Notes: generated by a model from the letters alone, not told the origin. A stretch of 61,272 nt of DNA from Thermus sp. 2.9 (GCF_000794385.1 NZ_JTJB01000043.1:1-61272); one strand, 5' to 3'; numbered from the stretch's first letter, positions 1 to 61,272 are shown. Numbers and translations are program-made.

Positions 1-900
1 GACCCTCGGGATGTGAAAAAAGAGGGGGTGCTATGCAGCAAGATCGTGAGCACCCCCTTTACTATCTTGACGCGGAAACCCTTCTGGTGGCTACCTACAT
101 TTGGGTGGATGACGAACTCAAGGCCTTGCAAGCTCAGGACTTCAAGCTCCCCCCAAAGCAAAAGCACCAGAAGGCTACCCTGGCCGAGCTCCTAACCCTC
201 GCCATCTTTCTCCTTTTGCAAGGCCAAGACCTCGCCAAAGGCTACTTGGCCGCCAAGACCACCCTCAAGGCCTACTTCCCCTCCCTCCCCCACCTCTCCC
301 GCTTCTACCGGGTCCTTCAGAAGGCCCAGGGGTTGTTGGCTCACCTGGCCATGAGGCTCTCTGGGGGACAAGGCCTCCTGCAGGTGGTGGACCTCAAGCC
401 TATCCCCCTGGCCCACGGCCACCGCATCCACGGCCTCTCTCTTCCCGAGGCCGCGATGGGGGTAGGACCTCTGGGGGCTTTCGCGGGCTACGTCCTCATG
501 CCAGTGATGAACGAGCGGGGTCTCTTCTTTCGTTGGGCCATTCTCCCCGGTAATGCCCGGGAGACCTGGGGGAGGGACCTGCTGGACGGTCTGCCCGCGG
601 TCCTCGGGGACCGGGGCTTTCGTTGGGTCCAGGGAGTCAAGACACCACCCTATCGGGTCAGGGGAGGAAGGGTGGTGGAGACGGGGTGGAGAGGGTGGAT
701 GGGAAGGGTACGGAACTGGATAGAGACCCGCTTCAGCGTGATGGTGCGGTCTTTGGGGCTTCATCGGATAGAGGCCCGGTCCTACTGGGGGCTGGTGGCC
801 CGGGTGAACCTCATCCTGCTTGTTCACAACCTCATACGTAGCCGGGTGCTTCTCAGGATGGCCGGGGTGGAGCTATGAGGTAGCACACGAAGGAATCAGG
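1..900 (+). mobile_element. Insertion sequence, 5' end outside or at window edge
   Basis: This stretch is taken up by one transposase gene and therefore is most of an insertion sequence. The left end lies at or beyond base 1, and I could not find a convincing inverted partner of the first bases (GACCCTCGGG) in the 200 bases after the gene, so the right boundary given here is only approximate. No target-site duplication can be checked because the left flank is missing. Confidence 0.6.
33..878 (+). CDS. DDE transposase, IS982/IS4-like
   Basis: A 281-residue protein that would catalyse transposition of its own element. The DDE triad can be read as Asp in VVDLKPIPL (near 116), Asp in LGDRGF (near 196) and Glu in NWIETRF (near 232), followed by a helical, hydrophobic C-terminus that ends in a HNL motif. 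The order and spacing resemble IS982-type transposases, but the match is loose and an IS4/IS5 relative is possible. A Shine-Dalgarno-like GAGGGGG lies just before the ATG at 33. The gene looks intact. It is not the same element as the IS982 copy at the other end of the window. An overlapping ORF on the opposite strand is a Pro/His-rich shadow. Confidence 0.75.
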   Translation: MQQDREHPLYYLDAETLLVATYIWVDDELKALQAQDFKLPPKQKHQKATLAELLTLAIFLLLQGQDLAKGYLAAKTTLKAYFPSLPHLSRFYRVLQKAQGLLAHLAMRLSGGQGLLQVVDLKPIPLAHGHRIHGLSLPEAAMGVGPLGAFAGYVLMPVMNERGLFFRWAILPGNARETWGRDLLDGLPAVLGDRGFRWVQGVKTPPYRVRGGRVVETGWRGWMGRVRNWIETRFSVMVRSLGLHRIEARSYWGLVARVNLILLVHNLIRSRVLLRMAGVEL

Positions 901-950
901 CTAAAAGGGTGTTTGTCCCAGAAAGTTGGCTAGGATATAAAGGGAGCGAG

Positions 951-987
951 TATCACAATGTGAACTTCGAGTATGTGTAGTGTGATA
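951..987. promoter_or_regulatory. Dyad TATCACA...TGTGATA with inner TCACAATGTGA
   Basis: TATCACA at 951-957 is mirrored by TGTGATA at 981-987, and the left arm is part of a tighter dyad, TCACAATGTGA at 953-963. The centre is about 70 bases upstream of the expected transcription start for the 1088 gene cluster, a usual position for a CRP-family activator. The TGTGA/TCACA half-sites fit such a protein, but no regulator gene is nearby, and a link to the adjacent insertion sequence cannot be excluded. Confidence 0.35.
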
Positions 988-1004
988 GTTTTTCTTTCCC
1001 CCAA

Positions 1005-1034
1005 TTGACGGTGGTTGGGAGTACGTCCTAGGTT
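1005..1034 (+). promoter_or_regulatory. Sigma-A promoter for the 1088-8157 cluster
   Basis: TTGACG (1005-1010), an 18-base spacer, then TAGGTT (1029-1034). Transcription would start near 1041 and give a leader of about 47 bases with a good ribosome binding site. The same -10 hexamer is used by the promoter at 48716-48745. Confidence 0.55.
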
Positions 1035-1087
1035 AGTGCACAACGTATCCAATACGTGGCAAGGGTGTTGGGAAGGAGGCAAAGCAG

Positions 1088-1906
1088 ATGCTGATTGGCA
1101 TGCGGAAGGCCCTGGCAGGTATAGCGGTTAGCGCCATGTGGGTGTCCTCGTTGACAGTAGCGGCACAAGGCGATCTCCGGGTGGCTTCTCCCCCCGATTT
1201 CCCGGTGGAGTTGGCGGACCTCGAGGCGCTCCACGATGCGGGACGTTACCGGGAGGTCTACGAAAAGGCGCTTGCGCGAAAGGACGCCTGGGGTTTTATC
1301 CTAGCCTCCTATAGCGCCACAAACTACGCCCGTTACCAGGCACAGGATGCCGAACGTCAAGATTGGTTTAGGCGCGCTGCAGATGCGGCCCGCGAGGCGA
1401 TAAAGCTCTCTCCTCAAGAGAAACGCAAGGCGTCTTTTGACGTGAGTGCCGAGGCAAAGGCTTACTTCGCCTTGGGACAAGCCTTGGGAAGGTACGTTCA
1501 GTATGCAGGTCTATTCACACAAGCGCTCTTGGTGAACCAGATTCGCTCTGCTTTCAGTAAGGCGATTGAGTTGGCCCCGCAATTCCCAGATCCATATATT
1601 GGTATGGCGTTGTGGCATGCGGAGGGGGTTTCGCGCAACATATGCTTAATCTTTGGGTGTAAGCGGGATCAAGTGCGGGTGTTCTTAGATAAGGCTGAGA
1701 GCCAGCGTAGCAATTCCAAACGAGTGGTCTTGGGTTACGTGGATGGGGGCTATGCGAACTTGCTGATCGGAGATTTCCAGGAATCCGAGCGCGGCTTGAC
1801 CACGGCGCTAGCGACCCCAGCCAAAACGGCTGAAGACAAGTATGAGCACGAGCGGGCTCGCAAGCTGATGGAGGAGCTTAACCGCAAGAGGGGGACAGCG
1901 AAATGA
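1088..1906 (+). CDS. Secreted TPR-like protein of unknown function
   Basis: A 272-residue protein with an N-terminal signal peptide (basic MRKALAG then a hydrophobic stretch ending near AAQG). The rest is mostly alpha-helical with alternating Ala/Tyr/Leu patterns such as ALARKDAWGFILASYSATNY and IELAPQFPDPYIGMALW, which read as tetratricopeptide-type repeats. TPR proteins usually scaffold protein-protein contacts, and this one should act in the periplasm. ATG 1088 follows AAGGAGG at good spacing; ATG 1100 is an alternative. It is first in a chain of overlapping genes: its TGA overlaps the ATG of the acyl-CoA synthetase gene by 4 bp, so it probably serves the same process. Lower GC than most of the window. 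Function not recognised. Confidence 0.7.
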   Translation: MLIGMRKALAGIAVSAMWVSSLTVAAQGDLRVASPPDFPVELADLEALHDAGRYREVYEKALARKDAWGFILASYSATNYARYQAQDAERQDWFRRAADAAREAIKLSPQEKRKASFDVSAEAKAYFALGQALGRYVQYAGLFTQALLVNQIRSAFSKAIELAPQFPDPYIGMALWHAEGVSRNICLIFGCKRDQVRVFLDKAESQRSNSKRVVLGYVDGGYANLLIGDFQESERGLTTALATPAKTAEDKYEHERARKLMEELNRKRGTAK

Positions 1907-3609
1907 CGCGGGCGGAGGAAAAACCTTGGCTCAAGTTCTATGACCCGGGGGTTCCGCTGGAGCTTGAGTATCCCGAAGTGCCTGTTCAGGCTCTTCTGGA
2001 GGAGTCTGCGCGGAAATGGCCCTCAAAGGAAGCCCTCTTCTTCTACGGCACGAAGATCACGTACGCAGAGCTCTTATCCTTTTCTCAGAGACTTGCGGCC
2101 AATTTACAGCGCCTGGGCTTGAAAAAGGGAGAGCGAGTAGCGTTGATGTTACCGAATACCCCTCAGTACGTGATTGCCTACTATGGGGTGCTAAGCGCCG
2201 GAGGGGTTGTGGTTAATATGAACCCGCTCTACACACCCCGGGAAATGCGGACTATACTTCAAGATACTGAGGCTCGCTTTTTGATTATCTTGGACCTCGC
2301 TTTCCCGCGTTATCTAGAAATTGAAGGAGAAACGTCGGTGGAGCAGGTGTTTACCGCGGGGATTCAGGATTACCTACCCCCTCCCCTCAATGTTTTGTAT
2401 GTGGCAAAGGCTAAGCAGGAGGGGATTTGGCAGGAATTGCCACAGCATCCCAAGAGAAAGGATTTTGCCCTTCTCTTAGAAGCAGGAGAACCTCAACCAG
2501 TAGGAGTACATCCGGATGATTTGGCATTGCTGCAGTACACCGGGGGCACCACCGGTTCCCCTAAGGGAGCCATGCTTACGCACAGGAACCTGGTGGCCAA
2601 CGTTTACCAGGTTTGGTCGTGGATGGAAGCGGGTCGTTTCAGGCAGGATAAGTTCCGCTTGGAGGAGGGCAATGAGGTGGGCTTGTGTGCGGTGCCCTTT
2701 TTTCATGTCTATGGGATGACCGTGGCCCTGAACTTGGGGATCAAAGGGGGGGGGAAGCTCATCCTGGTGCCTCGGCCTGAGTCCAAGGAATTGGTGGATC
2801 ATGTGGAGGATCACCGGGTGACCCTTTTCCCTGGGGTACCCACAATGTACGTGGGTTTCCTGCAAGTGCCAAACTTGGCAAAAAGAGATGTTTCTTCTAT
2901 CAAGTTTTGCATTTCGGGGGCGGCTCCTCTCCCTGTGGAGGTGGCGAAGCGGTTTGAGGAGGTAACCGGGGCCAAGCTCATAGAGGGATATGGCCTGACT
3001 GAAGCGAGCCCCGTGACCCACGCCAACCCCCTTTTTGGTAAGCGCAAGGTGGGATCCATAGGTTTGCCCCTTCCCGGCGTAGAGGCGAAGGTGGTGGATG
3101 AAGCGGGCAAGGAGCTGCCTCCTGGAGAAGTGGGAGAGCTAGTGGTCCGAGGTCCCAATGTTATGCGGGGGTACTGGCGGAGGCCTGAAGAGACGGCGCA
3201 GGTTTTGAGGGATGGATGGCTTTATACCGGCGATATGGCCCGGATGGATGAAGAAGGCTACTTTTACATCGTGGATCGGAAAAAAGACTTGATCATTGCG
3301 GGTGGCTACAACATTTACCCGCGGGAAGTAGAGGAGGTTCTTTACAGCCATCCTGGAGTTTTAGAAGTTGCGGTAGTGGGTGTTCCCGATCCTTATCGGG
3401 GAGAGACTGTTAAGGCTTTTGTGGTCTTGAGGCCAGAAGCACGCGGGCAGGTGACAGAGCAGGAATTGGAAGAGTATTGCCGTAAGCACCTGGCTGTGTA
3501 CAAGGTTCCGAGAAAATGGGAATTTCGTGAGGAATTGCCGAAGAGTTTGGTTGGAAAGGTTCTCCGGCGGGTGTTGCGGGAAGAAGGGGGAAAGGGAGGT
3601 GGGTTATGA
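1903..3609 (+). CDS. fadD: Long-chain acyl-CoA synthetase
   Basis: A 568-residue AMP-forming ligase that activates long-chain fatty acids to acyl-CoA through an acyl-adenylate, the entry step to beta-oxidation. Seen: the ATP/AMP P-loop YTGGTTGSPKG at 212-222, GYGLTEASPVTH near 365, the adenylation motif YTGDMARMDEEG, the linker-like DRKKDLIIAGGYNIYPREVE, and the C-terminal catalytic lysine in LVGKVLRR (near 552). Length fits bacterial FadD. The ATG overlaps the upstream TGA (ATGA), and the gene's own TGA overlaps the next ATG, indicating translational coupling. The neighbours are exported or envelope proteins, which suggests coupling of activation to fatty-acid uptake. The nearby fadBAE operon supports the role. 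Medium-chain or aromatic acid specificity cannot be ruled out. Confidence 0.9.
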   Translation: MTRAEEKPWLKFYDPGVPLELEYPEVPVQALLEESARKWPSKEALFFYGTKITYAELLSFSQRLAANLQRLGLKKGERVALMLPNTPQYVIAYYGVLSAGGVVVNMNPLYTPREMRTILQDTEARFLIILDLAFPRYLEIEGETSVEQVFTAGIQDYLPPPLNVLYVAKAKQEGIWQELPQHPKRKDFALLLEAGEPQPVGVHPDDLALLQYTGGTTGSPKGAMLTHRNLVANVYQVWSWMEAGRFRQDKFRLEEGNEVGLCAVPFFHVYGMTVALNLGIKGGGKLILVPRPESKELVDHVEDHRVTLFPGVPTMYVGFLQVPNLAKRDVSSIKFCISGAAPLPVEVAKRFEEVTGAKLIEGYGLTEASPVTHANPLFGKRKVGSIGLPLPGVEAKVVDEAGKELPPGEVGELVVRGPNVMRGYWRRPEETAQVLRDGWLYTGDMARMDEEGYFYIVDRKKDLIIAGGYNIYPREVEEVLYSHPGVLEVAVVGVPDPYRGETVKAFVVLRPEARGQVTEQELEEYCRKHLAVYKVPRKWEFREELPKSLVGKVLRRVLREEGGKGGGL

Positions 3610-4862
3610 AGGGGTGGCGTGCTTGGGTTTGGCTCACCTTAGGGGGGGTTTTGGGAGCGTGTGGCCTTCCAAGTCCGGATGAGGCTAGGAGGAATCTGGC
3701 TCCGGAAACTCCCCTTACGCCAGAGTATCGGGACATTCCTTTGGCCAGGGTGCAGCTGGGCGTAGAGGACCTTTATGGGCTCCTTTTTGGCGAAAGCCCC
3801 AATGTTCGCCTCTTTGTTATGGATAGGGAAGGGGAAAGGGGCGGGATCCGTCAAGGGGATATGGCCTTAGAGATTGGGGTCCCGGATTTTGAACTAGCGT
3901 TTTTTGTTTCTGCGCTAGAGCTTAACCGGCCAGTAAGGAAAGAGGTTTCTCTACCCCAAATTGGCGGTGTGAACTACTCTTTGCAAAATCTCCTGAGACA
4001 GGCGCAGCTTCCCGAGGCTTATCTTTTGCAAACCCTCACCCTGACGTTACCCGAGGGGTATGTGCGGGCGAAGGACATTGCGGTTTGTGTGCGAGGGGGT
4101 AATTCGTGCACAAGCTTTTTAAGCCGGGTTGCTGATGGAAACACGGAGTTCCGCTTTGAGACGGGGAAGCCCGTAGAGGTGGTGGCCGAGGCGAGCGCCT
4201 TGCTCAATGCCTTAGGAACATCCGTGTTTGAAGGCGCAGTGGGGGTGGATCTTAAACTTACCCCATTGGCGGATCTTGGGGATCTCATTGCGTATGTAGG
4301 GCAAAGGGGATGCGGCATAACAGGATGCAACATACAGCAAAGCGTTACAGGGGCTCGGGTTTTAGCTCCCTTTGGCGCTAAGGCCTCGAGTCCCTTGGAG
4401 GTCGCCACGAAGGCGCTTGCTTCGCCTTTGGGTGCACTGCCAACGAGCACTGTGGAGGAGCTTAAGCGCTACACGGAGAAATTAGGCCTTACCTTGGAGC
4501 TCGAGTCCAGTCTGCCCACGGAGGTTTTAGGGGTGACCTTGTGGGCTGGATCAGGAGATAATCCTCGGTTTGATGCACCTTTGCCGCAGGATTTCGTTTA
4601 TACGACATCTGAGTCAATACCCGCTCCGCAGGTGGATTCCGACGGCCGTTCGTTGGGGGTTTCCCGCAAGGTAATCACCGTGGAGTTAACTCAGGAAGAG
4701 ACCAAGCGTTTCTTAGGTCTATTGGGACAGGAGAACGTTCACGTGGCAGCGCGTTTGCGCCTCCAGGGACCCCAAGGAAGCCAGGGGGTGTTTCGCTTCA
4801 AAGCAGAAGACCAATTGCGTATTTTTGCCAAGGGTACAGCAAGGTTGCGAATTGGGAGGTAA
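3606..4862 (+). CDS. Putative lipoprotein, unknown family
   Basis: A 418-residue protein beginning with a lipoprotein signal: hydrophobic WVWLTLGGV then the lipobox LGAC with Cys19 as the probable lipidated residue. Behind it is a PSPDEARR region and a long beta-rich body with alternating hydrophobics and few cysteines; one pair of segments (CVRGGNSC and CGITGC) could form disulfides. I recognise no domain. The start overlaps the fadD stop by 4 bp. It lies immediately before a probable outer-membrane barrel, so an outer-membrane-anchored partner of that barrel is a reasonable inference. Low GC and Thermus-atypical codons (GTT, TTA, AAT) compared with genes after 13 kb. Confidence 0.75.
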   Translation: MKGWRAWVWLTLGGVLGACGLPSPDEARRNLAPETPLTPEYRDIPLARVQLGVEDLYGLLFGESPNVRLFVMDREGERGGIRQGDMALEIGVPDFELAFFVSALELNRPVRKEVSLPQIGGVNYSLQNLLRQAQLPEAYLLQTLTLTLPEGYVRAKDIAVCVRGGNSCTSFLSRVADGNTEFRFETGKPVEVVAEASALLNALGTSVFEGAVGVDLKLTPLADLGDLIAYVGQRGCGITGCNIQQSVTGARVLAPFGAKASSPLEVATKALASPLGALPTSTVEELKRYTEKLGLTLELESSLPTEVLGVTLWAGSGDNPRFDAPLPQDFVYTTSESIPAPQVDSDGRSLGVSRKVITVELTQEETKRFLGLLGQENVHVAARLRLQGPQGSQGVFRFKAEDQLRIFAKGTARLRIGR

Positions 4863-4866
4863 AACG

Positions 4867-6084
4867 ATGCGAGGTGTTCGCTGGGTGGTTGGATGTTGGC
4901 TAGCACTTGGGGTTGTGGCTTTGGGGCAGCCCGCTTTTTATCCGGAAGGCCCGCAAGTCCTGCCGATGGAGGGGGGCATGAGGATTGGCCTTCCGAGTAT
5001 GGAGCTGGATGTTGATAACAACACGCTGACGCTGGCCGATTTAGTCAATGTGGCTGCGCTATTAAAGGATCCGCAACCGACGGACATCCTTCTCCTTGCT
5101 GCCAGGGTACCCAAGGGTGTGAATTCGGTGGCTACTTTACAAGGGCGGGGACAGGTGCTTGCGTTAGCTTGGCCTTTTGGGATAGATCCGCTAACAGGTT
5201 CGGCAGCTTTTAGCCTAGGACTTTCCTACGGTATTGAAGCTCGAGGTTTACTTAACATCGGTAAGGATTTGGTAGCCTTGGCGCAAGACGGCGCGCAGCC
5301 GGGAGATGCGCTCGTGTTGGATGGCACCCAAGGTATAGGTACGGTTTTTGACCGGTTGACGCTTCAAGCAGCCTTGCCTATCTTGGATGGGCTCGTTGTA
5401 GCGGGTACAGAAATATCGCTCCTGTATACAAGGTTCTTGGCCCAGGCAACCTTGGGGGGGAATCTCTATTACGATGCCAACGGATACGATGGCATGGTGG
5501 GCCTCGAGGCGGTGCGTGGGGGGGGTGGGTTCGGTTATCAACTGGGGCTTGGTCTGCAAACACGTTTGCCCACGTTGGGTGCGGGGGTTCGTATCAGGTT
5601 TTTGGGAAGGCTCAGCTATGCGGGCGAACGCACAGCGGTGATGATGCAAGCCACGGATGCAACGGCGTTGGATATTGTGGATTGCCTTCGTAATGCCACA
5701 AGCAATGCCCAGGTTAGCTGCGTTTCGCAGACCAACCAGGTATCCGAATCCCTGTCCTTACCCACGGAGGTGGATGCCTACGCTTACTACCCGCTTTTTC
5801 TTGGAGAGGGTGATCCAGTGTTTCTTATGGCACGGGCTCGGGGGGTATTGGGAGGGCCGCTTGAAGAAGGCTGGCGGATAGGTTTGGGTGCATCTTACCG
5901 GGTTTTCCCTCAAGTTCCGATGGGGGTGGAAGTGGGCTTGGGAGGTCCTTCGGGATTTGCGTTGGGTTTGCGTGTTGGATGGGAATGGCCTGGAGCGGAA
6001 CTGCGCTTTGGTCTGCTCCAGCGTGGAGGTTTCGTACTGGGTGCTAGGGGCACGGAGTTTCAGCTGGCGGCGGTGTTGAAGTAG
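4867..6084 (+). CDS. Probable outer-membrane beta-barrel protein
   Basis: A 405-residue exported protein: signal peptide MRGVRWVVGCWLALGVVALGQ cut near AFYP, then many amphipathic strands rich in Gly and aromatics (for example FGYQLGLGLQTRL, WRIGLGASYRVF, GFALGLRVGWEW) and a C-terminal strand, the pattern of an outer-membrane barrel. The family is not certain. It recalls FadL/TraF-like barrels, and its place two genes after fadD would suit a hydrophobic-substrate channel, but this is inference. The chosen ATG 4867 has GGGAGGT nearby and gives a clean signal peptide; an upstream in-frame start at 4825 would overlap the lipoprotein gene and spoil the signal. Confidence 0.65.
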   Translation: MRGVRWVVGCWLALGVVALGQPAFYPEGPQVLPMEGGMRIGLPSMELDVDNNTLTLADLVNVAALLKDPQPTDILLLAARVPKGVNSVATLQGRGQVLALAWPFGIDPLTGSAAFSLGLSYGIEARGLLNIGKDLVALAQDGAQPGDALVLDGTQGIGTVFDRLTLQAALPILDGLVVAGTEISLLYTRFLAQATLGGNLYYDANGYDGMVGLEAVRGGGGFGYQLGLGLQTRLPTLGAGVRIRFLGRLSYAGERTAVMMQATDATALDIVDCLRNATSNAQVSCVSQTNQVSESLSLPTEVDAYAYYPLFLGEGDPVFLMARARGVLGGPLEEGWRIGLGASYRVFPQVPMGVEVGLGGPSGFALGLRVGWEWPGAELRFGLLQRGGFVLGARGTEFQLAAVLK

Positions 6085-6093
6085 GGGGTTGGA

Positions 6094-7794
6094 ATGGTAG
6101 ATTCGGCGCGGCGGTACCATCTGTCCGAAGAGGAGCGCAAGCGGCTGAAGAAGGAGTTGGACCTGAAGGCGAAAGCTATCACGCCGCGGGCCCGGATGCG
6201 TGCGGTCATGAGCGTGATAGCCAGATATGGGTTGTCCCAGATCCTCGCAGGTGGAGTGCCCAGGACGGAGGAGGGGTGGCGTGCTCTGGGGCGCCGGGTA
6301 AAACAGGCTTTCCAAGAACTCGGCCCCACTTACATAAAGTTGGGTCAGGTTTTGGTTACACGACAAGAGCTCTTTCCCGATCCGTTTACCGACGAATTGA
6401 AAACCTTGCTAGATGAAGTTCCTCCCATGCCGTTTCCGTACATCGCTTTGGTGCTTCAAGAGGAACTTCCGGACGGGTTGGATACCTTTAATTGGATTGA
6501 CCCACAACCCCTGGCCTCTGCTTCGGTGGCTCAAGTGTATCGGGCGGAATTGCGGGATGGCCGGGCTTGCGCAGTTAAAGTGGTAAGGCCTCTGGTTGAC
6601 TTGCTATTCCAAACCGATATTGGTGTCATAAAGCGGCTCGCTTCACGGATCCAGCGCCTTTTGCCTCCTCCAGTTGCTGCTTCGGTAGATCTGCCCGGCA
6701 TATTGGAGGACTATTATTCCAGCGCACTCTCAGAGCTAGATATGCGCTTGGAAGCGCGCAATACCGAAGAAGGGCGACGGATGGCCGAGGAGTTTGCTAC
6801 GTTAGCTGTCCCCGAGGTATATCTGGCGACCCAGCGCGTGTTGGTGATGGAGTTTGTAGATGGTTGGAATTTGAAGGATTTTCCAGTGGATTTTTTCACC
6901 TTTGAGGAGCGTTTGGAAATCATGTTGGATTTAGCCCACATCTACATTAAAACCTTCCTGGAGGGCCTGTATCATGCAGACCCTCACGGGGGGAACTTAA
7001 TGATTCATCGCCATAACCGCAAGTGCTACATCATTGACTGGGGTATGATGGGGCGCATGGATGCAACACACATTGAAGCGATTTTTCGCACATTGCTTCA
7101 CGTGCGATCTGGTCAGGCAAAAGACGCAGCCGAAACGATTATGGAGGTGTACGAACCCACAGCTTTTACGGATCGGGGAAAACTGCGGGATCAGCTTCGT
7201 GCCTTGGGTATTCACTATGTAAACTCTGAGCAGGGCAGCCTACGAAATTGGGGTGATTTTCTGATTCGATCTATAAAGATCGCCTTCCAGAACCACTGCC
7301 GTATACCTTCCGGACTCGCCTTATGGGCGAAGGGATGGTCTGCGGCGGAAGGCACGGCGCGCTGGATCTGCCCGGAGATTAGCTTCCACCATGTGGTGGA
7401 ATCGGCAGATATACGTATCATAGAAAGCTGGCTTAAGCGCCGCTTTAACTACCGGACAAATGCGAGCTTGTTGGCTGAGGGGTTGGAATTTTTAGCCACA
7501 TTTCCACGTAGAGTCAAAGAAATTCTAGAAAATCTGGCTTGGAATGAGCTGAGATTGGTTCTGGAGGGAAGGCTTGCCCAAGACCAAGAACGCTTGATCT
7601 CACGGTTGGTTAACCGCCTTTCCCTGGGCATGTTAGCCAGTGGGCTGTTTTTAGGAGGTGCAATTCTGCTGGCGTTTGGCGGGGGGGTCCCGGGCAATCC
7701 TTCCATGGTACGGTTCGCTGGGCAGGTTGGGCTTTGGGGAGGGTTGCTCCTTTCAGCGTACTTGGTCTACAGGGTTGTGCGTCAGCGTATTTAG
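6094..7794 (+). CDS. ABC1/UbiB-family atypical kinase
   Basis: A 566-residue protein of the ABC1/AarF/UbiB family, ATP-binding proteins tied to isoprenoid-quinone and lipid handling. Seen: the family-specific KxGQ motif (YIKLGQVLVTRQELFP, Lys82-Gln85), the nucleotide loop PLASASVAQVYRAEL (141-152), the VAIK-type lysine in AVKVVRP (Lys162), the catalytic-loop equivalent HADPHGGNL (294-302) and the metal-binding IIDWGMMG (Asp315). Two hydrophobic segments near the C-terminus (about 515-535 and 545-562) should anchor it in the membrane. All key residues are present. It sits 10 bp after the barrel gene. Thermus uses menaquinone, so a ubiquinone role is unlikely; the operon suggests a fatty-acid or envelope-lipid task. 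Confidence 0.85.
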   Translation: MVDSARRYHLSEEERKRLKKELDLKAKAITPRARMRAVMSVIARYGLSQILAGGVPRTEEGWRALGRRVKQAFQELGPTYIKLGQVLVTRQELFPDPFTDELKTLLDEVPPMPFPYIALVLQEELPDGLDTFNWIDPQPLASASVAQVYRAELRDGRACAVKVVRPLVDLLFQTDIGVIKRLASRIQRLLPPPVAASVDLPGILEDYYSSALSELDMRLEARNTEEGRRMAEEFATLAVPEVYLATQRVLVMEFVDGWNLKDFPVDFFTFEERLEIMLDLAHIYIKTFLEGLYHADPHGGNLMIHRHNRKCYIIDWGMMGRMDATHIEAIFRTLLHVRSGQAKDAAETIMEVYEPTAFTDRGKLRDQLRALGIHYVNSEQGSLRNWGDFLIRSIKIAFQNHCRIPSGLALWAKGWSAAEGTARWICPEISFHHVVESADIRIIESWLKRRFNYRTNASLLAEGLEFLATFPRRVKEILENLAWNELRLVLEGRLAQDQERLISRLVNRLSLGMLASGLFLGGAILLAFGGGVPGNPSMVRFAGQVGLWGGLLLSAYLVYRVVRQRI

Positions 7795-7803
7795 GAGGGG
7801 TGC

Positions 7804-8157
7804 ATGAGGGAAAAAAACGGGTTGAGCATGGAAGAGCGGATACGCGCTTTTTACAGGCAAAGTGGTGGCCCGTTAAATCCAAGAATTCCGGAGTTGATAG
7901 AGCGGCATTTGCTATATGGTAAGGACCACGGTGTTCCTGGACGACGGGAGACCTTGACAGACGCCTTTATGCGCTGGTTAATGGAGGATCCAAGCATGCG
8001 GCTTATAGCGGAATTCTATATGCGCCGACAGATGCGCCAGGGATCGTTGGAGAGCCGCTTAATGCAAGTGGAAAAAGAGCTGGGCGCACTTCGTGAGGAG
8101 GTTAGGGAGCTCAGGCGGGCGTTCTTGGAGCTTTGTAAGCAGCGGACAGATGGGTGA
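7804..8157 (+). CDS. Small protein with C-terminal coiled coil
   Basis: A 117-residue soluble protein, not recognised. The N-terminal two thirds are helical and basic (MEERIRAFYRQ, DAFMRWLMEDPSMRLIAEFY); the last 40 residues show a heptad pattern (SRLMQVEKELGALREEVRELRRAFLELC), so it should oligomerise. The start follows TAGGAGGGG, 10 bp after the kinase gene, and the gene closes the low-GC cluster. It may be a small partner of the membrane kinase; a resemblance in layout to phasin-like granule proteins is noted but not supported by any motif. Confidence 0.6.
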   Translation: MREKNGLSMEERIRAFYRQSGGPLNPRIPELIERHLLYGKDHGVPGRRETLTDAFMRWLMEDPSMRLIAEFYMRRQMRQGSLESRLMQVEKELGALREEVRELRRAFLELCKQRTDG

Positions 8158-8182
8158 ACCTTGACAAGGGAGGGGTTAAGTC

Positions 8183-8211
8183 TTGACGTTGACGGCTTGT
8201 GAGCGTAAACT
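8183..8211 (+). promoter_or_regulatory. Sigma-A promoter of the fadBAE operon
   Basis: TTGACG (8183-8188), 17-base spacer, TAAACT (8206-8211), the best promoter match in the first third of the window. Start of transcription is expected near 8218, giving a short leader of about 24 bases with GGGAGG before ATG 8242. Confidence 0.7.
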
Positions 8212-8230
8212 TTGACTGAGTATAAGTTTA
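8206..8230. promoter_or_regulatory. Palindromic operator at the fadB promoter
   Basis: TAAACTT (8206-8212) is mirrored by AAGTTTA (8224-8230) around an 11-base centre, covering the end of the -10 box and the start site. Inside lies CTTTGACTGAGTATAAG (8210-8226), which matches 14 of 17 bases of a site at 33698-33714 over the promoter of the acyl-CoA dehydrogenase/etf operon. Position and sharing suggest a repressor site for fatty-acid genes; in Thermus a TetR-family FadR is known to have this role. Confidence 0.55.
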
Positions 8231-8241
8231 GGGAGGCAAAG

Positions 8242-10536
8242 ATGCGTCGGATAAAAAAGGTAGGGGTCATAGGGGCCGGAACCATGGGTAGTGGGATTGC
8301 GGCTTTGGTGATTAGCGCAGGTGTTCCCGTGGTGCTTTTGGATATCCCGGGACAGGATGATCGGAATGCCCCGGCGAAGCAGGGCATTGAGCGGGCTTTG
8401 AAGTCAAAGTTTCCCGCGTTCATGGACAAGGACTTGGCCTCGTACATAGAGGTAGGCAATATTGAAGACAATCTGGACATGCTGCGGGATTGTGATTGGG
8501 TGGTAGAGGCCATTGTAGAGAAAGTGGAGCCGAAGCGGGCGCTTTACGGCCGATTGGAGTCTGTGCTCCATCCGGAAGCCATTGTTAGCTCCAACACGAG
8601 CAGTATTCCCATGCGGATTTTGCTGGAGGGGCGTACAGATGAGTTCCGGCGCCGCTTTTTGGGGACGCACTTCTTTAACCCGCCGCGTTACCTCCATTTG
8701 TTAGAGATCATTCCCACGCCTGAAACGGATGCCAGCGTGGTGGCCGCCATTCGCCATTTTGGTGAGCGCATCTTGGGTAAGGGGGTGGTCCTGGCCAAGG
8801 ATAGCCCGGGCTTCATCGCCAACCGGCTGGGTGTGTACGGCATGGTGCAGGCGATGCGGCTTATGGAAAAGCACGACCTCACCATTGACGAAGTGGATGC
8901 GCTCACAGGTTCTCTCTTAGGGCGCCCGAATTCTGCCACTTTCCGCACCGCGGATCTCACGGGTTTGGATGTCTTGAAGCTGGTGGCGGAAGAGCTCGCG
9001 GAGGCTACTGGGGAAGACTTTACGCTTCCTGCGTGGTTTTACCAGATTGTGGAGCGTGGGCTTTTAGGGGATAAGACGGGGGCAGGCTTCTACAAAAAGG
9101 AAAATGGGGAACGATACACCTTGGATTACAAGACATTGGAATATCGCCCGCGTCAGAAGTTAGAGTTGCCCGAATTAAGGGCTTTAAAGGACAAGCCCTT
9201 AGAGGAGCGGCTGCGGGGCGCACAGCAATTGCCTGGAAAATACGGAGCCTTCTTGAAGGAACTCTTCGCCTCTACAGCCCACTATACGGTTTCCAAGGCC
9301 CCCGAGATCGCCTATGACCTGGTAGGGGTAGATCAGGCCTTGGAGTGGGGTTTCGGGTGGGAAGAGGGACCCTTTAAGAACATGGACGCCCTTGGCCTGG
9401 ATTATGTGCGCCAGGTATTCCAGGAATTTGGGCTTCAGGAACCAGACTGGATCGCAGGTAAAGAGCGCTTTTACCGCAACGGGACATTCCTGGGCTTTGA
9501 CGGGGTTTATCATCCTCTGCCGAGCCGTCCCGATGTCATACAACTGAAGCCCCTGAAGCGGGAAGGCAAGATCCTCCATTCTACTTCGGAGGCTTCTGTT
9601 CTGGATTTGGGCGATGGGGTGCTCTTGCTGGAGTTCCACAGCAAGATGAACGCCATCGGCGAGGGGGTCCTCCGAACGTTAGAGAAGGCGTTGCGCATAG
9701 TGGAGGCAGGGGAGTATTTGGGCTTGGTCATCGGCAACGAGGATCCCCGGGCGTTTTCGGCTGGCGCTAACCTCGCCTTGATTTTGTCGCTGGCCCAGGA
9801 AGGAGATTGGGCTGAGCTTAAGCGTGCCACCTACTTCTTCCAGCAAGCAACCAAAGCCATTCGGTATGCCCCATTCCCGGTTGTGGTGGCCCCGTTCGGC
9901 CTGACCTTAGGCGGGGGAGCTGAGTTCATGCTCCATGCGGACCATGTGCAGGCCCACGCGGAGCTATACACGGGCCTGGTGGAGGCGGGGGTTGGTTTGT
10001 TGCCCGCGGGCGGCGGCACAAAGGAAATGCTTTTGCGCTTCACTAGGGAGCTTTCTGGCTTCGCTCAGGCGGACTTATTTGAGGGTGTGCGCAGAGCTTT
10101 TGAACTTATTGCCACTGCTAAAGTGGCAACGAGTGCCCTCGAGGCCAAGAAGTTTGGCTTCCTTCGGGATCGGGATGGCATAACGATGAATCGCGATTTC
10201 CTCATCGCGGATGCAAAGCGTAAAGTGTTAGAGCTTGCCGTGGACTACAGGCCTCCCCTTCCGTCAAGGATTACCGTGTTGGGGGACGAAGCTCTAGGGA
10301 ACTTAAAGTACGCTGTTTGGCAGTTCCGGGAAGCGGGAGAAATTACAGACCACGAGGTCAAGATTGGTCAGGAAATCGCGTGGGTTCTTTCTGGTGGAGG
10401 TGGGCCGCGGCGTGAGGTGACGGAAGACTTCCTGCTGGAATTGGAGCGCGAGGCTTTTGTCCGGCTTTTGGGAACCCGGAAGACCCAGGAGCGCATCGCT
10501 TACACCCTGAAGACGGGTAAGCCGCTGCGGAACTAG
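8242..10536 (+). CDS. fadB: 3-hydroxyacyl-CoA dehydrogenase/enoyl-CoA hydratase
   Basis: A 764-residue bifunctional beta-oxidation enzyme with the dehydrogenase first and the hydratase/isomerase domain last, the FadN-type order rather than the E. coli FadB order. Seen: the NAD-binding loop GAGTMG (11-16), SNTSSIPM, GTHFFNPPRYLHLLEIIPT with the catalytic His, and near the C-terminus the crotonase segments FSAGANLALIL and GGGAEFMLHAD. It hydrates enoyl-CoA and oxidises the 3-hydroxyacyl-CoA with NAD. ATG 8242 is chosen because GGGAGG precedes it; an upstream TTG at 8212 lies inside the promoter/operator. First gene of fadB-fadA-fadE. No defect seen. Confidence 0.92.
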   Translation: MRRIKKVGVIGAGTMGSGIAALVISAGVPVVLLDIPGQDDRNAPAKQGIERALKSKFPAFMDKDLASYIEVGNIEDNLDMLRDCDWVVEAIVEKVEPKRALYGRLESVLHPEAIVSSNTSSIPMRILLEGRTDEFRRRFLGTHFFNPPRYLHLLEIIPTPETDASVVAAIRHFGERILGKGVVLAKDSPGFIANRLGVYGMVQAMRLMEKHDLTIDEVDALTGSLLGRPNSATFRTADLTGLDVLKLVAEELAEATGEDFTLPAWFYQIVERGLLGDKTGAGFYKKENGERYTLDYKTLEYRPRQKLELPELRALKDKPLEERLRGAQQLPGKYGAFLKELFASTAHYTVSKAPEIAYDLVGVDQALEWGFGWEEGPFKNMDALGLDYVRQVFQEFGLQEPDWIAGKERFYRNGTFLGFDGVYHPLPSRPDVIQLKPLKREGKILHSTSEASVLDLGDGVLLLEFHSKMNAIGEGVLRTLEKALRIVEAGEYLGLVIGNEDPRAFSAGANLALILSLAQEGDWAELKRATYFFQQATKAIRYAPFPVVVAPFGLTLGGGAEFMLHADHVQAHAELYTGLVEAGVGLLPAGGGTKEMLLRFTRELSGFAQADLFEGVRRAFELIATAKVATSALEAKKFGFLRDRDGITMNRDFLIADAKRKVLELAVDYRPPLPSRITVLGDEALGNLKYAVWQFREAGEITDHEVKIGQEIAWVLSGGGGPRREVTEDFLLELEREAFVRLLGTRKTQERIAYTLKTGKPLRN

Positions 10537-10557
10537 GTGGCGTTAGGGGGATAGAAA

Positions 10558-11751
10558 ATGCGCGAGGCGGTCATTGTTAGTGCGGTTAGGAGCCCCGTTG
10601 GGCGGGGAAAGCGGGACGGCGTTTTTGCGAATCTGCATCCGGTGGATCTGTCTGCGCAGGTGATGCGCGGTGCTGTGGAGCGGATTGGCCTTGATCCAGG
10701 GGAGCTGGAGGATGTCCTCTGGGGTTGCGCGGTCCCTGAGGCGGGGCAAGGGCTTAACATCGCGCGGTTGGCCCTTTTGAGGGCGGGTTTCCCCATAGAA
10801 GTGTCGGGGGCAACCGTTAACCGTTTTTGCTCCTCGGGATTGCAAACCATCGCCATGGCAGCTCAGGCTGTCATGACGGGAATGGCGGATGCGGTGCTTG
10901 CGGGGGGTGTGGAGGTGATGAGCCAGGTTCCCATGTCGGGGTTTGTTACCCGTTTGCACCCTGACCTGACCCCGGATACCTGGAGCCCGGAGGCTTACTC
11001 CACCTACATAGGTATGGGTTACACCGCCGAGCGGGTAGCGGAGCGCTTCGGAATATCCCGGGACGATCAGGATAAGTGGGCTTATCGGAGCCATCAGTTG
11101 GCCACCAAGGCGCAACGGGAAGGAAAGTTTACCGAGATCGTACCGATCCGCGTTCCCAAGGTGAGCTTCCAGGGGTCTAAAAAGGTGGTGGAGGAAGCGG
11201 TTGTGCAGGTGGATGAAACCGTTCGTCCGGATACCACCCTCGAGGCCCTGGCCAAACTCCGCCCCGCCTTCAAGAAGGGGGGCACGGTGACCGCGGGGAA
11301 CGCCAGCCCTTACTCCGACGGGGCAGCGGCGGTGATCGTCATGAGCCGGGAAAAGGCGGAGGCCTTGGGCCTAAAGCCCCTCGCCCGTTTTGTCAGCTTC
11401 GCCGTGGCGGGGGTGGAGCCCGACGTCATGGGCATCGGTCCGGTGAAGGCGGTGCCCAAGGCCCTGGCGCGGGCGGGCCTCACCCTGGACCAGATTGACC
11501 TCATAGAGTTCAACGAGGCTTTCGCCGCCCAGGTTCTGGCGGTGATGCGCACCCTGGGCATGCCGGAGGAGAAGACCAACGTGAATGGCGGGGCCATCGC
11601 CTTGGGCCACCCCTTGGGGGCCACGGGGGCCAAGCTCACGGCCCAGCTCATCAGCGAGCTTTCCCGTCGTGGGGGGGGCTACGGCCTTGTCACCATGTGC
11701 ATCGGCGGCGGCATGGGGGCTGCTGGTGTCTTTGAGGTGTACCCGGCTTAG
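10558..11751 (+). CDS. fadA: Acetyl-CoA acyltransferase (thiolase)
   Basis: A 397-residue thiolase that cleaves 3-ketoacyl-CoA to acetyl-CoA and a shortened acyl-CoA. The acyl-accepting Cys91 is in NRFCSSGLQ, the oxyanion NEAFAAQ motif is present, and the C-terminal catalytic His (GHPLGATGA) and Cys ([11 protein letters not shown]) are both intact. It lies 21 bp after fadB and 12 bp before fadE. Base composition changes inside this gene: up to about 11,210 it has the lower-GC style of the upstream genes, and after that it is typical GC-rich Thermus sequence, which may mark a recombination joint. Confidence 0.92.
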
Positions 11752-11763
11752 AAGGAGGAGCGT

Positions 11764-13494
11764 ATGGTTCAGGAAAGGAAGCTTTGGCAAAAGGGTGGTG
11801 GGTGGCTTTTGGAAGCACCGGAGCGGATTTATACGCCGGAGGACTTTGACTCCGCGATCCGCGAGATAGCCAAAACGACCCGGACGTTTGCGGAGCGGGA
11901 GGTTCTCCCTCTCTTGGAGCGCCTGGAGCACGGCGAGCTGGAGCTGAACCGCGACCTGCTCCGTAAAGCGGGGGAGTTGGGCCTCTTGGGTGCTGAAACG
12001 CCAGAGGAGTATGGGGGGCTTGACCTTCCCAAAACCGTTTCCACGGTGATTGCGGAAAACCTTGCGGGGCTAGGGGGGTTTGCCGTTACCCATGGGGCCC
12101 ATACCACCTTGGCTATGCTTCCCATCATCTACTTTGGCAGCGAGGCCCAGAAGCAAAAGTATTTGCCCAAGATGGTAGCGGGCGAGTGGGTGGGCGCATA
12201 CTGCCTTACCGAGCCTGGTGCGGGTTCGGATGCGCTTTCCGGTAAGACCCGGGCCACCCTTTCGGAGGACGGGAAGTACTACATACTGAACGGCGTCAAG
12301 CAATGGATCTCTAACGCCGGCTTCGCGGATGTTTTCATCGTTTTTGCCAAGGTGGATGGGGAGAAGTTCACCGCTTTCATCGTGGAGCGGAGCTTCGGGG
12401 TGAAGGTGGGTCCCGAAGAGAAGAAGATGGGCATTAAGTCCTCTTCCACCAGGCAGGTGATCCTAGAAGATGTCAAGGTGCCCGTGGAAAATGTGTTGGG
12501 CGAGATTGGCAAAGGCCACAAAATCGCCTTTAACATTTTGAATGTTGGCCGTTACAAGCTTGGGGCGGGATCCATTGGTGGAGCAAAGCTAGCGCTGGAG
12601 ATTTCCACCAAGTACGCCAAGGAACGGGTGCAGTTTGGTCGGCCCATCGCCCAGTTCGGCCTCATCCAAGAGAAATTGGCCGAGATGGCCACACGGGCCT
12701 TCGCCGGGGAGAGCGCCGTTTACCGCACCATGGGCCTCATCGATGAGGCCATTGGCGATAAGAAAGGCCCTGAGGCGGTGATGGCTGGCATTGAGGAGTA
12801 TGCTGTAGAGGCCAGTATCATCAAGGTGCTCGGATCGGAGGTTTTGGCCTACGCTGTGGATGAGGGGGTACAGATCCACGGTGGCTACGGGTATTCTCAG
12901 GAGTACCCCATAGAGCGGGCTTACCGGGATGCTCGCATTAACCGTATCTTTGAGGGAACCAACGAGATCAACCGCCTTTTGATCCCGGGCATGCTCCTTA
13001 GACGGGCCATGAAGGGGGAGTTGCCCTTGGTGCAGGCGGCTACCAAGCTTCAAGATGAGCTCATGTCCCCCAGCTTTGACGAACCGGAGGACCCGGAGGC
13101 AGCCCTGATCCAAAGCTTGAAAAAGCTAGCCCTCATGCTCTCAGGTCTGGGGGCCATGCGTTTTCAGCAGAGGCTTGAGGAGGAGGAGGAACTCTTGGCT
13201 GCCGCTGCGGACCTGCTCATTGATATTTATGCGGCGGAAAGCGCCTTGTTGCGGGCCCGTAGGCTTGGAGGGGTAGCGGAAAAGATGGCCCGACTGTACC
13301 TTTACCAGGCAGCGGATCGGGCACAGGTGCGGGCCAGCCAGGTGGTACCCCGGTTGGCGCAGGGGGATGAGCAAAGCTTCATTCTCTCGGCGGTGCGCCG
13401 GCTTACAAAGCGGCCCGCCGTGGATATGATTGCTCTGAGGAGGGAGATTGCGGGAGCGGTCCTCGAGGCCGGGGGCTACCCCATCCCCCGCTAG
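11764..13494 (+). CDS. fadE: Acyl-CoA dehydrogenase, long C-terminal form
   Basis: A 576-residue FAD enzyme that introduces the trans-2 double bond in acyl-CoA, the first oxidation of the cycle, passing electrons to electron-transfer flavoprotein. Seen: YCLTEPGAGSDA (near 143), KQWISNAGFADVF, QIHGGYGYSQEYP and IFEGTNEINR with the catalytic Glu. About 180 residues follow the usual acyl-CoA dehydrogenase core, as in the long FadE of Bacillus and Thermus. The start ATG is preceded by AAGGAGGAG. Last gene of the operon, followed by a strong terminator. The etfBA genes at 30813-32510 are plausible partners. Confidence 0.92.
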   Translation: MVQERKLWQKGGGWLLEAPERIYTPEDFDSAIREIAKTTRTFAEREVLPLLERLEHGELELNRDLLRKAGELGLLGAETPEEYGGLDLPKTVSTVIAENLAGLGGFAVTHGAHTTLAMLPIIYFGSEAQKQKYLPKMVAGEWVGAYCLTEPGAGSDALSGKTRATLSEDGKYYILNGVKQWISNAGFADVFIVFAKVDGEKFTAFIVERSFGVKVGPEEKKMGIKSSSTRQVILEDVKVPVENVLGEIGKGHKIAFNILNVGRYKLGAGSIGGAKLALEISTKYAKERVQFGRPIAQFGLIQEKLAEMATRAFAGESAVYRTMGLIDEAIGDKKGPEAVMAGIEEYAVEASIIKVLGSEVLAYAVDEGVQIHGGYGYSQEYPIERAYRDARINRIFEGTNEINRLLIPGMLLRRAMKGELPLVQAATKLQDELMSPSFDEPEDPEAALIQSLKKLALMLSGLGAMRFQQRLEEEEELLAAAADLLIDIYAAESALLRARRLGGVAEKMARLYLYQAADRAQVRASQVVPRLAQGDEQSFILSAVRRLTKRPAVDMIALRREIAGAVLEAGGYPIPR

Positions 13495-13509
13495 CCTCCC
13501 AAGCGTTTG

Positions 13510-13536
13510 GCCCCCGGGGTACCCCGGGGGCTTTTT
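13510..13536 (+). terminator. Rho-independent terminator after fadE
   Basis: A fully self-complementary 22-base GC block (13510-13531, centre GGGGTACCCC) followed by five T residues (13532-13536). It ends the fadBAE operon. The T run overlaps the stop codon of cysS on the other strand; read in that direction the hairpin lacks a T run. Confidence 0.85.
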
Positions 13537-14980
13537 AGGTTAGCTCCAGCCGCCATTTGGGGCCTTCCTTGGTGTCCTCCACGATGACCCCAAGGTCCTT
13601 TAACCGCTCGCGGATGCGGTCGCTTTTGGCGAAGTCCTTAGCCCTCCTGGCCTCTTCCCGGAGCTCCAGAAGGAGGGCGATGAGGCCTTCCAGAAGGGGC
13701 CCGGAAAGCTTGTCCTCCAAGACCCGTGGGGGGAAGAGGCCCAGGATGCCCTCCCCCAAGGTGTGCAAGAGGGCCTCGGCCCGGGCCAGGCTATCCCCTT
13801 TGGCCTCGGGTAGGAGGCGGTTGAGCTCGGGCAGGAAGGTGAAGAAGGCGGCCAGGGCCTCGGGGGTGGAGAGGTCGTCCTCCAAAGCGGCGAAGAAGGC
13901 CTTTTCCAGGGCGTCTAGGGCCCGTTCCAGCTCGGGGGTGGTGCCGCTTTGAGCACCCTTCCGCCTTTGGCGCACCTCCCGGTAGGCCTGGAGGAGGCGG
14001 GCGTAGCCCCGCTTGGCGCTTTCCAGCCCCTCCCAGGTGAAGTCCATGGGGCTTCGGTAGTGGGTCTGGAGGAGGTAGAAGCGGAGGGCCATGGGCTCGT
14101 GGGCCTGCAGGAGGTCGTGGAGGAGGACCAGGTTCCCCGTGCTCTTGGCCATCTTCTCCCCCTCCAGGAGGACGTGGTTGTGGTGCATCCAGTGCCGGGC
14201 GAAGCGGTAGCCCGCCGCCTCCGCCTGGGCGATCTCGCACTCGTGGTGGGGGAACTGCAGGTCAATCCCCCCCGCGTGGATGTCAAACCCTTCCCCCAGG
14301 TACTTGAGGCTCATGGCGGTGCACTCAATGTGCCACCCTGGGTAGCCTTCCCCCCAGGGGCTTTTCCAGCGCATGAGGTGCCCGGGCTCTGCCCGCTTCC
14401 AAAGGGCGAAGTCCAGGGGGTCTTCCTTTTCCTCCCGCACCTCCACCCGGGCCCCGGCCCGTAGCTCCTCCAGGCGCTTGCCCGAAAGCTTGCCGTACTC
14501 GGGGAAGGCCCGCACGCGGAAGTAGACGCTTCCGTTCCGCTCGTAGGCGTACCCCAGGTTTAGAAGCCGCTCGGTGAGCTCAATCTGCTCCGGGATGTGG
14601 CCGCTCGCCCGCGGGGCGATGGAGGGGCGGAGGACGTTCAGGGCCTGGATGGCGTCAAAGTAGCTCCACATGTACTTTTCCGCCACCTCCATGGGTTCTA
14701 GTTGCTCCAGCTTGGCCCGCTTGGCGATCTTGTCCTCCCCCTGGTCGGCGTCGTCGGTGAGGTGGCCCACGTCGGTGATGTTGGAGACGAAGCGCACCTT
14801 GTAGCCCTGATGGAGGAGGTAGCGCCGGAGGACGTCGTAGACCACCGGACCCCGGGCGTGGCCCAGGTGGGGGTCGGAGTAGACGGTGGGGCCGCACACG
14901 TAGATGCCCACGTGCCCGGGCGTGGCCGGTTCAAAGGGCACCTTCTTTCGCCTGAGCGTATCGTAGAGGACAAGGCCCAT
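13535..14980 (-). CDS. cysS: Cysteinyl-tRNA synthetase
   Basis: A 481-residue class I synthetase that charges tRNA-Cys. Seen: [17 protein letters not shown] with the HIGH-type motif (HLGH) and the zinc Cys, then [15 protein letters not shown], the zinc His pair in [13 protein letters not shown], and EKMAKSTGN, the KMSKS equivalent. ATG 14980 is chosen because the protein starts [11 protein letters not shown], as in the family, and a TATAAT lies 7 bases upstream. A longer in-frame reading to 15337 runs through the divergent hslO gene and is a shadow. Single-copy housekeeping gene. Confidence 0.95.
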
Positions 14981-14987
14981 AGGGAGG

Positions 14988-14993
14988 ATTATA
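14988..14993 (-). promoter_or_regulatory. Leaderless -10 box of cysS
   Basis: TATAAT on the minus strand, 7 bases before the cysS ATG, with no ribosome binding site between. This places transcription start at or next to the start codon. No clear -35 was found. Confidence 0.55.
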
Positions 14994-15003
14994 GGCTTCG
15001 TGG

Positions 15004-15009
15004 CATAAT
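15004..15009 (+). promoter_or_regulatory. Leaderless -10 box of hslO
   Basis: CATAAT ends 8 bases before ATG 15018. Together with the cysS -10 box it makes a 37-base divergent promoter region in which both mRNAs would be leaderless. Confidence 0.45.
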
Positions 15010-15017
15010 GGCGGGGT

Positions 15018-16040
15018 ATGGGAAGGATCCTTCGGGGCCTAGCGGGGGAGGGAAACCTTAGGGTGGTGGCGGCGGAAACGGGGGATATCGTGGAGGAAGC
15101 CCGGCGCCGCCACGGCCTTTCCCCCACGGCCACCGCCGCCTTGGGCCGGGCCATGACCGGGGCTCTCCTTTTGGCCCAGCTCCTCCTCAAGACCCCCAAG
15201 GAGCGCATCACCTTGCGCATGGAGGGCACGGGGCCCTTGGGGGGCCTGGTGGTGGAGGCGGACGCCTTGGGGAACGTGCGGGGGTATGTGCAAAACCCCA
15301 GGGCGGAGGTGCCCTTGCGGGAAGACGGCAAGCTCAACGTGGGCGAGCTTATCGGGGCTGGGGTCTTGCGGGTGGACCGGAGCCTGCCCAGTGGGGAGGT
15401 TTACACCAGCACCGTGCCCCTGGTTTCCGGGGAGATCGCCGAGGACCTGGCCCACTACCTCTGGCAGTCCGAGCAGGTGCCTTCCGCCATCCTCCTGGGC
15501 GTTCGGGTCAAGGGGGAAGGGGAGGTGGAGGTGGCTGGAGGGGTGGCGGTGCAGGTGATGCCCGGGGCCTCCGAGGAGGTGCTGAGCCGCCTCGAGGCCA
15601 ACCTTAAGGGCATTCCCGGCATCACCCCCCTGCTCAGGGAAAAGGGCTTGGAGGGGGCTTTGGAGGACCTCTTGGCCGGCCTCGGCTTCGCCCGCACCGA
15701 CCTCAGGGCCTTGGGCTACGGGGCGAACGAGATCCCCGCCCGCTTCCGCTGCCGCTGCAACCGGGAAAAGGCCTTGGAGGCTTTGGTCTTCTTCACCCCC
15801 GAGGAGCGGGAGGAGATGATCGTCCAAGACGGGGGCGCGGAGGTGGTCTGCCACTGGTGCGGCGAGGTCTACCGCTTCTCCCCCGAGGAGATCCGCGCCC
15901 TGGTGGCGGAGGTGCGCTGCCCCGACTGCGGAGCGCTATGGCTTTACCCCAAGGCGGACGGGACGGTCTTTCGCATAGAGGGGGACACCTGCCGCTGCGG
16001 GCGCGAGGTGGAGCTCCCAGCGGGGCGGGCCCAGGCCTAG
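15018..16040 (+). CDS. hslO: Redox-regulated chaperone Hsp33 with extra Cys module
   Basis: A 340-residue Hsp33, a holdase switched on when its zinc cysteines are oxidised. The core (1-285) is typical, with GEVYTSTVPLVSGEIAEDLAHYL and the zinc motif as C245-x-C247 and C278-x2-C281. Unlike the usual length of about 290, roughly 55 residues follow, with a second set of four cysteines in mirrored order: C301-x2-C304 (RCPDCGALW) and C325-x-C327 (TCRCG), then a proline-glycine end. This tail reads as a zinc ribbon and might be a second redox switch. Divergent from cysS, followed 17 bp later by a universal stress protein gene, which suits a stress role. Confidence 0.92.
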   Translation: MGRILRGLAGEGNLRVVAAETGDIVEEARRRHGLSPTATAALGRAMTGALLLAQLLLKTPKERITLRMEGTGPLGGLVVEADALGNVRGYVQNPRAEVPLREDGKLNVGELIGAGVLRVDRSLPSGEVYTSTVPLVSGEIAEDLAHYLWQSEQVPSAILLGVRVKGEGEVEVAGGVAVQVMPGASEEVLSRLEANLKGIPGITPLLREKGLEGALEDLLAGLGFARTDLRALGYGANEIPARFRCRCNREKALEALVFFTPEEREEMIVQDGGAEVVCHWCGEVYRFSPEEIRALVAEVRCPDCGALWLYPKADGTVFRIEGDTCRCGREVELPAGRAQA

Positions 16041-16057
16041 TGGGGTAAGCTTTAGGC

Positions 16058-16471
16058 ATGTTCAGGACCATCCTCCTGGCCTACGACGGCTCGGAGCACG
16101 CCAAGCGGGCGGCAAGGGTGGCCAAAGCCGAGGCGGAGGCCCACGGGGCAAGGCTTGTCGTGGTCCACGCCTACGAGCCCGTGCCCGACTACCTGGGGGA
16201 GCCCTTCTTTGAGGAGGCGCTCAAGCGCCGCCTGGAGCGGGCGGAAAAGGTCTTGGCCGAGGCGGTGGCCCTCACTGGGGTGTCGCGAGCGGATGCCTTG
16301 CTTCTGGAAGGGGAGCCCGCCTCCGCCATCCTGCAGGCGGCCTTGGGGGAAAAGGCGGACCTCATCGTCATGGGCACCCGGGGGCTTGGGGCCCTGGGAA
16401 GCCTCTTCTTGGGGAGCCAAAGCCAGAAGGTGGTGGCCGAGGCCCCTTGTCCCGTGCTCTTGGTGCGCTAG
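16058..16471 (+). CDS. Universal stress protein, UspA family
   Basis: A 137-residue ATP-binding Usp domain protein. The alpha/beta fold starts with ILLAYDGSEHAKRAAR, and the nucleotide signature G-x2-G-x9-GS is met by GTRGLGALGSLFLGSQSQKVV. It closely resembles the T. thermophilus Usp whose structure is known (recalled, not searched). TAAGCT ends 6 bases before the ATG, so it may have its own leaderless transcript besides reading from hslO. A ligand-binding role in stress survival is the family's general theme; the exact target is unknown. Confidence 0.9.
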   Translation: MFRTILLAYDGSEHAKRAARVAKAEAEAHGARLVVVHAYEPVPDYLGEPFFEEALKRRLERAEKVLAEAVALTGVSRADALLLEGEPASAILQAALGEKADLIVMGTRGLGALGSLFLGSQSQKVVAEAPCPVLLVR

Positions 16472-17719
<1,248 letters not shown>

Positions 17720-17768
17720 GGGGAGAGGGAAAGCACAAGCGGATTTTATCGTGAAGAAAAGAACATAT

Positions 17769-17785
17769 CCCGCCGCTGTGGCGGG
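17769..17785 (-). terminator. Terminator after aminopeptidase T gene
   Basis: CCCGCC/GGCGGG stem with a 5-base loop; on the minus strand it is followed by ATATGTTCTTTTC, a moderately T-rich run. It lies 20 bases after the ampT stop and may also slow the convergent transcript. Confidence 0.55.
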
Positions 17786-17804
17786 GTGGGAAAGCCCCTC
17801 GGAC

Positions 17805-19031
17805 CTACACCACCCAGACCCCCCGCCGCATGAGGGGTGTGCGGGTGCCGTCCTCGAGGAGGCCATCCACGTCCACCTCCTCCGAGCCGATCATCCAGTC
17901 AATGTGGATCAGGCTCTCGTTCCCGCCCCGCCTCCGGAACCCCTCCCCGGAAGGGCGGCCCTCCAAGTTTTCCTGGTAGGCCTGGCCGAAGGCGATGTGG
18001 CTTGCGGCGTTCTCGTCAAAGAGGGTATCAAAGAAGACCAGGCCCGTCTTGGCGATGGGGTTGTCGGCGGAGACCAGGGCCACCTCCCCAAGGCGCCTCG
18101 CCCCCTCGTCCGTGGCGAGGACCTTCCTTAGGACCTCTTCTCCCTTTTCTGCCCCCACCTCCACGGCCACGCCCCCCTCAAACCGGGCCCAGATGCCCTC
18201 CACCAAGGTGCCCCCGAGGGCTAGGGGCCTCGAGGCCCGCACCACCCCTTCCACCCGCCCCCGGTGGGGGGCGGTGAAGACCTCCTCCGTGGGCAGGTTG
18301 GGGTTGCAAAGCCGCCCCTTCTGCGTGGGCGTGGCCCCACCTTGCCAAAGGTGCCCCTCGGCGAGGCCCACCACCAGGTCGGTGCCGGGGCCCCGGAAGT
18401 GGAGGGCGTGGAAGCGGCGGGCGTTCAGGTAGGCCACCTTCTCGTGCAGGAAGCGGTTGTGGGCCTCCCAGGCGGCGATGGGGTCTTCTTGGTCCACCCG
18501 GGTGGCCTGGAAGATGGCCTGCCAAAGCCGCCCTACCGCCTCCTTCTCGGGAAGCCCCGGGAAGACCGCCTGGGCCCAGCCCGGGTGGGCGAAGGGGACG
18601 ATGGTCCAGTTGGTGACGAACTCGGTGATGGCCTCCAAGGCGGGCTTGTAGGCCCGGGCGTTGGCCTGCTGCGCCTTACCAATCCGCTCGGGGGGAAGGC
18701 CTTCTAGGGCCTTGGGGTCGTTGCCGGAGACGGCAAGCCTGGCCGCCCCTTCCCGGAAGGCCTTGGCCATCCCCTCGTAGAGCCAGGCGGGGGCCTTATC
18801 CAAGCCCTCTTCCGGGGTCAAGGAGAGGCGCTTGCGGGAGAGGGCGTTGTCCCCATAGATCACGGTGAAGAGGCTTGCCCCTTCCCGGTAGGCCTTTTCC
18901 GCCAGGAGGCGGACGAAGTCCAAAGCCTCAATGGGGGCGGTGGTGATGACCTCTTGGCCCCTTTCCAGGTTTAGGCCCACGCGGATGGCCAGCTCGGCGA
19001 GCTTCTCTAGCTGTTCCTTAAAAGCGTCCAC
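17805..19031 (-). CDS. Aminopeptidase T (family M29)
   Basis: A 408-residue metallo-aminopeptidase, the exact length of the Thermus aquaticus/thermophilus enzyme that founded family M29. The expected metal ligands are present: Glu in NLPTEEVFTAPH, Glu in LGEVALVS, His in SHIAFGQAY, and His and Asp in IHIDWMIGS. It removes N-terminal residues from peptides in the cytoplasm. The GTG at 19031 is chosen because it gives the family start (M)DAFKEQLEKLA; the long upstream extension in the same frame overlaps the next gene on the other strand and is a shadow. A 46-residue membrane protein gene lies 32 bp upstream on the same strand. Confidence 0.93.
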   Translation of the reverse strand: MDAFKEQLEKLAELAIRVGLNLERGQEVITTAPIEALDFVRLLAEKAYREGASLFTVIYGDNALSRKRLSLTPEEGLDKAPAWLYEGMAKAFREGAARLAVSGNDPKALEGLPPERIGKAQQANARAYKPALEAITEFVTNWTIVPFAHPGWAQAVFPGLPEKEAVGRLWQAIFQATRVDQEDPIAAWEAHNRFLHEKVAYLNARRFHALHFRGPGTDLVVGLAEGHLWQGGATPTQKGRLCNPNLPTEEVFTAPHRGRVEGVVRASRPLALGGTLVEGIWARFEGGVAVEVGAEKGEEVLRKVLATDEGARRLGEVALVSADNPIAKTGLVFFDTLFDENAASHIAFGQAYQENLEGRPSGEGFRRRGGNESLIHIDWMIGSEEVDVDGLLEDGTRTPLMRRGVWVV

Positions 19032-19063
19032 GCCCCCAAGTCTTTTCCCCCTGGGGCTTCCCG

Positions 19064-19204
19064 TCAAGCCCGGGGGCAGGCGCGGGGCCGGCTGAGGAGG
19101 AGGGCTAGGCCCGCCAGGAGGAGGAGGAAGGGGCGGTGGTCGGGCAGGACCAGGGCCAGAAGGAGAAGGACCAGGGTTACAAGGTAGCGCACCCAAGCGG
19201 CCAT
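19064..19204 (-). CDS. 46-residue two-helix membrane protein
   Basis: A very short gene. The product starts MAAWVRYLVTLVLLLLALV, has a short polar turn (PDHRP), a second hydrophobic run (FLLLLAGLALLLS) and a basic tail ending in CPRA. It would be a helical hairpin in the membrane. TAAGAT ends exactly 6 bases before the ATG, the leaderless pattern used by many genes here, which supports it as real. It is on the same strand as aminopeptidase T with a 32-base gap. Function unknown. Confidence 0.6.
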   Translation of the reverse strand: MAAWVRYLVTLVLLLLALVLPDHRPFLLLLAGLALLLSRPRACPRA

Positions 19205-19280
19205 GTTTCCATCTTACCTTCGCGGCCCTGGGACATTCCTCACCCCTTTTGGGGGCTAAGGTGGAGGCGAGGTGAAGCCT
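19199..19280. other. Short divergent intergenic region
   Basis: Between the 46-residue gene (minus) and the pyruvate oxidoreductase gene (plus). It holds the minus-strand -10 box ATCTTA (complement TAAGAT, 19211-19216) and a ribosome binding site GGAGGCGAGGTG for the plus gene. A GTG at 19272 could be an alternative start for that gene. Confidence 0.5.
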
Positions 19281-22200
19281 ATGCGTTCCATTACCGTGGA
19301 CGGGAACGAGGCGGTGGCCCGGGTCGCCTACCGCCTCTCCGAGGTCATCGCCATCTACCCCATCACCCCCTCGAGCCCCATGGCGGAGCTTTCCGACGAG
19401 TGGGCGGCCAGGGGCGAGCCCAACCTCTTCGGCCTGGTGCCCAAGGTGGTGGAGATGCAGTCGGAAGGGGGGGCGGCGGGGGCCTTGCACGGGGCCTTGC
19501 AGGAGGGGGCCTTGGCCACCACCTTCACCGCAAGCCAAGGCTTGCTCCTCATGATCCCCGACATGTACAAGATCGCCGGGCAGGCCTTGCCTGGGGTGAT
19601 CCACGTGGCCGCCCGCGCCCTCGCCACCCACGCCCTTTCCATTTTTGGCGACCACCAGGACCTTTACGCTGTGCGCCCCACGGGATGGGGGATTTTGGTT
19701 TCCGACTCGGTGCAGTCGGCGCAGGACCTGGCGGCCATCGCCCACGTGGTGGCCTTACAGGCGAGCCTTCCCGTCCTCCACGCCATGGATGGCTTCCGCA
19801 CCTCCCACGAGGTGCAGAAGATCCAGCCCCTTTCCGACAAGGAGCTAAAGGAGCTCTTCCCCTTTCCCGCCTTGGAGGCTTTCCGCAAGCGGGCCCTCAC
19901 CCCTGAGGCCCCGGTGATCCGGGGCACGGCGCAGAACCCGGACCACTACTTCCAAAACCGCGAGGCCATCAACCCCTACTACCGGCGGTTTCCCCAGGCG
20001 GTCAAGGAGGCCATGAACCGCTTTGCCGGGGTGACGGGGCGGCGCTATGCCCCCTACGAGTACTTCGGCCACCCTGAGGCGGAGCGGGTGGTGGTGGTTA
20101 TGGGCTCCGCCTCCTTGGCGGTGGAGGAGGCGGTGGAATACCTCCTCAAGCGGGGCGAGAAGGTGGGCATGGTGCGGGTCCGGCTTTACCGCCCCTTCCA
20201 TCTGGAGGACTTCCTGGCCGCCTTCCCCAAAAGCGTGCGCCGGGTGGCGGTCTTGGACCGGGGCAAGGAGCCCGGGGCGGTGGGGGAGCCCCTTTTCCAG
20301 GAGGTGGCGGCGGCCTTCGCCCTGCAAGGCGGGGAGGTTCCCCTCTTGGTGGGTGGGCGCTACGGGCTTTCCTCCAAGGAGTTCACCCCCGCCATGGCCC
20401 TGGGGGTCTACGAGGGGCTAAAGGGGGAGAAGCCCCGCCACGGCTTCACCATCGGTATCCAAGACGACGTGTCGCACACGAGCCTCCCGTACCCCGAAGT
20501 GGACTTTGAAGACCCTGCCTCGGTGCGGGCGGTCTTCTTCGCCTTGGGGGCGGACGGGACGGTTTCCGCCAACAAGAACACCATCAAGATCATCGGGGAG
20601 GAAACGCCCCTTTACGCCCAGGGGTACTTCGTATACGACTCCAAGAAGTCCGGCTCCCGCACCATCAGCCACCTTCGCTTCGGCCCCAACCCCTTGAACA
20701 AGCCCTACCTTATCCGCAGGGCCAACTTCGTGGGCATCCACCAGTGGGGTTTTCTGGAGCGCTTCCCCATGCTGGAGGTGGCGGAGGAAGGTGCCACGGT
20801 GCTCCTCAACAGCCCCTACCCCAAAGAGGAGGTCTGGGACCGTTTGCCCAGGCCCGTGCAGGAGGAGATCCTGCGCAAGAACCTGAAGGTTTACGTGGTG
20901 AACGCCTACGAGCTCGCCCGCAGGGTGGGGCTTCCGGGCCGCATCAACGTCCTGATGCAGGCGGCCTTCTTCAAGCTCTCGGGGGTCTTGTCTGAGGAGG
21001 AGGCCAAGGCCCGTATCAAGAAGGCCATTGAAAAGACCTACGGCAAGCGGGGGAGAAGCGTTCTGGAGAAGAACTTCCAGGCGGTGGAGCTGGGCTTCCA
21101 GGCGGTGGAGCCCCTCCCCATTCCTGGGCGCCCCACCTCAGAAAAGGGTCTGGTGCCGCCCATGGTGGGGGACCCGCCTCCTTTCGTGAAGGAGGTGCTG
21201 GGCCCCATCGCCTTGGGTCTGGGGGACGTCTTGCCCGTTTCCGCCTTTCCCGTGGACGGCACCTACCCCACGGGCACCGCCCGCTACGAGAAGCGGGGCA
21301 TCGCTGAGTTCGTGCCCACCTGGGACCCCGAGGTCTGCGTGCAGTGCGGGAAGTGCGTCCTGGTCTGCCCCCACGCCGTGGTGCGGGCCAAGGTGGTGCC
21401 GGAGGAGGCGCTTTCGGGGGCTCCGGAGGGGTTTCCCCACCGCAAGGCCATGTGGAAGGAGCTTGCTGGCGAGTTCGTCCTCGCCATAAGCCCGGACGAC
21501 TGCACGGGGTGCTCCTTGTGCGTGGAGGTCTGCCCGGCCAAGGACAAGCGCAACCCCAGCCGCAAGGCCTTGAACCTGGCGCCCCGCCTCGAGGTCCGCG
21601 AGGCCATGAACCGGCACTGGGACTTCTTCCTGTCCCTACCGGAAACCCCACGTGCCGGCCTCAAGCTCCACGCGGTCAAGGACGTGCAGCTCCTGGAGCC
21701 CCTGTTTGAGTTCCCCGGGGCCTGCGCCGGGTGCGGGGAGACCCCCTACCTTAGACTCCTTTCCCAGCTCTTTGGCGACCGCCTCATCGTGGCCAACGCC
21801 ACGGGGTGCAGCTCCATCTACGGGGGCAACCTCCCCACCACCCCCTGGAGCAAGAACAAGGAAGGCCGGGGCCCCGCCTGGGCCAACTCCCTCTTTGAGG
21901 ACAACGCCGAGTTCGGCCTGGGCATGCGCCTGGCCCTGGACAAGAAGGCGGAGCACGCCAAAAAGCTCCTGCCGGAGTTCCGTGAGGTGCTCGGGGAAGA
22001 TCTCTTGGCGCGGCTTCTTGCCGAGGTGGGGCCGGAGGGCGTGACGGAGCGGCGAAGGGATGTGGTCCTCTTGCGGGAGCGGCTTAGCGGGCTGGATGAC
22101 CCTAAGGCCCGGGACCTCCTGGCGGTGGCGGACGCCCTCATCCCCCACTCGGTCTGGATTGTGGGCGGGGATGGCTGGGCCTATGACATCGGCTACGGGG

Positions 22201-22787
22201 GGCTGGACCACGTCCTGGCCTCGGGGGCGAACGTGAAGGTTTTAGTCTTGGACACGGAGGTCTACTCCAACACCGGGGGGCAGGCCTCCAAGGCCACGGG
22301 CCTGGGGGCGGTGGCCAAGTTCGCCATGGCGGGCAAGCCCACCCCCAAGAAGGACCTGGCCTTCATGGCCATGAGCTACGGCCACGTGTACGTGGCCCAG
22401 ATCGCCATGGGGGCGAACGACGCCCACACCCTGCGGGCCTTCTTGGAGGCGGAGGCCCATAGGGGTCCCGCCCTCCTCATCGCCTACAGCCACTGCATCG
22501 CCCACGGGATTGACATGGCCAAGGGCATGGACCACCAGAAGCTGGCGGAGCGCTCGGGGTACTGGCCGCTTTTCCGGTATATCCCTGGGGAGGGTTTAAA
22601 GTTGGACTCCAAGCCCCCCACCTTGCCCCTCCGGGATTACCTCTATGCGGAAAACCGCTACCGCCTCCTCCTCCAGACCCACCCCGAGGAGGCCGAGGCC
22701 TTCTTGGAGGCGGCGGAGGAGGCGGTGCGGGCGCGGTGGGAAAGGCTAGAACGGCTTGCGGGCCACACGGCCATTCCGGCGAGCTAG
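19281..22787 (+). CDS. nifJ: Pyruvate:ferredoxin (flavodoxin) oxidoreductase, single chain
   Basis: A single-chain enzyme of about 1168 residues that oxidises pyruvate to acetyl-CoA and CO2 with ferredoxin or flavodoxin as acceptor. Domain order fits the NifJ/homodimeric PFOR type: pyrimidine-binding domain (YPITPSSPMAELSDEW), transketolase C-like domain, the gamma-type domain (GFTIGIQDDVSHTSLPY), two [4Fe-4S] ferredoxin motifs near 686 (CVQCGKCVLVCPH) and 741 (CTGCSLCVEVCPAK), and the TPP domain with a proximal cluster (GACAGCGETPYLRLL, then GGDGWAYDIGYGG near 962). ATG 19281 is preferred over GTG 19272 on ribosome-site spacing. Followed after 9 bp by a DHOD-like gene. An oxygen-sensitive enzyme type in a mostly aerobic genus is notable. 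Confidence 0.93.
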   Translation: MRSITVDGNEAVARVAYRLSEVIAIYPITPSSPMAELSDEWAARGEPNLFGLVPKVVEMQSEGGAAGALHGALQEGALATTFTASQGLLLMIPDMYKIAGQALPGVIHVAARALATHALSIFGDHQDLYAVRPTGWGILVSDSVQSAQDLAAIAHVVALQASLPVLHAMDGFRTSHEVQKIQPLSDKELKELFPFPALEAFRKRALTPEAPVIRGTAQNPDHYFQNREAINPYYRRFPQAVKEAMNRFAGVTGRRYAPYEYFGHPEAERVVVVMGSASLAVEEAVEYLLKRGEKVGMVRVRLYRPFHLEDFLAAFPKSVRRVAVLDRGKEPGAVGEPLFQEVAAAFALQGGEVPLLVGGRYGLSSKEFTPAMALGVYEGLKGEKPRHGFTIGIQDDVSHTSLPYPEVDFEDPASVRAVFFALGADGTVSANKNTIKIIGEETPLYAQGYFVYDSKKSGSRTISHLRFGPNPLNKPYLIRRANFVGIHQWGFLERFPMLEVAEEGATVLLNSPYPKEEVWDRLPRPVQEEILRKNLKVYVVNAYELARRVGLPGRINVLMQAAFFKLSGVLSEEEAKARIKKAIEKTYGKRGRSVLEKNFQAVELGFQAVEPLPIPGRPTSEKGLVPPMVGDPPPFVKEVLGPIALGLGDVLPVSAFPVDGTYPTGTARYEKRGIAEFVPTWDPEVCVQCGKCVLVCPHAVVRAKVVPEEALSGAPEGFPHRKAMWKELAGEFVLAISPDDCTGCSLCVEVCPAKDKRNPSRKALNLAPRLEVREAMNRHWDFFLSLPETPRAGLKLHAVKDVQLLEPLFEFPGACAGCGETPYLRLLSQLFGDRLIVANATGCSSIYGGNLPTTPWSKNKEGRGPAWANSLFEDNAEFGLGMRLALDKKAEHAKKLLPEFREVLGEDLLARLLAEVGPEGVTERRRDVVLLRERLSGLDDPKARDLLAVADALIPHSVWIVGGDGWAYDIGYGGLDHVLASGANVKVLVLDTEVYSNTGGQASKATGLGAVAKFAMAGKPTPKKDLAFMAMSYGHVYVAQIAMGANDAHTLRAFLEAEAHRGPALLIAYSHCIAHGIDMAKGMDHQKLAERSGYWPLFRYIPGEGLKLDSKPPTLPLRDYLYAENRYRLLLQTHPEEAEAFLEAAEEAVRARWERLERLAGHTAIPAS

Positions 22788-22796
22788 GAGGGCGGC

Positions 22797-23795
22797 ATGG
22801 ACCTGAAGACCACGTATCTGGGCTTGACCCTGGAACACCCCTTGGTGGCCTCCGCTTCGCCCCTCACGGAGAAGCTGGAGGGATTCTTGCGGCTGGAGGA
22901 CGGCGGGGCGGCGGCCATTGTCATGCACTCCCTCTTTGAGGAGCAGGTGGCCCTCGAGGAGGAGATGCTGGACCATTACCTGCATTACGGGCACGAGAGT
23001 TACGCCGAGGCCCTCACCTACTTTCCCCGCGCCCACGAGTACCGCCTGACCCCGGAGCGGCACCTGGACCTCCTCTCCCGGGCTAAGGAGCGGGTTTCCG
23101 TGCCCATCATCGCAAGCCTCAACGGCATTAGCCCCGGGGGCTGGGTGGAGTACGCAAGGCTTTTGGAGGAAGCCGGGGCGGACGCCATTGAGCTTAACCT
23201 CTACTACATCCCCACGGACCCTGCCCTGTCCGGGGCAGAGGTGGAGGAGGTGTACCTTTCCACCATCCGGGCCGTGGTGGGGGCGGTCCGGGTGCCCGTG
23301 GCGGTGAAGGTGGGCCACGCCTTCACCGCCTTCGCCCACTTCGCCAAGCGGGTGGAGGGCACGGGGGCCAAGGCGCTTGTCCTCTTTAACCGCTTCTACC
23401 AACCGGATTTTGACCTGGAAACCCTGTCCGTGGTCCCCACTCTCTCCCTGTCCCGGCCCTACGAGGCGCTTCTGCGCATCCACTGGATCGCCCTCCTCTA
23501 TGGCCGGGTGGGGCTGGAGCTGGCCTTAACCGGGGGTGTCCACACGGGCAAGGAGGCGGTGAAGGGCCTCCTGGCCGGTGCCCAGGTGGTGATGATGACC
23601 TCGGCCATCCTGGAGCGGGGCCCGGGCCACTTCCGCACGGTGTTGGCCGAGCTAAAGGCCTTCATGGAGGAGAAGGAATACGCCAGCGTGGCGGAGATGC
23701 GGGGGGTGATGAGCTACCAGAAGGTGGCGGAGCCCGCCGCCTTGGAGCGGGCCAACTACCTCAAGGTTCTGGGTTCGTACCGGCTTCTTCCCTGA
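22797..23795 (+). CDS. Dihydroorotate dehydrogenase-like flavoprotein
   Basis: A 332-residue FMN-type TIM-barrel protein similar to class 1B dihydroorotate dehydrogenases: MDLKTTYLGLTLEHPLVASASPLT, PIIASLNGISPGGWVEYARLLEEAGADAIELN (read as two halves), PVAVKVGHAFTAFAHFAKR and LALTGGVHTGKEAVKGLLAGA with the phosphate-binding loop. Such proteins are often next to pyruvate:ferredoxin oxidoreductase and may not act on dihydroorotate; the true substrate is unknown. It is in an operon with nifJ (9 bp gap). Its 3' end overlaps the convergent HARE-HTH-like gene by 35 bp. Confidence 0.85.
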   Translation: MDLKTTYLGLTLEHPLVASASPLTEKLEGFLRLEDGGAAAIVMHSLFEEQVALEEEMLDHYLHYGHESYAEALTYFPRAHEYRLTPERHLDLLSRAKERVSVPIIASLNGISPGGWVEYARLLEEAGADAIELNLYYIPTDPALSGAEVEEVYLSTIRAVVGAVRVPVAVKVGHAFTAFAHFAKRVEGTGAKALVLFNRFYQPDFDLETLSVVPTLSLSRPYEALLRIHWIALLYGRVGLELALTGGVHTGKEAVKGLLAGAQVVMMTSAILERGPGHFRTVLAELKAFMEEKEYASVAEMRGVMSYQKVAEPAALERANYLKVLGSYRLLP

Positions 23796-24009
23796 GGGCG
23801 TAAAGCCCGCCTCCCAGGGCCACCACCGGGCTTCGCTCCCACCGGGCCAAGGCGGAAAGCCTTACCTTGGCGATCTTCTCCGGCTCCCGCACCGCCTGCC
23901 AAAAGCCTTCCTCCTTCAGGCGCCGGCCCACCTCGGTGTAGTGCAGGGGCCGCCCCGCCTCCTTAAGGAGGGCCACCACCCGTTTGCGGAACCGGTCCGG
24001 CCTGGGCAT
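23761..24009 (-). CDS. Small winged-helix protein, HARE-HTH-like
   Basis: An 82-residue protein: RFRKRVVALLKEAGRPLHYTEVGRRLKEEGFW, then AKVRLSALARWERSPVVALGGGLYALRE. The spacing of helices and the final beta hairpin ending in GLYAL fit a HARE-HTH or related winged helix, a domain found in RpoE (delta) and in DNA-repair or chromatin-linked proteins. It is divergent from polX with overlapping leaderless promoters, so a link to DNA repair is possible. It overlaps the convergent DHOD-like gene by 35 bp. Confidence 0.6.
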   Translation of the reverse strand: MPRPDRFRKRVVALLKEAGRPLHYTEVGRRLKEEGFWQAVREPEKIAKVRLSALARWERSPVVALGGGLYALREEAGTNPEP

Positions 24010-24017
24010 GGGGCCTC

Positions 24018-24033
24018 AGTATACCCGTATAGT
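24018..24033. promoter_or_regulatory. Back-to-back leaderless promoters (HARE-HTH gene and polX)
   Basis: On the minus strand TATACT (24018-24023) lies 8 bases before the small gene's ATG; on the plus strand TATAGT (24028-24033) lies 6 bases before the polX ATG. The two -10 boxes are only 4 bases apart, so RNA polymerase cannot occupy both at once. Confidence 0.55.
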
Positions 24034-24039
24034 GAGGGC

Positions 24040-25773
24040 ATGCGAAACCAGGAGCTTGCCCGCCTCTTTGAGGAGATCGGGCTTATGAGCGAGTTCTTGG
24101 GGGATAACCCCTTCCGGGTCCGGGCCTACCACCAGGCGGCCCGCACCCTCTATGACCTGGACACCCCCATTGAGGAGGTCGCCAAAAGGGGCAAGGAAGC
24201 CCTCCTGGAGCTTCCCGGTATCGGGCCTGATCTCGCGGAGAAGATTTTGGAGTTTTTGAATACGGGGAAAATCGCCAAGCACGGGGAACTGGCGAGGAAG
24301 GTGCCGCGGGGCGTCCTCGAGGTCATGGAGGTGCCCGGGGTGGGCCCCAAGACCGCCCGGCAGCTTTACGATGCGCTCGGGATAGACTCCCTGGAAAAGC
24401 TCAAAGAAGCCCTGGAGCAGGGCGACCTCCTAAAGCTCAAGGGCTTTGGCCCCAAGAAGGCGGAGCGCATCCGGGAGGGCTTGGCCTTGGCCCAGGCCGC
24501 GGGGAAGCGGCGGCCCTTGGGGGCGGTGCTTTCCCTGGCCAGAAACCTCCTCGAGGCCCTCCGCGCCCTACCGGGGGTGCAGGGAGCCGAGCTTTGCGGC
24601 TCGGCCCGGCGCTACAAGGACACCGTGGGCGATTTGGACTACCTGGCGGCGAGCCTCGAGCCCGCCCGGGTGGTGGAGGGCTTCGTGGCCCTGCCGCAGG
24701 TGAAGGAGGTCTACGCCAAGGGCAGGGAACGGGCCACGGTCTTCCTGAAAAACGGCCTGCAGGTGGACCTCAGGGTGGTGCCCCCGGAAAGCTTTGGCGC
24801 CGGCCTCCAGTACCTAACGGGGAGCAAGGCTCACTCCATCAAGCTCCGCGCCTTGGCCCAGGAGCGGGGCCTCAAGCTTTCCGAGTACGGGGTGTTCCGG
24901 GGAGAGGCGCGCCTGGCGGGGGAAACGGAGGAAGAGGTCTACGCCGCCTTGGGCCTCCCCTACATCCCCCCGCCCCTGCGGGAGGACCATGGGGAGATAG
25001 AAGCGGCCCTAAGAGGCGAGCTTCCCCGGCTTGTGGAGCTTTCCCAGGTGAAGGGGGATCTCCAGGTCCACTCCACCTATTCCGACGGGCAGAACACCTT
25101 GGAAGAGCTGTGGGAAGCGGCCAAGGCCCTGGGGTACGAGTACCTTGGGGTCACGGACCACTCCCCGGCGGTGCGGGTGGCGGGGGGGCCTTCCCCGGAG
25201 GAGGCGCTCAAGCGGGTGGAGGCCATCCGCCGCTTCAACGAGACCCACGGCCCCCCTTACCTCCTGGCGGGGGCCGAGGTGGACATCCGGCCCGATGGGA
25301 GCCTGGACTACCCGGACTGGGTCCTGCGGGAGCTGGACCTGGTCCTCATCTCCATCCACTCCCAGTTCAAGCTCTCCAAGGCGGAGCAAACCAAGCGCAT
25401 CCTGAGGGCCTTGGACAACCCCTTCGTCCACGTCCTCGCCCACCCCACGGCCAGGCTCATCGGCCGCCGTCCCCCCATTGAGGCGGACTGGGAGGCCATC
25501 TTCCAAAAGGCCAAGGAAAGGGGCGTGGCGGTGGAGATTGACGGCTACTACGACCGCATGGACCTCCCCGACGACCTGGCCCGCACGGCCCACGGGATGG
25601 GGCTTTGGGTGAGCCTTTCCACCGACGCCCACCAGACCGAGCACCTCCGCTTCATGGAGCTCGCCGTGGGCACCGCCCAAAGGGCCTGGATCGGCCCGGA
25701 GAGGGTTTTGAACGTGCTCTCCTACGAGGACCTCCTCGCCTGGCTCAAAGCCCGGCGAGGGCCTTCGCCTTGA
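24040..25773 (+). CDS. polX: DNA polymerase X with PHP exonuclease
   Basis: A 577-residue family X repair polymerase with 3'-5' exonuclease. N-terminal helix-hairpin-helix repeats (ELPGIGPDLAEKI, EVPGVGPKTARQLYDALG, GFGPKKAERIREG) bind gapped DNA. The polymerase palm has GSARRYKDTVGDLDYL with two catalytic Asp and VDLRVVPPE with the third. The C-terminal PHP domain carries metal ligands in DLQVHSTYSDGQ, VTDHS, GAEVDI, ISIHSQF, HPTARLIG and STDAHQ. It fills short gaps in base-excision repair; the neighbouring uracil-DNA glycosylase gene fits this. ATG 24040 matches the family N-terminus (MRNQELARLFEEIG). Its 3' end overlaps the convergent udgB gene by 29 bp. Confidence 0.95.
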   Translation: MRNQELARLFEEIGLMSEFLGDNPFRVRAYHQAARTLYDLDTPIEEVAKRGKEALLELPGIGPDLAEKILEFLNTGKIAKHGELARKVPRGVLEVMEVPGVGPKTARQLYDALGIDSLEKLKEALEQGDLLKLKGFGPKKAERIREGLALAQAAGKRRPLGAVLSLARNLLEALRALPGVQGAELCGSARRYKDTVGDLDYLAASLEPARVVEGFVALPQVKEVYAKGRERATVFLKNGLQVDLRVVPPESFGAGLQYLTGSKAHSIKLRALAQERGLKLSEYGVFRGEARLAGETEEEVYAALGLPYIPPPLREDHGEIEAALRGELPRLVELSQVKGDLQVHSTYSDGQNTLEELWEAAKALGYEYLGVTDHSPAVRVAGGPSPEEALKRVEAIRRFNETHGPPYLLAGAEVDIRPDGSLDYPDWVLRELDLVLISIHSQFKLSKAEQTKRILRALDNPFVHVLAHPTARLIGRRPPIEADWEAIFQKAKERGVAVEIDGYYDRMDLPDDLARTAHGMGLWVSLSTDAHQTEHLRFMELAVGTAQRAWIGPERVLNVLSYEDLLAWLKARRGPSP

Positions 25774-26407
25774 GGAGCACCTCCAGGAACATCTCCCGGG
25801 TGAGCCTTCCCGTCTGGGTGTTCTGGCGGGAGACGTGGTAGCTCGTAAGGAGGTGCCGCCCGTCGGGAATGGGATAGTGGGCCCCGTGGAAGAAGGGGTG
25901 GCCCCGTTTGGGAAGGCCGAAGTAGGCCAAAAGGGCCTCGTGGGCGATGCGCCCTAGGGCTAGGTAGACCCGGGCCTCCCGGAGAAGGCCGAGCTCCACC
26001 TCCGTCCAGCGGGCGCAGGTTCGGATTTCCTCCCGCGTGGGCTTGTTCTCGGGTGGGGCGCAACGCACCGCCGCGGTGAGGTAGACGCCGAAAAGCCTGA
26101 GGTCATCCCCAGGCTCGCTTTCCCGCTTGCTGGAAAGCCCCGCCTCAAAGAGCAAGGGGTAGAGGAAGGCCCCCGAGGCGTCCCCGGTGAAGGGGCGGCC
26201 CGTGCGGTTGGAGCCGTGGGCCCCGGGGGCGAGGCCGAAGAGGACGAGCTTGGCCTTGGGATCTCCGAAGCCCGGCACGGGCTTAGCCCAGTAGCTTTCT
26301 TGACGAAAGGCCCGCCTGCTTCCCGCCACCCCTTCCCGCCAGGCCACAAGCCTGGGGCAGAGGCGGCAGGCCAAGAGGGCCTCTTGGTACCGGGTGAGGC
26401 CATCCAC
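25745..26407 (-). CDS. udgB: Uracil-DNA glycosylase, type b (family 5)
   Basis: A 220-residue Fe-S glycosylase that removes uracil, and often hypoxanthine, from DNA. Seen: cluster cysteines in CRLCPRL and CAPPENKPTREEIRTC, the active-site motif GLAPGAHGSNRTGRPF that lacks the usual acidic catalytic residue as in type b, and the C-terminal SYHVSRQNTQTGRL. It is very similar to the T. thermophilus UDGb I recall. The GTG at 26407 is preferred to one at 26431 because it gives the family start and has TATGCT 6 bases upstream. It overlaps polX tail-to-tail by 29 bp, a repair pair. Confidence 0.93.
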   Translation of the reverse strand: MDGLTRYQEALLACRLCPRLVAWREGVAGSRRAFRQESYWAKPVPGFGDPKAKLVLFGLAPGAHGSNRTGRPFTGDASGAFLYPLLFEAGLSSKRESEPGDDLRLFGVYLTAAVRCAPPENKPTREEIRTCARWTEVELGLLREARVYLALGRIAHEALLAYFGLPKRGHPFFHGAHYPIPDGRHLLTSYHVSRQNTQTGRLTREMFLEVLLKAKALAGL

Positions 26408-26420
26408 GGGAAAAGCATAC

Positions 26421-26443
26421 CCCCCGGGCACGAGGCCCGGGGG
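26421..26443 (-). terminator. Terminator of the GYWKTH lipoprotein gene
   Basis: CCCCCGGGC and GCCCGGGGG form a perfect 9-bp stem with a 5-base loop; on the minus strand the next bases are TATGCTTTTC. The same TATGCT serves as the -10 box of udgB (26414-26419), so the terminator tail and the next promoter are fused. Confidence 0.7.
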
Positions 26444-26457
26444 TAGGGGGTGGGCGC

Positions 26458-28005
26458 TTATTCGCTGCAGTGTCCGGGACCGATGTACCCTTCGTTGTAC
26501 TGGCCGAGGAGGTCTGCGTAAGCGCGGGCTTGGTTGGTTTCGGTCTTGCTAAAGGGGCCGGAAGGCGTGTGGGTGGCGAAGAAGTTCTCCGCCCAGGCCA
26601 AGGCCGCTCCCACCTCCGAAGGAGCGGCGGACCCGTTCAGCACGTTGAGCTTGGCGGCGATGTACTGGTGGGCCAGCTGGTAGTAGGGATTGCCGCCGGA
26701 GGGGGGCGTCCAGAGCACGCGGTAGTAGCTCTGGCCGGAGAGGAAGAACGGGCTATCCTCGCCGTCTGGCGTGATGAGGTCCCAGGCGTCGTCCCGGGGC
26801 TTGGCCGGCCCGTACTTGGTATGGGTCTTCCAGTAGCCCTGGGTGAGGGTGCACCCTTGGGCGCACGCGGGCACCCGGACGGAAACCGTCCAAGAAGAGT
26901 TGGTTTGCTTCTGGGTATCGTTGGTGGTTAGGGTTGCGGTGTTGGTGAACGTGTACTCGCTATCCTGTGGACCGCATGCGTAAGGTCCCACGTTCAAAGT
27001 GTAGGTAAACGTGCGCGGGGCTTCGGCCGCGGATACCGTGCCCAAAGGACCGTAGCGATCGTCGCTGACGCTTACCGCTTCGTCCACCAGTTCGGTGGGC
27101 TCGCCAAAGGTCACGGGGCGGGTGGCGGTGGCGGTGCGCACCCTATCTTGCCCTTGGCGGACGTAGGTCGCGGTGGCGGTGTTGGTACGCTCGGCCTTGT
27201 CCGGCAGGCTGGCGGTGTAGGTGCAGGTAAGCGTTTCCCCGGGGGCTAGGGTTTGGGGCAGGTTTCCACAGCTCACGTTAGCCTGGATGTCAGGGGAAAC
27301 CACATCGCTCACGCCCTGGACTACGAAGGTGATGGGGGTGTTGTTGCGGATGGTGATGTCCCCGCTCACGGCAAAGTCCCGGTCCTCGTACCGGCTTACC
27401 TTTACCTCCACCTGGTAGTTCACGGGGAAGACCTGGCCCGGGGAAAGGGTGAGGTTTTGCTGGTCACCGCTTTTGTGGATTTCCCAGAAGTATTGCCGGG
27501 TGTATGTGGTGCGAGCGGTCTTCTCCATGTCCAAGCGGTATTCCCAGCAGAAGGTGACGTGGCTTATGGCAGGGATCTGCCCTTCCCTAGGATGGTCGGG
27601 TGCCCGGAGGCCCGTGTCCGAGGTGGCGGGGGGATTGTAGATGTAGACGTTGGCGTTGGGACCTCCCTTCACGATCACCGCCGAGATGGCGAGGTTGGAG
27701 CTCCAATCCACGTACCGCCCATCTTGAGAGAAGCTGACGGTGACGTAGTGGCCGTAAGCGTCCACGTTGGAGGTACCGCTTGTTGGGGGGTCCACCTTGT
27801 AGGCGCCGCCAAAGGGAATACCCGCCTGGGCGCACTCGGTTTCGGCGCTCCCTGCCTGCCAAGGAATGTAGGGAATCGGGGTGACGCTGCTAGCCACCCC
27901 CACCTTGGCGCTGGGGCCCGATTGGCCCCCCTGCCCCCCGCAGGTGGCGAGGAGCAGGGCCAAAGCGAAGCCCAAAATCCAAAAATACTGACCTGATAGC
28001 CGCAT
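26458..28005 (-). CDS. Surface lipoprotein with Ig-like repeats and GYWKTH domain
   Basis: A 515-residue exported protein. The N-terminus has a signal and lipobox LLATC (Cys near 21), then a Gly/Ser linker. The body is rich in Thr, Val, Asn and Tyr, with beta-sandwich segments that read as DUF11/Ig-like repeats (TNTATATYVRQGQ, FTNTATLTTNDTQ). The last 130 residues start with CTLTQGYWKTHTKYG and contain paired cysteines and many aromatics; this GYWKTH segment is seen in secreted proteins of several phyla but has no known function to me. ATG 28005 follows GGAGGGCAG; an upstream in-frame ATG at 28056 would spoil the signal peptide. Its promoter region is shared with a LuxR-type regulator gene, the likely controller. 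Confidence 0.75.
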   Translation of the reverse strand: MRLSGQYFWILGFALALLLATCGGQGGQSGPSAKVGVASSVTPIPYIPWQAGSAETECAQAGIPFGGAYKVDPPTSGTSNVDAYGHYVTVSFSQDGRYVDWSSNLAISAVIVKGGPNANVYIYNPPATSDTGLRAPDHPREGQIPAISHVTFCWEYRLDMEKTARTTYTRQYFWEIHKSGDQQNLTLSPGQVFPVNYQVEVKVSRYEDRDFAVSGDITIRNNTPITFVVQGVSDVVSPDIQANVSCGNLPQTLAPGETLTCTYTASLPDKAERTNTATATYVRQGQDRVRTATATRPVTFGEPTELVDEAVSVSDDRYGPLGTVSAAEAPRTFTYTLNVGPYACGPQDSEYTFTNTATLTTNDTQKQTNSSWTVSVRVPACAQGCTLTQGYWKTHTKYGPAKPRDDAWDLITPDGEDSPFFLSGQSYYRVLWTPPSGGNPYYQLAHQYIAAKLNVLNGSAAPSEVGAALAWAENFFATHTPSGPFSKTETNQARAYADLLGQYNEGYIGPGHCSE

Positions 28006-28064
28006 AACTGCCCTCCTTTCCACCTTCAAGATGGTGCTTTGGGAGGGCAGCGGCAACGGATTTT

Positions 28065-28138
28065 GGCTTAGGTCTAGTGTGGTAAAGAGTCCTAAGCCAT
28101 TGCCGAAGAAAGGCTTAAGACCCTTGGACCTAGGGTCT
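28065..28138. promoter_or_regulatory. Cluster of inverted repeats upstream of the surface lipoprotein gene
   Basis: GGCTTAGG (28065-28072) pairs with CCTAAGCC (28091-28098); GGCTTAAG occurs again at 28112-28119; AGACCC (28118-28123) pairs with GGGTCT (28133-28138). The repeated GGCTTA(A/G) arms look like binding sites for a dimeric regulator, most simply the LuxR-type protein encoded just upstream. The last pair could instead be a weak terminator of that gene. Confidence 0.4.
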
Positions 28139-28655
28139 AGGCTAGGAAGTGCACGTGGGCGAGCTGGCTCCGCTTCTTCACCCCAAGCTTTTGGAAGACC
28201 AAGGAGAGGTGGGCCTTTACCGTCTTCACCGAGATGCCGAGCTCCTTGGCGATTTCCTCGTTGGTAAGGCCCAAGGCAGCAAGGGCCGCCACTTCCTTTT
28301 CCCGCTGGGTGAGGTTGGGGAAGGGTTCACCCACCAGGGCGGCCACCACCCGCCTTTCCGCCCAGACCTCGCCCCGGGCCACCGCCGCCAAGGCCTTCGC
28401 CAAGACCTCGAGGCCCTGCTCCGGGTAGAGGTAGCCCCGGTACCCCTTCTTTAGGGCCTGGGCCGCCTGGTCCTTGGTCCGGAGGAGGATCACCGTGGGC
28501 ACGGGCGGCGGGGCGGGTATTTCCCGATCGGCCTCCACCAGGCCCACCTGGGCTTGGAGGGGATGGGCGACAACCTCTAGGTCCAAGGACCGCAAGACGG
28601 CCTCCAGCGCCTCTTGGTATGCCTTCAAAGCAACCTGAAGCCAGACCTTGACCAT
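28137..28655 (-). CDS. LuxR-type regulator with degenerate receiver
   Basis: A 172-residue transcription factor. The C-terminal 65 residues are a clear LuxR/GerE HTH: LTQREKEVAALAALGLTNEEIAKELG, then SVKTVKAHLSLVFQKLGVKKRSQL. The N-terminal 100 residues resemble the second half of a receiver (VILLRTKDQAAQALKKGYRGYLYPE) but there is no phosphate-accepting Asp in a normal DxxxP context, so it is probably a pseudo-receiver not controlled by phosphorylation. An 8-bp hairpin covers its ribosome binding site. It lies upstream of the surface lipoprotein gene on the same strand and is the likely regulator of it. Confidence 0.82.
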   Translation of the reverse strand: MVKVWLQVALKAYQEALEAVLRSLDLEVVAHPLQAQVGLVEADREIPAPPPVPTVILLRTKDQAAQALKKGYRGYLYPEQGLEVLAKALAAVARGEVWAERRVVAALVGEPFPNLTQREKEVAALAALGLTNEEIAKELGISVKTVKAHLSLVFQKLGVKKRSQLAHVHFLA

Positions 28656-28662
28656 GTCCTAG

Positions 28663-28681
28663 CTCCCAGTCTAACTGGGAG
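28663..28681 (-). promoter_or_regulatory. Perfect hairpin/palindrome at the ribosome site of the LuxR gene
   Basis: CTCCCAGT and ACTGGGAG form 8-bp perfect arms with a 3-base loop. On the minus strand the second arm ends in GGGAG, 8 bases before the ATG, so the ribosome binding site is inside the stem. It could be an RNA switch, an autoregulatory operator, or the end of the upstream carboxylase transcript. Confidence 0.5.
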
Positions 28682-28706
28682 GCCCCACAAGGGGCTTAAA
28701 AGGCCT

Positions 28707-30284
28707 TCAAAGGGGGATGTTGTCGTGCTTTTTGGGCGGCCTTTCTTCTTTTTTGTCCCAGAGCATCCGTAGGTGCAGGTGGAGGAGGCGGCGGGTGTCC
28801 TTGGGGTCTATCACGTCGTCAATGTACCCCCGGGCCGCCGCCACCCAGGGGTTGTCAAAGGCCTTGCGGTATTCCTCTATCTTCCTTCGGCGCGTCTCCT
28901 CGGGGTTGGGGGAGGACTGGATCTCCTTGCGGTAGATGATGTTGGCCGCCCCCTCCGCTCCCATCACCGCCACGGAGGCGGTGGGCCAGGCCAGGACCAC
29001 GTCCGCCCCCATGTCCTTGGAGTTCATGGCGAGGTAGGCGCCGCCGTAGGCCTTGCGGACGATGAGGGTGATCTTGGGCACCGTGGCCTCGGCGTAGGCG
29101 AAGAGCATCTTGGCCCCGTGGCGGATGATGCCCCCGTGCTCCTGGGCTACCCCCGGTAGGAAGCCCGTCACGTCCACCAGGGTGAGGAGGGGGATGTTGA
29201 AGGCGTCCATGGTGCGGATGAAGCGGGCGGCCTTATCCGAGGCGTTGATGTCCAGGGCCCCGGCCATGAAGCGGGGGTTGTTGGCGATCACCCCCACGGG
29301 GTAGCCGCCGAGCCGCCCCAGGCCCACGATGATGTTCTTGGCGAAACCGGGCTGGATTTCCAAGAACTCCCCCTCGTCCAGGAGGGTGCGGATCACCTGG
29401 TGCATGTTGTAGGGCCGCCTCGCGTCGGGATGGACGATTTCCAGAAGCTCCGGGGTAGGGCGGAAGGGGTCGTCCTTGGGGTGCAATACCGGGGGCTTTT
29501 CCCGGGAGTTTTGCGGCAGGTAGGAGAGGAGCTTCTTGATGAGGTCCAAGACCTCCTGGTCGTCCTTTCCCTCCAGGTGGGCCACGCCGCTTTTTTCCAT
29601 GTGCACGTCGGCCCCGCCCAGTTCCTCAAAGCTTACCTCTTCCCGGGTGACGCTTTTGATCACCTCGGGCCCGGTGATGAACATGTAGCTGGTGCCCCGG
29701 CTCATGAGGATGAAGTCGGTCATGGCGGGGCTGTAGACGGCACCCCCGGCGCAAGGGCCCAGGATGGCGGAGATCTGGGGCACCACCCCGGAGTAGATGG
29801 CGTTGCGGTAGAAGACCTCCCCGTAGCCGGAGAGGCTGTCCACCCCCTCTTGGATGCGGGCCCCGGCGGAGTCGTTGAGGCCGATGATGGGGGCCCCCAC
29901 CTTGGCGGCCAGGTCCATGAGGCTGGCGATCTTGCGCCCGTGCATCTTGCCCAGGGAGCCGCCAAGGACGGTGAAGTCCTGGCTGAAGACGAAGACCAGG
30001 CGCCCCCCGATGGTGCCGTAGCCCGTGACCACCCCGTCCGCGGGGGCCTCGAGGCCCTCCATGAGCCCGGTTTCCAGGTGCTCGGCGAAGGGCATGAGCT
30101 CCACGAAACTCCCCGGGTCCAGGAGGTGGTCAATCCGCTCCCGGGCGGTGAGCTTGCCCTGCTGGTGCTGTTTTTCTATGCGCTCCCTTCCCCCGCCCAG
30201 AAGCACCTTTTTGCGCCGCTCTTCAAGCTCCGCCAAGAGCTCGTCCAGGATGAGCCGGGCGTTGTCCGCCATACTGGCCGTCAT
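28707..30284 (-). CDS. Acyl-CoA carboxylase, carboxyltransferase (beta) subunit
   Basis: A 525-residue biotin-dependent carboxyltransferase of the propionyl-CoA/methylmalonyl type. It transfers the carboxyl group from biotin to an acyl-CoA. Seen: GKLTARERIDHLLDPGSF, FSQDFTVLGGSLGKMHG, DSAGARIQEGVDSL (first oxyanion site), GPCAGGAVYSPAMTDF, and in the second half FLPGVAQEHGGIIRHGAK and KAYGGAYLAMNSK. Length matches PccB (about 520). The biotin-carboxylase subunit is not in the window. With odd-chain and branched acids from beta-oxidation nearby, propionyl-CoA is a likely substrate; methylcrotonyl-CoA is less likely. The start is uncertain: ATG 30284 has no ribosome site, ATG 30272 is also possible. 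Confidence 0.9.
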   Translation of the reverse strand: MTASMADNARLILDELLAELEERRKKVLLGGGRERIEKQHQQGKLTARERIDHLLDPGSFVELMPFAEHLETGLMEGLEAPADGVVTGYGTIGGRLVFVFSQDFTVLGGSLGKMHGRKIASLMDLAAKVGAPIIGLNDSAGARIQEGVDSLSGYGEVFYRNAIYSGVVPQISAILGPCAGGAVYSPAMTDFILMSRGTSYMFITGPEVIKSVTREEVSFEELGGADVHMEKSGVAHLEGKDDQEVLDLIKKLLSYLPQNSREKPPVLHPKDDPFRPTPELLEIVHPDARRPYNMHQVIRTLLDEGEFLEIQPGFAKNIIVGLGRLGGYPVGVIANNPRFMAGALDINASDKAARFIRTMDAFNIPLLTLVDVTGFLPGVAQEHGGIIRHGAKMLFAYAEATVPKITLIVRKAYGGAYLAMNSKDMGADVVLAWPTASVAVMGAEGAANIIYRKEIQSSPNPEETRRRKIEEYRKAFDNPWVAAARGYIDDVIDPKDTRRLLHLHLRMLWDKKEERPPKKHDNIPL

Positions 30285-30286
30285 GA

Positions 30287-30292
30287 TACAAT
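30287..30292 (+). promoter_or_regulatory. -10 box of the 140-residue membrane protein gene
   Basis: TACAAT on the plus strand, with a weak TTGTCC about 19 bases before it. It lies almost on top of the start of the carboxylase gene on the minus strand, whose own -10 (TATTGT on that strand) overlaps it. Confidence 0.35.
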
Positions 30293-30342
30293 AAGAAACC
30301 GGGCAGGCTTCCAGGAAAGGCCGCCTGGGAAGGAGGTGAAGC

Positions 30343-30765
30343 GTGCGAAAGTGGTTTTGGTATCTCCTAGCGCTCCTCCTCGCGGGGCTTTTGGCCTGGG
30401 GAGGGTATGCGGTGTACGCCGCCTATCAGGGGCTGAAGGCTAAGGTGGCGGCCCTGGAGGCCCGGGTGAGCGCCCAGGAAGAGGCCGTGAAGGGGCTTGC
30501 CGAGCGGGTGGGGAAGCTGGAGGAGGAGGTCTTCAAGGCTCCCGCCCCGCCCCTATCCCTGCCGGAGGTGCCGGCGGGAGGTGGTGCTCCCGTGTGGCCG
30601 TACGCCGTGGGCGTGGTGGCGGCGGCTTTGCTCTTGTACCTCCTCCTGCGGCTTTTGCGGGGGCACGAGGCGGCCAAGGCCTCCGCGCCCACCCCAAACC
30701 CCGAGGACCTCGAGGCTTCCCGCATGACCGAGGAGGGGGGACCTCCCCCGCCCTCGAGCCGCTAG
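30343..30765 (+). CDS. Membrane protein with coiled coil between two helices
   Basis: A 140-residue protein of unknown function. Order: first membrane helix (WFWYLLALLLAGLLAWGGYAV, about 4-25 by position), a heptad-patterned coiled coil (AKVAALEARVSAQEEAVKGL, then AERVGKLEEEV), a Pro/Gly linker (APAPPLSLPEVPAGGG), a second helix (YAVGVVAAALLLYLLLRLL) and a polar Pro-rich tail. GTG start preceded by AAGGAGGTG. It is divergent from the carboxylase gene and ends at a bidirectional terminator. A scaffold or small regulatory membrane protein is possible. Confidence 0.7.
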   Translation: MRKWFWYLLALLLAGLLAWGGYAVYAAYQGLKAKVAALEARVSAQEEAVKGLAERVGKLEEEVFKAPAPPLSLPEVPAGGGAPVWPYAVGVVAAALLLYLLLRLLRGHEAAKASAPTPNPEDLEASRMTEEGGPPPPSSR

Positions 30766-30770
30766 GGATA

Positions 30771-30809
30771 AAAAGCCCCGCCGGGGACCGCCCCGGCGGG
30801 TTGGCTTTT
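30771..30809. terminator. Bidirectional terminator
   Basis: AAAAGCC, a 10-bp stem CCCGCCGGGG/CCCCGGCGGG with a 4-base loop, then GGCTTTT. The A and T runs flank the stem, so it can stop transcripts from both sides: the 140-residue gene (plus) and etfA (minus). Confidence 0.85.
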
Positions 30810-30812
30810 GCC

Positions 30813-31757
30813 TCAGTCCTTTAGCCTCTTCACCGCCTCAATGAGGGCGGGCACCACTTGGTGCACGTCTCCCACGATGCCGTAATCGGCGTGCTTGAAG
30901 ATGGGGGCCTCGGGGTCCTTGTTCACCGCCACGATGTACTTGCTCTTGTTCATCCCCGCCAGGTGCTGCACCGCCCCCGAGACGCCCAGGGCGATGTAGA
31001 GGGAAGGCTGCACCGTCTTGCCCGTCTGGCCCACCTGCTCGCTGTAGGGCCGCCAGCCCGCGTCCACCACGGCCCGGGTAGCCCCCACGGCCCCGCCCAA
31101 GAGGGCGGCGAGCTCCTCCACCAGGCGGAAGGCCTCGGCGCTCCCCATGCCCCGGCCTCCCGTGACCACGATGTCCGCCTCGGTGAGGGAAACCCCCTTC
31201 TTCTCCTCCTGGAGGCGTTCCAGCACCTCCACGGTGGGCACGGAGGGCACTTCCAGGGTTTTCACCTCTCCCCGGGTCGGGAGGGGTTCCGCCAGGGGAG
31301 TGGTGTTGGGCTTTACCGTGAGGACCACGGGCAAGGCGGCCCGCACCTTCTGCGTCACCCGGTTCAGGTAGGCGTAGCGGGTGGCCACCACCGCCCCGCC
31401 CTCCACCGTGCTCTCCAGGGTGTCCTCTAGAAGCCCCGCTTTAAGGGCGTAGGCCACCCGGCCCAAATAGGTGCGGCTTTGCCGGGAGGAGGGGGCCACC
31501 ACCGCCTGGGCCCCCACCTGCCGCGCCGCCGCCAAGACCCCGGCCGCCCACTTCTCCGCGGTGTAGGGGCCTAGGGTGGCGGTGTAAAGGGTTTCCACGT
31601 AGGCTAGGGCTTCCTCCGCCGGGGCCTTTTCCTCCGCCAGAAGAACCCCCACCACCTTGCTCCCCAGGGCCTCCGCCAGGGCCCGGGCCCGGGTGAGGGC
31701 CTCGAGGCTTCCCTTCCGCAGCTTGTTCCCATCGTGGTCCAAAACCACCAGCACCAT
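30813..31757 (-). CDS. etfA: Electron transfer flavoprotein alpha subunit
   Basis: A 314-residue FAD-binding ETF subunit that takes electrons from acyl-CoA dehydrogenases and hands them to the membrane quinone system. Seen: the N-terminal adenine-nucleotide-like domain ([21 protein letters not shown]) and the FAD domain with [32 protein letters not shown] and [16 protein letters not shown], ending with [22 protein letters not shown] 31757 follows AGGAGGTGGCT. It lies 9 bp behind etfB and closes the acyl-CoA dehydrogenase-etfB-etfA operon. Confidence 0.95.
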
Positions 31758-31766
31758 AGCCACCTC

Positions 31767-32510
31767 CTAGAGGACCTTGGCCTCTTCGTGGAGGAGCCGC
31801 ACCAGCTCCTCCGCCGCCGCCACGGGGTCCTTGCCGTCCAGGATCTTTTGCAGGCGGGTCTTCTCCTGGATGGTTTCCTCCAGGATCTCCACCTTAGGCG
31901 CGCCCTGGAAGGCCACCTTCTTGACCTCCTTCTTCTTGGCCTTCATGATCCCGGGCAGGGTGGGGTAGCGGGGCTCGTTCAGGCCCTGCTGCGTGGTGAA
32001 GACGGCGGGAAGCCGCACCCTAACCCATTCCGCCCCCTCGTCCAGATCGTGCTTGGCCTTGGCGGTCTCGCCCTCCAGCTCCAAGGCGGTGGTCCAGGAC
32101 ACCACGGGCACCCCCAAAGCCTCCGCCAAGGCGGCGCCCAGGGCTTGGCTGTCCCAGTCCGCCTGCTGCCCCCCGGTGACGACCAGGGTGGGGGCTTCCT
32201 CCTGGATGACCCCAGCCAAAGCCTCGGCCACCGCCACGGGGTCGGCGAAGCCTTCATAGACCACGTGGATGCCCCGGTCCGCCCCCATGGCCAAGGCGGT
32301 GCGGATGGCCTCCTCCGTGCGCTCGGGGCCAAACCCCACCACGATGGCCTCGCCCCCGTGCTTTTCCTTGAGGCGCAGGGTCTCCTCCACGGCGTACTCG
32401 TCCATCTGGTCCAGGATGAGGGTGGCCCCGGAAAGGTCCACCCGGTTCCCTTGGATCTTGAGCCTGCTCTCCCCGTCGGGGACTTGCCGGATCACCGCAA
32501 CGAACTTCAT
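31767..32510 (-). CDS. etfB: Electron transfer flavoprotein beta subunit
   Basis: A 247-residue AMP-binding ETF subunit. Seen: MKFVAVIRQVPDGESRLKIQ, LDQMDEYAVEETLRLKEK, the family stretch VVTGGQQADWDSQALGAALAE and LPAVFTTQQGLNEPRYPTLP with the KAKKKEVKK end. It forms the heterodimer with EtfA. ATG 32510 is chosen for the GGAGGCAGG just upstream; an in-frame start 15 bases earlier overlaps the ribosome site. It is 11 bp behind the acyl-CoA dehydrogenase gene. Confidence 0.95.
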   Translation of the reverse strand: MKFVAVIRQVPDGESRLKIQGNRVDLSGATLILDQMDEYAVEETLRLKEKHGGEAIVVGFGPERTEEAIRTALAMGADRGIHVVYEGFADPVAVAEALAGVIQEEAPTLVVTGGQQADWDSQALGAALAEALGVPVVSWTTALELEGETAKAKHDLDEGAEWVRVRLPAVFTTQQGLNEPRYPTLPGIMKAKKKEVKKVAFQGAPKVEILEETIQEKTRLQKILDGKDPVAAAEELVRLLHEEAKVL

Positions 32511-32521
32511 CCTGCCTCCTT

Positions 32522-33667
32522 TCACTCCGCCAGGACGTGCCTGGCGATGATGAGCCGCTGGATCTCGTTGGTGCCCTCGTAAATCTGGTTGAGCTTCACA
32601 TCCCTAAGGAGCTTTTCCACTGGGAACTCCCGCACGTAGCCGTAACCCCCGTGGATCTGGATGGCCTGGTTGGCCGCTTCAAAGGCGATTTCCGAGGCGT
32701 AGGCCTTGGCGATGGCGCTGGCGTGGGCGTGGGGTAGGCCCTGGTCGGCGAGCCAGGCGGCGTAGTAGGTGTACATGCGGGCCGTTTCAATGCCGATCAT
32801 CATGTCCGCCAGCTTGAACTGGATGGCCTGGAAGTTGGCGATGGGCTGGCCGAAGGCTTCCCGCTCCTTGGCGTACTTTTTGGCCTCGTCCAAGGCCCTG
32901 CGGGCCACCCCCACGCTTCCCGCCGCCACGGGGATGCGGGTCTTGTTCAGGGTGTTCATGGCGATCTTGAACCCTTCCCCTTCCTCCCCCAGGCGGTTTT
33001 CCACGGGCACCTTCACGTCCTCAAAGATGAGCTCGTAGGTGCCGCTCGCCCTTTGCCCCATCTTGCCGTGAATCTTCACCGCCTGGAAGCCTGGGGTGCC
33101 CTTTTCCACCACCAAGGCCACCACGCCCTTGTGGCGGAGCTCGGGGTTCACCGTGGCGAAGACCACCACCCACTCCGCCTCGCCCCCGTTGGAGATCCAC
33201 ATCTTGGTGCCGTTCAGGACGTAGTGGTCCCCTTGGCGCACGGCCCGGGTCCTGAGGGCGGCGGCGTCGGAGCCGTTTCCGGGCTCGCTCAGGGCGAAGG
33301 CGGCCAGGGCGGGCTTTTGCGTGAGGGGTGTGAGGAAGCGCCGCTTTTGCTCCTCGGTGCCCGCCAGGAGCACGGGGGTGATGCCCAGGTCGCTGGCCAT
33401 GGGGATGGTGTAGATGCCCATGCAGGCGTAGGCCAGCTCCTCCCCCACGATGACCTCGTCCAGCATCTTGAGGCCCATGCCCCCGTACGCCTCGGGGATG
33501 ATGGCGTTGAGGAGGCCCACCTCGTGAAGTCTTTCAATCACGGGCCAGGGGACCTCCTCCTTCTCGTCGTACTCCGCCGCCACCGGCAGGATCACCTCCT
33601 TGGCGAAGCGGCGGGCGAGGGCCTGGAGTTGCTTTTGCTCTTCCGTTAGGCTAAAGTCCACGGGCAT
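32522..33667 (-). CDS. Acyl-CoA dehydrogenase
   Basis: A 381-residue short/medium-chain acyl-CoA dehydrogenase. Seen: FALSEPGNGSDAAALRTRA, GTKMWISNGGEAEWVVVFA, FGQPIANFQAIQFKLADM and QIHGGYGYVREFPVEKLLRD with IYEGTNEIQR carrying the catalytic Glu. Standard length, all motifs present. First gene of an operon with etfB and etfA, so its electrons clearly go to the flavoprotein. Its promoter shares an operator-like site with fadB. Butyryl-CoA or branched-chain acyl-CoA substrates are equally possible from sequence. Confidence 0.94.
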   Translation of the reverse strand: MPVDFSLTEEQKQLQALARRFAKEVILPVAAEYDEKEEVPWPVIERLHEVGLLNAIIPEAYGGMGLKMLDEVIVGEELAYACMGIYTIPMASDLGITPVLLAGTEEQKRRFLTPLTQKPALAAFALSEPGNGSDAAALRTRAVRQGDHYVLNGTKMWISNGGEAEWVVVFATVNPELRHKGVVALVVEKGTPGFQAVKIHGKMGQRASGTYELIFEDVKVPVENRLGEEGEGFKIAMNTLNKTRIPVAAGSVGVARRALDEAKKYAKEREAFGQPIANFQAIQFKLADMMIGIETARMYTYYAAWLADQGLPHAHASAIAKAYASEIAFEAANQAIQIHGGYGYVREFPVEKLLRDVKLNQIYEGTNEIQRLIIARHVLAE

Positions 33668-33697
33668 ACCCGACCTCCCCTGGGCAAGGGGCCCACT

Positions 33698-33714
33698 CTT
33701 TGACCAAGTCTAAG
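33698..33714. promoter_or_regulatory. Operator-like site over the acd-etfBA promoter
   Basis: CTTTGACCAAGTCTAAG, matching 14 of 17 bases of the site at 8210-8226. Its core follows the dyad TT-n-GAC-n3-GTC-n-AA. It covers the -10 box (33707-33712) and the start point, the position of a repressor site. Confidence 0.6.
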
Positions 33715-33735
33715 ATTTTGCCCTTCCCCTTGCAA
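33707..33735 (-). promoter_or_regulatory. Sigma-A promoter of acd-etfB-etfA
   Basis: On the minus strand TTGCAA (33730-33735), 17-base spacer, TAGACT (33707-33712). The leader is about 33 bases with GGGGAGG before ATG 33667. Confidence 0.6.
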
Positions 33736-33764
33736 CCCAGGCCCCATGCTACCATTGGAGGCAG

Positions 33765-36656
33765 ATGAGATTGGTTGGTCAGCTTGGGGTTTTGGCCCGC
33801 TTCCAGCGGGCCCTTCTAAAGGATTTGGAACCCGTGCAGATTCTTCGCAACCTCCTGGAGGTGGCCACGGAAGAGGGGGTGGAGCGGGCCGCCCTTTTCC
33901 TCTACCACCCCTCCACTCGGGAACTGGTGGGCGAGGTGGCCTCGGGGAGGGGGCGGCACTACACGGTTTCCGCCATCGCCCTACCCCTTTACAGCAAGGG
34001 GCCGGTGCAGGAGGCTTTTTTCGCGGAAGGGCCGCTTAAGAGGGGGGAGGAGTGGCTTTTGCCCGTGGTGGGGGAGGAGGCCCTATTTTGCTGGAGCGAC
34101 CCCGAGGCCCGCTGCCAGGAAAGGCCCCGGGCCACCCGGGAAAGCCGGGCCTTGGTCTGCCCCAGCTGCCCCCGCTTTGGGGCCAAGGGGGTGCTGAGCC
34201 TCGAGGGGGTGCCCCAGGCCCTCCAGCCCACCTTGCCCCTCCTCGCCCAGCTCACCGCCTTGGCCCTGAAAAACGGGGAGCTTTTGGCAAGCCGGAACGC
34301 CGCCTTGGAAAAGCTCTCCCGCCACGTGGAGGCCCTCTCCCACGTGAGCGCCCTGGCCCGGGAGGTGGCCCGCTCCCTGGAGCCGGGGGCCGTGTTGGAA
34401 ACCTTGGCCCGGGCGCTATCCCAGCGCTTTGGCTTTTTCCGGGTTACCGTGGCCTTGGTCAAGGAAGGCCGCCTGGAGGGGCACCTCACCGTGCGGGGTC
34501 AGGAGGTGTTCTGGACGGAGGGCAGGAGCCGGATCCACCTGGCCGTGGACGCCTCCCCGGACCCCATGGCCCGAGCGGTGCGGGAGCGGAGGACCTTGGT
34601 TCTCCCTAAAGACCAGATTCCCGCGGCCGTGGGCCAAGGCGTGGGGGCCAGCGTGGCCTACGTGCCCATCCTGGCCGAGGACGAGCCTTTGGGGGTGGTG
34701 GCGGTGGACCACGGCCCGGGAGGGGGCCCGGTGAGCCCGGAGGAGGTGGGCTACGTGGAGCTTTTGGCTGGGGTGGCCGGGGTGGCCCTGAAAAACGCCA
34801 AGCTTTACCGGGAAAAGACGCAGCTTTCCTTGGCCCTGGCGGCGGAGCGAAGGCGGTTGTCCCAGGTACTAGAAGACCTCCCCGATGGGGTGGTGGTCCT
34901 CTTTGGCGAAAGGGGCTTCGCCAACCCCCGGGCGCAGGAGGCGTTGGGCCTGGGACCGGAGGTGGCGTTGGAGGACCTCCCCGCCGCCTTGGGCCCGGCT
35001 TTAGAGGGGGGCAGGCTGGAGCTTTCCTTAGGCGGGCGGAGCTATAGCGTCCGGGGCCGGGCGGTGGGGGAGATGCGCATCCTGGTGCTCCACGACATCA
35101 GCGAGCGGGTGCGCATGGAGCGGGCCTTGCGGGAACAGGTGGCCTTTACCCAGGCCCTGGTGGACCTGGCCCAAGCCGCCCTAAGGGAGCAGAACCTGAA
35201 GGGCCTGGCCGAGGCCATCGTGCGCCGCCTCCAGTCCCTTTTCGCCGCGGAAGAGGGCGTGCTCGTGGCGGAAGGGGAAGGGGTTCTCTTCGCCACCTGC
35301 CCCCTGCCTCCCTCCCTGCCCCAGCCCAACCTCTTGGAGCGGGCCTTGGCCGAGGAAAGCCCCTTGGGGGTGGAGGAGCTTCGTCCTAGCGAGTGTGCCA
35401 TCGCCGCTACCCTGGGCCTTCACAGCGCCTTGGTGGTGCCCTTTCGCGCCGGGGTTTTCCGGGGCGGGCTCCTCCTCGGCTACCGGCGAAGGCGCCGCTT
35501 CGGGGAGCGCCTCCTCGCCCGCCTCGCCCAGGTGGGGACCCTTTTGGCCTTGGTGTTGGAAAAGGCCCGCTTCCTGGAGCTCCTGGAGGCGGAGGAGGAG
35601 CGGCTTAAGGCGCTCTTGGAGCACTCCCAGGACGTGGTTTACGTCCTGGACGGGGAGGGCGGGGTCCGCTTCGTAAGCGCCAGCGTGCGGGGGGTGTTGG
35701 GCTATGATCCCGAGGGGTATAAGCGGACCCCCCTCAACGCCTTGGACTTCGTCCACCCCGAGGACCGCTCCTTGGCGGAGGGGCTTTTCCGGGAGCTTTT
35801 GGCCCACCCCGGGGAGGTGCGCACGGGGGAGTTCCGCGTCCTTCACGCCGACGGAACGCCCATTCCCATGGAGGCCTGGGGGCGGAACCTCCTCCACGAG
35901 CCCCGGGTGGGGGGGGTGGTGGTGAACCTACGGGACTTGAGGCCCCGCCTCGAGGCCGAACGCCTGAAGGGCGAGTTCATCGCCGCCGTTTCCCACGAGC
36001 TCCGCACCCCCTTGGCCGTGATCATGGGCTTGGCGGAGCTCCTCAAGGAGGAGGGGCTTTCCCCCGGGGCGGAGGAGTCCGTGGATCTTATCCTGGAAAG
36101 CGCCTTCCGCCTCAAGACCATGGTGGACAACCTTTTGGATACGAGCCGCCTCGAGGCGGGCCGCTTTGAGGTGAACCGCCGCCCGGTGGACCTGAGACCC
36201 AAGCTCCTGGAGATCGCCCGGAGCTTCCAAGGGGTGGCCCGGCTTGCTGGGGTTGAGTTCCAGGTGGAAATCCCCGAGCTTCCCGTGGTGGAGGCGGACC
36301 CCGAGCGGGTGGTGCAGGTGGTGGGCAACCTCCTCTCCAACGCCTTCAAGTTCACCCCCCCAGGCGGCCGGGTGCGCCTTTCCGCCAAGGGGGAGGGGGA
36401 GGCCTTAGTCCTAGAGGTGGCGGACACCGGGCCCGGCATCCCGAAGGAGGAGCTTCCCCGGCTCTTCCAGCGCTACGCCCGGGCCAAAAACGCCAGCGCC
36501 CGCGGGGTGGCGGGCACCGGGCTTGGCCTTTACATCTCCCGCCACATCGTGGAGGCCCACGGGGGCCGGATAGAGGTGGAGACGGAGGAGGGCAAGGGAA
36601 GCCTCTTCCGGGTTATCCTACCCCTATATGGCCCGCATCCTGCTGGTGGAGGATGA
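33765..36656 (+). CDS. Soluble multi-GAF/PAS histidine kinase
   Basis: A 963-residue sensor kinase without membrane helices. Domains in order: GAF (about 1-170), GAF (about 175-345), PAS-like (about 350-450), GAF (about 455-610), PAS (about 615-725), HisKA with SHELRTPLAVIMGLAELL (His near 744), and HATPase with NLLSNAFKFTPPGG, DTGPGIPKEE and GTGLGLYISRHIVEAHGG. The first GAF has four cysteines as C109-x7-C117-x14-C132-x2-C135, a possible metal or Fe-S site. It autophosphorylates and should pass phosphate to the receiver protein encoded by the next gene, which overlaps it by 29 bp. ATG 33765 has GGAGGCAG in front. Confidence 0.9.
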   Translation: MRLVGQLGVLARFQRALLKDLEPVQILRNLLEVATEEGVERAALFLYHPSTRELVGEVASGRGRHYTVSAIALPLYSKGPVQEAFFAEGPLKRGEEWLLPVVGEEALFCWSDPEARCQERPRATRESRALVCPSCPRFGAKGVLSLEGVPQALQPTLPLLAQLTALALKNGELLASRNAALEKLSRHVEALSHVSALAREVARSLEPGAVLETLARALSQRFGFFRVTVALVKEGRLEGHLTVRGQEVFWTEGRSRIHLAVDASPDPMARAVRERRTLVLPKDQIPAAVGQGVGASVAYVPILAEDEPLGVVAVDHGPGGGPVSPEEVGYVELLAGVAGVALKNAKLYREKTQLSLALAAERRRLSQVLEDLPDGVVVLFGERGFANPRAQEALGLGPEVALEDLPAALGPALEGGRLELSLGGRSYSVRGRAVGEMRILVLHDISERVRMERALREQVAFTQALVDLAQAALREQNLKGLAEAIVRRLQSLFAAEEGVLVAEGEGVLFATCPLPPSLPQPNLLERALAEESPLGVEELRPSECAIAATLGLHSALVVPFRAGVFRGGLLLGYRRRRRFGERLLARLAQVGTLLALVLEKARFLELLEAEEERLKALLEHSQDVVYVLDGEGGVRFVSASVRGVLGYDPEGYKRTPLNALDFVHPEDRSLAEGLFRELLAHPGEVRTGEFRVLHADGTPIPMEAWGRNLLHEPRVGGVVVNLRDLRPRLEAERLKGEFIAAVSHELRTPLAVIMGLAELLKEEGLSPGAEESVDLILESAFRLKTMVDNLLDTSRLEAGRFEVNRRPVDLRPKLLEIARSFQGVARLAGVEFQVEIPELPVVEADPERVVQVVGNLLSNAFKFTPPGGRVRLSAKGEGEALVLEVADTGPGIPKEELPRLFQRYARAKNASARGVAGTGLGLYISRHIVEAHGGRIEVETEEGKGSLFRVILPLYGPHPAGGG

Positions 36657-36990
36657 ACCCTTGGTGGCCCACACCGTGCGCCGCATCTTGGAGCGGGCCG
36701 GGCATGTGGTGGACTGGGCTCCCTCAGGGAAGCTGGCCTTGGAGCGCCTGGGGGAAGGGGCTTACGGCCTGGTGCTCTGCGACCTGGTGATGCCGGGGGT
36801 CTCCGGCCTCGAGGTCATCCGGGAGGTCAAGCGCCGCGGGGGGCCTCCCGTCCTCGCCTTGTCCGCCAGCGTTTCCGCCAGGAGCCGGGAGGAGGCCTTG
36901 GCGGCGGGGGCCAAGGGCTTCTTGGGCAAGCCCTTTGACGCCCAAACCCTCCTCGCCCAGGTGGCTAAGCTTTTGGAGGAAGGGACGTAG
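36628..36990 (+). CDS. Single-domain response regulator
   Basis: A 120-residue CheY-like receiver with no output domain. Seen: ILLVEDEPLVAHTVRRIL (acidic pocket), phosphoacceptor Asp52 in LCDLVMPGVSG, Ser in ALSAS and the conserved Lys in GKPFDAQTLLAQV. It overlaps the histidine kinase gene by 29 bp and is its probable phosphate acceptor; it must signal by protein contact or hand phosphate on. A TRAP-type binding protein gene follows 32 bp later. Confidence 0.92.
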   Translation: MARILLVEDEPLVAHTVRRILERAGHVVDWAPSGKLALERLGEGAYGLVLCDLVMPGVSGLEVIREVKRRGGPPVLALSASVSARSREEALAAGAKGFLGKPFDAQTLLAQVAKLLEEGT

Positions 36991-37022
36991 TCTGCTATCC
37001 TAAGGGCACCTGAGGAGGCGGT

Positions 37023-38099
37023 ATGGAAAGGAGGAGCTTTCTGAAGAAGATGGGCGTGGGCCTGGCGGCGAGCCTCACCTATTCCGCACACGCCCAGGCC
37101 CAGCCCCAGGTGCGCTGGCGGCTTGTGTCCAGCTACCCCAGGAGCTTGGACACCCTCTTTGGCGGGGCGGAGGACTTGGCCAAGCGGGTTTCGGACCTCA
37201 CGGGGGGCCGGTTCCAGATCCGCGTGTACCAAGCGGGGGAGATCGTCCCCGGGGGGCAGGTGCTGGACGCCGTGCAGCAGGGCACGGTGGAGGCGGGGCA
37301 CACCTACGGCCCCTTCTATGTGGGCAAAAACCCGGCCCTGGCCTTTGACGGGGGGGTGCCCTTTGGCCTCACCTACCGCCAGCACAACGCCTGGATGCTC
37401 TTCGGCGGGGGGTTGGAGCTCCTGCGGGAGGTCTACGCCGATTTCGGCGTCCTCCAGTTCCCCGGCGGGAACACGGGGGCGCAGATGGGGGGCTGGTTCC
37501 GCAAGGAGATCAGGTCCCTCGGTGACCTAAAGGGCCTCCGCATGCGCATCCCCGGCCTCGGCGGGCTCGTGATGGGCCGGCTTGGGGTGGTGCCCCAGAC
37601 CCTGGCCGCCGGGGACATCTACCCCGCCTTGGAGCGGGGCACCATTGACGCCACCGAGTTCTCTGGGCCCTACGACGACGAGAAGCTCGGCTTTTACAAG
37701 GTGGCCCGCTACTACTATTACCCCTCCTTCTGGGAGCCTTCGGCGCAGCTTTCCTTCCTGGTTTCGCAACGGGAGTGGGCCCGGCTCCCTCAGGAGTTCC
37801 AGGAGGCCTTCCAGGTGGCGGCCCAGGAGGTGAACCTCACCATGATGGCCAAGTACGACGCACAAAACCCCAAGGCGCTAAAGCGCCTCCTCGCCGCCGG
37901 GGTGCGCCTGAGGCGCTGGCCCACGGAGGTGATGAAGAAGGCCTTGGAGGAGGCCCGGGCCCTCTACGAGGAGCAGGCGGCCAAGGACGCCACGTACAGG
38001 AAGGTCTACACCGCCTACTGGGCCTTCCGGGAAGAGCAGTACCGCTGGTTTGGCGTGGCCGAGCTCGCCTACGAGACCTTCGCCTTCCCCGCCACCTAG
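37023..38099 (+). CDS. TRAP transporter substrate-binding protein (DctP type)
   Basis: A 358-residue periplasmic binding protein. It starts with a twin-arginine signal (RRSFLKK, hydrophobic stretch, cut near AHAQA). Mature protein: WRLVSSYPRSLDTLFGGAEDL, VLDAVQQGTVEAGHT, GGWFRKEIRSLGDLKGLRMRI with the DctP carboxylate-binding Arg, and GTIDATEFSGPYDDEKLGF. It resembles the lactate/2-oxo-acid subgroup of TRAP binding proteins. The DctQ and DctM membrane subunits are not in the window, so it is an orphan here. Being next to a kinase-receiver pair, it may be part of a sensing circuit or simply regulated by it. It shares a CTAG stop overlap with the convergent fdh gene. Confidence 0.88.
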   Translation: MERRSFLKKMGVGLAASLTYSAHAQAQPQVRWRLVSSYPRSLDTLFGGAEDLAKRVSDLTGGRFQIRVYQAGEIVPGGQVLDAVQQGTVEAGHTYGPFYVGKNPALAFDGGVPFGLTYRQHNAWMLFGGGLELLREVYADFGVLQFPGGNTGAQMGGWFRKEIRSLGDLKGLRMRIPGLGGLVMGRLGVVPQTLAAGDIYPALERGTIDATEFSGPYDDEKLGFYKVARYYYYPSFWEPSAQLSFLVSQREWARLPQEFQEAFQVAAQEVNLTMMAKYDAQNPKALKRLLAAGVRLRRWPTEVMKKALEEARALYEEQAAKDATYRKVYTAYWAFREEQYRWFGVAELAYETFAFPAT

Positions 38100-40135
38100 T
38101 CCACCTTCTCTAGCCGCACGGCGCTCACCTTGTACTCCGGGATGCGGCTGATGGGGTCTAGGGCGTCCAGGGTGAGGCGGTTGGCGGGGGCCTCGGCGAA
38201 GTGGAAGGGGGCGTAGACCACCCCTTCGGGGGTGCGCTCCGTCACCCAGGCCCGGGCGCGGATGCGGCCCCGGCGGCTCACCACGTAAATGGGCTCGCCG
38301 TCTTGGAGGCCGAGCCGTTCGGCGTCCTTGGGGTTCACCTCCACCTTGAGCTCCGGGTAGGCTTCCTGCAGGCGGCTGTTGCGGCTTAGGGTTCCGCCGT
38401 GCCAGTGGAAGAGGACCCGGCCAGTGGAGAGGGTGAAGGGGTAGTCCTCCGAAGGGGGTTCCGCCGGAGGGGTGTAGTCCACGGGGTGGAAGCGGGCCCG
38501 GCCCGTGGGGGTGTTGAAGCGTTCCCGGAAGAGCACCGCCTCCCCGGGGTGGTCCTCCCGGGGGCAGGGCCACCGCACCCCCGCCGCCTCGAGGCGGGCG
38601 TAGGCGATCCCCCCCATGAGCTCGGGGATGGCCCGGCGCACCTCCTCCCAGATGGCCCCGGGGCCGGGGTAGGTGGGCCAGGGGCGCCCCAGGGCCTGAG
38701 CCAGGCGCTGGCCGAGGGCCTGGGTGATCCACCAGTCGGGCCGGGCCTCGCCGGGGGGCTCCAGGAGCTTCCGCACCCGCTGCACCCTGCGGTCGGTGTT
38801 GGTGAAGGTGCCGTCCTTTTCCAGGAAGCTGGCGGCGGGGAAGACCACGTGGGCGAAGGGGGTGGTTTCGTTTTCCAGGATATCTTGGACGATGAGGAAG
38901 GGAAGGGCGGCGAGCTTGGCCTTCAGGTGGTCCTGATAGGGTTCGCTGGTGACGGGGTCTTCCCCGATGAGGTAAATGGCCTCCACCTCCGGAATGGCTT
39001 CAAAGACCTCCGTCATGCGTAGGCCCGGCCTGGGGTTGAGGGGCACGCCCCACAGGGCTTCAAAGCGGGCCCTGGCCCCCTCCTCCGCCACCTTGAGGTA
39101 GCCGGGGTAGACGTCGGGTAAGGCCCCCATGTCCCCGGCCCCTTGCACGTTGTTCTGGCCCCGCAAGGGGTTGAGGCCCGCCCCTTCCTTGCCCACCTTG
39201 CCCGTGAGGAGGGCCAGGTTCACCAGGGCCTGGGCCGTGGCCGTGCCCTTGGTGTGCTGGGTTACCCCCATGGCCCAGTAGGCCCCGGCCCGCTCGGTGG
39301 TGGCGTAGAGCCGAGCGGCCAGGGCGATTTTCTCCCGCTCCACCCCGGTGACGGCCTCCGCCCTTTCCAGGGTGTATTCCTCCAAGGAGGCTCGCCATGC
39401 CTCAAAACCCTCCGTCCGGGCCTCCACGTAGGCCCGGTCCCAAAGGTCCGCCTCCAGGATGTACCGGGCCATGGCGTTCAGGAGGAAAAGGTCGGTGCCG
39501 GGGCGCACCCTAAGCCACAAGGTGGCGGCCTCGGCCATGCCCGTGTACCGGGGGTCCACCACGATCATCCTCGCCCCCTGGCGCACCCGCTTCTTGATCA
39601 TGGCGGCGATGACGGGGTGGGTTTCCGTGGTGTTGGAGCCCACCACCAGGAAGAGGTCGGTTTTCCAGATGTCCTCTATGGGGTTGGTCATGCTGGCCCC
39701 GCCCAGGGAGCGGGAAAGGGCGGCGGTGGAGGAGGAGTGGCAAAGCCGGGAGCAGTGGTCCACGTTGTTGGTGCCCAGGAGGGCTCGGGCTAGCTTCTGG
39801 GCCAGGTACACCTCCTCGTTGGTGGTCTTGGCCGAGGGGAAAACGGCGATGGCCTCGGGGCCTTTTCGCCTTAGCACATCCAGAAGCCTTTCCGCCGCGA
39901 AGTCCAAAGCCTCCTCCCAGGTGGCCCTGCGGAAGGGGGCGTTCAGGCTTTCCCGCACCAGGGGGTGAAGGAGGCGCTTGCCGGAGAAGGGGAAGTCCAG
40001 GCCGAAGCGCCCCTTGACGCAAAGGGCCCCGTGGTTGGGAGGGATGTCCGGGGCCAGGACCCGGACCACCCGGCCTTCTTTTAGCTCGGGCTCCACCTGG
40101 CAACCCACGCCGCAGTAGGGGCACGTGGTGCGCAT
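38096..40135 (-). CDS. Formate dehydrogenase alpha subunit (Mo/W-bis-MGD)
   Basis: A 679-residue molybdopterin oxidoreductase. The N-terminal [4Fe-4S] motif is CPYCGVGC with a fourth Cys39 (C5, C8, C12, C39). The metal ligand is Cys132 followed by His133 in SRLCHSSST, i.e. a Cys rather than selenocysteine form. Further motifs: NPLRGQNNVQGAGDMGALP, FPAASFLEKDGTFTNTDRRVQ and the cofactor-binding C-terminal domain ending in ISRIPEYKVSAVRLEK. It oxidises formate to CO2, or reduces CO2. It starts one base into the stop of the upstream iron-sulfur subunit gene (TGATG). An in-frame extension to 40342 is a shadow. NuoF-like and ferredoxin-like partners precede it. Confidence 0.92.
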   Translation of the reverse strand: MRTTCPYCGVGCQVEPELKEGRVVRVLAPDIPPNHGALCVKGRFGLDFPFSGKRLLHPLVRESLNAPFRRATWEEALDFAAERLLDVLRRKGPEAIAVFPSAKTTNEEVYLAQKLARALLGTNNVDHCSRLCHSSSTAALSRSLGGASMTNPIEDIWKTDLFLVVGSNTTETHPVIAAMIKKRVRQGARMIVVDPRYTGMAEAATLWLRVRPGTDLFLLNAMARYILEADLWDRAYVEARTEGFEAWRASLEEYTLERAEAVTGVEREKIALAARLYATTERAGAYWAMGVTQHTKGTATAQALVNLALLTGKVGKEGAGLNPLRGQNNVQGAGDMGALPDVYPGYLKVAEEGARARFEALWGVPLNPRPGLRMTEVFEAIPEVEAIYLIGEDPVTSEPYQDHLKAKLAALPFLIVQDILENETTPFAHVVFPAASFLEKDGTFTNTDRRVQRVRKLLEPPGEARPDWWITQALGQRLAQALGRPWPTYPGPGAIWEEVRRAIPELMGGIAYARLEAAGVRWPCPREDHPGEAVLFRERFNTPTGRARFHPVDYTPPAEPPSEDYPFTLSTGRVLFHWHGGTLSRNSRLQEAYPELKVEVNPKDAERLGLQDGEPIYVVSRRGRIRARAWVTERTPEGVVYAPFHFAEAPANRLTLDALDPISRIPEYKVSAVRLEKVD

Positions 40136-40737
40136 CACGCCACCTCCAGAGCAAGGGGCCGAAGGGCCCCCGTGGGGCAGACCTGCACGCAGTTGCCGCA
40201 GAAGACGCAAGGGGTTTCCGGCAAGGGGCGGCCCAGGGGGGTGGTGGGGTGGGCCAAGAGGCCCCGGCCCTCGAGGGTGAGGGCGTACACCCCCATGACG
40301 CCATCCCCGCAGGCGTCCACGCACCGGCGGCAGTTCACGCACTTGGCGTAGTCCCGCAGGAAGAAGGGGTTGTCCTCTACGGCTTCCCGCTCCTTCCGCC
40401 CCTCCACCTCGGGCCAGCGGGCGGGCTCGGCCCCATAGCGCTCCAGGAGGGCGAGGAGTTCAGGCGCCTGGGAGAGGTCGGTGGTGAGGGCGAGCCACTC
40501 CAAAAGGGTCTTCCTCAGGCGCCGGAGGGCTTCGGTTTCCGTCTTCACCTCCATCCCCTCCTGGGCCAAGGTGGCGCAGGCGGGTTGCAGGCGCCCATTC
40601 ACCTCCACCAGGCAAATCCGGCAGAGGCCCCGGGTTTCCGTGTGGGGGTGGTGGCAGAGGGTGGGCACCCGGGCCACCTGGAGCAAAAGGGTCCCTTCCT
40701 GGACTTCCACGTCCTTCCCGTCTACCCTAAGCCGCAC
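40135..40737 (-). CDS. Iron-sulfur subunit of formate dehydrogenase
   Basis: A 200-residue ferredoxin-like protein equal to the N-terminal part of NuoG or of long FdhA proteins. A plant-type [2Fe-2S] domain has Cys28, 39, 42 and 54 (GLCRICLVEV). The His/Cys3 segment that follows in NuoG lacks cysteines here, so the N5-like cluster is missing. Two [4Fe-4S] motifs follow: CVNCRRCVDACGDG (near 132) and CVFCGNCVQVCPTGAL (near 176). It should conduct electrons between the molybdenum site and the flavin subunit. The start overlaps the NuoF-like gene by 11 bp. A split of this module from FdhA is less common than the fused form. Confidence 0.88.
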   Translation of the reverse strand: MRLRVDGKDVEVQEGTLLLQVARVPTLCHHPHTETRGLCRICLVEVNGRLQPACATLAQEGMEVKTETEALRRLRKTLLEWLALTTDLSQAPELLALLERYGAEPARWPEVEGRKEREAVEDNPFFLRDYAKCVNCRRCVDACGDGVMGVYALTLEGRGLLAHPTTPLGRPLPETPCVFCGNCVQVCPTGALRPLALEVA

Positions 40738-42199
40738 CTTCCACCTCCAGGAGGCTCTGGTAGGCCCAGTAGGCGGACTGGCCCAAGCCGCAGAGGCTTC
40801 CCCTTAGGGTTTCCGCCAAATCCCGCACCAGAGCCCGGTTCCGCTCCCGCCGCTTCACCAGCTCCACCTGCACCGCCGTTCCCAAGGGGCAGGGGAAGCA
40901 CTTCCCGCAGGACTCCTCCTTCAGGAAGTGGACGAGGCCCAGGAGCACCTCCCACAGGTCCACCCCGCCCCCGAAGGCCACCAAGGCCCCCGCTCCCAGG
41001 GGAAGCCTTTCCTTGAAGCGCAAGGGAAAGGCGAAATCCCGGGTGAAGACCCCCGCCGCTCCCCCCAGGAGCACCGCCTGGAGTTCCTCAGGCTCCCCCC
41101 CGGCCCGGCGCAAGGCCTCGCCCAGCGGGGTGCCCAGGGGGAGTTCGTAAAGGCCCGGGCGGGCCACGTCCCCGCTGATGGAAAAGAGCTTGGGCTCCCG
41201 CGCGCGCCAGGCCCCGGGCCCTTCTTGCAGGAGGAGGGGCAGGTTGGCCAGGGTTTCCACGTTCTGCACCAGGGTGGGCCTTCCCCAAAGGCCCTGCTCC
41301 ACGGGGAAGGGGGGCTTGAGCCTGGGCTCGGCCCGCTTGCCCTCCATGGACTCCAAAAGGGCGGTTTCCTCGCCGCAGATGTAAAGCCCGCCGCTTCGGA
41401 AGACCTCCGTGGGCACGGGGAGGAGGCCGGCTTCCTCCAGTTCGCGGGTGGCGCTTAGAAGGCCCGTTTGCGCCGCTTCAAACTCCTCCCGCACGTAGAG
41501 GTAGACCTTTTGCGCCCCCACGGCCAAGGCAGCGAGGAGGGCCCCTTCCAGGACCAAGAAGGGGTGGTGTTCCAGGAGGAAGCGGTCTTTGAAGTTGCCG
41601 GGCTCGGACTCGTCGGCGTTCACCACCAGGTACTTGGGCGAGGCCCCTTTAGCCACGGCCCGCATCTTCACGTGGGCGGGGAAGGCGGCCCCGCCCCGGC
41701 CCAGGAGCCCGGCCTCCTCCACCGCCCGGATGACCCCATCCGGGCTCCCTTGCCCTTGCCGTAAGGCGGAAAGGGCCTTGAGCCCGCCCAAGGCGCGGTA
41801 CTGGGCCAGGCTCAGGATGGGCTCCGGGGGGATGAGACGGCTTCCGTGGCCTATGGCGAAGGGTAGGCGGAAGTCCCTAAAGGGCACCAGGCCTCCCGCC
41901 CATTCCACGAAGCGGCCCTCGGGGGTGAAGCGCACGTGGATGGGGGAGAAGGCCTCGAGGCCCAAAGGGGGGTAGGTCCCGTCCGCCGCTTCCCGCAGCC
42001 GGGCGAAGCCCCGGGACCGGGCCACGGGGTCGTCCACCAGGAGGCGGCCTTGGGGTAGGCCGCGGTAGCGGGGGTAGTAGCGCACCACCCCCCAAGCCTG
42101 GGCCAGGGGCACCCCGGCGAGGCGCGCCGCCTCGGCCACCTTTTCCTCGGTGAGGGGCATGCGGGCGTCCAGGAGGGGGAGGAGGCTCGGGTTTTCCAT
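40727..42199 (-). CDS. NADH-binding (NuoF/FdsB-like) subunit of formate dehydrogenase
   Basis: A 490-residue flavoprotein that reduces NAD. Residues 1-110 resemble the helical part of NuoE (LTEEKVAEAARLAGVPLAQAW) but without its [2Fe-2S] cysteines; 140-430 are the NuoF FMN/NADH domain (GLLGRGGAAFPAHVKM, VVNADESEPGNFKDR, FRSGGLYICGEETALLESM); the C-terminus has the [4Fe-4S] motif ESCGKCFPCPLGTA with a last Cys in LCGLGQ. With the next two genes it makes an NAD-linked formate dehydrogenase. First gene of the operon; TAAGCT (42206-42211) lies 6 bases before its ATG. Confidence 0.9.
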   Translation of the reverse strand: MENPSLLPLLDARMPLTEEKVAEAARLAGVPLAQAWGVVRYYPRYRGLPQGRLLVDDPVARSRGFARLREAADGTYPPLGLEAFSPIHVRFTPEGRFVEWAGGLVPFRDFRLPFAIGHGSRLIPPEPILSLAQYRALGGLKALSALRQGQGSPDGVIRAVEEAGLLGRGGAAFPAHVKMRAVAKGASPKYLVVNADESEPGNFKDRFLLEHHPFLVLEGALLAALAVGAQKVYLYVREEFEAAQTGLLSATRELEEAGLLPVPTEVFRSGGLYICGEETALLESMEGKRAEPRLKPPFPVEQGLWGRPTLVQNVETLANLPLLLQEGPGAWRAREPKLFSISGDVARPGLYELPLGTPLGEALRRAGGEPEELQAVLLGGAAGVFTRDFAFPLRFKERLPLGAGALVAFGGGVDLWEVLLGLVHFLKEESCGKCFPCPLGTAVQVELVKRRERNRALVRDLAETLRGSLCGLGQSAYWAYQSLLEVEGAA

Positions 42200-42205
42200 G
42201 GCTTA

Positions 42206-42211
42206 AGCTTA
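42206..42211 (-). promoter_or_regulatory. Leaderless -10 box of the formate dehydrogenase operon
   Basis: TAAGCT on the minus strand with a 6-base gap to the ATG. The galK stop lies just upstream, so the operon can be transcribed from here as well as by read-through. Confidence 0.5.
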
Positions 42212-42214
42212 CGC

Positions 42215-43258
42215 CTAAAGGAGGCGGAGCCCGGGAAAGCGTTCCAGGAGGGCCTGGCGGAAGCCTTCCAGGCCCCTTTCGGGCACCAGGGCCACCACCG
42301 CCCCGCCGAAGCCCGCCCCCGTGAGCTTGGCCCCATACGCCCCCGCCGCCAGGGCCGCCTCCACCAGGGTGTCCAGCTCGGGAAGGCTCACCTCGTAGTC
42401 CCGGGAAAGGGAGCGGTGGCTTTGCGTCATGAGTTCGCCAAAGGCCTTGGCGTCCCCCCGCCTCAGGGCCTCCACCCCCCTAAGCACCCGCAGGTTTTCG
42501 CTCACGATGTGCCGGGCCCGCCTGTCCAGGGGGGCGGGGAGGCTTTCCACCAGGCAGAGGTCCTGCACCTGGCGCAAGGAGGCCAGGCCAAGCCGCCTTG
42601 CCGCCTCCTCCGCCTCTTGGCGGCGGGCGTTGTAGCCCGCCTCCGCCAGGCGGCGCTTCAGGCCCAGGTCCAGGACCACCACCCGGCTTCCCGGGGGGAG
42701 GGGCAGGTTCTCGTGGGCCAGGGTCTTGGTGTCCAAAAAGAGCGCCTTGCCCACCTCCCCCAGACTCGCCGCCATCTGGTCCATGATCCCGCACCGGACC
42801 CCCACGTAGGCCACCTCCGCCTTCTGGGCCAGGAGGGCCACCTCGAGGTCGCTAAGGGGCAGGCGGTAGAGGGCCCGAAGGGCCTTTAAGGCCGCCACCT
42901 CGAGGGCCGCGGAACTGGAAAGCCCAGCCCCCATGGGCACCTGGCTCCGCACGAAAAACCGTGCCCCCGGCACCCCGTGCCCCGCTTCCCGCAAGGCCCA
43001 GACCACGCCCAAGAGGTAGTCCAGGAAGTCCCCTTGCGGGCCGCTTTGCAGGGGCCGGGCGCGAAGCTCCCGCAGCGCTTCGCTATAGGCCTCCACCCTG
43101 CCCTCGGCCCGCCCCGCCTCCACCTGGGTGAAGTAGGGAAGGGGCGTGGGCAGGACGTAGCCCTCCTGGTAGTCCGTGTGCTCCCCCAAAAGGTTCACCC
43201 GCCCCGGGGCCTTGGCGCTGGCCTCGGGCAGGGCGCCGAAGACTTCTTGATAGCCCAT
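42215..43258 (-). CDS. galK: Galactokinase
   Basis: A 347-residue GHMP kinase that phosphorylates galactose to galactose-1-phosphate. The galactokinase signature is present (GRVNLLGEHTDYQEGYVLP), then the ATP-binding PMGAGLSSSAALEVAALKA, the catalytic Asp in VRCGIMDQMA, and the C-terminal motif GAKLTGAGFGGAVVALV. Length matches bacterial GalK. No galT or galE is next to it. CATAAT (minus strand) lies 6 bases before its ATG, indicating its own leaderless promoter. Confidence 0.93.
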   Translation of the reverse strand: MGYQEVFGALPEASAKAPGRVNLLGEHTDYQEGYVLPTPLPYFTQVEAGRAEGRVEAYSEALRELRARPLQSGPQGDFLDYLLGVVWALREAGHGVPGARFFVRSQVPMGAGLSSSAALEVAALKALRALYRLPLSDLEVALLAQKAEVAYVGVRCGIMDQMAASLGEVGKALFLDTKTLAHENLPLPPGSRVVVLDLGLKRRLAEAGYNARRQEAEEAARRLGLASLRQVQDLCLVESLPAPLDRRARHIVSENLRVLRGVEALRRGDAKAFGELMTQSHRSLSRDYEVSLPELDTLVEAALAAGAYGAKLTGAGFGGAVVALVPERGLEGFRQALLERFPGLRLL

Positions 43259-43265
43259 GCCCCTA

Positions 43266-44105
43266 TTATGGGCAAAGGGCTTTCAGGTTGTGGTCCAGAA
43301 GGGCCAGATAGGTGGGCACCTTGGCGTCCAAGGTGTCGGTGTAAAGCACCGCCACCCGCGCGCCCAGGGCCTCGGCCAGGGCCTTCAAAGCGGTGCCGCG
43401 GAACTGGGGTTCGGCCAAGAGGAGCTTCACCCCTTCCCGCTTCGCCCTTTGCAAGAGGGCGAGGAAGCTTTGGCTCCCCACCTCCTGCGCCCCGCTTTGG
43501 CCGAGGGTGCCCACCACCACCAGGCCATAGCGCCGGGCGAAGTAGCGGAAGGCGTCGTGCTGCGCCACCACCTTGGTCCCCTTTAGGCCGCAGGCCCGGA
43601 AGGCTTGGTCCCGCTTTTCCACCTGGCTTTGGAAGCGGGCCAGGTTGGCCGCGTACGCCCCCTTCCCCTCGGGGTCCAGGCGGCCGAGCTCCTCGGCGAT
43701 GCGCTTTGCGTAGCGCACGGCGTAGGTGGGGTCCAGCCAGAGGTGGGGGTCGCAGGGGCCGTGGTCGTGGGCTTCCTGGCCGGGTTCCTCGCAGATGAGG
43801 CCGGGTTGCCCTTCCCCCAGGAGGACCACCCGGGCCCCCTTGGGGAGGAGGTTTTGCAGTTTGGGCAGGAAGGGTTCTAACCCGAGCCCGTTGGCGAAGA
43901 GGAGCTGGCTTTGCGCTAGGGCCCGGGCCAGGCCCGGGGTGGGCTCAAAGGTGTGGGGGTCGGCCCCGGGGGGCACCACCGCCACCACCTCCACCCGTTC
44001 GCCCCCCACCTGCCGCACCAGGTCTGCCAGGATGGGGGTGGTGGCCGCCACCTGCACCTGGGCCAGGGCGGGGGCCAAGAGGAAGAGGAGCCATGGACGC
44101 CACAT
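43266..44105 (-). CDS. Metal-binding ABC transporter binding protein (ZnuA/TroA family)
   Basis: A 279-residue cluster A-I binding protein for Zn or Mn. A short signal peptide (MWRPWLLFLLAPALA) is followed by VAATTPILADLVRQVGG, the first metal His in GADPHTFEP, a short acidic His loop (EEPGQEAHDHGPCDPH) with the second His in DPHLWLDP, the third in VAQHDAFRYFARRYG, and a C-terminal acidic ligand near LYTDTLD. The His loop suggests zinc. The ABC and permease genes are not adjacent. TATCAT lies 7 bases before the ATG; an AT-rich semi-palindrome covers it and may be a metal-regulator site. Confidence 0.9.
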   Translation of the reverse strand: MWRPWLLFLLAPALAQVQVAATTPILADLVRQVGGERVEVVAVVPPGADPHTFEPTPGLARALAQSQLLFANGLGLEPFLPKLQNLLPKGARVVLLGEGQPGLICEEPGQEAHDHGPCDPHLWLDPTYAVRYAKRIAEELGRLDPEGKGAYAANLARFQSQVEKRDQAFRACGLKGTKVVAQHDAFRYFARRYGLVVVGTLGQSGAQEVGSQSFLALLQRAKREGVKLLLAEPQFRGTALKALAEALGARVAVLYTDTLDAKVPTYLALLDHNLKALCP

Positions 44106-44111
44106 GCCAAG

Positions 44112-44168
44112 AATGATAACGCAGTTTCAATAGAAGCACAAGCCCCCACCTTCGGGCAAAGGTATAAT
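44112..44168. promoter_or_regulatory. Divergent promoter region (ZnuA-like gene / aminotransferase)
   Basis: Minus strand: TATCAT (44113-44118) 7 bases before the ATG at 44105, within the AT-rich semi-palindrome AATGATAACGCAGTTTCAAT. Plus strand: TATAAT (44163-44168) 8 bases before ATG 44177. Neither has a ribosome binding site, so both mRNAs look leaderless. Confidence 0.5.
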
Positions 44169-44176
44169 CGGCGTAA

Positions 44177-45499
44177 ATGGACCTCAAAGCCCTGCACAAG
44201 AAGCACGTCCTCACCCCGTGGGTGGCCCAGGCTTCCTTGAACCCCCCCTTGGTGGTCCGGGGGGAAGGGGTCTGGCTTTGGGATGCGGAGGGCCACCGCT
44301 ACCTGGACTTTTCCGCCGGGCTCGTGGCGGTGAACCTGGGGCACGGACACCCCAAGGTGGTGAAGGCCATCGCCGAGCAGGCGGCCACCTTGGCCTACGC
44401 CGCCCCGAGCCTCTTCTACGACAAGCGGGCCCTCCTCGCCCAAGCCCTTTCCGACCTCGCCCCCTGGCCGGAAGGGGCCCGGGTTTTTTTCACCCCTTCG
44501 GGGGCGGAGGCCAACGAGGACGCCATCAAGTTCGTCCGCCACCTCACGGGGCGGTTTAAGGTTCTTTCCGCCTACCGCTCCTTCCACGGGGCCACCCACG
44601 GGGCGGCAAGCCTCACCGGGGAGAACCGCCGCTTCCCCGCCGAGCCGGGTATCCCGGGCGTGGTCCACTTCTTCGCTCCCTTCCCTTACCGGAGCCCTTT
44701 CTACACGGATGATCCCAAGGAGGAGGTGGCAAGGGCCCTGGACCACCTGGAAAGGGTCCTCCTCCACGAGGACCCCCACCGGGTGGCGGCCATCTTCCTG
44801 GAGCCCGTGGTGGGCTCCAACGGGGTCATCGTCTACCCCGAGGGGTACCTGGAGGGGGTGCGGGCCCTTTGCCAACGCCACGGAATCCTTTTGGTGTTTG
44901 ACGAGGTGATGACGGGCTTCGGCCGGGTGGGGGCGGCCTTCGCCGCCCAACGCCTGGGCGTGGTCCCCGACCTCATCACCTTCGCCAAGGGGGCCACCTC
45001 CGCCTACGTGCCGCTCGGCGGCGTCCTGGTGCGGGAAGGCCTGGCGCGGCGCTTTGACGACACCCCTTTGCCCACGGGGCACACCTACTCCGGCCACCCC
45101 CTGGCGGTGGCGGCGGGGCTTGCGGCGGTGGAGGCCTACCGGGAGGAGGGCCTCTTTGAGCGGGCCCTGGCCTTGGAGGGCCTTTTCCGGGAGGCGCTTT
45201 CGGCCCTCCGGGAAAGGCACCCCCTGGTGGGGGAGGTGCGGGGGCTTGGGGCCTTCTTCGGCCTGGAGCTGGTGAGGGACCGGAGGACCAAGGAACCCCT
45301 TTCCCCCTGGCACGCCCCCTTCAGCCCCTCCATGCAGCGGCTTTTGCAGGCCCTTTTCCAGGAAGGGGTGTATGTCTTGGCCAAGCACAATGTCCTCATC
45401 GTGGCCCCGCCCCTCACCATCCGGGAGGAGGAGTTCTTGGAGGGGGTGGAGCGCCTCTCCCGCGCCCTAAGGCGGGTGGAGGTGGAGGCCTTGGGGTAG
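44177..45499 (+). CDS. Class III aminotransferase
   Basis: A 440-residue PLP enzyme. Seen: GVWLWDAEGHRYLDFSAGL, LGHGHPKVVKAI, FFTPSGAEANEDAIKF (phosphate-binding), EPVVGSNGVIVYPEGYL, LLVFDEVMTGFGRVG and the PLP lysine in TFAKGATSAYVPLGG (near 274). It moves an omega-amino group (beta-alanine, 4-aminobutyrate, taurine or similar) to pyruvate or 2-oxoglutarate; the exact donor cannot be read. It stands alone with its own TATAAT and is followed by an ABC-class ATPase gene 9 bp later. Confidence 0.85.
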   Translation: MDLKALHKKHVLTPWVAQASLNPPLVVRGEGVWLWDAEGHRYLDFSAGLVAVNLGHGHPKVVKAIAEQAATLAYAAPSLFYDKRALLAQALSDLAPWPEGARVFFTPSGAEANEDAIKFVRHLTGRFKVLSAYRSFHGATHGAASLTGENRRFPAEPGIPGVVHFFAPFPYRSPFYTDDPKEEVARALDHLERVLLHEDPHRVAAIFLEPVVGSNGVIVYPEGYLEGVRALCQRHGILLVFDEVMTGFGRVGAAFAAQRLGVVPDLITFAKGATSAYVPLGGVLVREGLARRFDDTPLPTGHTYSGHPLAVAAGLAAVEAYREEGLFERALALEGLFREALSALRERHPLVGEVRGLGAFFGLELVRDRRTKEPLSPWHAPFSPSMQRLLQALFQEGVYVLAKHNVLIVAPPLTIREEEFLEGVERLSRALRRVEVEALG

Positions 45500-45502
45500 G
45501 CT
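45497..45502 (+). promoter_or_regulatory. Leaderless -10 box of the ABC-class ATPase gene
   Basis: TAGGCT, 6 bases before GTG 45509. The first three bases are the stop codon of the preceding aminotransferase gene. Confidence 0.4.
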
Positions 45503-45508
45503 TTAGGG

Positions 45509-47164
45509 GTGCGGCGGCTTGCGGACCTGTATTCTCTTTTGACCTCCTTAGAGGGGAAACCTTACCCCTTTTACAAGGACCTGAAGGGCCTTTGGCAAGG
45601 GGAAGGTTTCGTCCTGCGCTTCGTGCACGTGCAGGGAGACCCCTTTGCGAGCCCCTCGGTGCTGGAGGTGCGCTACCCCAAGGAGGCCTTGGCGCGCCTT
45701 AGGGTCTACGGCCTCGAGGCGGGCCGGGTGGCGGTGGAAGACTTCCTCTTAAGGAGCCTAAAGGCCCGCCTAAAGGCGCTTCCCCACATCGGGGGCATGG
45801 GGCACTCTGGGGAGGTTAGGGTGGAGGTGGAAAGCCCCAAGGTGCTGAAGCGGGCGGGGGCCCACCTGGGGGAGGAGGGGCTTTCCCTCCGCTTCCGCCT
45901 AGGGCTTCCCGCCCAGGGGCGGCGCATCCTGGGGCGGGAGGCGGCGCGGCTTTTCCGGGCTTTGGCCGAGCACCTGAGGGGCTTCCTATTGGAGCTGGAC
46001 GAGGGGGCGCTCCTGTCCCACGTGCACCAGGCGGAGGACTTCGCCTATATCCAAGAGCGCCTTGCCGAGCGGGGCCTCGTGGCCTTCGTGGGGGAGGGGA
46101 GCGTGCTTCCCCGGGAAAGCGGGGTGAGCCAGCGGCCCCTGAAGGGGGCCATTCCCTTCCAAAGCCCCCCAAGCCTCAAGGTGGCCTTCCGGGTGCCCCA
46201 CGCGGGGGAGGTGGTGGGCATGGGGCTTCCCCAGGGGCTCACCCTCATCACGGGCGGGGGGTTTCACGGCAAGACCACCCTCCTCGAGGCCCTGGTCCAC
46301 GGGGTCTACCCCCACGTGCCGGGGGACGGGCGGGAGTGGGTGGTGACGGAGGCCTGGGCAGGGCGGGTGCAGTCCGAGGACGGCCGGAGCGTGAGGGGGG
46401 TGGACCTGAGGCCTTTTGTCCACGACCTTCCCCTGGGCCAGGACACGAGCTTCTTCTCCACCGAGGACGCCTCGGGCTCCACCAGCCTGGCGGCGGCCAT
46501 CCTCGAGGCCCTGGAACTGGGGGCCCGCCTCCTCCTCCTGGACGAGGACACCTCCGCCACCAACCTCCTGGTGCGGGACGCCCGCATGCAGGCCCTGGTG
46601 CGCCGGGAAACCCTCACCCCCCTTTTGGACCGGGTGGCGGACCTCAAGGCCCTCGGGGTAAGCCTCGTCCTGGTGGTGGGGGGCGTGGGGGACTATTTGG
46701 AGCTTGCGGACACCGTGGTCCTCATGGAAGAGTACCGGGCCAAGGAGGTGACGCAGGAGGCCCGGGCCATCGCCCAGGCCCACCCCACGGGCCGGACCTT
46801 CGGCGAGCCCCGCTACCCTTTGGCGGTGCGCCCGAGGATCCCCTTGCCGGAAAGCTTTGACCCAAGGCGGGGGCGGAAGGCCCGGGTGAAGGGGCGGGGC
46901 CTCCGGGAGCTCGTCTACGGGGAAGGGGTGGTGGACCTCTCCGCCCTGGACCTCTTTGAAAACGCCCAGGTGCGGGCCATCGGGGCCTTTTTCCAGCGCC
47001 TTCAGCGGCTGGCGGACGGCAACACTCCCCTCAAGGACCTGGTGGAGAAGGCGCTTGCGGTGGAGGACCTTTTCTCCCTGGAGGAGGCCCCCGAGCTCGC
47101 CGCCCTCCGCCCCCTGGAGCTCGGGGCGGCGGTGAACCGGCTTAGGGCCCTGGAGGTGCGCTAG
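45509..47164 (+). CDS. ABC-class ATPase (PF09818-type)
   Basis: A 551-residue soluble ATPase. The first 200 residues are a family-specific alpha/beta region (GKPYPFYKDLKGLW, PHIGGMGHSGEVRVEVESP). The nucleotide site has Walker A GGGFHGKTTLLEAL (near 250), a signature-like STEDASGSTSLAAAI and Walker B LLLLDEDTSATN (near 345), then the switch-like VVGGVGDYLELADTV. It fits the 'predicted ATPase of the ABC class' family, whose function is unknown; no membrane segments or partner permease. Its stop shares a CTAG with that of the convergent acyl-CoA dehydrogenase gene. Confidence 0.82.
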   Translation: MRRLADLYSLLTSLEGKPYPFYKDLKGLWQGEGFVLRFVHVQGDPFASPSVLEVRYPKEALARLRVYGLEAGRVAVEDFLLRSLKARLKALPHIGGMGHSGEVRVEVESPKVLKRAGAHLGEEGLSLRFRLGLPAQGRRILGREAARLFRALAEHLRGFLLELDEGALLSHVHQAEDFAYIQERLAERGLVAFVGEGSVLPRESGVSQRPLKGAIPFQSPPSLKVAFRVPHAGEVVGMGLPQGLTLITGGGFHGKTTLLEALVHGVYPHVPGDGREWVVTEAWAGRVQSEDGRSVRGVDLRPFVHDLPLGQDTSFFSTEDASGSTSLAAAILEALELGARLLLLDEDTSATNLLVRDARMQALVRRETLTPLLDRVADLKALGVSLVLVVGGVGDYLELADTVVLMEEYRAKEVTQEARAIAQAHPTGRTFGEPRYPLAVRPRIPLPESFDPRRGRKARVKGRGLRELVYGEGVVDLSALDLFENAQVRAIGAFFQRLQRLADGNTPLKDLVEKALAVEDLFSLEEAPELAALRPLELGAAVNRLRALEVR

Positions 47165-48699
47165 CCCTCCCAGGGGTGGAAGAGGGCGGGCCTTCGGGCG
47201 CTTGCCGGCAGGGCCTCCCCTTCCAGGAAGGCCTGGGCGTAGAGCTGGGCCAGCTCGGGGAAGGGGGCTTGGGGCACCTGGGAAAGGGCGTGGACGGCCA
47301 CGGCGTCCGCCAGGCGCCTTAGGGCCTCCTTGGCGTACCAGGGGCCTTCCTCCGCCAGGCGCTTGAGGGCCCTTTCCGCGTGGGCGAAGGCCAGGGGGGT
47401 GGCCTTAAGCGCCTCCAAAAGGGGCTCGTGGGCCCGCTTCTTGGCGATGGCCTCCGCCATGTCCAGGGCCTGGATGTTGGCGGGGCCCTCCCAGATGGGG
47501 GTGATGAGGGCCTCCCGGTGGAAGCGGGCCACGCCGTAGTCCTCCAGGAAGCCGATCCCGCCGAAAAGCTCCATGGCCAAGGCGGTGATGGCGGTGCCGT
47601 GCTCCGCCGTGCGCCCCTTGGCCAGGTGGGAGAGGAGGCGGGCCAGGTGGTAGGCCTCGGAGTAGGGGGGACGCTCCTCCCAGGCCCGGTCAAAGGCGGC
47701 CACGGCGTAAAAGGCCAAGGCGGTGCCCCCCACCTGCCTAAGGCGCATTTCCAAAAGGTCCCGCTGCACCAGCTCGTGCTCCACGAGCCTTTTCCCGAAG
47801 GCGGTGCGCCGCCCCACGCGGAAGAGGACCTCCAGGTGGGCCTTCTTGGCGAGGCCCATGGCGGCCGCGGCGTTGGCCAGGCGGCTCACCGTCAGGTTTT
47901 CCAGGGTGTAGTAGATGCCTTCCTCAAGCCTTCCGATGGGGTAGGCGAGGCTTCCCTCCAGCTCCACCTCCCCCGAGGGCACGGCCCGGGTGGCGAGTTT
48001 TTCCTTGAAGCGGCGCACCCGGAAGTTGAGCCTTCCCTCCACCTCCCGCGGCAGGAGGAAGAGGCCAAGCCCCTTGGGGCCCTCCGGGGCCCCTTCCGGC
48101 CGGGCGGTGACGAGGGCGTAGTCCGCTAGGCCCGCCCCGGAGGCGAAGTACTTGTCCCCCCCGTAAAGCCGGTAGGCCTCCCCTTCCTTGCGGGCCAGGG
48201 TGCGGTTCGCCCCCAGGTCGCTTCCCCCGTGGATTTCCGTCATCCAGGTGGCGCCGAAGGCGGGGCCATAGAGGAGCGCTCGCTTCACGCCCGCGTGCTC
48301 CGGGGCGTACTTGTGGAGGGCGTAGGCCACCTGGTGGGTGATGGTGAGGATGCAGTAAAGCCCCCCGTCCGCCAGGAGGTAGCCCATGGCGTAGTGGAGG
48401 GGCCAGCCCCGCCCCTCGTAGGCGGGGCGGACCATGGGGCGGAGCTTCTCTAGAAGCGCCCGTTGCGCGGGGGAGAGGAGGGCCCGGTCTACGCGGTTGC
48501 CGTTCAGGTCGTGCATCTGGAGGCGGGGGTGGGCCATTTGGTCCACGTGGTGGGCCACCTCCAAGACCTCCTCCCCCACGAGCCGGCCGAAGGCGGAAAG
48601 CTCCTCCTGGGGCAGACCGGGGGAGAAGGTGCCTAAGATCGCCCTTAGATCCGGGTCTAAAGCGTAGTGATCTTCGCCCTGGCTATACAAGAGCTTCAC
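47161..48699 (-). CDS. AidB-like acyl-CoA dehydrogenase
   Basis: A 512-residue acyl-CoA dehydrogenase-fold flavoprotein with the extra N-terminal region (FSPGLPQEELSAFGRLVGEEV) of the AidB-like branch. Seen: ATWMTEIHGGSDLGANRTLA, YRLYGGDKYFASGAGLADYA, AFGKRLVEHELVQRDLLEM and ITPIWEGPANIQALDM. AidB relatives bind FAD and some act on acyl-CoA or protect DNA; the substrate here is unknown. GTG start, with a sigma-A promoter (48716-48745) only 16 bases upstream. It is divergent from a MarR gene, which may regulate it. Confidence 0.85.
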   Translation of the reverse strand: MKLLYSQGEDHYALDPDLRAILGTFSPGLPQEELSAFGRLVGEEVLEVAHHVDQMAHPRLQMHDLNGNRVDRALLSPAQRALLEKLRPMVRPAYEGRGWPLHYAMGYLLADGGLYCILTITHQVAYALHKYAPEHAGVKRALLYGPAFGATWMTEIHGGSDLGANRTLARKEGEAYRLYGGDKYFASGAGLADYALVTARPEGAPEGPKGLGLFLLPREVEGRLNFRVRRFKEKLATRAVPSGEVELEGSLAYPIGRLEEGIYYTLENLTVSRLANAAAAMGLAKKAHLEVLFRVGRRTAFGKRLVEHELVQRDLLEMRLRQVGGTALAFYAVAAFDRAWEERPPYSEAYHLARLLSHLAKGRTAEHGTAITALAMELFGGIGFLEDYGVARFHREALITPIWEGPANIQALDMAEAIAKKRAHEPLLEALKATPLAFAHAERALKRLAEEGPWYAKEALRRLADAVAVHALSQVPQAPFPELAQLYAQAFLEGEALPASARRPALFHPWEG

Positions 48700-48715
48700 G
48701 GCTTCCCCCGGCCCT

Positions 48716-48745
48716 AACCTACCCCCGAGGCCTCCTGAGGGTCAA
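48716..48745 (-). promoter_or_regulatory. Sigma-A promoter of the AidB-like gene
   Basis: On the minus strand TTGACC (48740-48745), 18-base spacer, TAGGTT (48716-48721). The transcript would have a leader of about 10 bases. Confidence 0.6.
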
Positions 48746-48751
48746 GGTGGC

Positions 48752-48788
48752 GTGATTCACAGTCAAATAGTTTTAGATGAAATAATCT
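48752..48788. promoter_or_regulatory. AT-rich MarR operator/promoter region
   Basis: An AT-rich island in GC-rich sequence. It has the dyad GTGATTCAC (48752-48760), then two AAATA(G/A) direct repeats around TTTTAGATGAAA, and TAATCT (48783-48788) 6 bases before the marR GTG. It is the natural place for MarR to control both its own operon and the divergent AidB-like gene. Confidence 0.5.
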
Positions 48789-48794
48789 CCTTCC

Positions 48795-49190
48795 GTGGTC
48801 TTTGAGGTCCTGGGCCGGATCTGGCGCTTGCAGCGGGCCCTCCGCGAGGAGGCGGAGCGGGGGCTTGGGGAGCTTGGGGGCCTCGAGGCCTGGCTTCTGC
48901 GCGTCCTCAAGCACCACCCCCATCCCTCGGAGGCCGCCCGGCGCATGGGGCTACCCCTCCCCACGGTGAGCCACATGCTCCGCCGCTTGGAGGGGGCGGG
49001 CTTTGTGGCCCGGGCCTTGGACGAAAAGGACCTCCGCCGCTTCGCCTTCCGCCTGACCCCCAAGGGGGAAGAGGCCCTGGCCCAAGCGGAGGCCCTTATG
49101 GAGGAGGCCCTGCGCAAGCGCCTAAGCCGGCTTTCCCCGGAGGAGGTCCAGGCGCTTTTAAGGCTTTTAGAAAAACTGGAGGAACCATGA
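48795..49190 (+). CDS. MarR-family transcriptional regulator
   Basis: A 131-residue winged-helix protein: VLKHHPHPSEAARRMGLPLPTVSHMLRRLEGAG is the recognition part (in two halves), ALDEKDLRRFAFRLTPKGEEAL is the wing with the conserved DxRR-type segment, and the ends are dimerisation helices. It should repress the exporter gene that overlaps it by 4 bp and respond to a small hydrophobic ligand. GTG start; TAATCT 6 bases upstream indicates a leaderless transcript. Confidence 0.88.
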   Translation: MVFEVLGRIWRLQRALREEAERGLGELGGLEAWLLRVLKHHPHPSEAARRMGLPLPTVSHMLRRLEGAGFVARALDEKDLRRFAFRLTPKGEEALAQAEALMEEALRKRLSRLSPEEVQALLRLLEKLEEP

Positions 49191-51228
49191 ACCCCACCCC
49201 GCAAGAAGTCCGGTACACCATGGTGGGCATCCTGCTTGGGATGTTCCTCGCCGCTTTGGACCAGACCATCGTGTCCACCGCCATGCCCCGCATCGTGGGC
49301 GAGCTCAAGGGGGCGGAGTACTACGCTTGGGTCACCACCAGCTACCTCCTCACCTCCACGGTGTCCGCCCCCATCTTCGGCCGCCTCACCGAGCTCTTTT
49401 CCCGCAAGGCCATCCTCCTTTGGGCGGTGGGGCTTTTCCTTTTGGGCTCCGCCCTTTCCGGCCTTTCCCAGAACATGGCGGAGCTCATCCTCTTCCGCGG
49501 CCTGCAAGGGGTGGGGGCGGGGCGCTTTTCGCCTTGGCCCTCACCACCATCGCCGTCTTCTTCCCGCCCCGGGAGCGGGGGAGGATCGCCGGGGCCTTTG
49601 GGGCCATCTTCGGCCTGTCCTCCGCCGTGGGGCCCTGGCTTGGCGGGCTCCTCACGGACCACCTCTCCTGGCGGTGGGTCTTCTACATCAACATGCCCGT
49701 GGGGGCGGTGGCCCTATGGTTCATCCTCCGCTACATGCCCCGGCTCAAGCCCGCCCACCGGGAGCCCTTTGACTTCCTGGGGGCCTTCCTCCTCATCCTT
49801 TGGACCGTGCCCCTCATGCTCGCCTTCTCGTGGGGCGGGAGCACCTACCCGTGGGCCAGCCCGGTGATCCTGGGCCTTTTGGCCGGGGCGCTTTTGGGCC
49901 TTTCCGCCTGGGTTTACGCCGAGCTCAAGGTGGCCCACCCCCTCTTTGACCTCTCCGTGTTCCGCATCCCCACCTTTTCCCTTTCCGCCCTGGCCGCCTT
50001 CTTCTTTGGCCCCGCTTTCCTCGGAGCCGTGGCCTTCCTGCCCCTTTACCTCCAGGTGGTGAAGGGGGTTTCCGCCAGCCAAAGTGGGGTCACGGTTCTT
50101 CCCCTCACCCTTGGGGTCATGGCGGGGAGCATCGGGGGAGGGCAGCTGGTGGCCCGCTTGGGGCGGTACAAGGCCTTGCTTTTGGGAAGCCCTTTGTTCC
50201 TCTTCGTCCTTTTCCTCACCCTGCACTTCGTCCTGGCGGTGGACACGCCCCTCTACGTGGTCATCGCCCTCTTCTTCCTTCTGGGCCTCGGGCTCGGCCC
50301 GGCGCAGAGCGTTTTAAACATCGTGGCGCAAAGCGACCTTCCCAGGGAGCGCCTGGGAAGCGGCACCAGCATGGTGCAGTTCACCCGGCAGATTGGATCC
50401 ACCATGGGCATCGCCCTTCTGGGCACCATCCTGGCGGGAAGCCTTTCCGACCACTTGAAGGCGGCCTTTCCTGGCGGGAGCACCCCCGCCATGGCCCGAA
50501 CCGGGGAGGGGATGGCCCTGGATCTGGACCGGGAGTTCGCCCGGCTAAAGGCGCTCCTTCCCCGGGCCCTTGCCGGCGACGCCGCCGCCTACGAGGCCCT
50601 GGTCCAAGACCCCTTCCTCCCCGAGGCCTTCAAGAAGACCCTGGAGCCTGGGGGGCTACCCGCCCGCTTCGCCAGGCTCCGGGGGGAGGTGGAAAAGGCG
50701 CTTGCGGGCGACGAGGCGGCGCGCAAGGCCCTCCTGCAGGACCCCACCCTGCCGGCGGAGCTCAAAGGCCTTCTCCTCCCTGGCGGTGTGGTGAGGGGAA
50801 CCTTGGACCTCCTGGCCCGGGCTTGGGAGGGGGACGAGGGGGCGCAAGAGGCCCTACTCGCTTCCTCCTTGGCTCCCGCCCTTAAGGGGCTCCTCGCCTC
50901 CCCACCCCCACCCGGCTTAAGGCCCAAGGTCCTGGCCCAGGTGGAGGCGGGACTAAGGGAGCAAGCGATCCGCATCCAGGCTCAAGTGCAGGAGTCCTTG
51001 AAGCGGGCGGAGGAGGAGGCGCTTCGGGAGGTGCCGAAGCGGGTGCTGGCGGAGCTTACCGCGGTGGAGGCCAAGGTGAAGGGAGCGCTAAAGGAGGGCA
51101 TCGTGGCGGCCTTAAAGCGGATCTTCCTCTTCGCCGCGGGCTTCGTGGCCTTGGCCTTTTTGGCGGTGCTTTTCCTGCCCAACCGGGAGCTTCAGGGCCG
51201 TTCTTCCCCTCAGGCCTCGCTAGAGTGA
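49187..51228 (+). pseudogene. MFS multidrug exporter (EmrB/QacA type), frameshifted, with repeat insertion
   Basis: A 14-helix DHA2-type drug:H+ antiporter split by a one-base frame change at a G run (49519-49522). Residues up to GLQGVGAG are in the first frame (MFLAALDQTIVSTAMPRIVG, motif A GRLTELFSRK); the rest (ALFALALTTIAVFFPPRERG onward) is one frame back. Adding one G would restore a protein of about 680 residues. Causes could be a real mutation, a sequencing error, or slippage. The C-terminal part is unusual: between helices 13 and 14, where relatives have a loop of tens of residues, there are about 215 residues (422-640) with three copies of an ALAGDEAARKALLQDP-like unit and a coiled coil. 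That loop faces the periplasm. In operon with marR (4-bp overlap). Confidence 0.85.
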
Positions 51229-51232
51229 AGGG

Positions 51233-52765
51233 GTGGAGGGGCTTTACCTGGTCTTTGGCGAGGGGCTTTCGGAGGAGGCCAACCGCCTGGCCCAGGGCCT
51301 GGCCCGGGCCCTTTGGCAGGCTCCTCCCCCGGGGCTTCTGGAGGCGGTGCCCGCCTACGCCACCCTTTACCTGGAGTACGATCCCAAGCGGCTTTCCCGA
51401 AAAGCCCTCCTCCGGCGCCTAAGGGGCTTGGCGCCGGAGGAGGAAGGGGTGGGGCGGGTGGTGGAGATCCCCGTTCGCTACGACGGGGAAGACCTCCAAG
51501 AGGTGGCCCGGCGCACGGGGCTTTCCCAAGTAGAGGTGAAGCGGCGCCACCAGGCCCCCCTCTACCGGGTCTACGCCCTGGGCTTCACCCCGGGCTTTCC
51601 CTTCCTGGCCCCCGTGGACGAGGCCCTGCGCCTGCCCCGCCGCGCGCACCCGAGGCCCCGGGTGCCGGCCCATAGCGTGGCCATGGCTGGGGCGCAGACG
51701 GGGATCTACCCCTTGCCCTCCCCGGGCGGGTGGCACCTTTTGGGCACAGCCTTGGTGGCGGTGTACGACCTCCATCGGGAGCCGGCTTTCCTCCTTTCCC
51801 CGGGGGATTGGGTGCGCTTTCGGGAGGCGGAGGGTCCTCCACCCCCGGAGCCTGCGCCCCTAGACCTCCTTCCCCCCTCTCCCCGCTTCCCCGCCCTGCG
51901 GGTGGAGGAGCCTGGGCTTTTGGACCTCGTGGTGGACGGGGGAAGGTTTGGGGCGGGGCACCTAGGGCTTGCCCGCTCCGGGCCCTTGGACCCCTATTCC
52001 GCCGGGGTGGCGAACCGCCTGGTGGGAAACCCTGCCGGGACACCCCTTTTGGAGTTCGCCCACAAGGGGCCGGTCCTCACCGCCCTCCGCGCCTTGGTGG
52101 CGGCCTTTGCGGGCTACGGGTTCGTGGCCCTTTTGGACGGGGAGGAGATCGCCCCGGGGCGAAGCTTCCTTTGGCCGAAGGGCAAGGCCCTCCGCTTCAG
52201 GCCCAAGGGGAAGGGGGTGCGGGGCTATTTGGCGGTGGCGGGGGGCCTCGAGGCCCTTCCCTTTTGGGGCTCGGTTTCCCCCGACCTCCGGGGCCGGGTG
52301 GGCCGGCCCCTCCGGGCGGGGGATGTGCTTGGCCTAAAGGCGCTCCGCTCGGCCCGCCCCGGCCTTGCCTTTCCCCTGAGGCCCCTTGCCTTCCGCCTCC
52401 GCCTCCTCCCGGGGCCTGACGTTAGCCGGGAGGCCCTTGGGGCCTTCCTTTCCGTTCCCTTCCGCGTGGCCCGGGCGGACCGCATGGGGGTGGAGCTCCT
52501 GGGCCCGGAGGTGCCGGGAGGAGAGGGGCTTTCCAAGGCCACGCCCTTGGGAGGGGTTCAGGTACCTCCCTCGGGGCGGCCCCTCGTCCTTTTGGCGGAT
52601 AAGGGAAGCTTGGGCGGCTACGCCATGCCCGTGCGGGTGGTGCCGGAGGACCTTTGGCTTTTGGGGCAGGTCTGGCCTGGAGCGGAGATATGGTTCACGT
52701 GTTGGCAAGATCGTGAAAAATTACACATGAAGGTTCCCTGGCCCCCGGATAGGGAAGCCCCCTAG
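51233..52765 (+). CDS. 5-oxoprolinase PxpB-PxpC fusion
   Basis: A 510-residue protein combining two subunits. Residues 1-205 are the PxpB/allophanate-hydrolase subunit 1 domain ([50 protein letters not shown]), and about 215-500 the PxpC/subunit 2 domain ([51 protein letters not shown]). With PxpA it hydrolyses 5-oxoproline at the cost of ATP; PxpA is not in the window. GTG start 4 bases after the exporter stop. The last 25 residues (from FTCWQDREK) use AT-rich codons and look unlike the usual family end, perhaps a small rearrangement. The stop overlaps that of the convergent thiolase gene (CTAG). Confidence 0.88.
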
Positions 52766-53964
52766 ACCCCCTCCACCACCACGGCGATTCCCTGGCCCAC
52801 CCCGATGCACATGGTGGCGAGGCCGAAGGGGACCTTTCGCCTCCGCAGCTCGTGGACCAGGGTGGTGAGGATCCGGGCCCCCGAGGCCCCCAAGGGGTGC
52901 CCCAGGGCGATGGCCCCCCCGTTGGGGTTCAGGCGGGGGTCCTCCATGGCAAGCCCCCACTCCCGAAGGACCGCCAGGGCCTGGGCGGCGAAGGCCTCGT
53001 TGAGCTCAATGAGGCCGATGTCGGCAAGGGTGAGCCCCGCCCGCTCCAGAGCCTTCTTTGTGGCGGGCACCGGGCCGATGCCCATGATCCTCGGGGGCAC
53101 CCCCGCCACGGCGATGCTAAGGATGCGGGCCAGGGGCTTCAGGCCGTGGGCCTTGGCGTAGTCGTCCGAAACCAGGAGCACCGCCGCCGCCCCATCGTTC
53201 AGGGGGCTGGAATTCCCCGCCGTCACCGTGCCCCCCTCCCGGAAGACGGGCTTGAGGCTCGCCAGCTTCTCCAAGGAGGTGTCCCGCCTCGGGCCCTCGT
53301 CCACCGCCACCAGGGCCTCCTCCTTCCCCCGCCGCACCGGGACGGGCACCACCTCCCTGGCAAAGCGCCCCTCGTCCCAGGCCCGCACCGCCTTCTGGTG
53401 GGAGAGGAGGGCGAAGCGGTCCTGCTCCTCCCGGGGGATGCGGTACATCTCCGCCAGGTTCTCCGCCGTCTCCCCCATGCTCTCCGTGCCGTAGAGGGCC
53501 TGCATCCTGGGGTTCACGAGGCGCCAGCCCAGGGTGGTGTCGTACATCACCTGGTTCCCGGTGGGGAAGGGCCGCTCCGGCTTGGGCACCACGAAGGGGG
53601 CGCGGGACATGGACTCCACCCCGCTTCCCACGTAGACCTTTCCCTCCCCCGCCCAGATGGCCCGGGCCGCCTGGGCCACCGCCTCCAGGCCGCTGCCGCA
53701 GAGGCGGTTCACGGTGCAGCCCGCCACCTCCACGGGGAAGCCGGCGAGGAGGAGGGCCATGCGGGCCACGTTGCGGTTGTCCTCCCCCGCCTGGTTGGCG
53801 CAGCCGGCGTAGACGTCCTCCACCTCCTCCTTGGGCACCCCGGCGCGGTCCATGAGGGCGGAGAGGACGTGGGCCAAGAGGTCGTCGGGCCGCACGGCGC
53901 TCAGGGCACCCCCGTGCTTGCCGATGGGGCTTCGCACCGCTTCCACGATCCAGGCTTCGGGCAT
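52762..53964 (-). CDS. Thiolase (acetyl-CoA acetyltransferase / 3-oxoadipyl-CoA type)
   Basis: A 400-residue thiolase. Acyl-Cys in [13 protein letters not shown] (near 90), NEAFAAQ, catalytic His in [11 protein letters not shown] and Cys in [12 protein letters not shown]. The [12 protein letters not shown] form and the [20 protein letters not shown] region resemble PaaJ/PcaF-like thiolases used in phenylacetate or adipate breakdown, but an ordinary acetyl-CoA acetyltransferase role is also possible. It has its own promoter with a TetR-type palindrome over the start point, so it is regulated apart from fadBAE. Single gene. Confidence 0.9.
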
Positions 53965-53976
53965 ATGGGCCTCCTT

Positions 53977-53990
53977 ACCGAACGGTCGGT
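53977..53990. promoter_or_regulatory. TetR-type palindromic operator
   Basis: ACCGAACGGTCGGT: arms ACCGA/TCGGT, directly behind the -10 box and over the expected start of the thiolase transcript. The form is that of TetR-family regulators of acyl-CoA degradation genes (FadR, PaaR types). No TetR gene is in the window. Confidence 0.6.
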
Positions 53991-53993
53991 AGT

Positions 53994-54023
53994 AGCTTAG
54001 CGGACATTAGGGGTGTTGGTCAA
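53994..54023 (-). promoter_or_regulatory. Sigma-A promoter of the second thiolase gene
   Basis: On the minus strand TTGACC (54018-54023), 18-base spacer, TAAGCT (53994-53999), then the operator, then AAGGAGG and ATG 53964. Confidence 0.65.
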
Positions 54024-54056
54024 GGGGAGGGGAGGGGAGAGAGATAGCGCGAGCTT

Positions 54057-54080
54057 GTGTAATCGTGAAATAAATCACAC
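54057..54080. promoter_or_regulatory. CRP-like dyad upstream of the thiolase promoter
   Basis: GTGTAATCGTGAAATAAATC followed by ACAC: outer arms GTGT/ACAC and a TCACAC half-site. Centre about 80 bases upstream of the thiolase start point. It overlaps the last codons of the DUF255 gene. It shares ATCGTGAAA with AT-rich spots near 52707 and 17743. Confidence 0.35.
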
Positions 54081-56012
54081 CTGTCTCACCTCCCGTAGAA
54101 CCTCCCCCCAGTCCTGAACTGGCAAAGCGCACACCCCCCGCCGGCAGACGTAAGCTCTGCCGGCTTCCCGGCCCTCCAAAGCCGGCAGGGCCCCCGGAGG
54201 TCCCACGATCACTTGGGTCAAGGGTAAAAAGGTTTCCTTCGCCGCTTGCGCCATGGGGCAGGGCAGGGGCAAAGCCAGCTCCGTTCCCCTCTCCAAGAGG
54301 CTTTTGGCCAGGAGGGCTCCGGGCAGGGCCTGGGGGTACCTGCTAAGCCAAAGGGCCCTGGTCTCCAGCAGGCCTTCCGCCCGCTCAACGTAGTCGCCCT
54401 GGAAGATGGCGCCAAGCCGGAAAAAGGCTTCCGCCAAGGCGCTTTCCCCCGAGGGCAAGGTGGCCTCCTCCACCTCCCCTGCCGGGAGGGGAAGCTTGGG
54501 GGAAGCTTTTCCCCCAACGAAGGCCGTCCAGGCGGCCTCGGCCAACACCTGCGCTTGGGCTAGATAAGGCCACTCCCCCGTGGCGGTGTAAAGCTCCAAG
54601 AGGGCGAGGGCGGTGAAGCTCTGGTCGGACAAAAAAGCTTCTTCCCCCAGGCTTCCTCCCCGCCATGCGTGGCGGAGAAGCCCTTCCTTCCGCATGGTCT
54701 GAAGGAGGAAGTGCGCCCCCTTACGGGCCGCCTCCAGGTAGCGCCCTTCCCCCAAAAGCCTTCCCCCCTCGGCCAAGGCCCGCACCGCCAGGGCGGACCA
54801 GTCCGCCAGGACCTTGTCGTCCAGGGCTGGGGGCATGCGCCGCCTGCGGGTAGCGAGGAGCTTTTGCCGCACCCTTTCCCGCCAAGGGGCAAAGGCCTCC
54901 CCAAGCTCCCTCGCCACCTCCGCCTCCCCCCAGGCGGTGAGGACGGAGCGCCCCCCAAGGTCCTCCCCCAGGGCGAAGTAGCGCCGGGCTAGGGGGAAGT
55001 CCTCCCCCAAAGCCTCGGCGAGCTCCGCCTCGGTCCAGGTATAGTACCGCCCCTCCTCCCCTTCGCTATCCGCGTCCAAGGCGGTGTAAAACCCCCCCTC
55101 CTTGGCCTGCATGGAGAGGAGCCAGTCCAAGGTTTCCCGAGCCACCCGCAGGAAAAGAGGGTCGCCGAAGACCTTGTAAGCCCCAAGGTAAACCCGGGCC
55201 AAAAGGGCGTTATCGTAAAGCATCTTCTCAAAGTGGGGCACCCGCCAGAAGCGGTCCACGCTGTAGCGGTGGAACCCTCCGCCCACCTGGTCGTAGAGGC
55301 CCCCGAGGGCCATGGCCCGCAGGGTTTTGGGCAGGAGGGCCCTGGCCCTCTCCTCCCCCTCCCAGGCTCGGGCCAGGAGGTAGAGGAGGAGGGTACCCTG
55401 GGGGAACTTGGGGGCGGGGAGGAATCCCCCCCACTCGGGGTCAAAGGCCTGGACCAAGTGGGCCAAGGCCTCTTCCTCCGCCTCTTTCGGCACCGGGCCC
55501 GGAGGGGGGTTGAGGCTCCGCCAAAGGGCCTGGGTTAGGTGCTCCGCCTCCTGCAGAATGCCTTCCCGCTTCTCCCGCCAAGCCTCGGCCACGGCAAGGA
55601 GAACCCGCCTAAAGCCGGGCAGGCCCATGCGGTCCTCCTTGGGGAAGTAGGTGCCGCCGAAGAAGGGCTTCCCCTCAGGGGTGAGGAACAGGCTCATGGG
55701 CCACCCCCCCTGGCCCGTGAGGCTCACCAGGGCCCGCATATAGGCAGCGTCCACGTCGGGGCGCTCCTCCCGGTCCACCTTCACCGGGACGAAATGGGCG
55801 TTGAGGAGGGCCGCCACCTCCTCGTCCTGGAAGCTCTCCCGGTGCATCACGTGGCACCAGTGGCAGGCATAGTAGCCCACGGAGAGGAAGATGGGCTTCC
55901 CCTCCGCCTGGGCCTTTTGGAAGGCTTCCCCGCCGAAGGGGTACCAGTCCACGGGGTCTTGGGCGTGGGCCAGGAGGTAGGGGCTTCGGGCGTTCTTAAG
56001 CCGGTTTGCCAT
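54075..56012 (-). CDS. DUF255/YyaL-type thioredoxin-fold protein
   Basis: A 645-residue protein. The N-terminal domain is thioredoxin-like with [13 protein letters not shown] (Cys-His-Trp-Cys) and [15 protein letters not shown]; the remainder is an (alpha/alpha) barrel like N-acylglucosamine 2-epimerase/glycosidase folds ([39 protein letters not shown]). The family (YyaL, spermatogenesis-associated 20) has no settled function. ATG 56012 gives the expected [13 protein letters not shown] start; the longer in-frame reading to 56972 runs over the divergent nadC and is a shadow. Divergent from nadC with a 57-base gap. Confidence 0.85.
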
Positions 56013-56057
56013 CCCCCTAAGGGTAGCGCAGGGCCAAGGGCGCCCCTGGGCCTTCCT

Positions 56058-56063
56058 TACAAT
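56058..56063 (+). promoter_or_regulatory. Leaderless -10 box of nadC
   Basis: TACAAT, 6 bases before GTG 56070. It fixes the nadC start, which otherwise has several in-frame candidates. Confidence 0.55.
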
Positions 56064-56069
56064 GGGAGC

Positions 56070-56912
56070 GTGTTGGGCGTGGCCAAGGACCTGGACGAGC
56101 GCCTTCGGGCCTGGCTTGCCGAGGACCTGGGGCATGGGGACCTCACGAGCGGCCTGCTGGTGGACGAGGCCCTTTGGGGCGAGGCGGTCATCGTGAGCAA
56201 GGCGGAAGGGGTCATCGCTGGACTTCCCGTGGCGGAACGGGTTTTTCACCTGGCCGACGCCCGGGTGCACTTTGCACCTCAGGTGGCCGAGGGAAGCCCC
56301 GTGGCCCCCGGGGTGGAGGTGGCCCGCCTCGAGGGCCCCTTGCGGGGCATCCTGGCGGGGGAGCGCCTGGCCCTCAACCTCCTGCAAAGGCTTTCCGGCA
56401 TCGCCACCCTGACCCGGGCCTACGTGGAGGCGCTGCGGGGCACCAAGGCCCAGGTCCTGGACACGCGCAAGACCACCCCAGGTCTTAGGGACCTGGAGAA
56501 GTACGCGGTGCGGGTGGGCGGGGGGAGGAACCACCGCTTTGGCCTCTTTGACGGCATCCTCCTCAAGGAGAACCACATCCGGGCGGCAGGCGGTGTGGGG
56601 GAGGCGGTGCGGCGGGCCAAGGCGGGAGCACCCCACTACCTCAAGGTGGAGGTGGAGGTGACGAACCTCGCCGAGCTGGAGGAGGCCCTGGCGGCGGGGG
56701 CCGACGTCATCCTCCTGGACAACTTTTCCCCGGAGGCCATCCTCGAGGCGGTGCGCCGCGTGGCGGGCCGAGTACCCCTGGAGGCGAGCGGGAACATGAC
56801 CCCAGAAAAAGCCCGCATGGCGGCTGAGGCGGGGGTGGACTACGTGAGCGTGGGGGCCCTCACCCACTCCGCCAAGGCGCTGGACCTCTCCCTCCTGGTG
56901 GTGCGGCCCTAG
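56070..56912 (+). CDS. nadC: Quinolinate phosphoribosyltransferase
   Basis: A 280-residue enzyme that turns quinolinate and PRPP into nicotinate mononucleotide, the third step of NAD synthesis. Seen: [29 protein letters not shown], the substrate-binding [20 protein letters not shown] and [20 protein letters not shown], and the barrel strands [12 protein letters not shown] and LDNFSPEAI with [14 protein letters not shown] 56070 is chosen because of the TACAAT 6 bases upstream. First gene of nadC-nadA-nadB. Confidence 0.95.
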
Positions 56913-56919
56913 GGCTACC

Positions 56920-57876
56920 ATGGGGGTAGGAAGGGCTCTTTTCGCGGAAACCATGGGAAAGGAAGCGCTCATCCAAGAGATCCAAAGGCTTAAGGCAAAG
57001 CGGGAAGCGGTGATCCTGGCCCACTCCTACCAACTCCCCGAGGTGCAGGAAGTGGCGGACTTCGTGGGGGACTCCTTGGGCCTCGCCCGGGAGGCCGCCC
57101 GCACTCCGGCCAAGGTCATCGTCTTCGCCGGGGTGCACTTCATGGCGGAAACCGCCGCCATCCTGAACCCCGAAAAGACCGTGCTCCTCCCCGACCTCGA
57201 GGCGGGCTGCTCCCTGGCGGACAGCATCCGCCCCGAGGACGTCCTTGCCTGGAAGGAAAAGCACCCGGACGGCATCGTGGTGGCCTATGTGAACACCAAA
57301 GCCGAGGTGAAGGCCTTGGCCGACGTGTGCGTCACCAGCGCCAACGCCGTGGAGGTGGTGGCCCGCCTTCCCCAGGACCGCCCCATATTCTTCGTTCCCG
57401 ACATGTTCCTAGGAGCCCACGTGGCCCGCATGACCGGACGGAAGCTGGACCTCTTCCCCGGGGAGTGCCACGTGCACGCCGGGATCCGGGAGGAGCACCT
57501 GAAGGCCCTTTTGGAGGCCCACCCGGAGGCGGAGTTCCTCATCCACCCCGAGTGCGGCTGCGGCACGGGCTGCCTCTACCTCAAGCCCGACGCCAAGATG
57601 CTCTCCACCGAGGGAATGGTGCGCTACGCCAAAGGGGCGCAGGCCCAGACCTTCGTGGTGGCCACGGAGGTGGGCATCCTGCACCGCCTGGAGAAGGAAG
57701 CCCCTGGGAAGGCCTTTTACCCGGTGAAGCCCGACGCGGTGTGCGAGTACATGAAGCGGATCACCCTGGAGAAGGTCTACCTTTCCCTGAAGGAAATGCG
57801 CCACGTGGTGCAGGTGCCTGAGGAGGTGGCGAGGAAGGCGCGGCGGGCCCTCGAGGCCATGGTGGCGGTGGGGTGA
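56920..57876 (+). CDS. nadA: Quinolinate synthase A
   Basis: A 318-residue [4Fe-4S] enzyme that condenses iminoaspartate with dihydroxyacetone phosphate to quinolinate. Cluster cysteines: in [10 protein letters not shown] (near 97), in [11 protein letters not shown] (near 211) and in DAVCEYMKR (near 274). Also [45 protein letters not shown]. It lies 7 bp behind nadC. ATG 56920 is used; ATG 56953 ([10 protein letters not shown]) is an alternative nearer the usual N-terminus. The stop overlaps the start of nadB. Confidence 0.94.
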
Positions 57877-59360
57877 TGGAGCGTCTCACGGCGGACCTCC
57901 TGGTCGTGGGGGCCGGGGTGGCGGGGGTCTACGCCGCCTTGGCGGCGGAGGCCAAGGGCGCCAACGTCCTTCTCCTCGCCAAGGACCCCTTGCCCTCGGG
58001 CTCCACCCCCTGGGCCCAGGGAGGGGTGGCCTTTCCCTTGGACGAGGAGGACCTGGAGGCCCACCTCCAAGACACCCTGCGGGCCGGCCGGGGCTTGGTG
58101 GAGGAGGCCGTGGCCCGCTCCATCCTGGCGGAGGCCCCCCGCCACCTGGAAAGGCTTACAACCATGGGCCTACCCTTCCACCCGGAACCTACCCGGGAAG
58201 GGGGGCACTCCCGGCCCCGGGTGCGCCACCTGGGGGGGGACCAAAGCGGCCTCCTCCTCCTAAGGGGGCTCCTCACCCACCTGCAAAGCCCCGTCCTGGA
58301 AGGGTACATGGCGGCAAGCCTCCTCCTGGCCCAGGGGCGGGTGGCCGGGGTACTGGCCATCTCCCCTCGGGGCCCGGTGGAGATCCGGGCGGGGGCGGTG
58401 CTCCTGGCCACGGGGGGGTTTGGGCGGCTTTTCCCCGTCACCACCAACCCGGAAGGGGCCACGGGGGACGGGATGGCCCTGGCCTTCCACGCCGGGGGGG
58501 TGCTGAGGGACCTGGAGTTTGTCCAGTTTCACCCCACCGCCCTCCCAAACGGGGCCCTCGTCTCCGAGGCTTGCCGGGGGGAGGGGGCCCTTCTCCTCAA
58601 CTCCCGGGGGGAGCGCTTCATGGGGCGGTACGACCCCCTCCTGGAGCTTGCCCCCCGGGACGTGGTGGCCCGGGCGGTGCACCGGGAGCGGGAGGCCACG
58701 GGAGGCGTGTTCCTGGATCTGAGGCCCATCCCTCACCTGGAGGCCCGCTTTCCCACCGTGGTGGCCTCGGCCCGGGCCCTGGGCCTGGACCCCTTGCGGG
58801 AACCCATCCCCGTGGCCCCCGCCGCCCACTACGCCATGGGTGGGGTAAAGACGGACCTCAGGGGCTACACCGGCCTTCCTGGGCTTTACGCCGCCGGGGA
58901 GGTGGCCTCCACGGGGTTCCACGGGGCGAACCGCCTGGCCTCCAATAGCCTGTTGGAGGGCCTCGTCATGGGGGAGCGGGCGGCCTTGGCGGCCCTGGAG
59001 GACCTGGCCTTCCCCCCCAAGGCGGAGGCGCTCCCCGCCCTGGCCTTGGACCCCCACCACCTCCCCGCCCTAAGGGTCCAGACGGAGCCCGCCGGGGTGG
59101 TGCGGTCCGGGGAGGGTTTGCGGCGGGCCCTGGCCTTCGCCGAGGCTCTGCCGCTGGAAGAGGTTCCCCCCCTGGAGGCCACCCGCGCCGCCTTGGAGGC
59201 GGGGCATTTGGCCCTCCTCGCCCGGCTTCTCCTCCGGCTGGCCCTCCTGCGCGAGGAAAGCCGGGGGGCCCATTTCCGGGAGGACTTCCCCGAGGAGGCG
59301 AAGGAGGTCTACCACCTCGAGGCCCAAGGCCCCCACGTGCGCCGGGTTCCCGCGGGGTAA
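57873..59360 (+). CDS. nadB: L-aspartate oxidase
   Basis: A 495-residue FAD enzyme that oxidises aspartate to iminoaspartate for NadA. Seen: the dinucleotide motif VVGAGVAGVYAALAAEAKG, the succinate-dehydrogenase-like STPWAQGGVAFPL, LATGGFGRLFPVTTNP, FVQFHPTALPNGALVSEA, AHYAMGGVKTDLRG and GLYAAGEVASTGFHGANRLA. The start is either GTG 57873 (GTGA overlap with nadA) or ATG 57876; both give coupling. Somewhat shorter than E. coli NadB at the C-terminus. Completes the de novo NAD set. Confidence 0.94.
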   Translation: MMERLTADLLVVGAGVAGVYAALAAEAKGANVLLLAKDPLPSGSTPWAQGGVAFPLDEEDLEAHLQDTLRAGRGLVEEAVARSILAEAPRHLERLTTMGLPFHPEPTREGGHSRPRVRHLGGDQSGLLLLRGLLTHLQSPVLEGYMAASLLLAQGRVAGVLAISPRGPVEIRAGAVLLATGGFGRLFPVTTNPEGATGDGMALAFHAGGVLRDLEFVQFHPTALPNGALVSEACRGEGALLLNSRGERFMGRYDPLLELAPRDVVARAVHREREATGGVFLDLRPIPHLEARFPTVVASARALGLDPLREPIPVAPAAHYAMGGVKTDLRGYTGLPGLYAAGEVASTGFHGANRLASNSLLEGLVMGERAALAALEDLAFPPKAEALPALALDPHHLPALRVQTEPAGVVRSGEGLRRALAFAEALPLEEVPPLEATRAALEAGHLALLARLLLRLALLREESRGAHFREDFPEEAKEVYHLEAQGPHVRRVPAG

Positions 59361-59379
59361 GATGGGGGAGGAGGCTTCT

Positions 59380-59856
59380 ATGAAAGGGCACCCCGAGGTG
59401 ATCCAGAGCCTACAGGAAAGGCTTTCCGAGGAACTCGCCGCCATCTTGCAGTACATGGTCCACGCGGAGATGGCAGAGAACTGGGGCTTTAAGGCCCTGG
59501 CCCGCCACCTGAAGGCCCACGCCATCACCGAGATGCGCCACGCCGAGAAGCACATTGAGCGGATCCTCTTCCTGGAAGGCTTCCCCGAGGTGAGCCGCAT
59601 TGGGGAGATCCGCATCGGCAAGAACGTGGAGGAGATCCTCTTCCGCGACTACGAAGGGGAGTTGATGGCGGTGAAGGGGTACAACGAGACCATGAACCTA
59701 GCCCAGTCCCTGGGGGACAACGGCACCCGGGACATGGTGGCGGAAATCCTCAAGGACGAGGAAGCCCACGTGGACTGGCTGGAGGCGCAACGGGAACTGA
59801 AGGAGCAGATGGGCCTCGCCAACTACCTGCAGTACCTGGCGGGGGAGGCGGAGTAG
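59380..59856 (+). CDS. bfr: Bacterioferritin
   Basis: A 158-residue iron-storage protein, the standard bacterioferritin length. The di-iron ferroxidase ligands are all in place: Glu18, Glu51, His54, Glu94, Glu127 and His130, and Met52 is the residue that binds inter-subunit haem. It should form the 24-subunit shell. ATG 59380 has GGAGGAGG; the ATG at 59362 is less likely. TAAGAT (59358-59363) overlaps the nadB stop and could be a -10 box. It lies tail to tail with the hxlR gene, stop codons adjacent. Confidence 0.93.
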   Translation: MKGHPEVIQSLQERLSEELAAILQYMVHAEMAENWGFKALARHLKAHAITEMRHAEKHIERILFLEGFPEVSRIGEIRIGKNVEEILFRDYEGELMAVKGYNETMNLAQSLGDNGTRDMVAEILKDEEAHVDWLEAQRELKEQMGLANYLQYLAGEAE

Positions 59857-60183
59857 CTACGCCACCGGGGCCTTCAGGTTTTTGCGGGCCCAGCGGTCTA
59901 TGGCGGCGATGACCGCCTCCAGCTCCCGGCCCGCCTCGGTGAGGCTGTAGCGGGTCCTCGGGGGCATGTGGGACTCCACCCGCTTCTCCACCAGGCCCAG
60001 GGAAACCAGGTGTTCTAGGCGCTGGGAAAGCGTGGCGGGGTTCACGCCGCCGATGGCCCGGGAAAGCTCGTTGAAGCCCTTGGGGCCCTCGAGGAGGGCG
60101 CGGATGATGTGGAGCGTCCACTTCTCCTGGAGGAGGTTGAGGGCCGCGTAAACCGGGCAGAAGGCCGCCTCGTGCTCGGCCAT
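59857..60183 (-). CDS. HxlR-family transcriptional regulator
   Basis: A 108-residue winged-helix protein: FCPVYAALNLLQEKWTLHIIRALLEGPKGF is the family start with Cys9 in the usual place, followed by NELSRAIGGVNPATLSQRLEHL (recognition helix) and the wing RVESHMPPRTRYSLTEAGRE. HxlR proteins respond to aldehydes or redox stress. TACAAT (minus, 60190-60195) lies 6 bases before the ATG. The bisphosphatase gene is divergent from it and could be a target. Confidence 0.88.
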   Translation of the reverse strand: MAEHEAAFCPVYAALNLLQEKWTLHIIRALLEGPKGFNELSRAIGGVNPATLSQRLEHLVSLGLVEKRVESHMPPRTRYSLTEAGRELEAVIAAIDRWARKNLKAPVA

Positions 60184-60189
60184 GGGACC

Positions 60190-60195
60190 ATTGTA
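60190..60195 (-). promoter_or_regulatory. Leaderless -10 box of the hxlR gene
   Basis: TACAAT on the minus strand, exactly 6 bases before the ATG, the same arrangement as nadC. Confidence 0.55.
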
Positions 60196-60311
60196 CCACG
60201 GGGGCCACGCCCCAGGGTTTCCCTATTTCCAACGGCACGGCGCGGCTCTCGCCCGCCCACCTTGCCTAGCCGGGGGTCGGTGTGGAAGCATGGAAGGGAA
60301 AGGAGGCAGGT

Positions 60312-60881
60312 ATGGAGGTCACCCTTTCCGTGCTCAAAGCGGATATCGGCTCCGTGGGCGGGCACACCGCACCAAGCCGCCGGGTCCTTGCCCAGGTGGA
60401 GGCGGTGGTGCGGGAGGCGGTGGGCCGCCTCCTCTTGGACGCCTATACCTTCCACATCGGCGACGACATCGTCCTCCTCATGAGCCACACCCGTGGGCCC
60501 CGCCACCCCGAGGTCCACGCCCTCGCCTGGCGGGCCTTCCAGAAGGGAACGGCGGTGGCCAAGGAGGAGGGGCTTTACGGGGCGGGGCAGGACCTTTTGA
60601 AGGACGCCTTCACCGGCAACCTCCACGGCCTGGGCCCCCAGGTGGCGGAGATGACCTTCAAGGAGCGGCCTGCCGAGGCCTTTTTGGTCCTGGCGGCGGA
60701 CAAAACCGAGCCCGGGGCCTTCAACCTCCCCCTCTACCTGGCCTTCGCCGACCCCATGTACGCCTCGGGCCTCCTCCTGTCGCCGGATCTAAGGCCGGGC
60801 TTCCGCTTCCGCATTATGGACCTGGCCCAGACGGAGCGGGATAGCCACATCACCCTGGACGCCCCCGAGCGGCTTTACGAT
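60312..60881 (+). pseudogene. Class V fructose-1,6-bisphosphatase, cut by an IS
   Basis: The first 190 residues of an archaeal-type (class V) fructose-1,6-bisphosphate aldolase/phosphatase, the gluconeogenic enzyme of many thermophiles. Seen: TLSVLKADIGSVGGHTAPS, FHIGDDIVLLMSHTRG, YGAGQDLLKDAFTGNLHGLG and LPLYLAFADPM. Family members have about 360 residues; here the match stops at APERLYD and the frame enters the insertion sequence, ending at 61007 after about 40 foreign residues. The lost part holds the Schiff-base lysine and tyrosine region needed for aldolase activity. ATG 60312 follows AAAGGAGG. The 3' part may lie beyond the window on the far side of the element. Confidence 0.85.
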
Positions 60882-61272
60882 AACCCAAGTTGCTACCCAG
60901 CCATCTTCTGGGTCAGGAGACTGATGTTATGGGCCAGGACGAAGGTGAGAACTTTGATGACGAAACCCTCCTGGGTCACGGCGTGGATGCGCCTGGGGAA
61001 GAGGTGATGGAGCATGCTCCCCACCGTCTCCACCACCCTCCGCCCCACGATGGCCAGGTACTGCATCCAAGGGAGATACCGCCGGCTGTTCCTCCTGCGG
61101 ATGACCATGGGAACAACCTCCTGGGCCTCCCGGAGGAGGTCCTCGTACAGATGGCTCTCGTACCCCCGGTCCAGGTAGAGCTCCGCCCCCTCGGGAAGGT
61201 CCAGGGGAAGGAGGAGAAGCGAAGCGAGGTCGTGGAAGCTCCCCGGGGTCAGGTTCACCTCGTGGACGAACT
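60882..61272 (-). mobile_element. IS982-family insertion sequence, runs off the window
   Basis: The element begins directly after the last bisphosphatase codon; its end reads ACCCAAGTTG then CTACCCAGCC on the plus strand. The transposase points back toward the break. The other end and any target duplication lie outside the window. Confidence 0.75.
60893..61272 (-). CDS. IS982-family transposase, C-terminal part
   Basis: A partial gene; 126 codons are visible and the frame stays open at the window edge. The piece contains EVNLTPGSFHDLASLL, the second catalytic Asp in YLDRGYESHLYEDLL, IRRRNSRRYLPWMQ and RRVVETVGSMLHHLFP with the catalytic Glu, the typical C-terminal half of IS982 transposases. 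It ends with LAHNISLLTQKMAG. An internal GTG could be misread as a start, but homology continues upstream of it. Confidence 0.88.
   Translation of the reverse strand, partial: FVHEVNLTPGSFHDLASLLLLPLDLPEGAELYLDRGYESHLYEDLLREAQEVVPMVIRRRNSRRYLPWMQYLAIVGRRVVETVGSMLHHLFPRRIHAVTQEGFVIKVLTFVLAHNISLLTQKMAG

Follow-up and report, generated by a model that had tools for sequence, protein, structure and literature searches.

A Thermus island that probably feeds hydrocarbon oxidation into beta-oxidation, and a conserved ABC1 and coiled-coil pair tied to R2lox

Introduction

The Mn/Fe oxygenase R2lox has been studied well in structural terms, yet its physiological role and its partners were long unknown. 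The ABC1/COQ8 proteins, known for quinone metabolism, are an ancient family, and what they do biochemically is still under debate. One paper, from 2024, proposes alkane hydroxylation for R2lox. The closest described relative of the locus analysed here is the cluster GK2769-GK2782 of Geobacillus kaustophilus HTA426, where the R2lox gene GK2771 lies with genes for an ADH, an ALDH, FadD and beta-oxidation (PMC10867098). Its product, GkR2loxI, is reported to break down C10-C22 alkanes in crude lysate; hydroxy fatty acids co-purify with it, and the double ligand mutant E202A/H205A lost its alkane activity only in part (PMC10867098). Since these are crude extracts and the loss in the mutant was partial, we rate the support from Geobacillus for an alkane activity of R2lox as moderate. 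Reviews place T. brockianus among the thermophilic alkane degraders and name ‘Thermus brockii’ as a hexadecane degrader.

Two other systems invite comparison. UbiB (an ATPase), UbiJ (an SCP2 protein that binds intermediates) and UbiK are accessory factors of ubiquinone synthesis, UbiJ and UbiK being needed only for the O2-dependent route (PMC6747719). In the diderm Marinobacter, the envelope proteins AupA and AupB serve alkane uptake, and AupA is FadL-like (PMC5989066).

The locus of Thermus sp. 2.9 shares with the Geobacillus cluster the grouping of R2lox, ADH, ALDH, FadD and beta-oxidation genes. The initial annotation of the locus knew of no described system with this set, which holds only in part, as the R2lox-ADH-ALDH-FadD-beta-oxidation cluster is published (PMC10867098). 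The two differ in that Geobacillus is a monoderm with P21/DUF6230-type proteins where Thermus has the proteins called here TPR, LP and BAR, in that the fad genes are other ones, and in that the Geobacillus paper is silent on the ABC1 gene and on a small coiled-coil protein gene (CC). With UbiB-UbiJ-UbiK the locus has in common an ABC1 protein, an SCP2-domain protein and a small coiled-coil protein beside the O2-dependent hydroxylation of a very hydrophobic substrate. However, the SCP2 domain is here fused to, or encoded next to, an oxygenase that has no relation to the Ubi hydroxylases, and the Thermus complex is putative. As in Marinobacter, envelope proteins are encoded in a diderm, in Thermus for a presumed alkane uptake, but BAR matches no FadL-family model (no FadL/Toluene_X match in Pfam or NCBIfam).

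Results

Gene content of the plus-strand half

The window covers contig C43 (61,272 nt) of Thermus sp. 2.9 in full, and it begins with an IS982-like element. The features under study are:

33..878, + strand: IS982-like transposase (NCBIfam transpos_IS982 E=2.9e-20, below the cut-off; placed by alignment of the divergent region in four genomes)
879..1087, no strand: right part of the divergent intergenic/promoter region (DNA alignment with genomes G051, G055 and G056)
1088..1906, + strand: TPR, a secreted or periplasmic protein with weak TPR similarity, island-only (TPR_11 E=0.012)
1903..3609, + strand: FadD, long-chain acyl-CoA synthetase (Pfam AMP-binding 1.3e-108; NF005220 636 bits)
3606..4862, + strand: LP, a beta-rich lipoprotein with lipobox LGAC, an orphan family of four Thermus genomes (AF2 pLDDT 32)
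4867..6084, + strand: BAR, a secreted protein rich in amphipathic strands, a possible outer-membrane barrel, orphan family
6094..7794, + strand: ABC1/UbiB-like kinase or ATPase of the R2lox-associated subfamily, with two C-terminal hydrophobic segments (Pfam ABC1 2.4e-48)
7804..8157, + strand: CC, a small coiled-coil protein with the conserved motif RI-AFYRQSGGP-NP---LLE-HLLYGKDHG, partner of ABC1
8242..10536, + strand: FadB, 3-hydroxyacyl-CoA dehydrogenase/enoyl-CoA hydratase, divergent allele (a TTG start at 8212 is also possible)
10558..11751, + strand: FadA, thiolase (TIGR01930 above cut-off)
11764..13494, + strand: FadE, acyl-CoA dehydrogenase, the final gene of the acquired block, before cysS on the minus strand (NF058590 above cut-off)

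The six open reading frames from TPR to CC are separated by 4-bp overlaps or by gaps of 4-9 bp. Their GC content is 0.53-0.57 and their GC3 0.55-0.64, against a GC3 of 0.87-0.89 in the flanking cysS and hsp33; fadBAE in the window is likewise low (GC3 0.66-0.76). Coordinates, spacing and composition thus agree with the description in the initial annotation of six tightly spaced low-GC genes followed by fadBAE.

An acquired block between mfd and cysS

Five other Thermus genomes have the order mfd-fadB-fadA-fadE-cysS-hsp33 at this place, with fadBAE of locally normal GC and with none of the ten further genes of the island. In FadB and FadE, other Thermus share 90-95% identity with one another but only 75-78% with the island proteins, whereas the flanking Mfd and CysS closely resemble their counterparts in other Thermus. 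Because the other genomes have a different fadBAE allele between mfd and cysS and none of the ten genes, we conclude that the six genes and fadBAE belong to an acquired island of 13 genes in the mfd-cysS interval, of which they are the plus-strand half; the simplest reading is that a foreign 13-gene block replaced this interval. An origin elsewhere, which had been suggested on low GC, is borne out by the divergent fadBAE and by the absence of the ten genes from other Thermus species. The ancestry of the island is mixed: its ABC1 nests in a Bacillota clade, sister to that of genome G112 with 100/100 support, whereas close relatives of FadD and fadBAE occur in other Deinococcota.

The divergent half and the contig junction

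All four island genomes, that of the window and G051, G055 (T. brockianus YIM 77927) and G056, have the same nine-gene order, and its recurrence in three further Thermus genomes means that the arrangement is not due to chance. On the opposite strand, G051 and G055 continue with ADH, R2lox, ALDH and then mfd; in G055 an SCP2 gene precedes ADH, and in G051 the genes read were ADH, R2lox and ALDH. In G056, R2lox lies at the same place and distance from the nine genes. The list of genes first drawn up for this locus was right for the six genes and fadBAE but incomplete, for it held only the plus-strand half of the island; the divergent half was missed because the contig ends at the IS element.

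In the genome of the window, SCP2-ADH-R2lox-ALDH is found at the end of contig C42. Alignment of the four genomes shows that C42 stops within the divergent intergenic region (its left part is the end of C42, L045:13414-13498), and that C43 starts with the IS and then resumes the same region, so C42 and C43 very probably adjoin each other, with the IS in between. By this alignment, the IS982-like element occupies the former divergent promoter region between the SCP2 and TPR genes. Furthermore, the R2lox gene on C42 (L045:11038-11936) is frameshifted by the loss of 1 bp compared with T. brockianus, and no R2lox besides this copy was found in the genome of the window. The frameshift may be real or an assembly error. 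Given the frameshift and the IS in the promoter region, the hydrocarbon pathway may be decaying in this genome, unless the former is an assembly error.

R2lox and SCP2

The T. brockianus R2lox scores 347 bits with NF006202 (cut-off 315), and its closest PDB structure is GkR2loxI. Residues E66, V69, E99, H102, Y158, E163, E202 and H205 are invariant among seven R2lox sequences, and they match the metal ligands and the Val/Tyr ether cross-link of the Geobacillus protein (E69, V72, E102, H105, Y162, E167, E202 and H205).

The SCP2 protein of C42 scores 35.8 bits with PF02036 (cut-off 21.3). A gene for a PF02036 protein precedes R2lox, directly or with ADH between them, in Thermus, in Bacillota and in a second Deinococcota family, and the same arrangement was seen in MAGs of Acidobacteria, Bacteroidetes and Ignavibacteria. 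Moreover, in two other phyla SCP2 and R2lox are fused in one open frame, in a KSB1 MAG (L109:1440-2759) and a Calditrichia MAG (L116:9437-10879), and such fusions argue for direct cooperation of the two proteins. Many Bacilli loci are without an SCP2 of this type. In Geobacillus-like loci, a gene of ~140 aa between ADH and ALDH looks SCP2-like by eye; neither Pfam nor hhalign supported the assignment. In the second Deinococcota family (L057:4113-12261), a copper-type P-ATPase gene and a DUF305-like gene stand between SCP2-ADH-R2lox and ALDH.

ABC1 and the coiled-coil protein

The ABC1 protein scores 164.9 bits in Pfam (cut-off 22.9; E=2.4e-48), and all its kinase-like motifs can be read, KLGQ, ELD, HADPHGGN and DWG corresponding to KxGQ, ExD, HxDPHxxN and DxG. 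It is not UbiB proper, scoring 240.7 bits with the NCBIfam UbiB equivalog, far below the cut-off of 487.55, and the Pfam hits of CC, taken up to E=1, do not include UbiK (membrane fusogenic activity). The parallel with the Ubi factors is therefore one of working mode and not of membership. The CC proteins can be delimited as a small family that shares the motif RI-AFYRQSGGP-NP, LLE-HLLYGKDHG; their tails vary and are often coiled coils.

No ABC1 was detectable in any other Thermus genome of the set, and ABC1 proteins elsewhere in the phylum show ~27-36% full-length identity to that of the window. Across phyla, in contrast, the members of its subfamily are 46-63% identical, compared with 27-36% for generic ABC1s, apart from short partial matches. 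Four Bacillota genomes with this type of R2lox were checked, and all have an ABC1 at 55-63%, their other ABC1s being at 28-31%. In one Alicyclobacillus MAG, which came from a scan of genome contigs with R2lox, the R2lox gene has both a CC homologue and an ABC1 of 54% identity nearby. Of 250 sampled Bacilli, 47 have R2lox and 28 have the ABC1 subfamily, and every one of the 28 also has R2lox (Fisher p=7e-25, a value that overstates independence since the 28 carriers are related). CC is present at 28/28 fetched ABC1 loci in Bacilli, and R2lox lies within a stretch of ~20 kb at 21 of them, often less than 400 bp away. In the phylum of G112 (Bacillota), five of 299 sampled genomes carry the subfamily; in the four with long contigs, SCP2-ADH-R2lox-ALDH is divergent from ABC1 and CC, and in three of these four FadD stands between ABC1 and CC, a layout nearly that of Thermus. 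The Thermus ABC1 nests inside this R2lox-linked clade (100/100).

ABC1 and CC are thus a conserved pair tied to R2lox, a link that is new here; none between R2lox and ABC1/AarF/SCP2 was found in the literature searched. A search for the neighbourhood outside the strain, proposed in the initial annotation, found the nine-gene order in three Thermus genomes and the R2lox-linked ABC1-CC pair in Bacillota, so the refutation named there, a neighbourhood confined to this strain, does not apply. Gene for gene, the loci L230 and L231 correspond to the published Geobacillus cluster, and by their order GK2776 probably encodes ABC1 and GK2775 CC. The linkage has its limits. A scan of genome contigs gave 80 R2lox loci, most of them without ABC1, FadD or ADH nearby, and among these 80 no R2lox-ABC1 link was seen in Chloroflexota and others. 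Alicyclobacillus types have ABC1-CC within a beta-oxidation cluster and R2lox ~18 kb off, and in genome G356 R2lox is far away; the pair may thus serve acyl metabolism in general. At several Bacillota loci (L242, L244, L245 and L090), a gene for a MobA-like nucleotidyltransferase lies beside the TetR gene of a divergent R2lox island.

Envelope proteins

The TPR assignment of the 1088-1906 product is weak, and lipobox and signal peptides are readable in the sequences. LP and BAR match no Pfam or NCBIfam family above cut-off, including DUF6230, a family that Bacillota neighbours do match. LP and BAR occur in only 4/111 Deinococcota genomes, all Thermus; profile searches with LP, BAR and TPR over all ORFs of ~130 loci returned the T. 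brockianus copies only, and tblastn in plasmids gave no match to LP or BAR. TPR, LP and BAR were found only in the four Thermus genomes. AlphaFold models from three-sequence alignments reached a pLDDT of only 30.5 for BAR and 32 for LP, too low to give a fold. BAR has an excess of amphipathic strands (z=4.7) and ends in K, not in an aromatic residue; an outer-membrane barrel is possible. Several Bacillota loci of this kind encode secreted DUF6230/P21-type proteins where Thermus has TPR, LP and BAR, which suggests that the uptake part may have been swapped according to cell-wall type, although the Thermus proteins have no informative relatives.

T. brockianus also has a 116-aa secreted paralogue of the C-terminal part of BAR (L012:1486-1836; 52% identity) with an aromatic last residue, and it adjoins a lipoprotein alpha/beta-hydrolase-like gene.

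Discussion

We propose, with a probability of about 0.7, that the island oxidizes hydrocarbon and feeds the product into beta-oxidation, the R2lox half being combined with accessory and uptake proteins. TPR, LP and BAR would help a long-chain hydrocarbon, or its oxidation product, across the outer membrane and periplasm. R2lox would then hydroxylate the hydrocarbon, presumably an alkane or similar compound, as its Geobacillus homologue is reported to do in crude lysates. The steps that follow would be the known chemistry of the respective families: ADH and ALDH would convert alcohol to aldehyde and on to fatty acid, FadD would form the acyl-CoA, and FadEBA would run beta-oxidation. By analogy with UbiJ, UbiB and UbiK, SCP2, ABC1 and CC would extract the substrate from the membrane in which it is dissolved, or present it to the oxygenase, and the analogy suggests that they are a set for handling hydrophobic substrates. 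Much more tentatively, the three may form a dedicated complex that extracts membrane hydrocarbon for R2lox. The UbiB/UbiJ/UbiK design would then have been put to use independently a second time, outside quinone synthesis, and kept in monoderms and diderms alike, with the envelope parts swapped to fit the cell wall; we consider this possible but doubtful.

The initial annotation saw here a system of fatty-acid uptake and activation, with LP and BAR importing fatty acids, FadD activating them and ABC1 at the membrane; the R2lox half would then be a separate neighbour. FadD and fadBAE are indeed transcribed in one direction, and the Alicyclobacillus-type loci keep ABC1-CC in a beta-oxidation cluster at a distance from R2lox. 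However, the R2lox half accompanies the nine genes in 4/4 Thermus genomes, ABC1 accompanies R2lox in Bacilli, and other Thermus species have fadBAE without the ten genes, so we regard this explanation as unlikely. What stands of it is the single functional unit, its link to acyl activation and beta-oxidation, its acquisition and its span across the envelope, with a putative outer position of BAR and LP; the SCP2-ADH-R2lox-ALDH half points instead to hydrocarbon oxidation.

Less probable again is that the pathway salvages lipids instead of alkanes, R2lox, ADH and ALDH acting on long-chain diols, wax esters, or hydroxy or branched fatty acids of membrane or plant origin. The hydroxy fatty acids that co-purify with GkR2loxI, the modest effect of its mutation on alkanes and the R2lox that another Thermus carries beside a hydrolase-like gene without ADH or ALDH would fit such a role, but the published alkane loss with GkR2loxI, together with the matching cluster (PMC10867098), and the listing of T. 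brockianus as an alkane degrader speak against it. We give least credence to the idea that ABC1 and CC are quinone or membrane-protection factors that hitch-hiked in the island. It agrees with the ties of ABC1 proteins to quinones and with the Geobacillus paper, which gives these genes no role; yet the other Thermus genomes of the set do without a detectable ABC1, the subfamily is far more alike across phyla than generic ABC1s are, and the pair accompanies R2lox in many genomes.

On the favoured reading, hydrocarbon oxidation feeding beta-oxidation, the island probably lets some Thermus burn long-chain hydrocarbons, and it is a candidate genetic basis, with a heat-stable pathway, for the reported alkane degradation by T. 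brockianus. The conserved accessory set of such an R2lox-type island was previously unrecognised, and the ABC1-CC pair and the SCP2 fusions provide candidate R2lox partners that are directly testable. A role of ABC1 beside an alkane oxygenase, in a genus otherwise without ABC1, would help to separate a general extraction of hydrophobic substrates from the membrane from quinone-specific roles.

Other Thermus carry a different R2lox lineage (L050:9640-10512 and similar loci; 56-67% identity) without SCP2, ADH and ALDH; in L050 it adjoins a secreted hydrolase-like gene, near ruvC and ftsZ. The R2lox closest to the island copy (75%) is that of T. arciformis (L055:1979-2862), which is split in two frames and is possibly a relic of a lost island.
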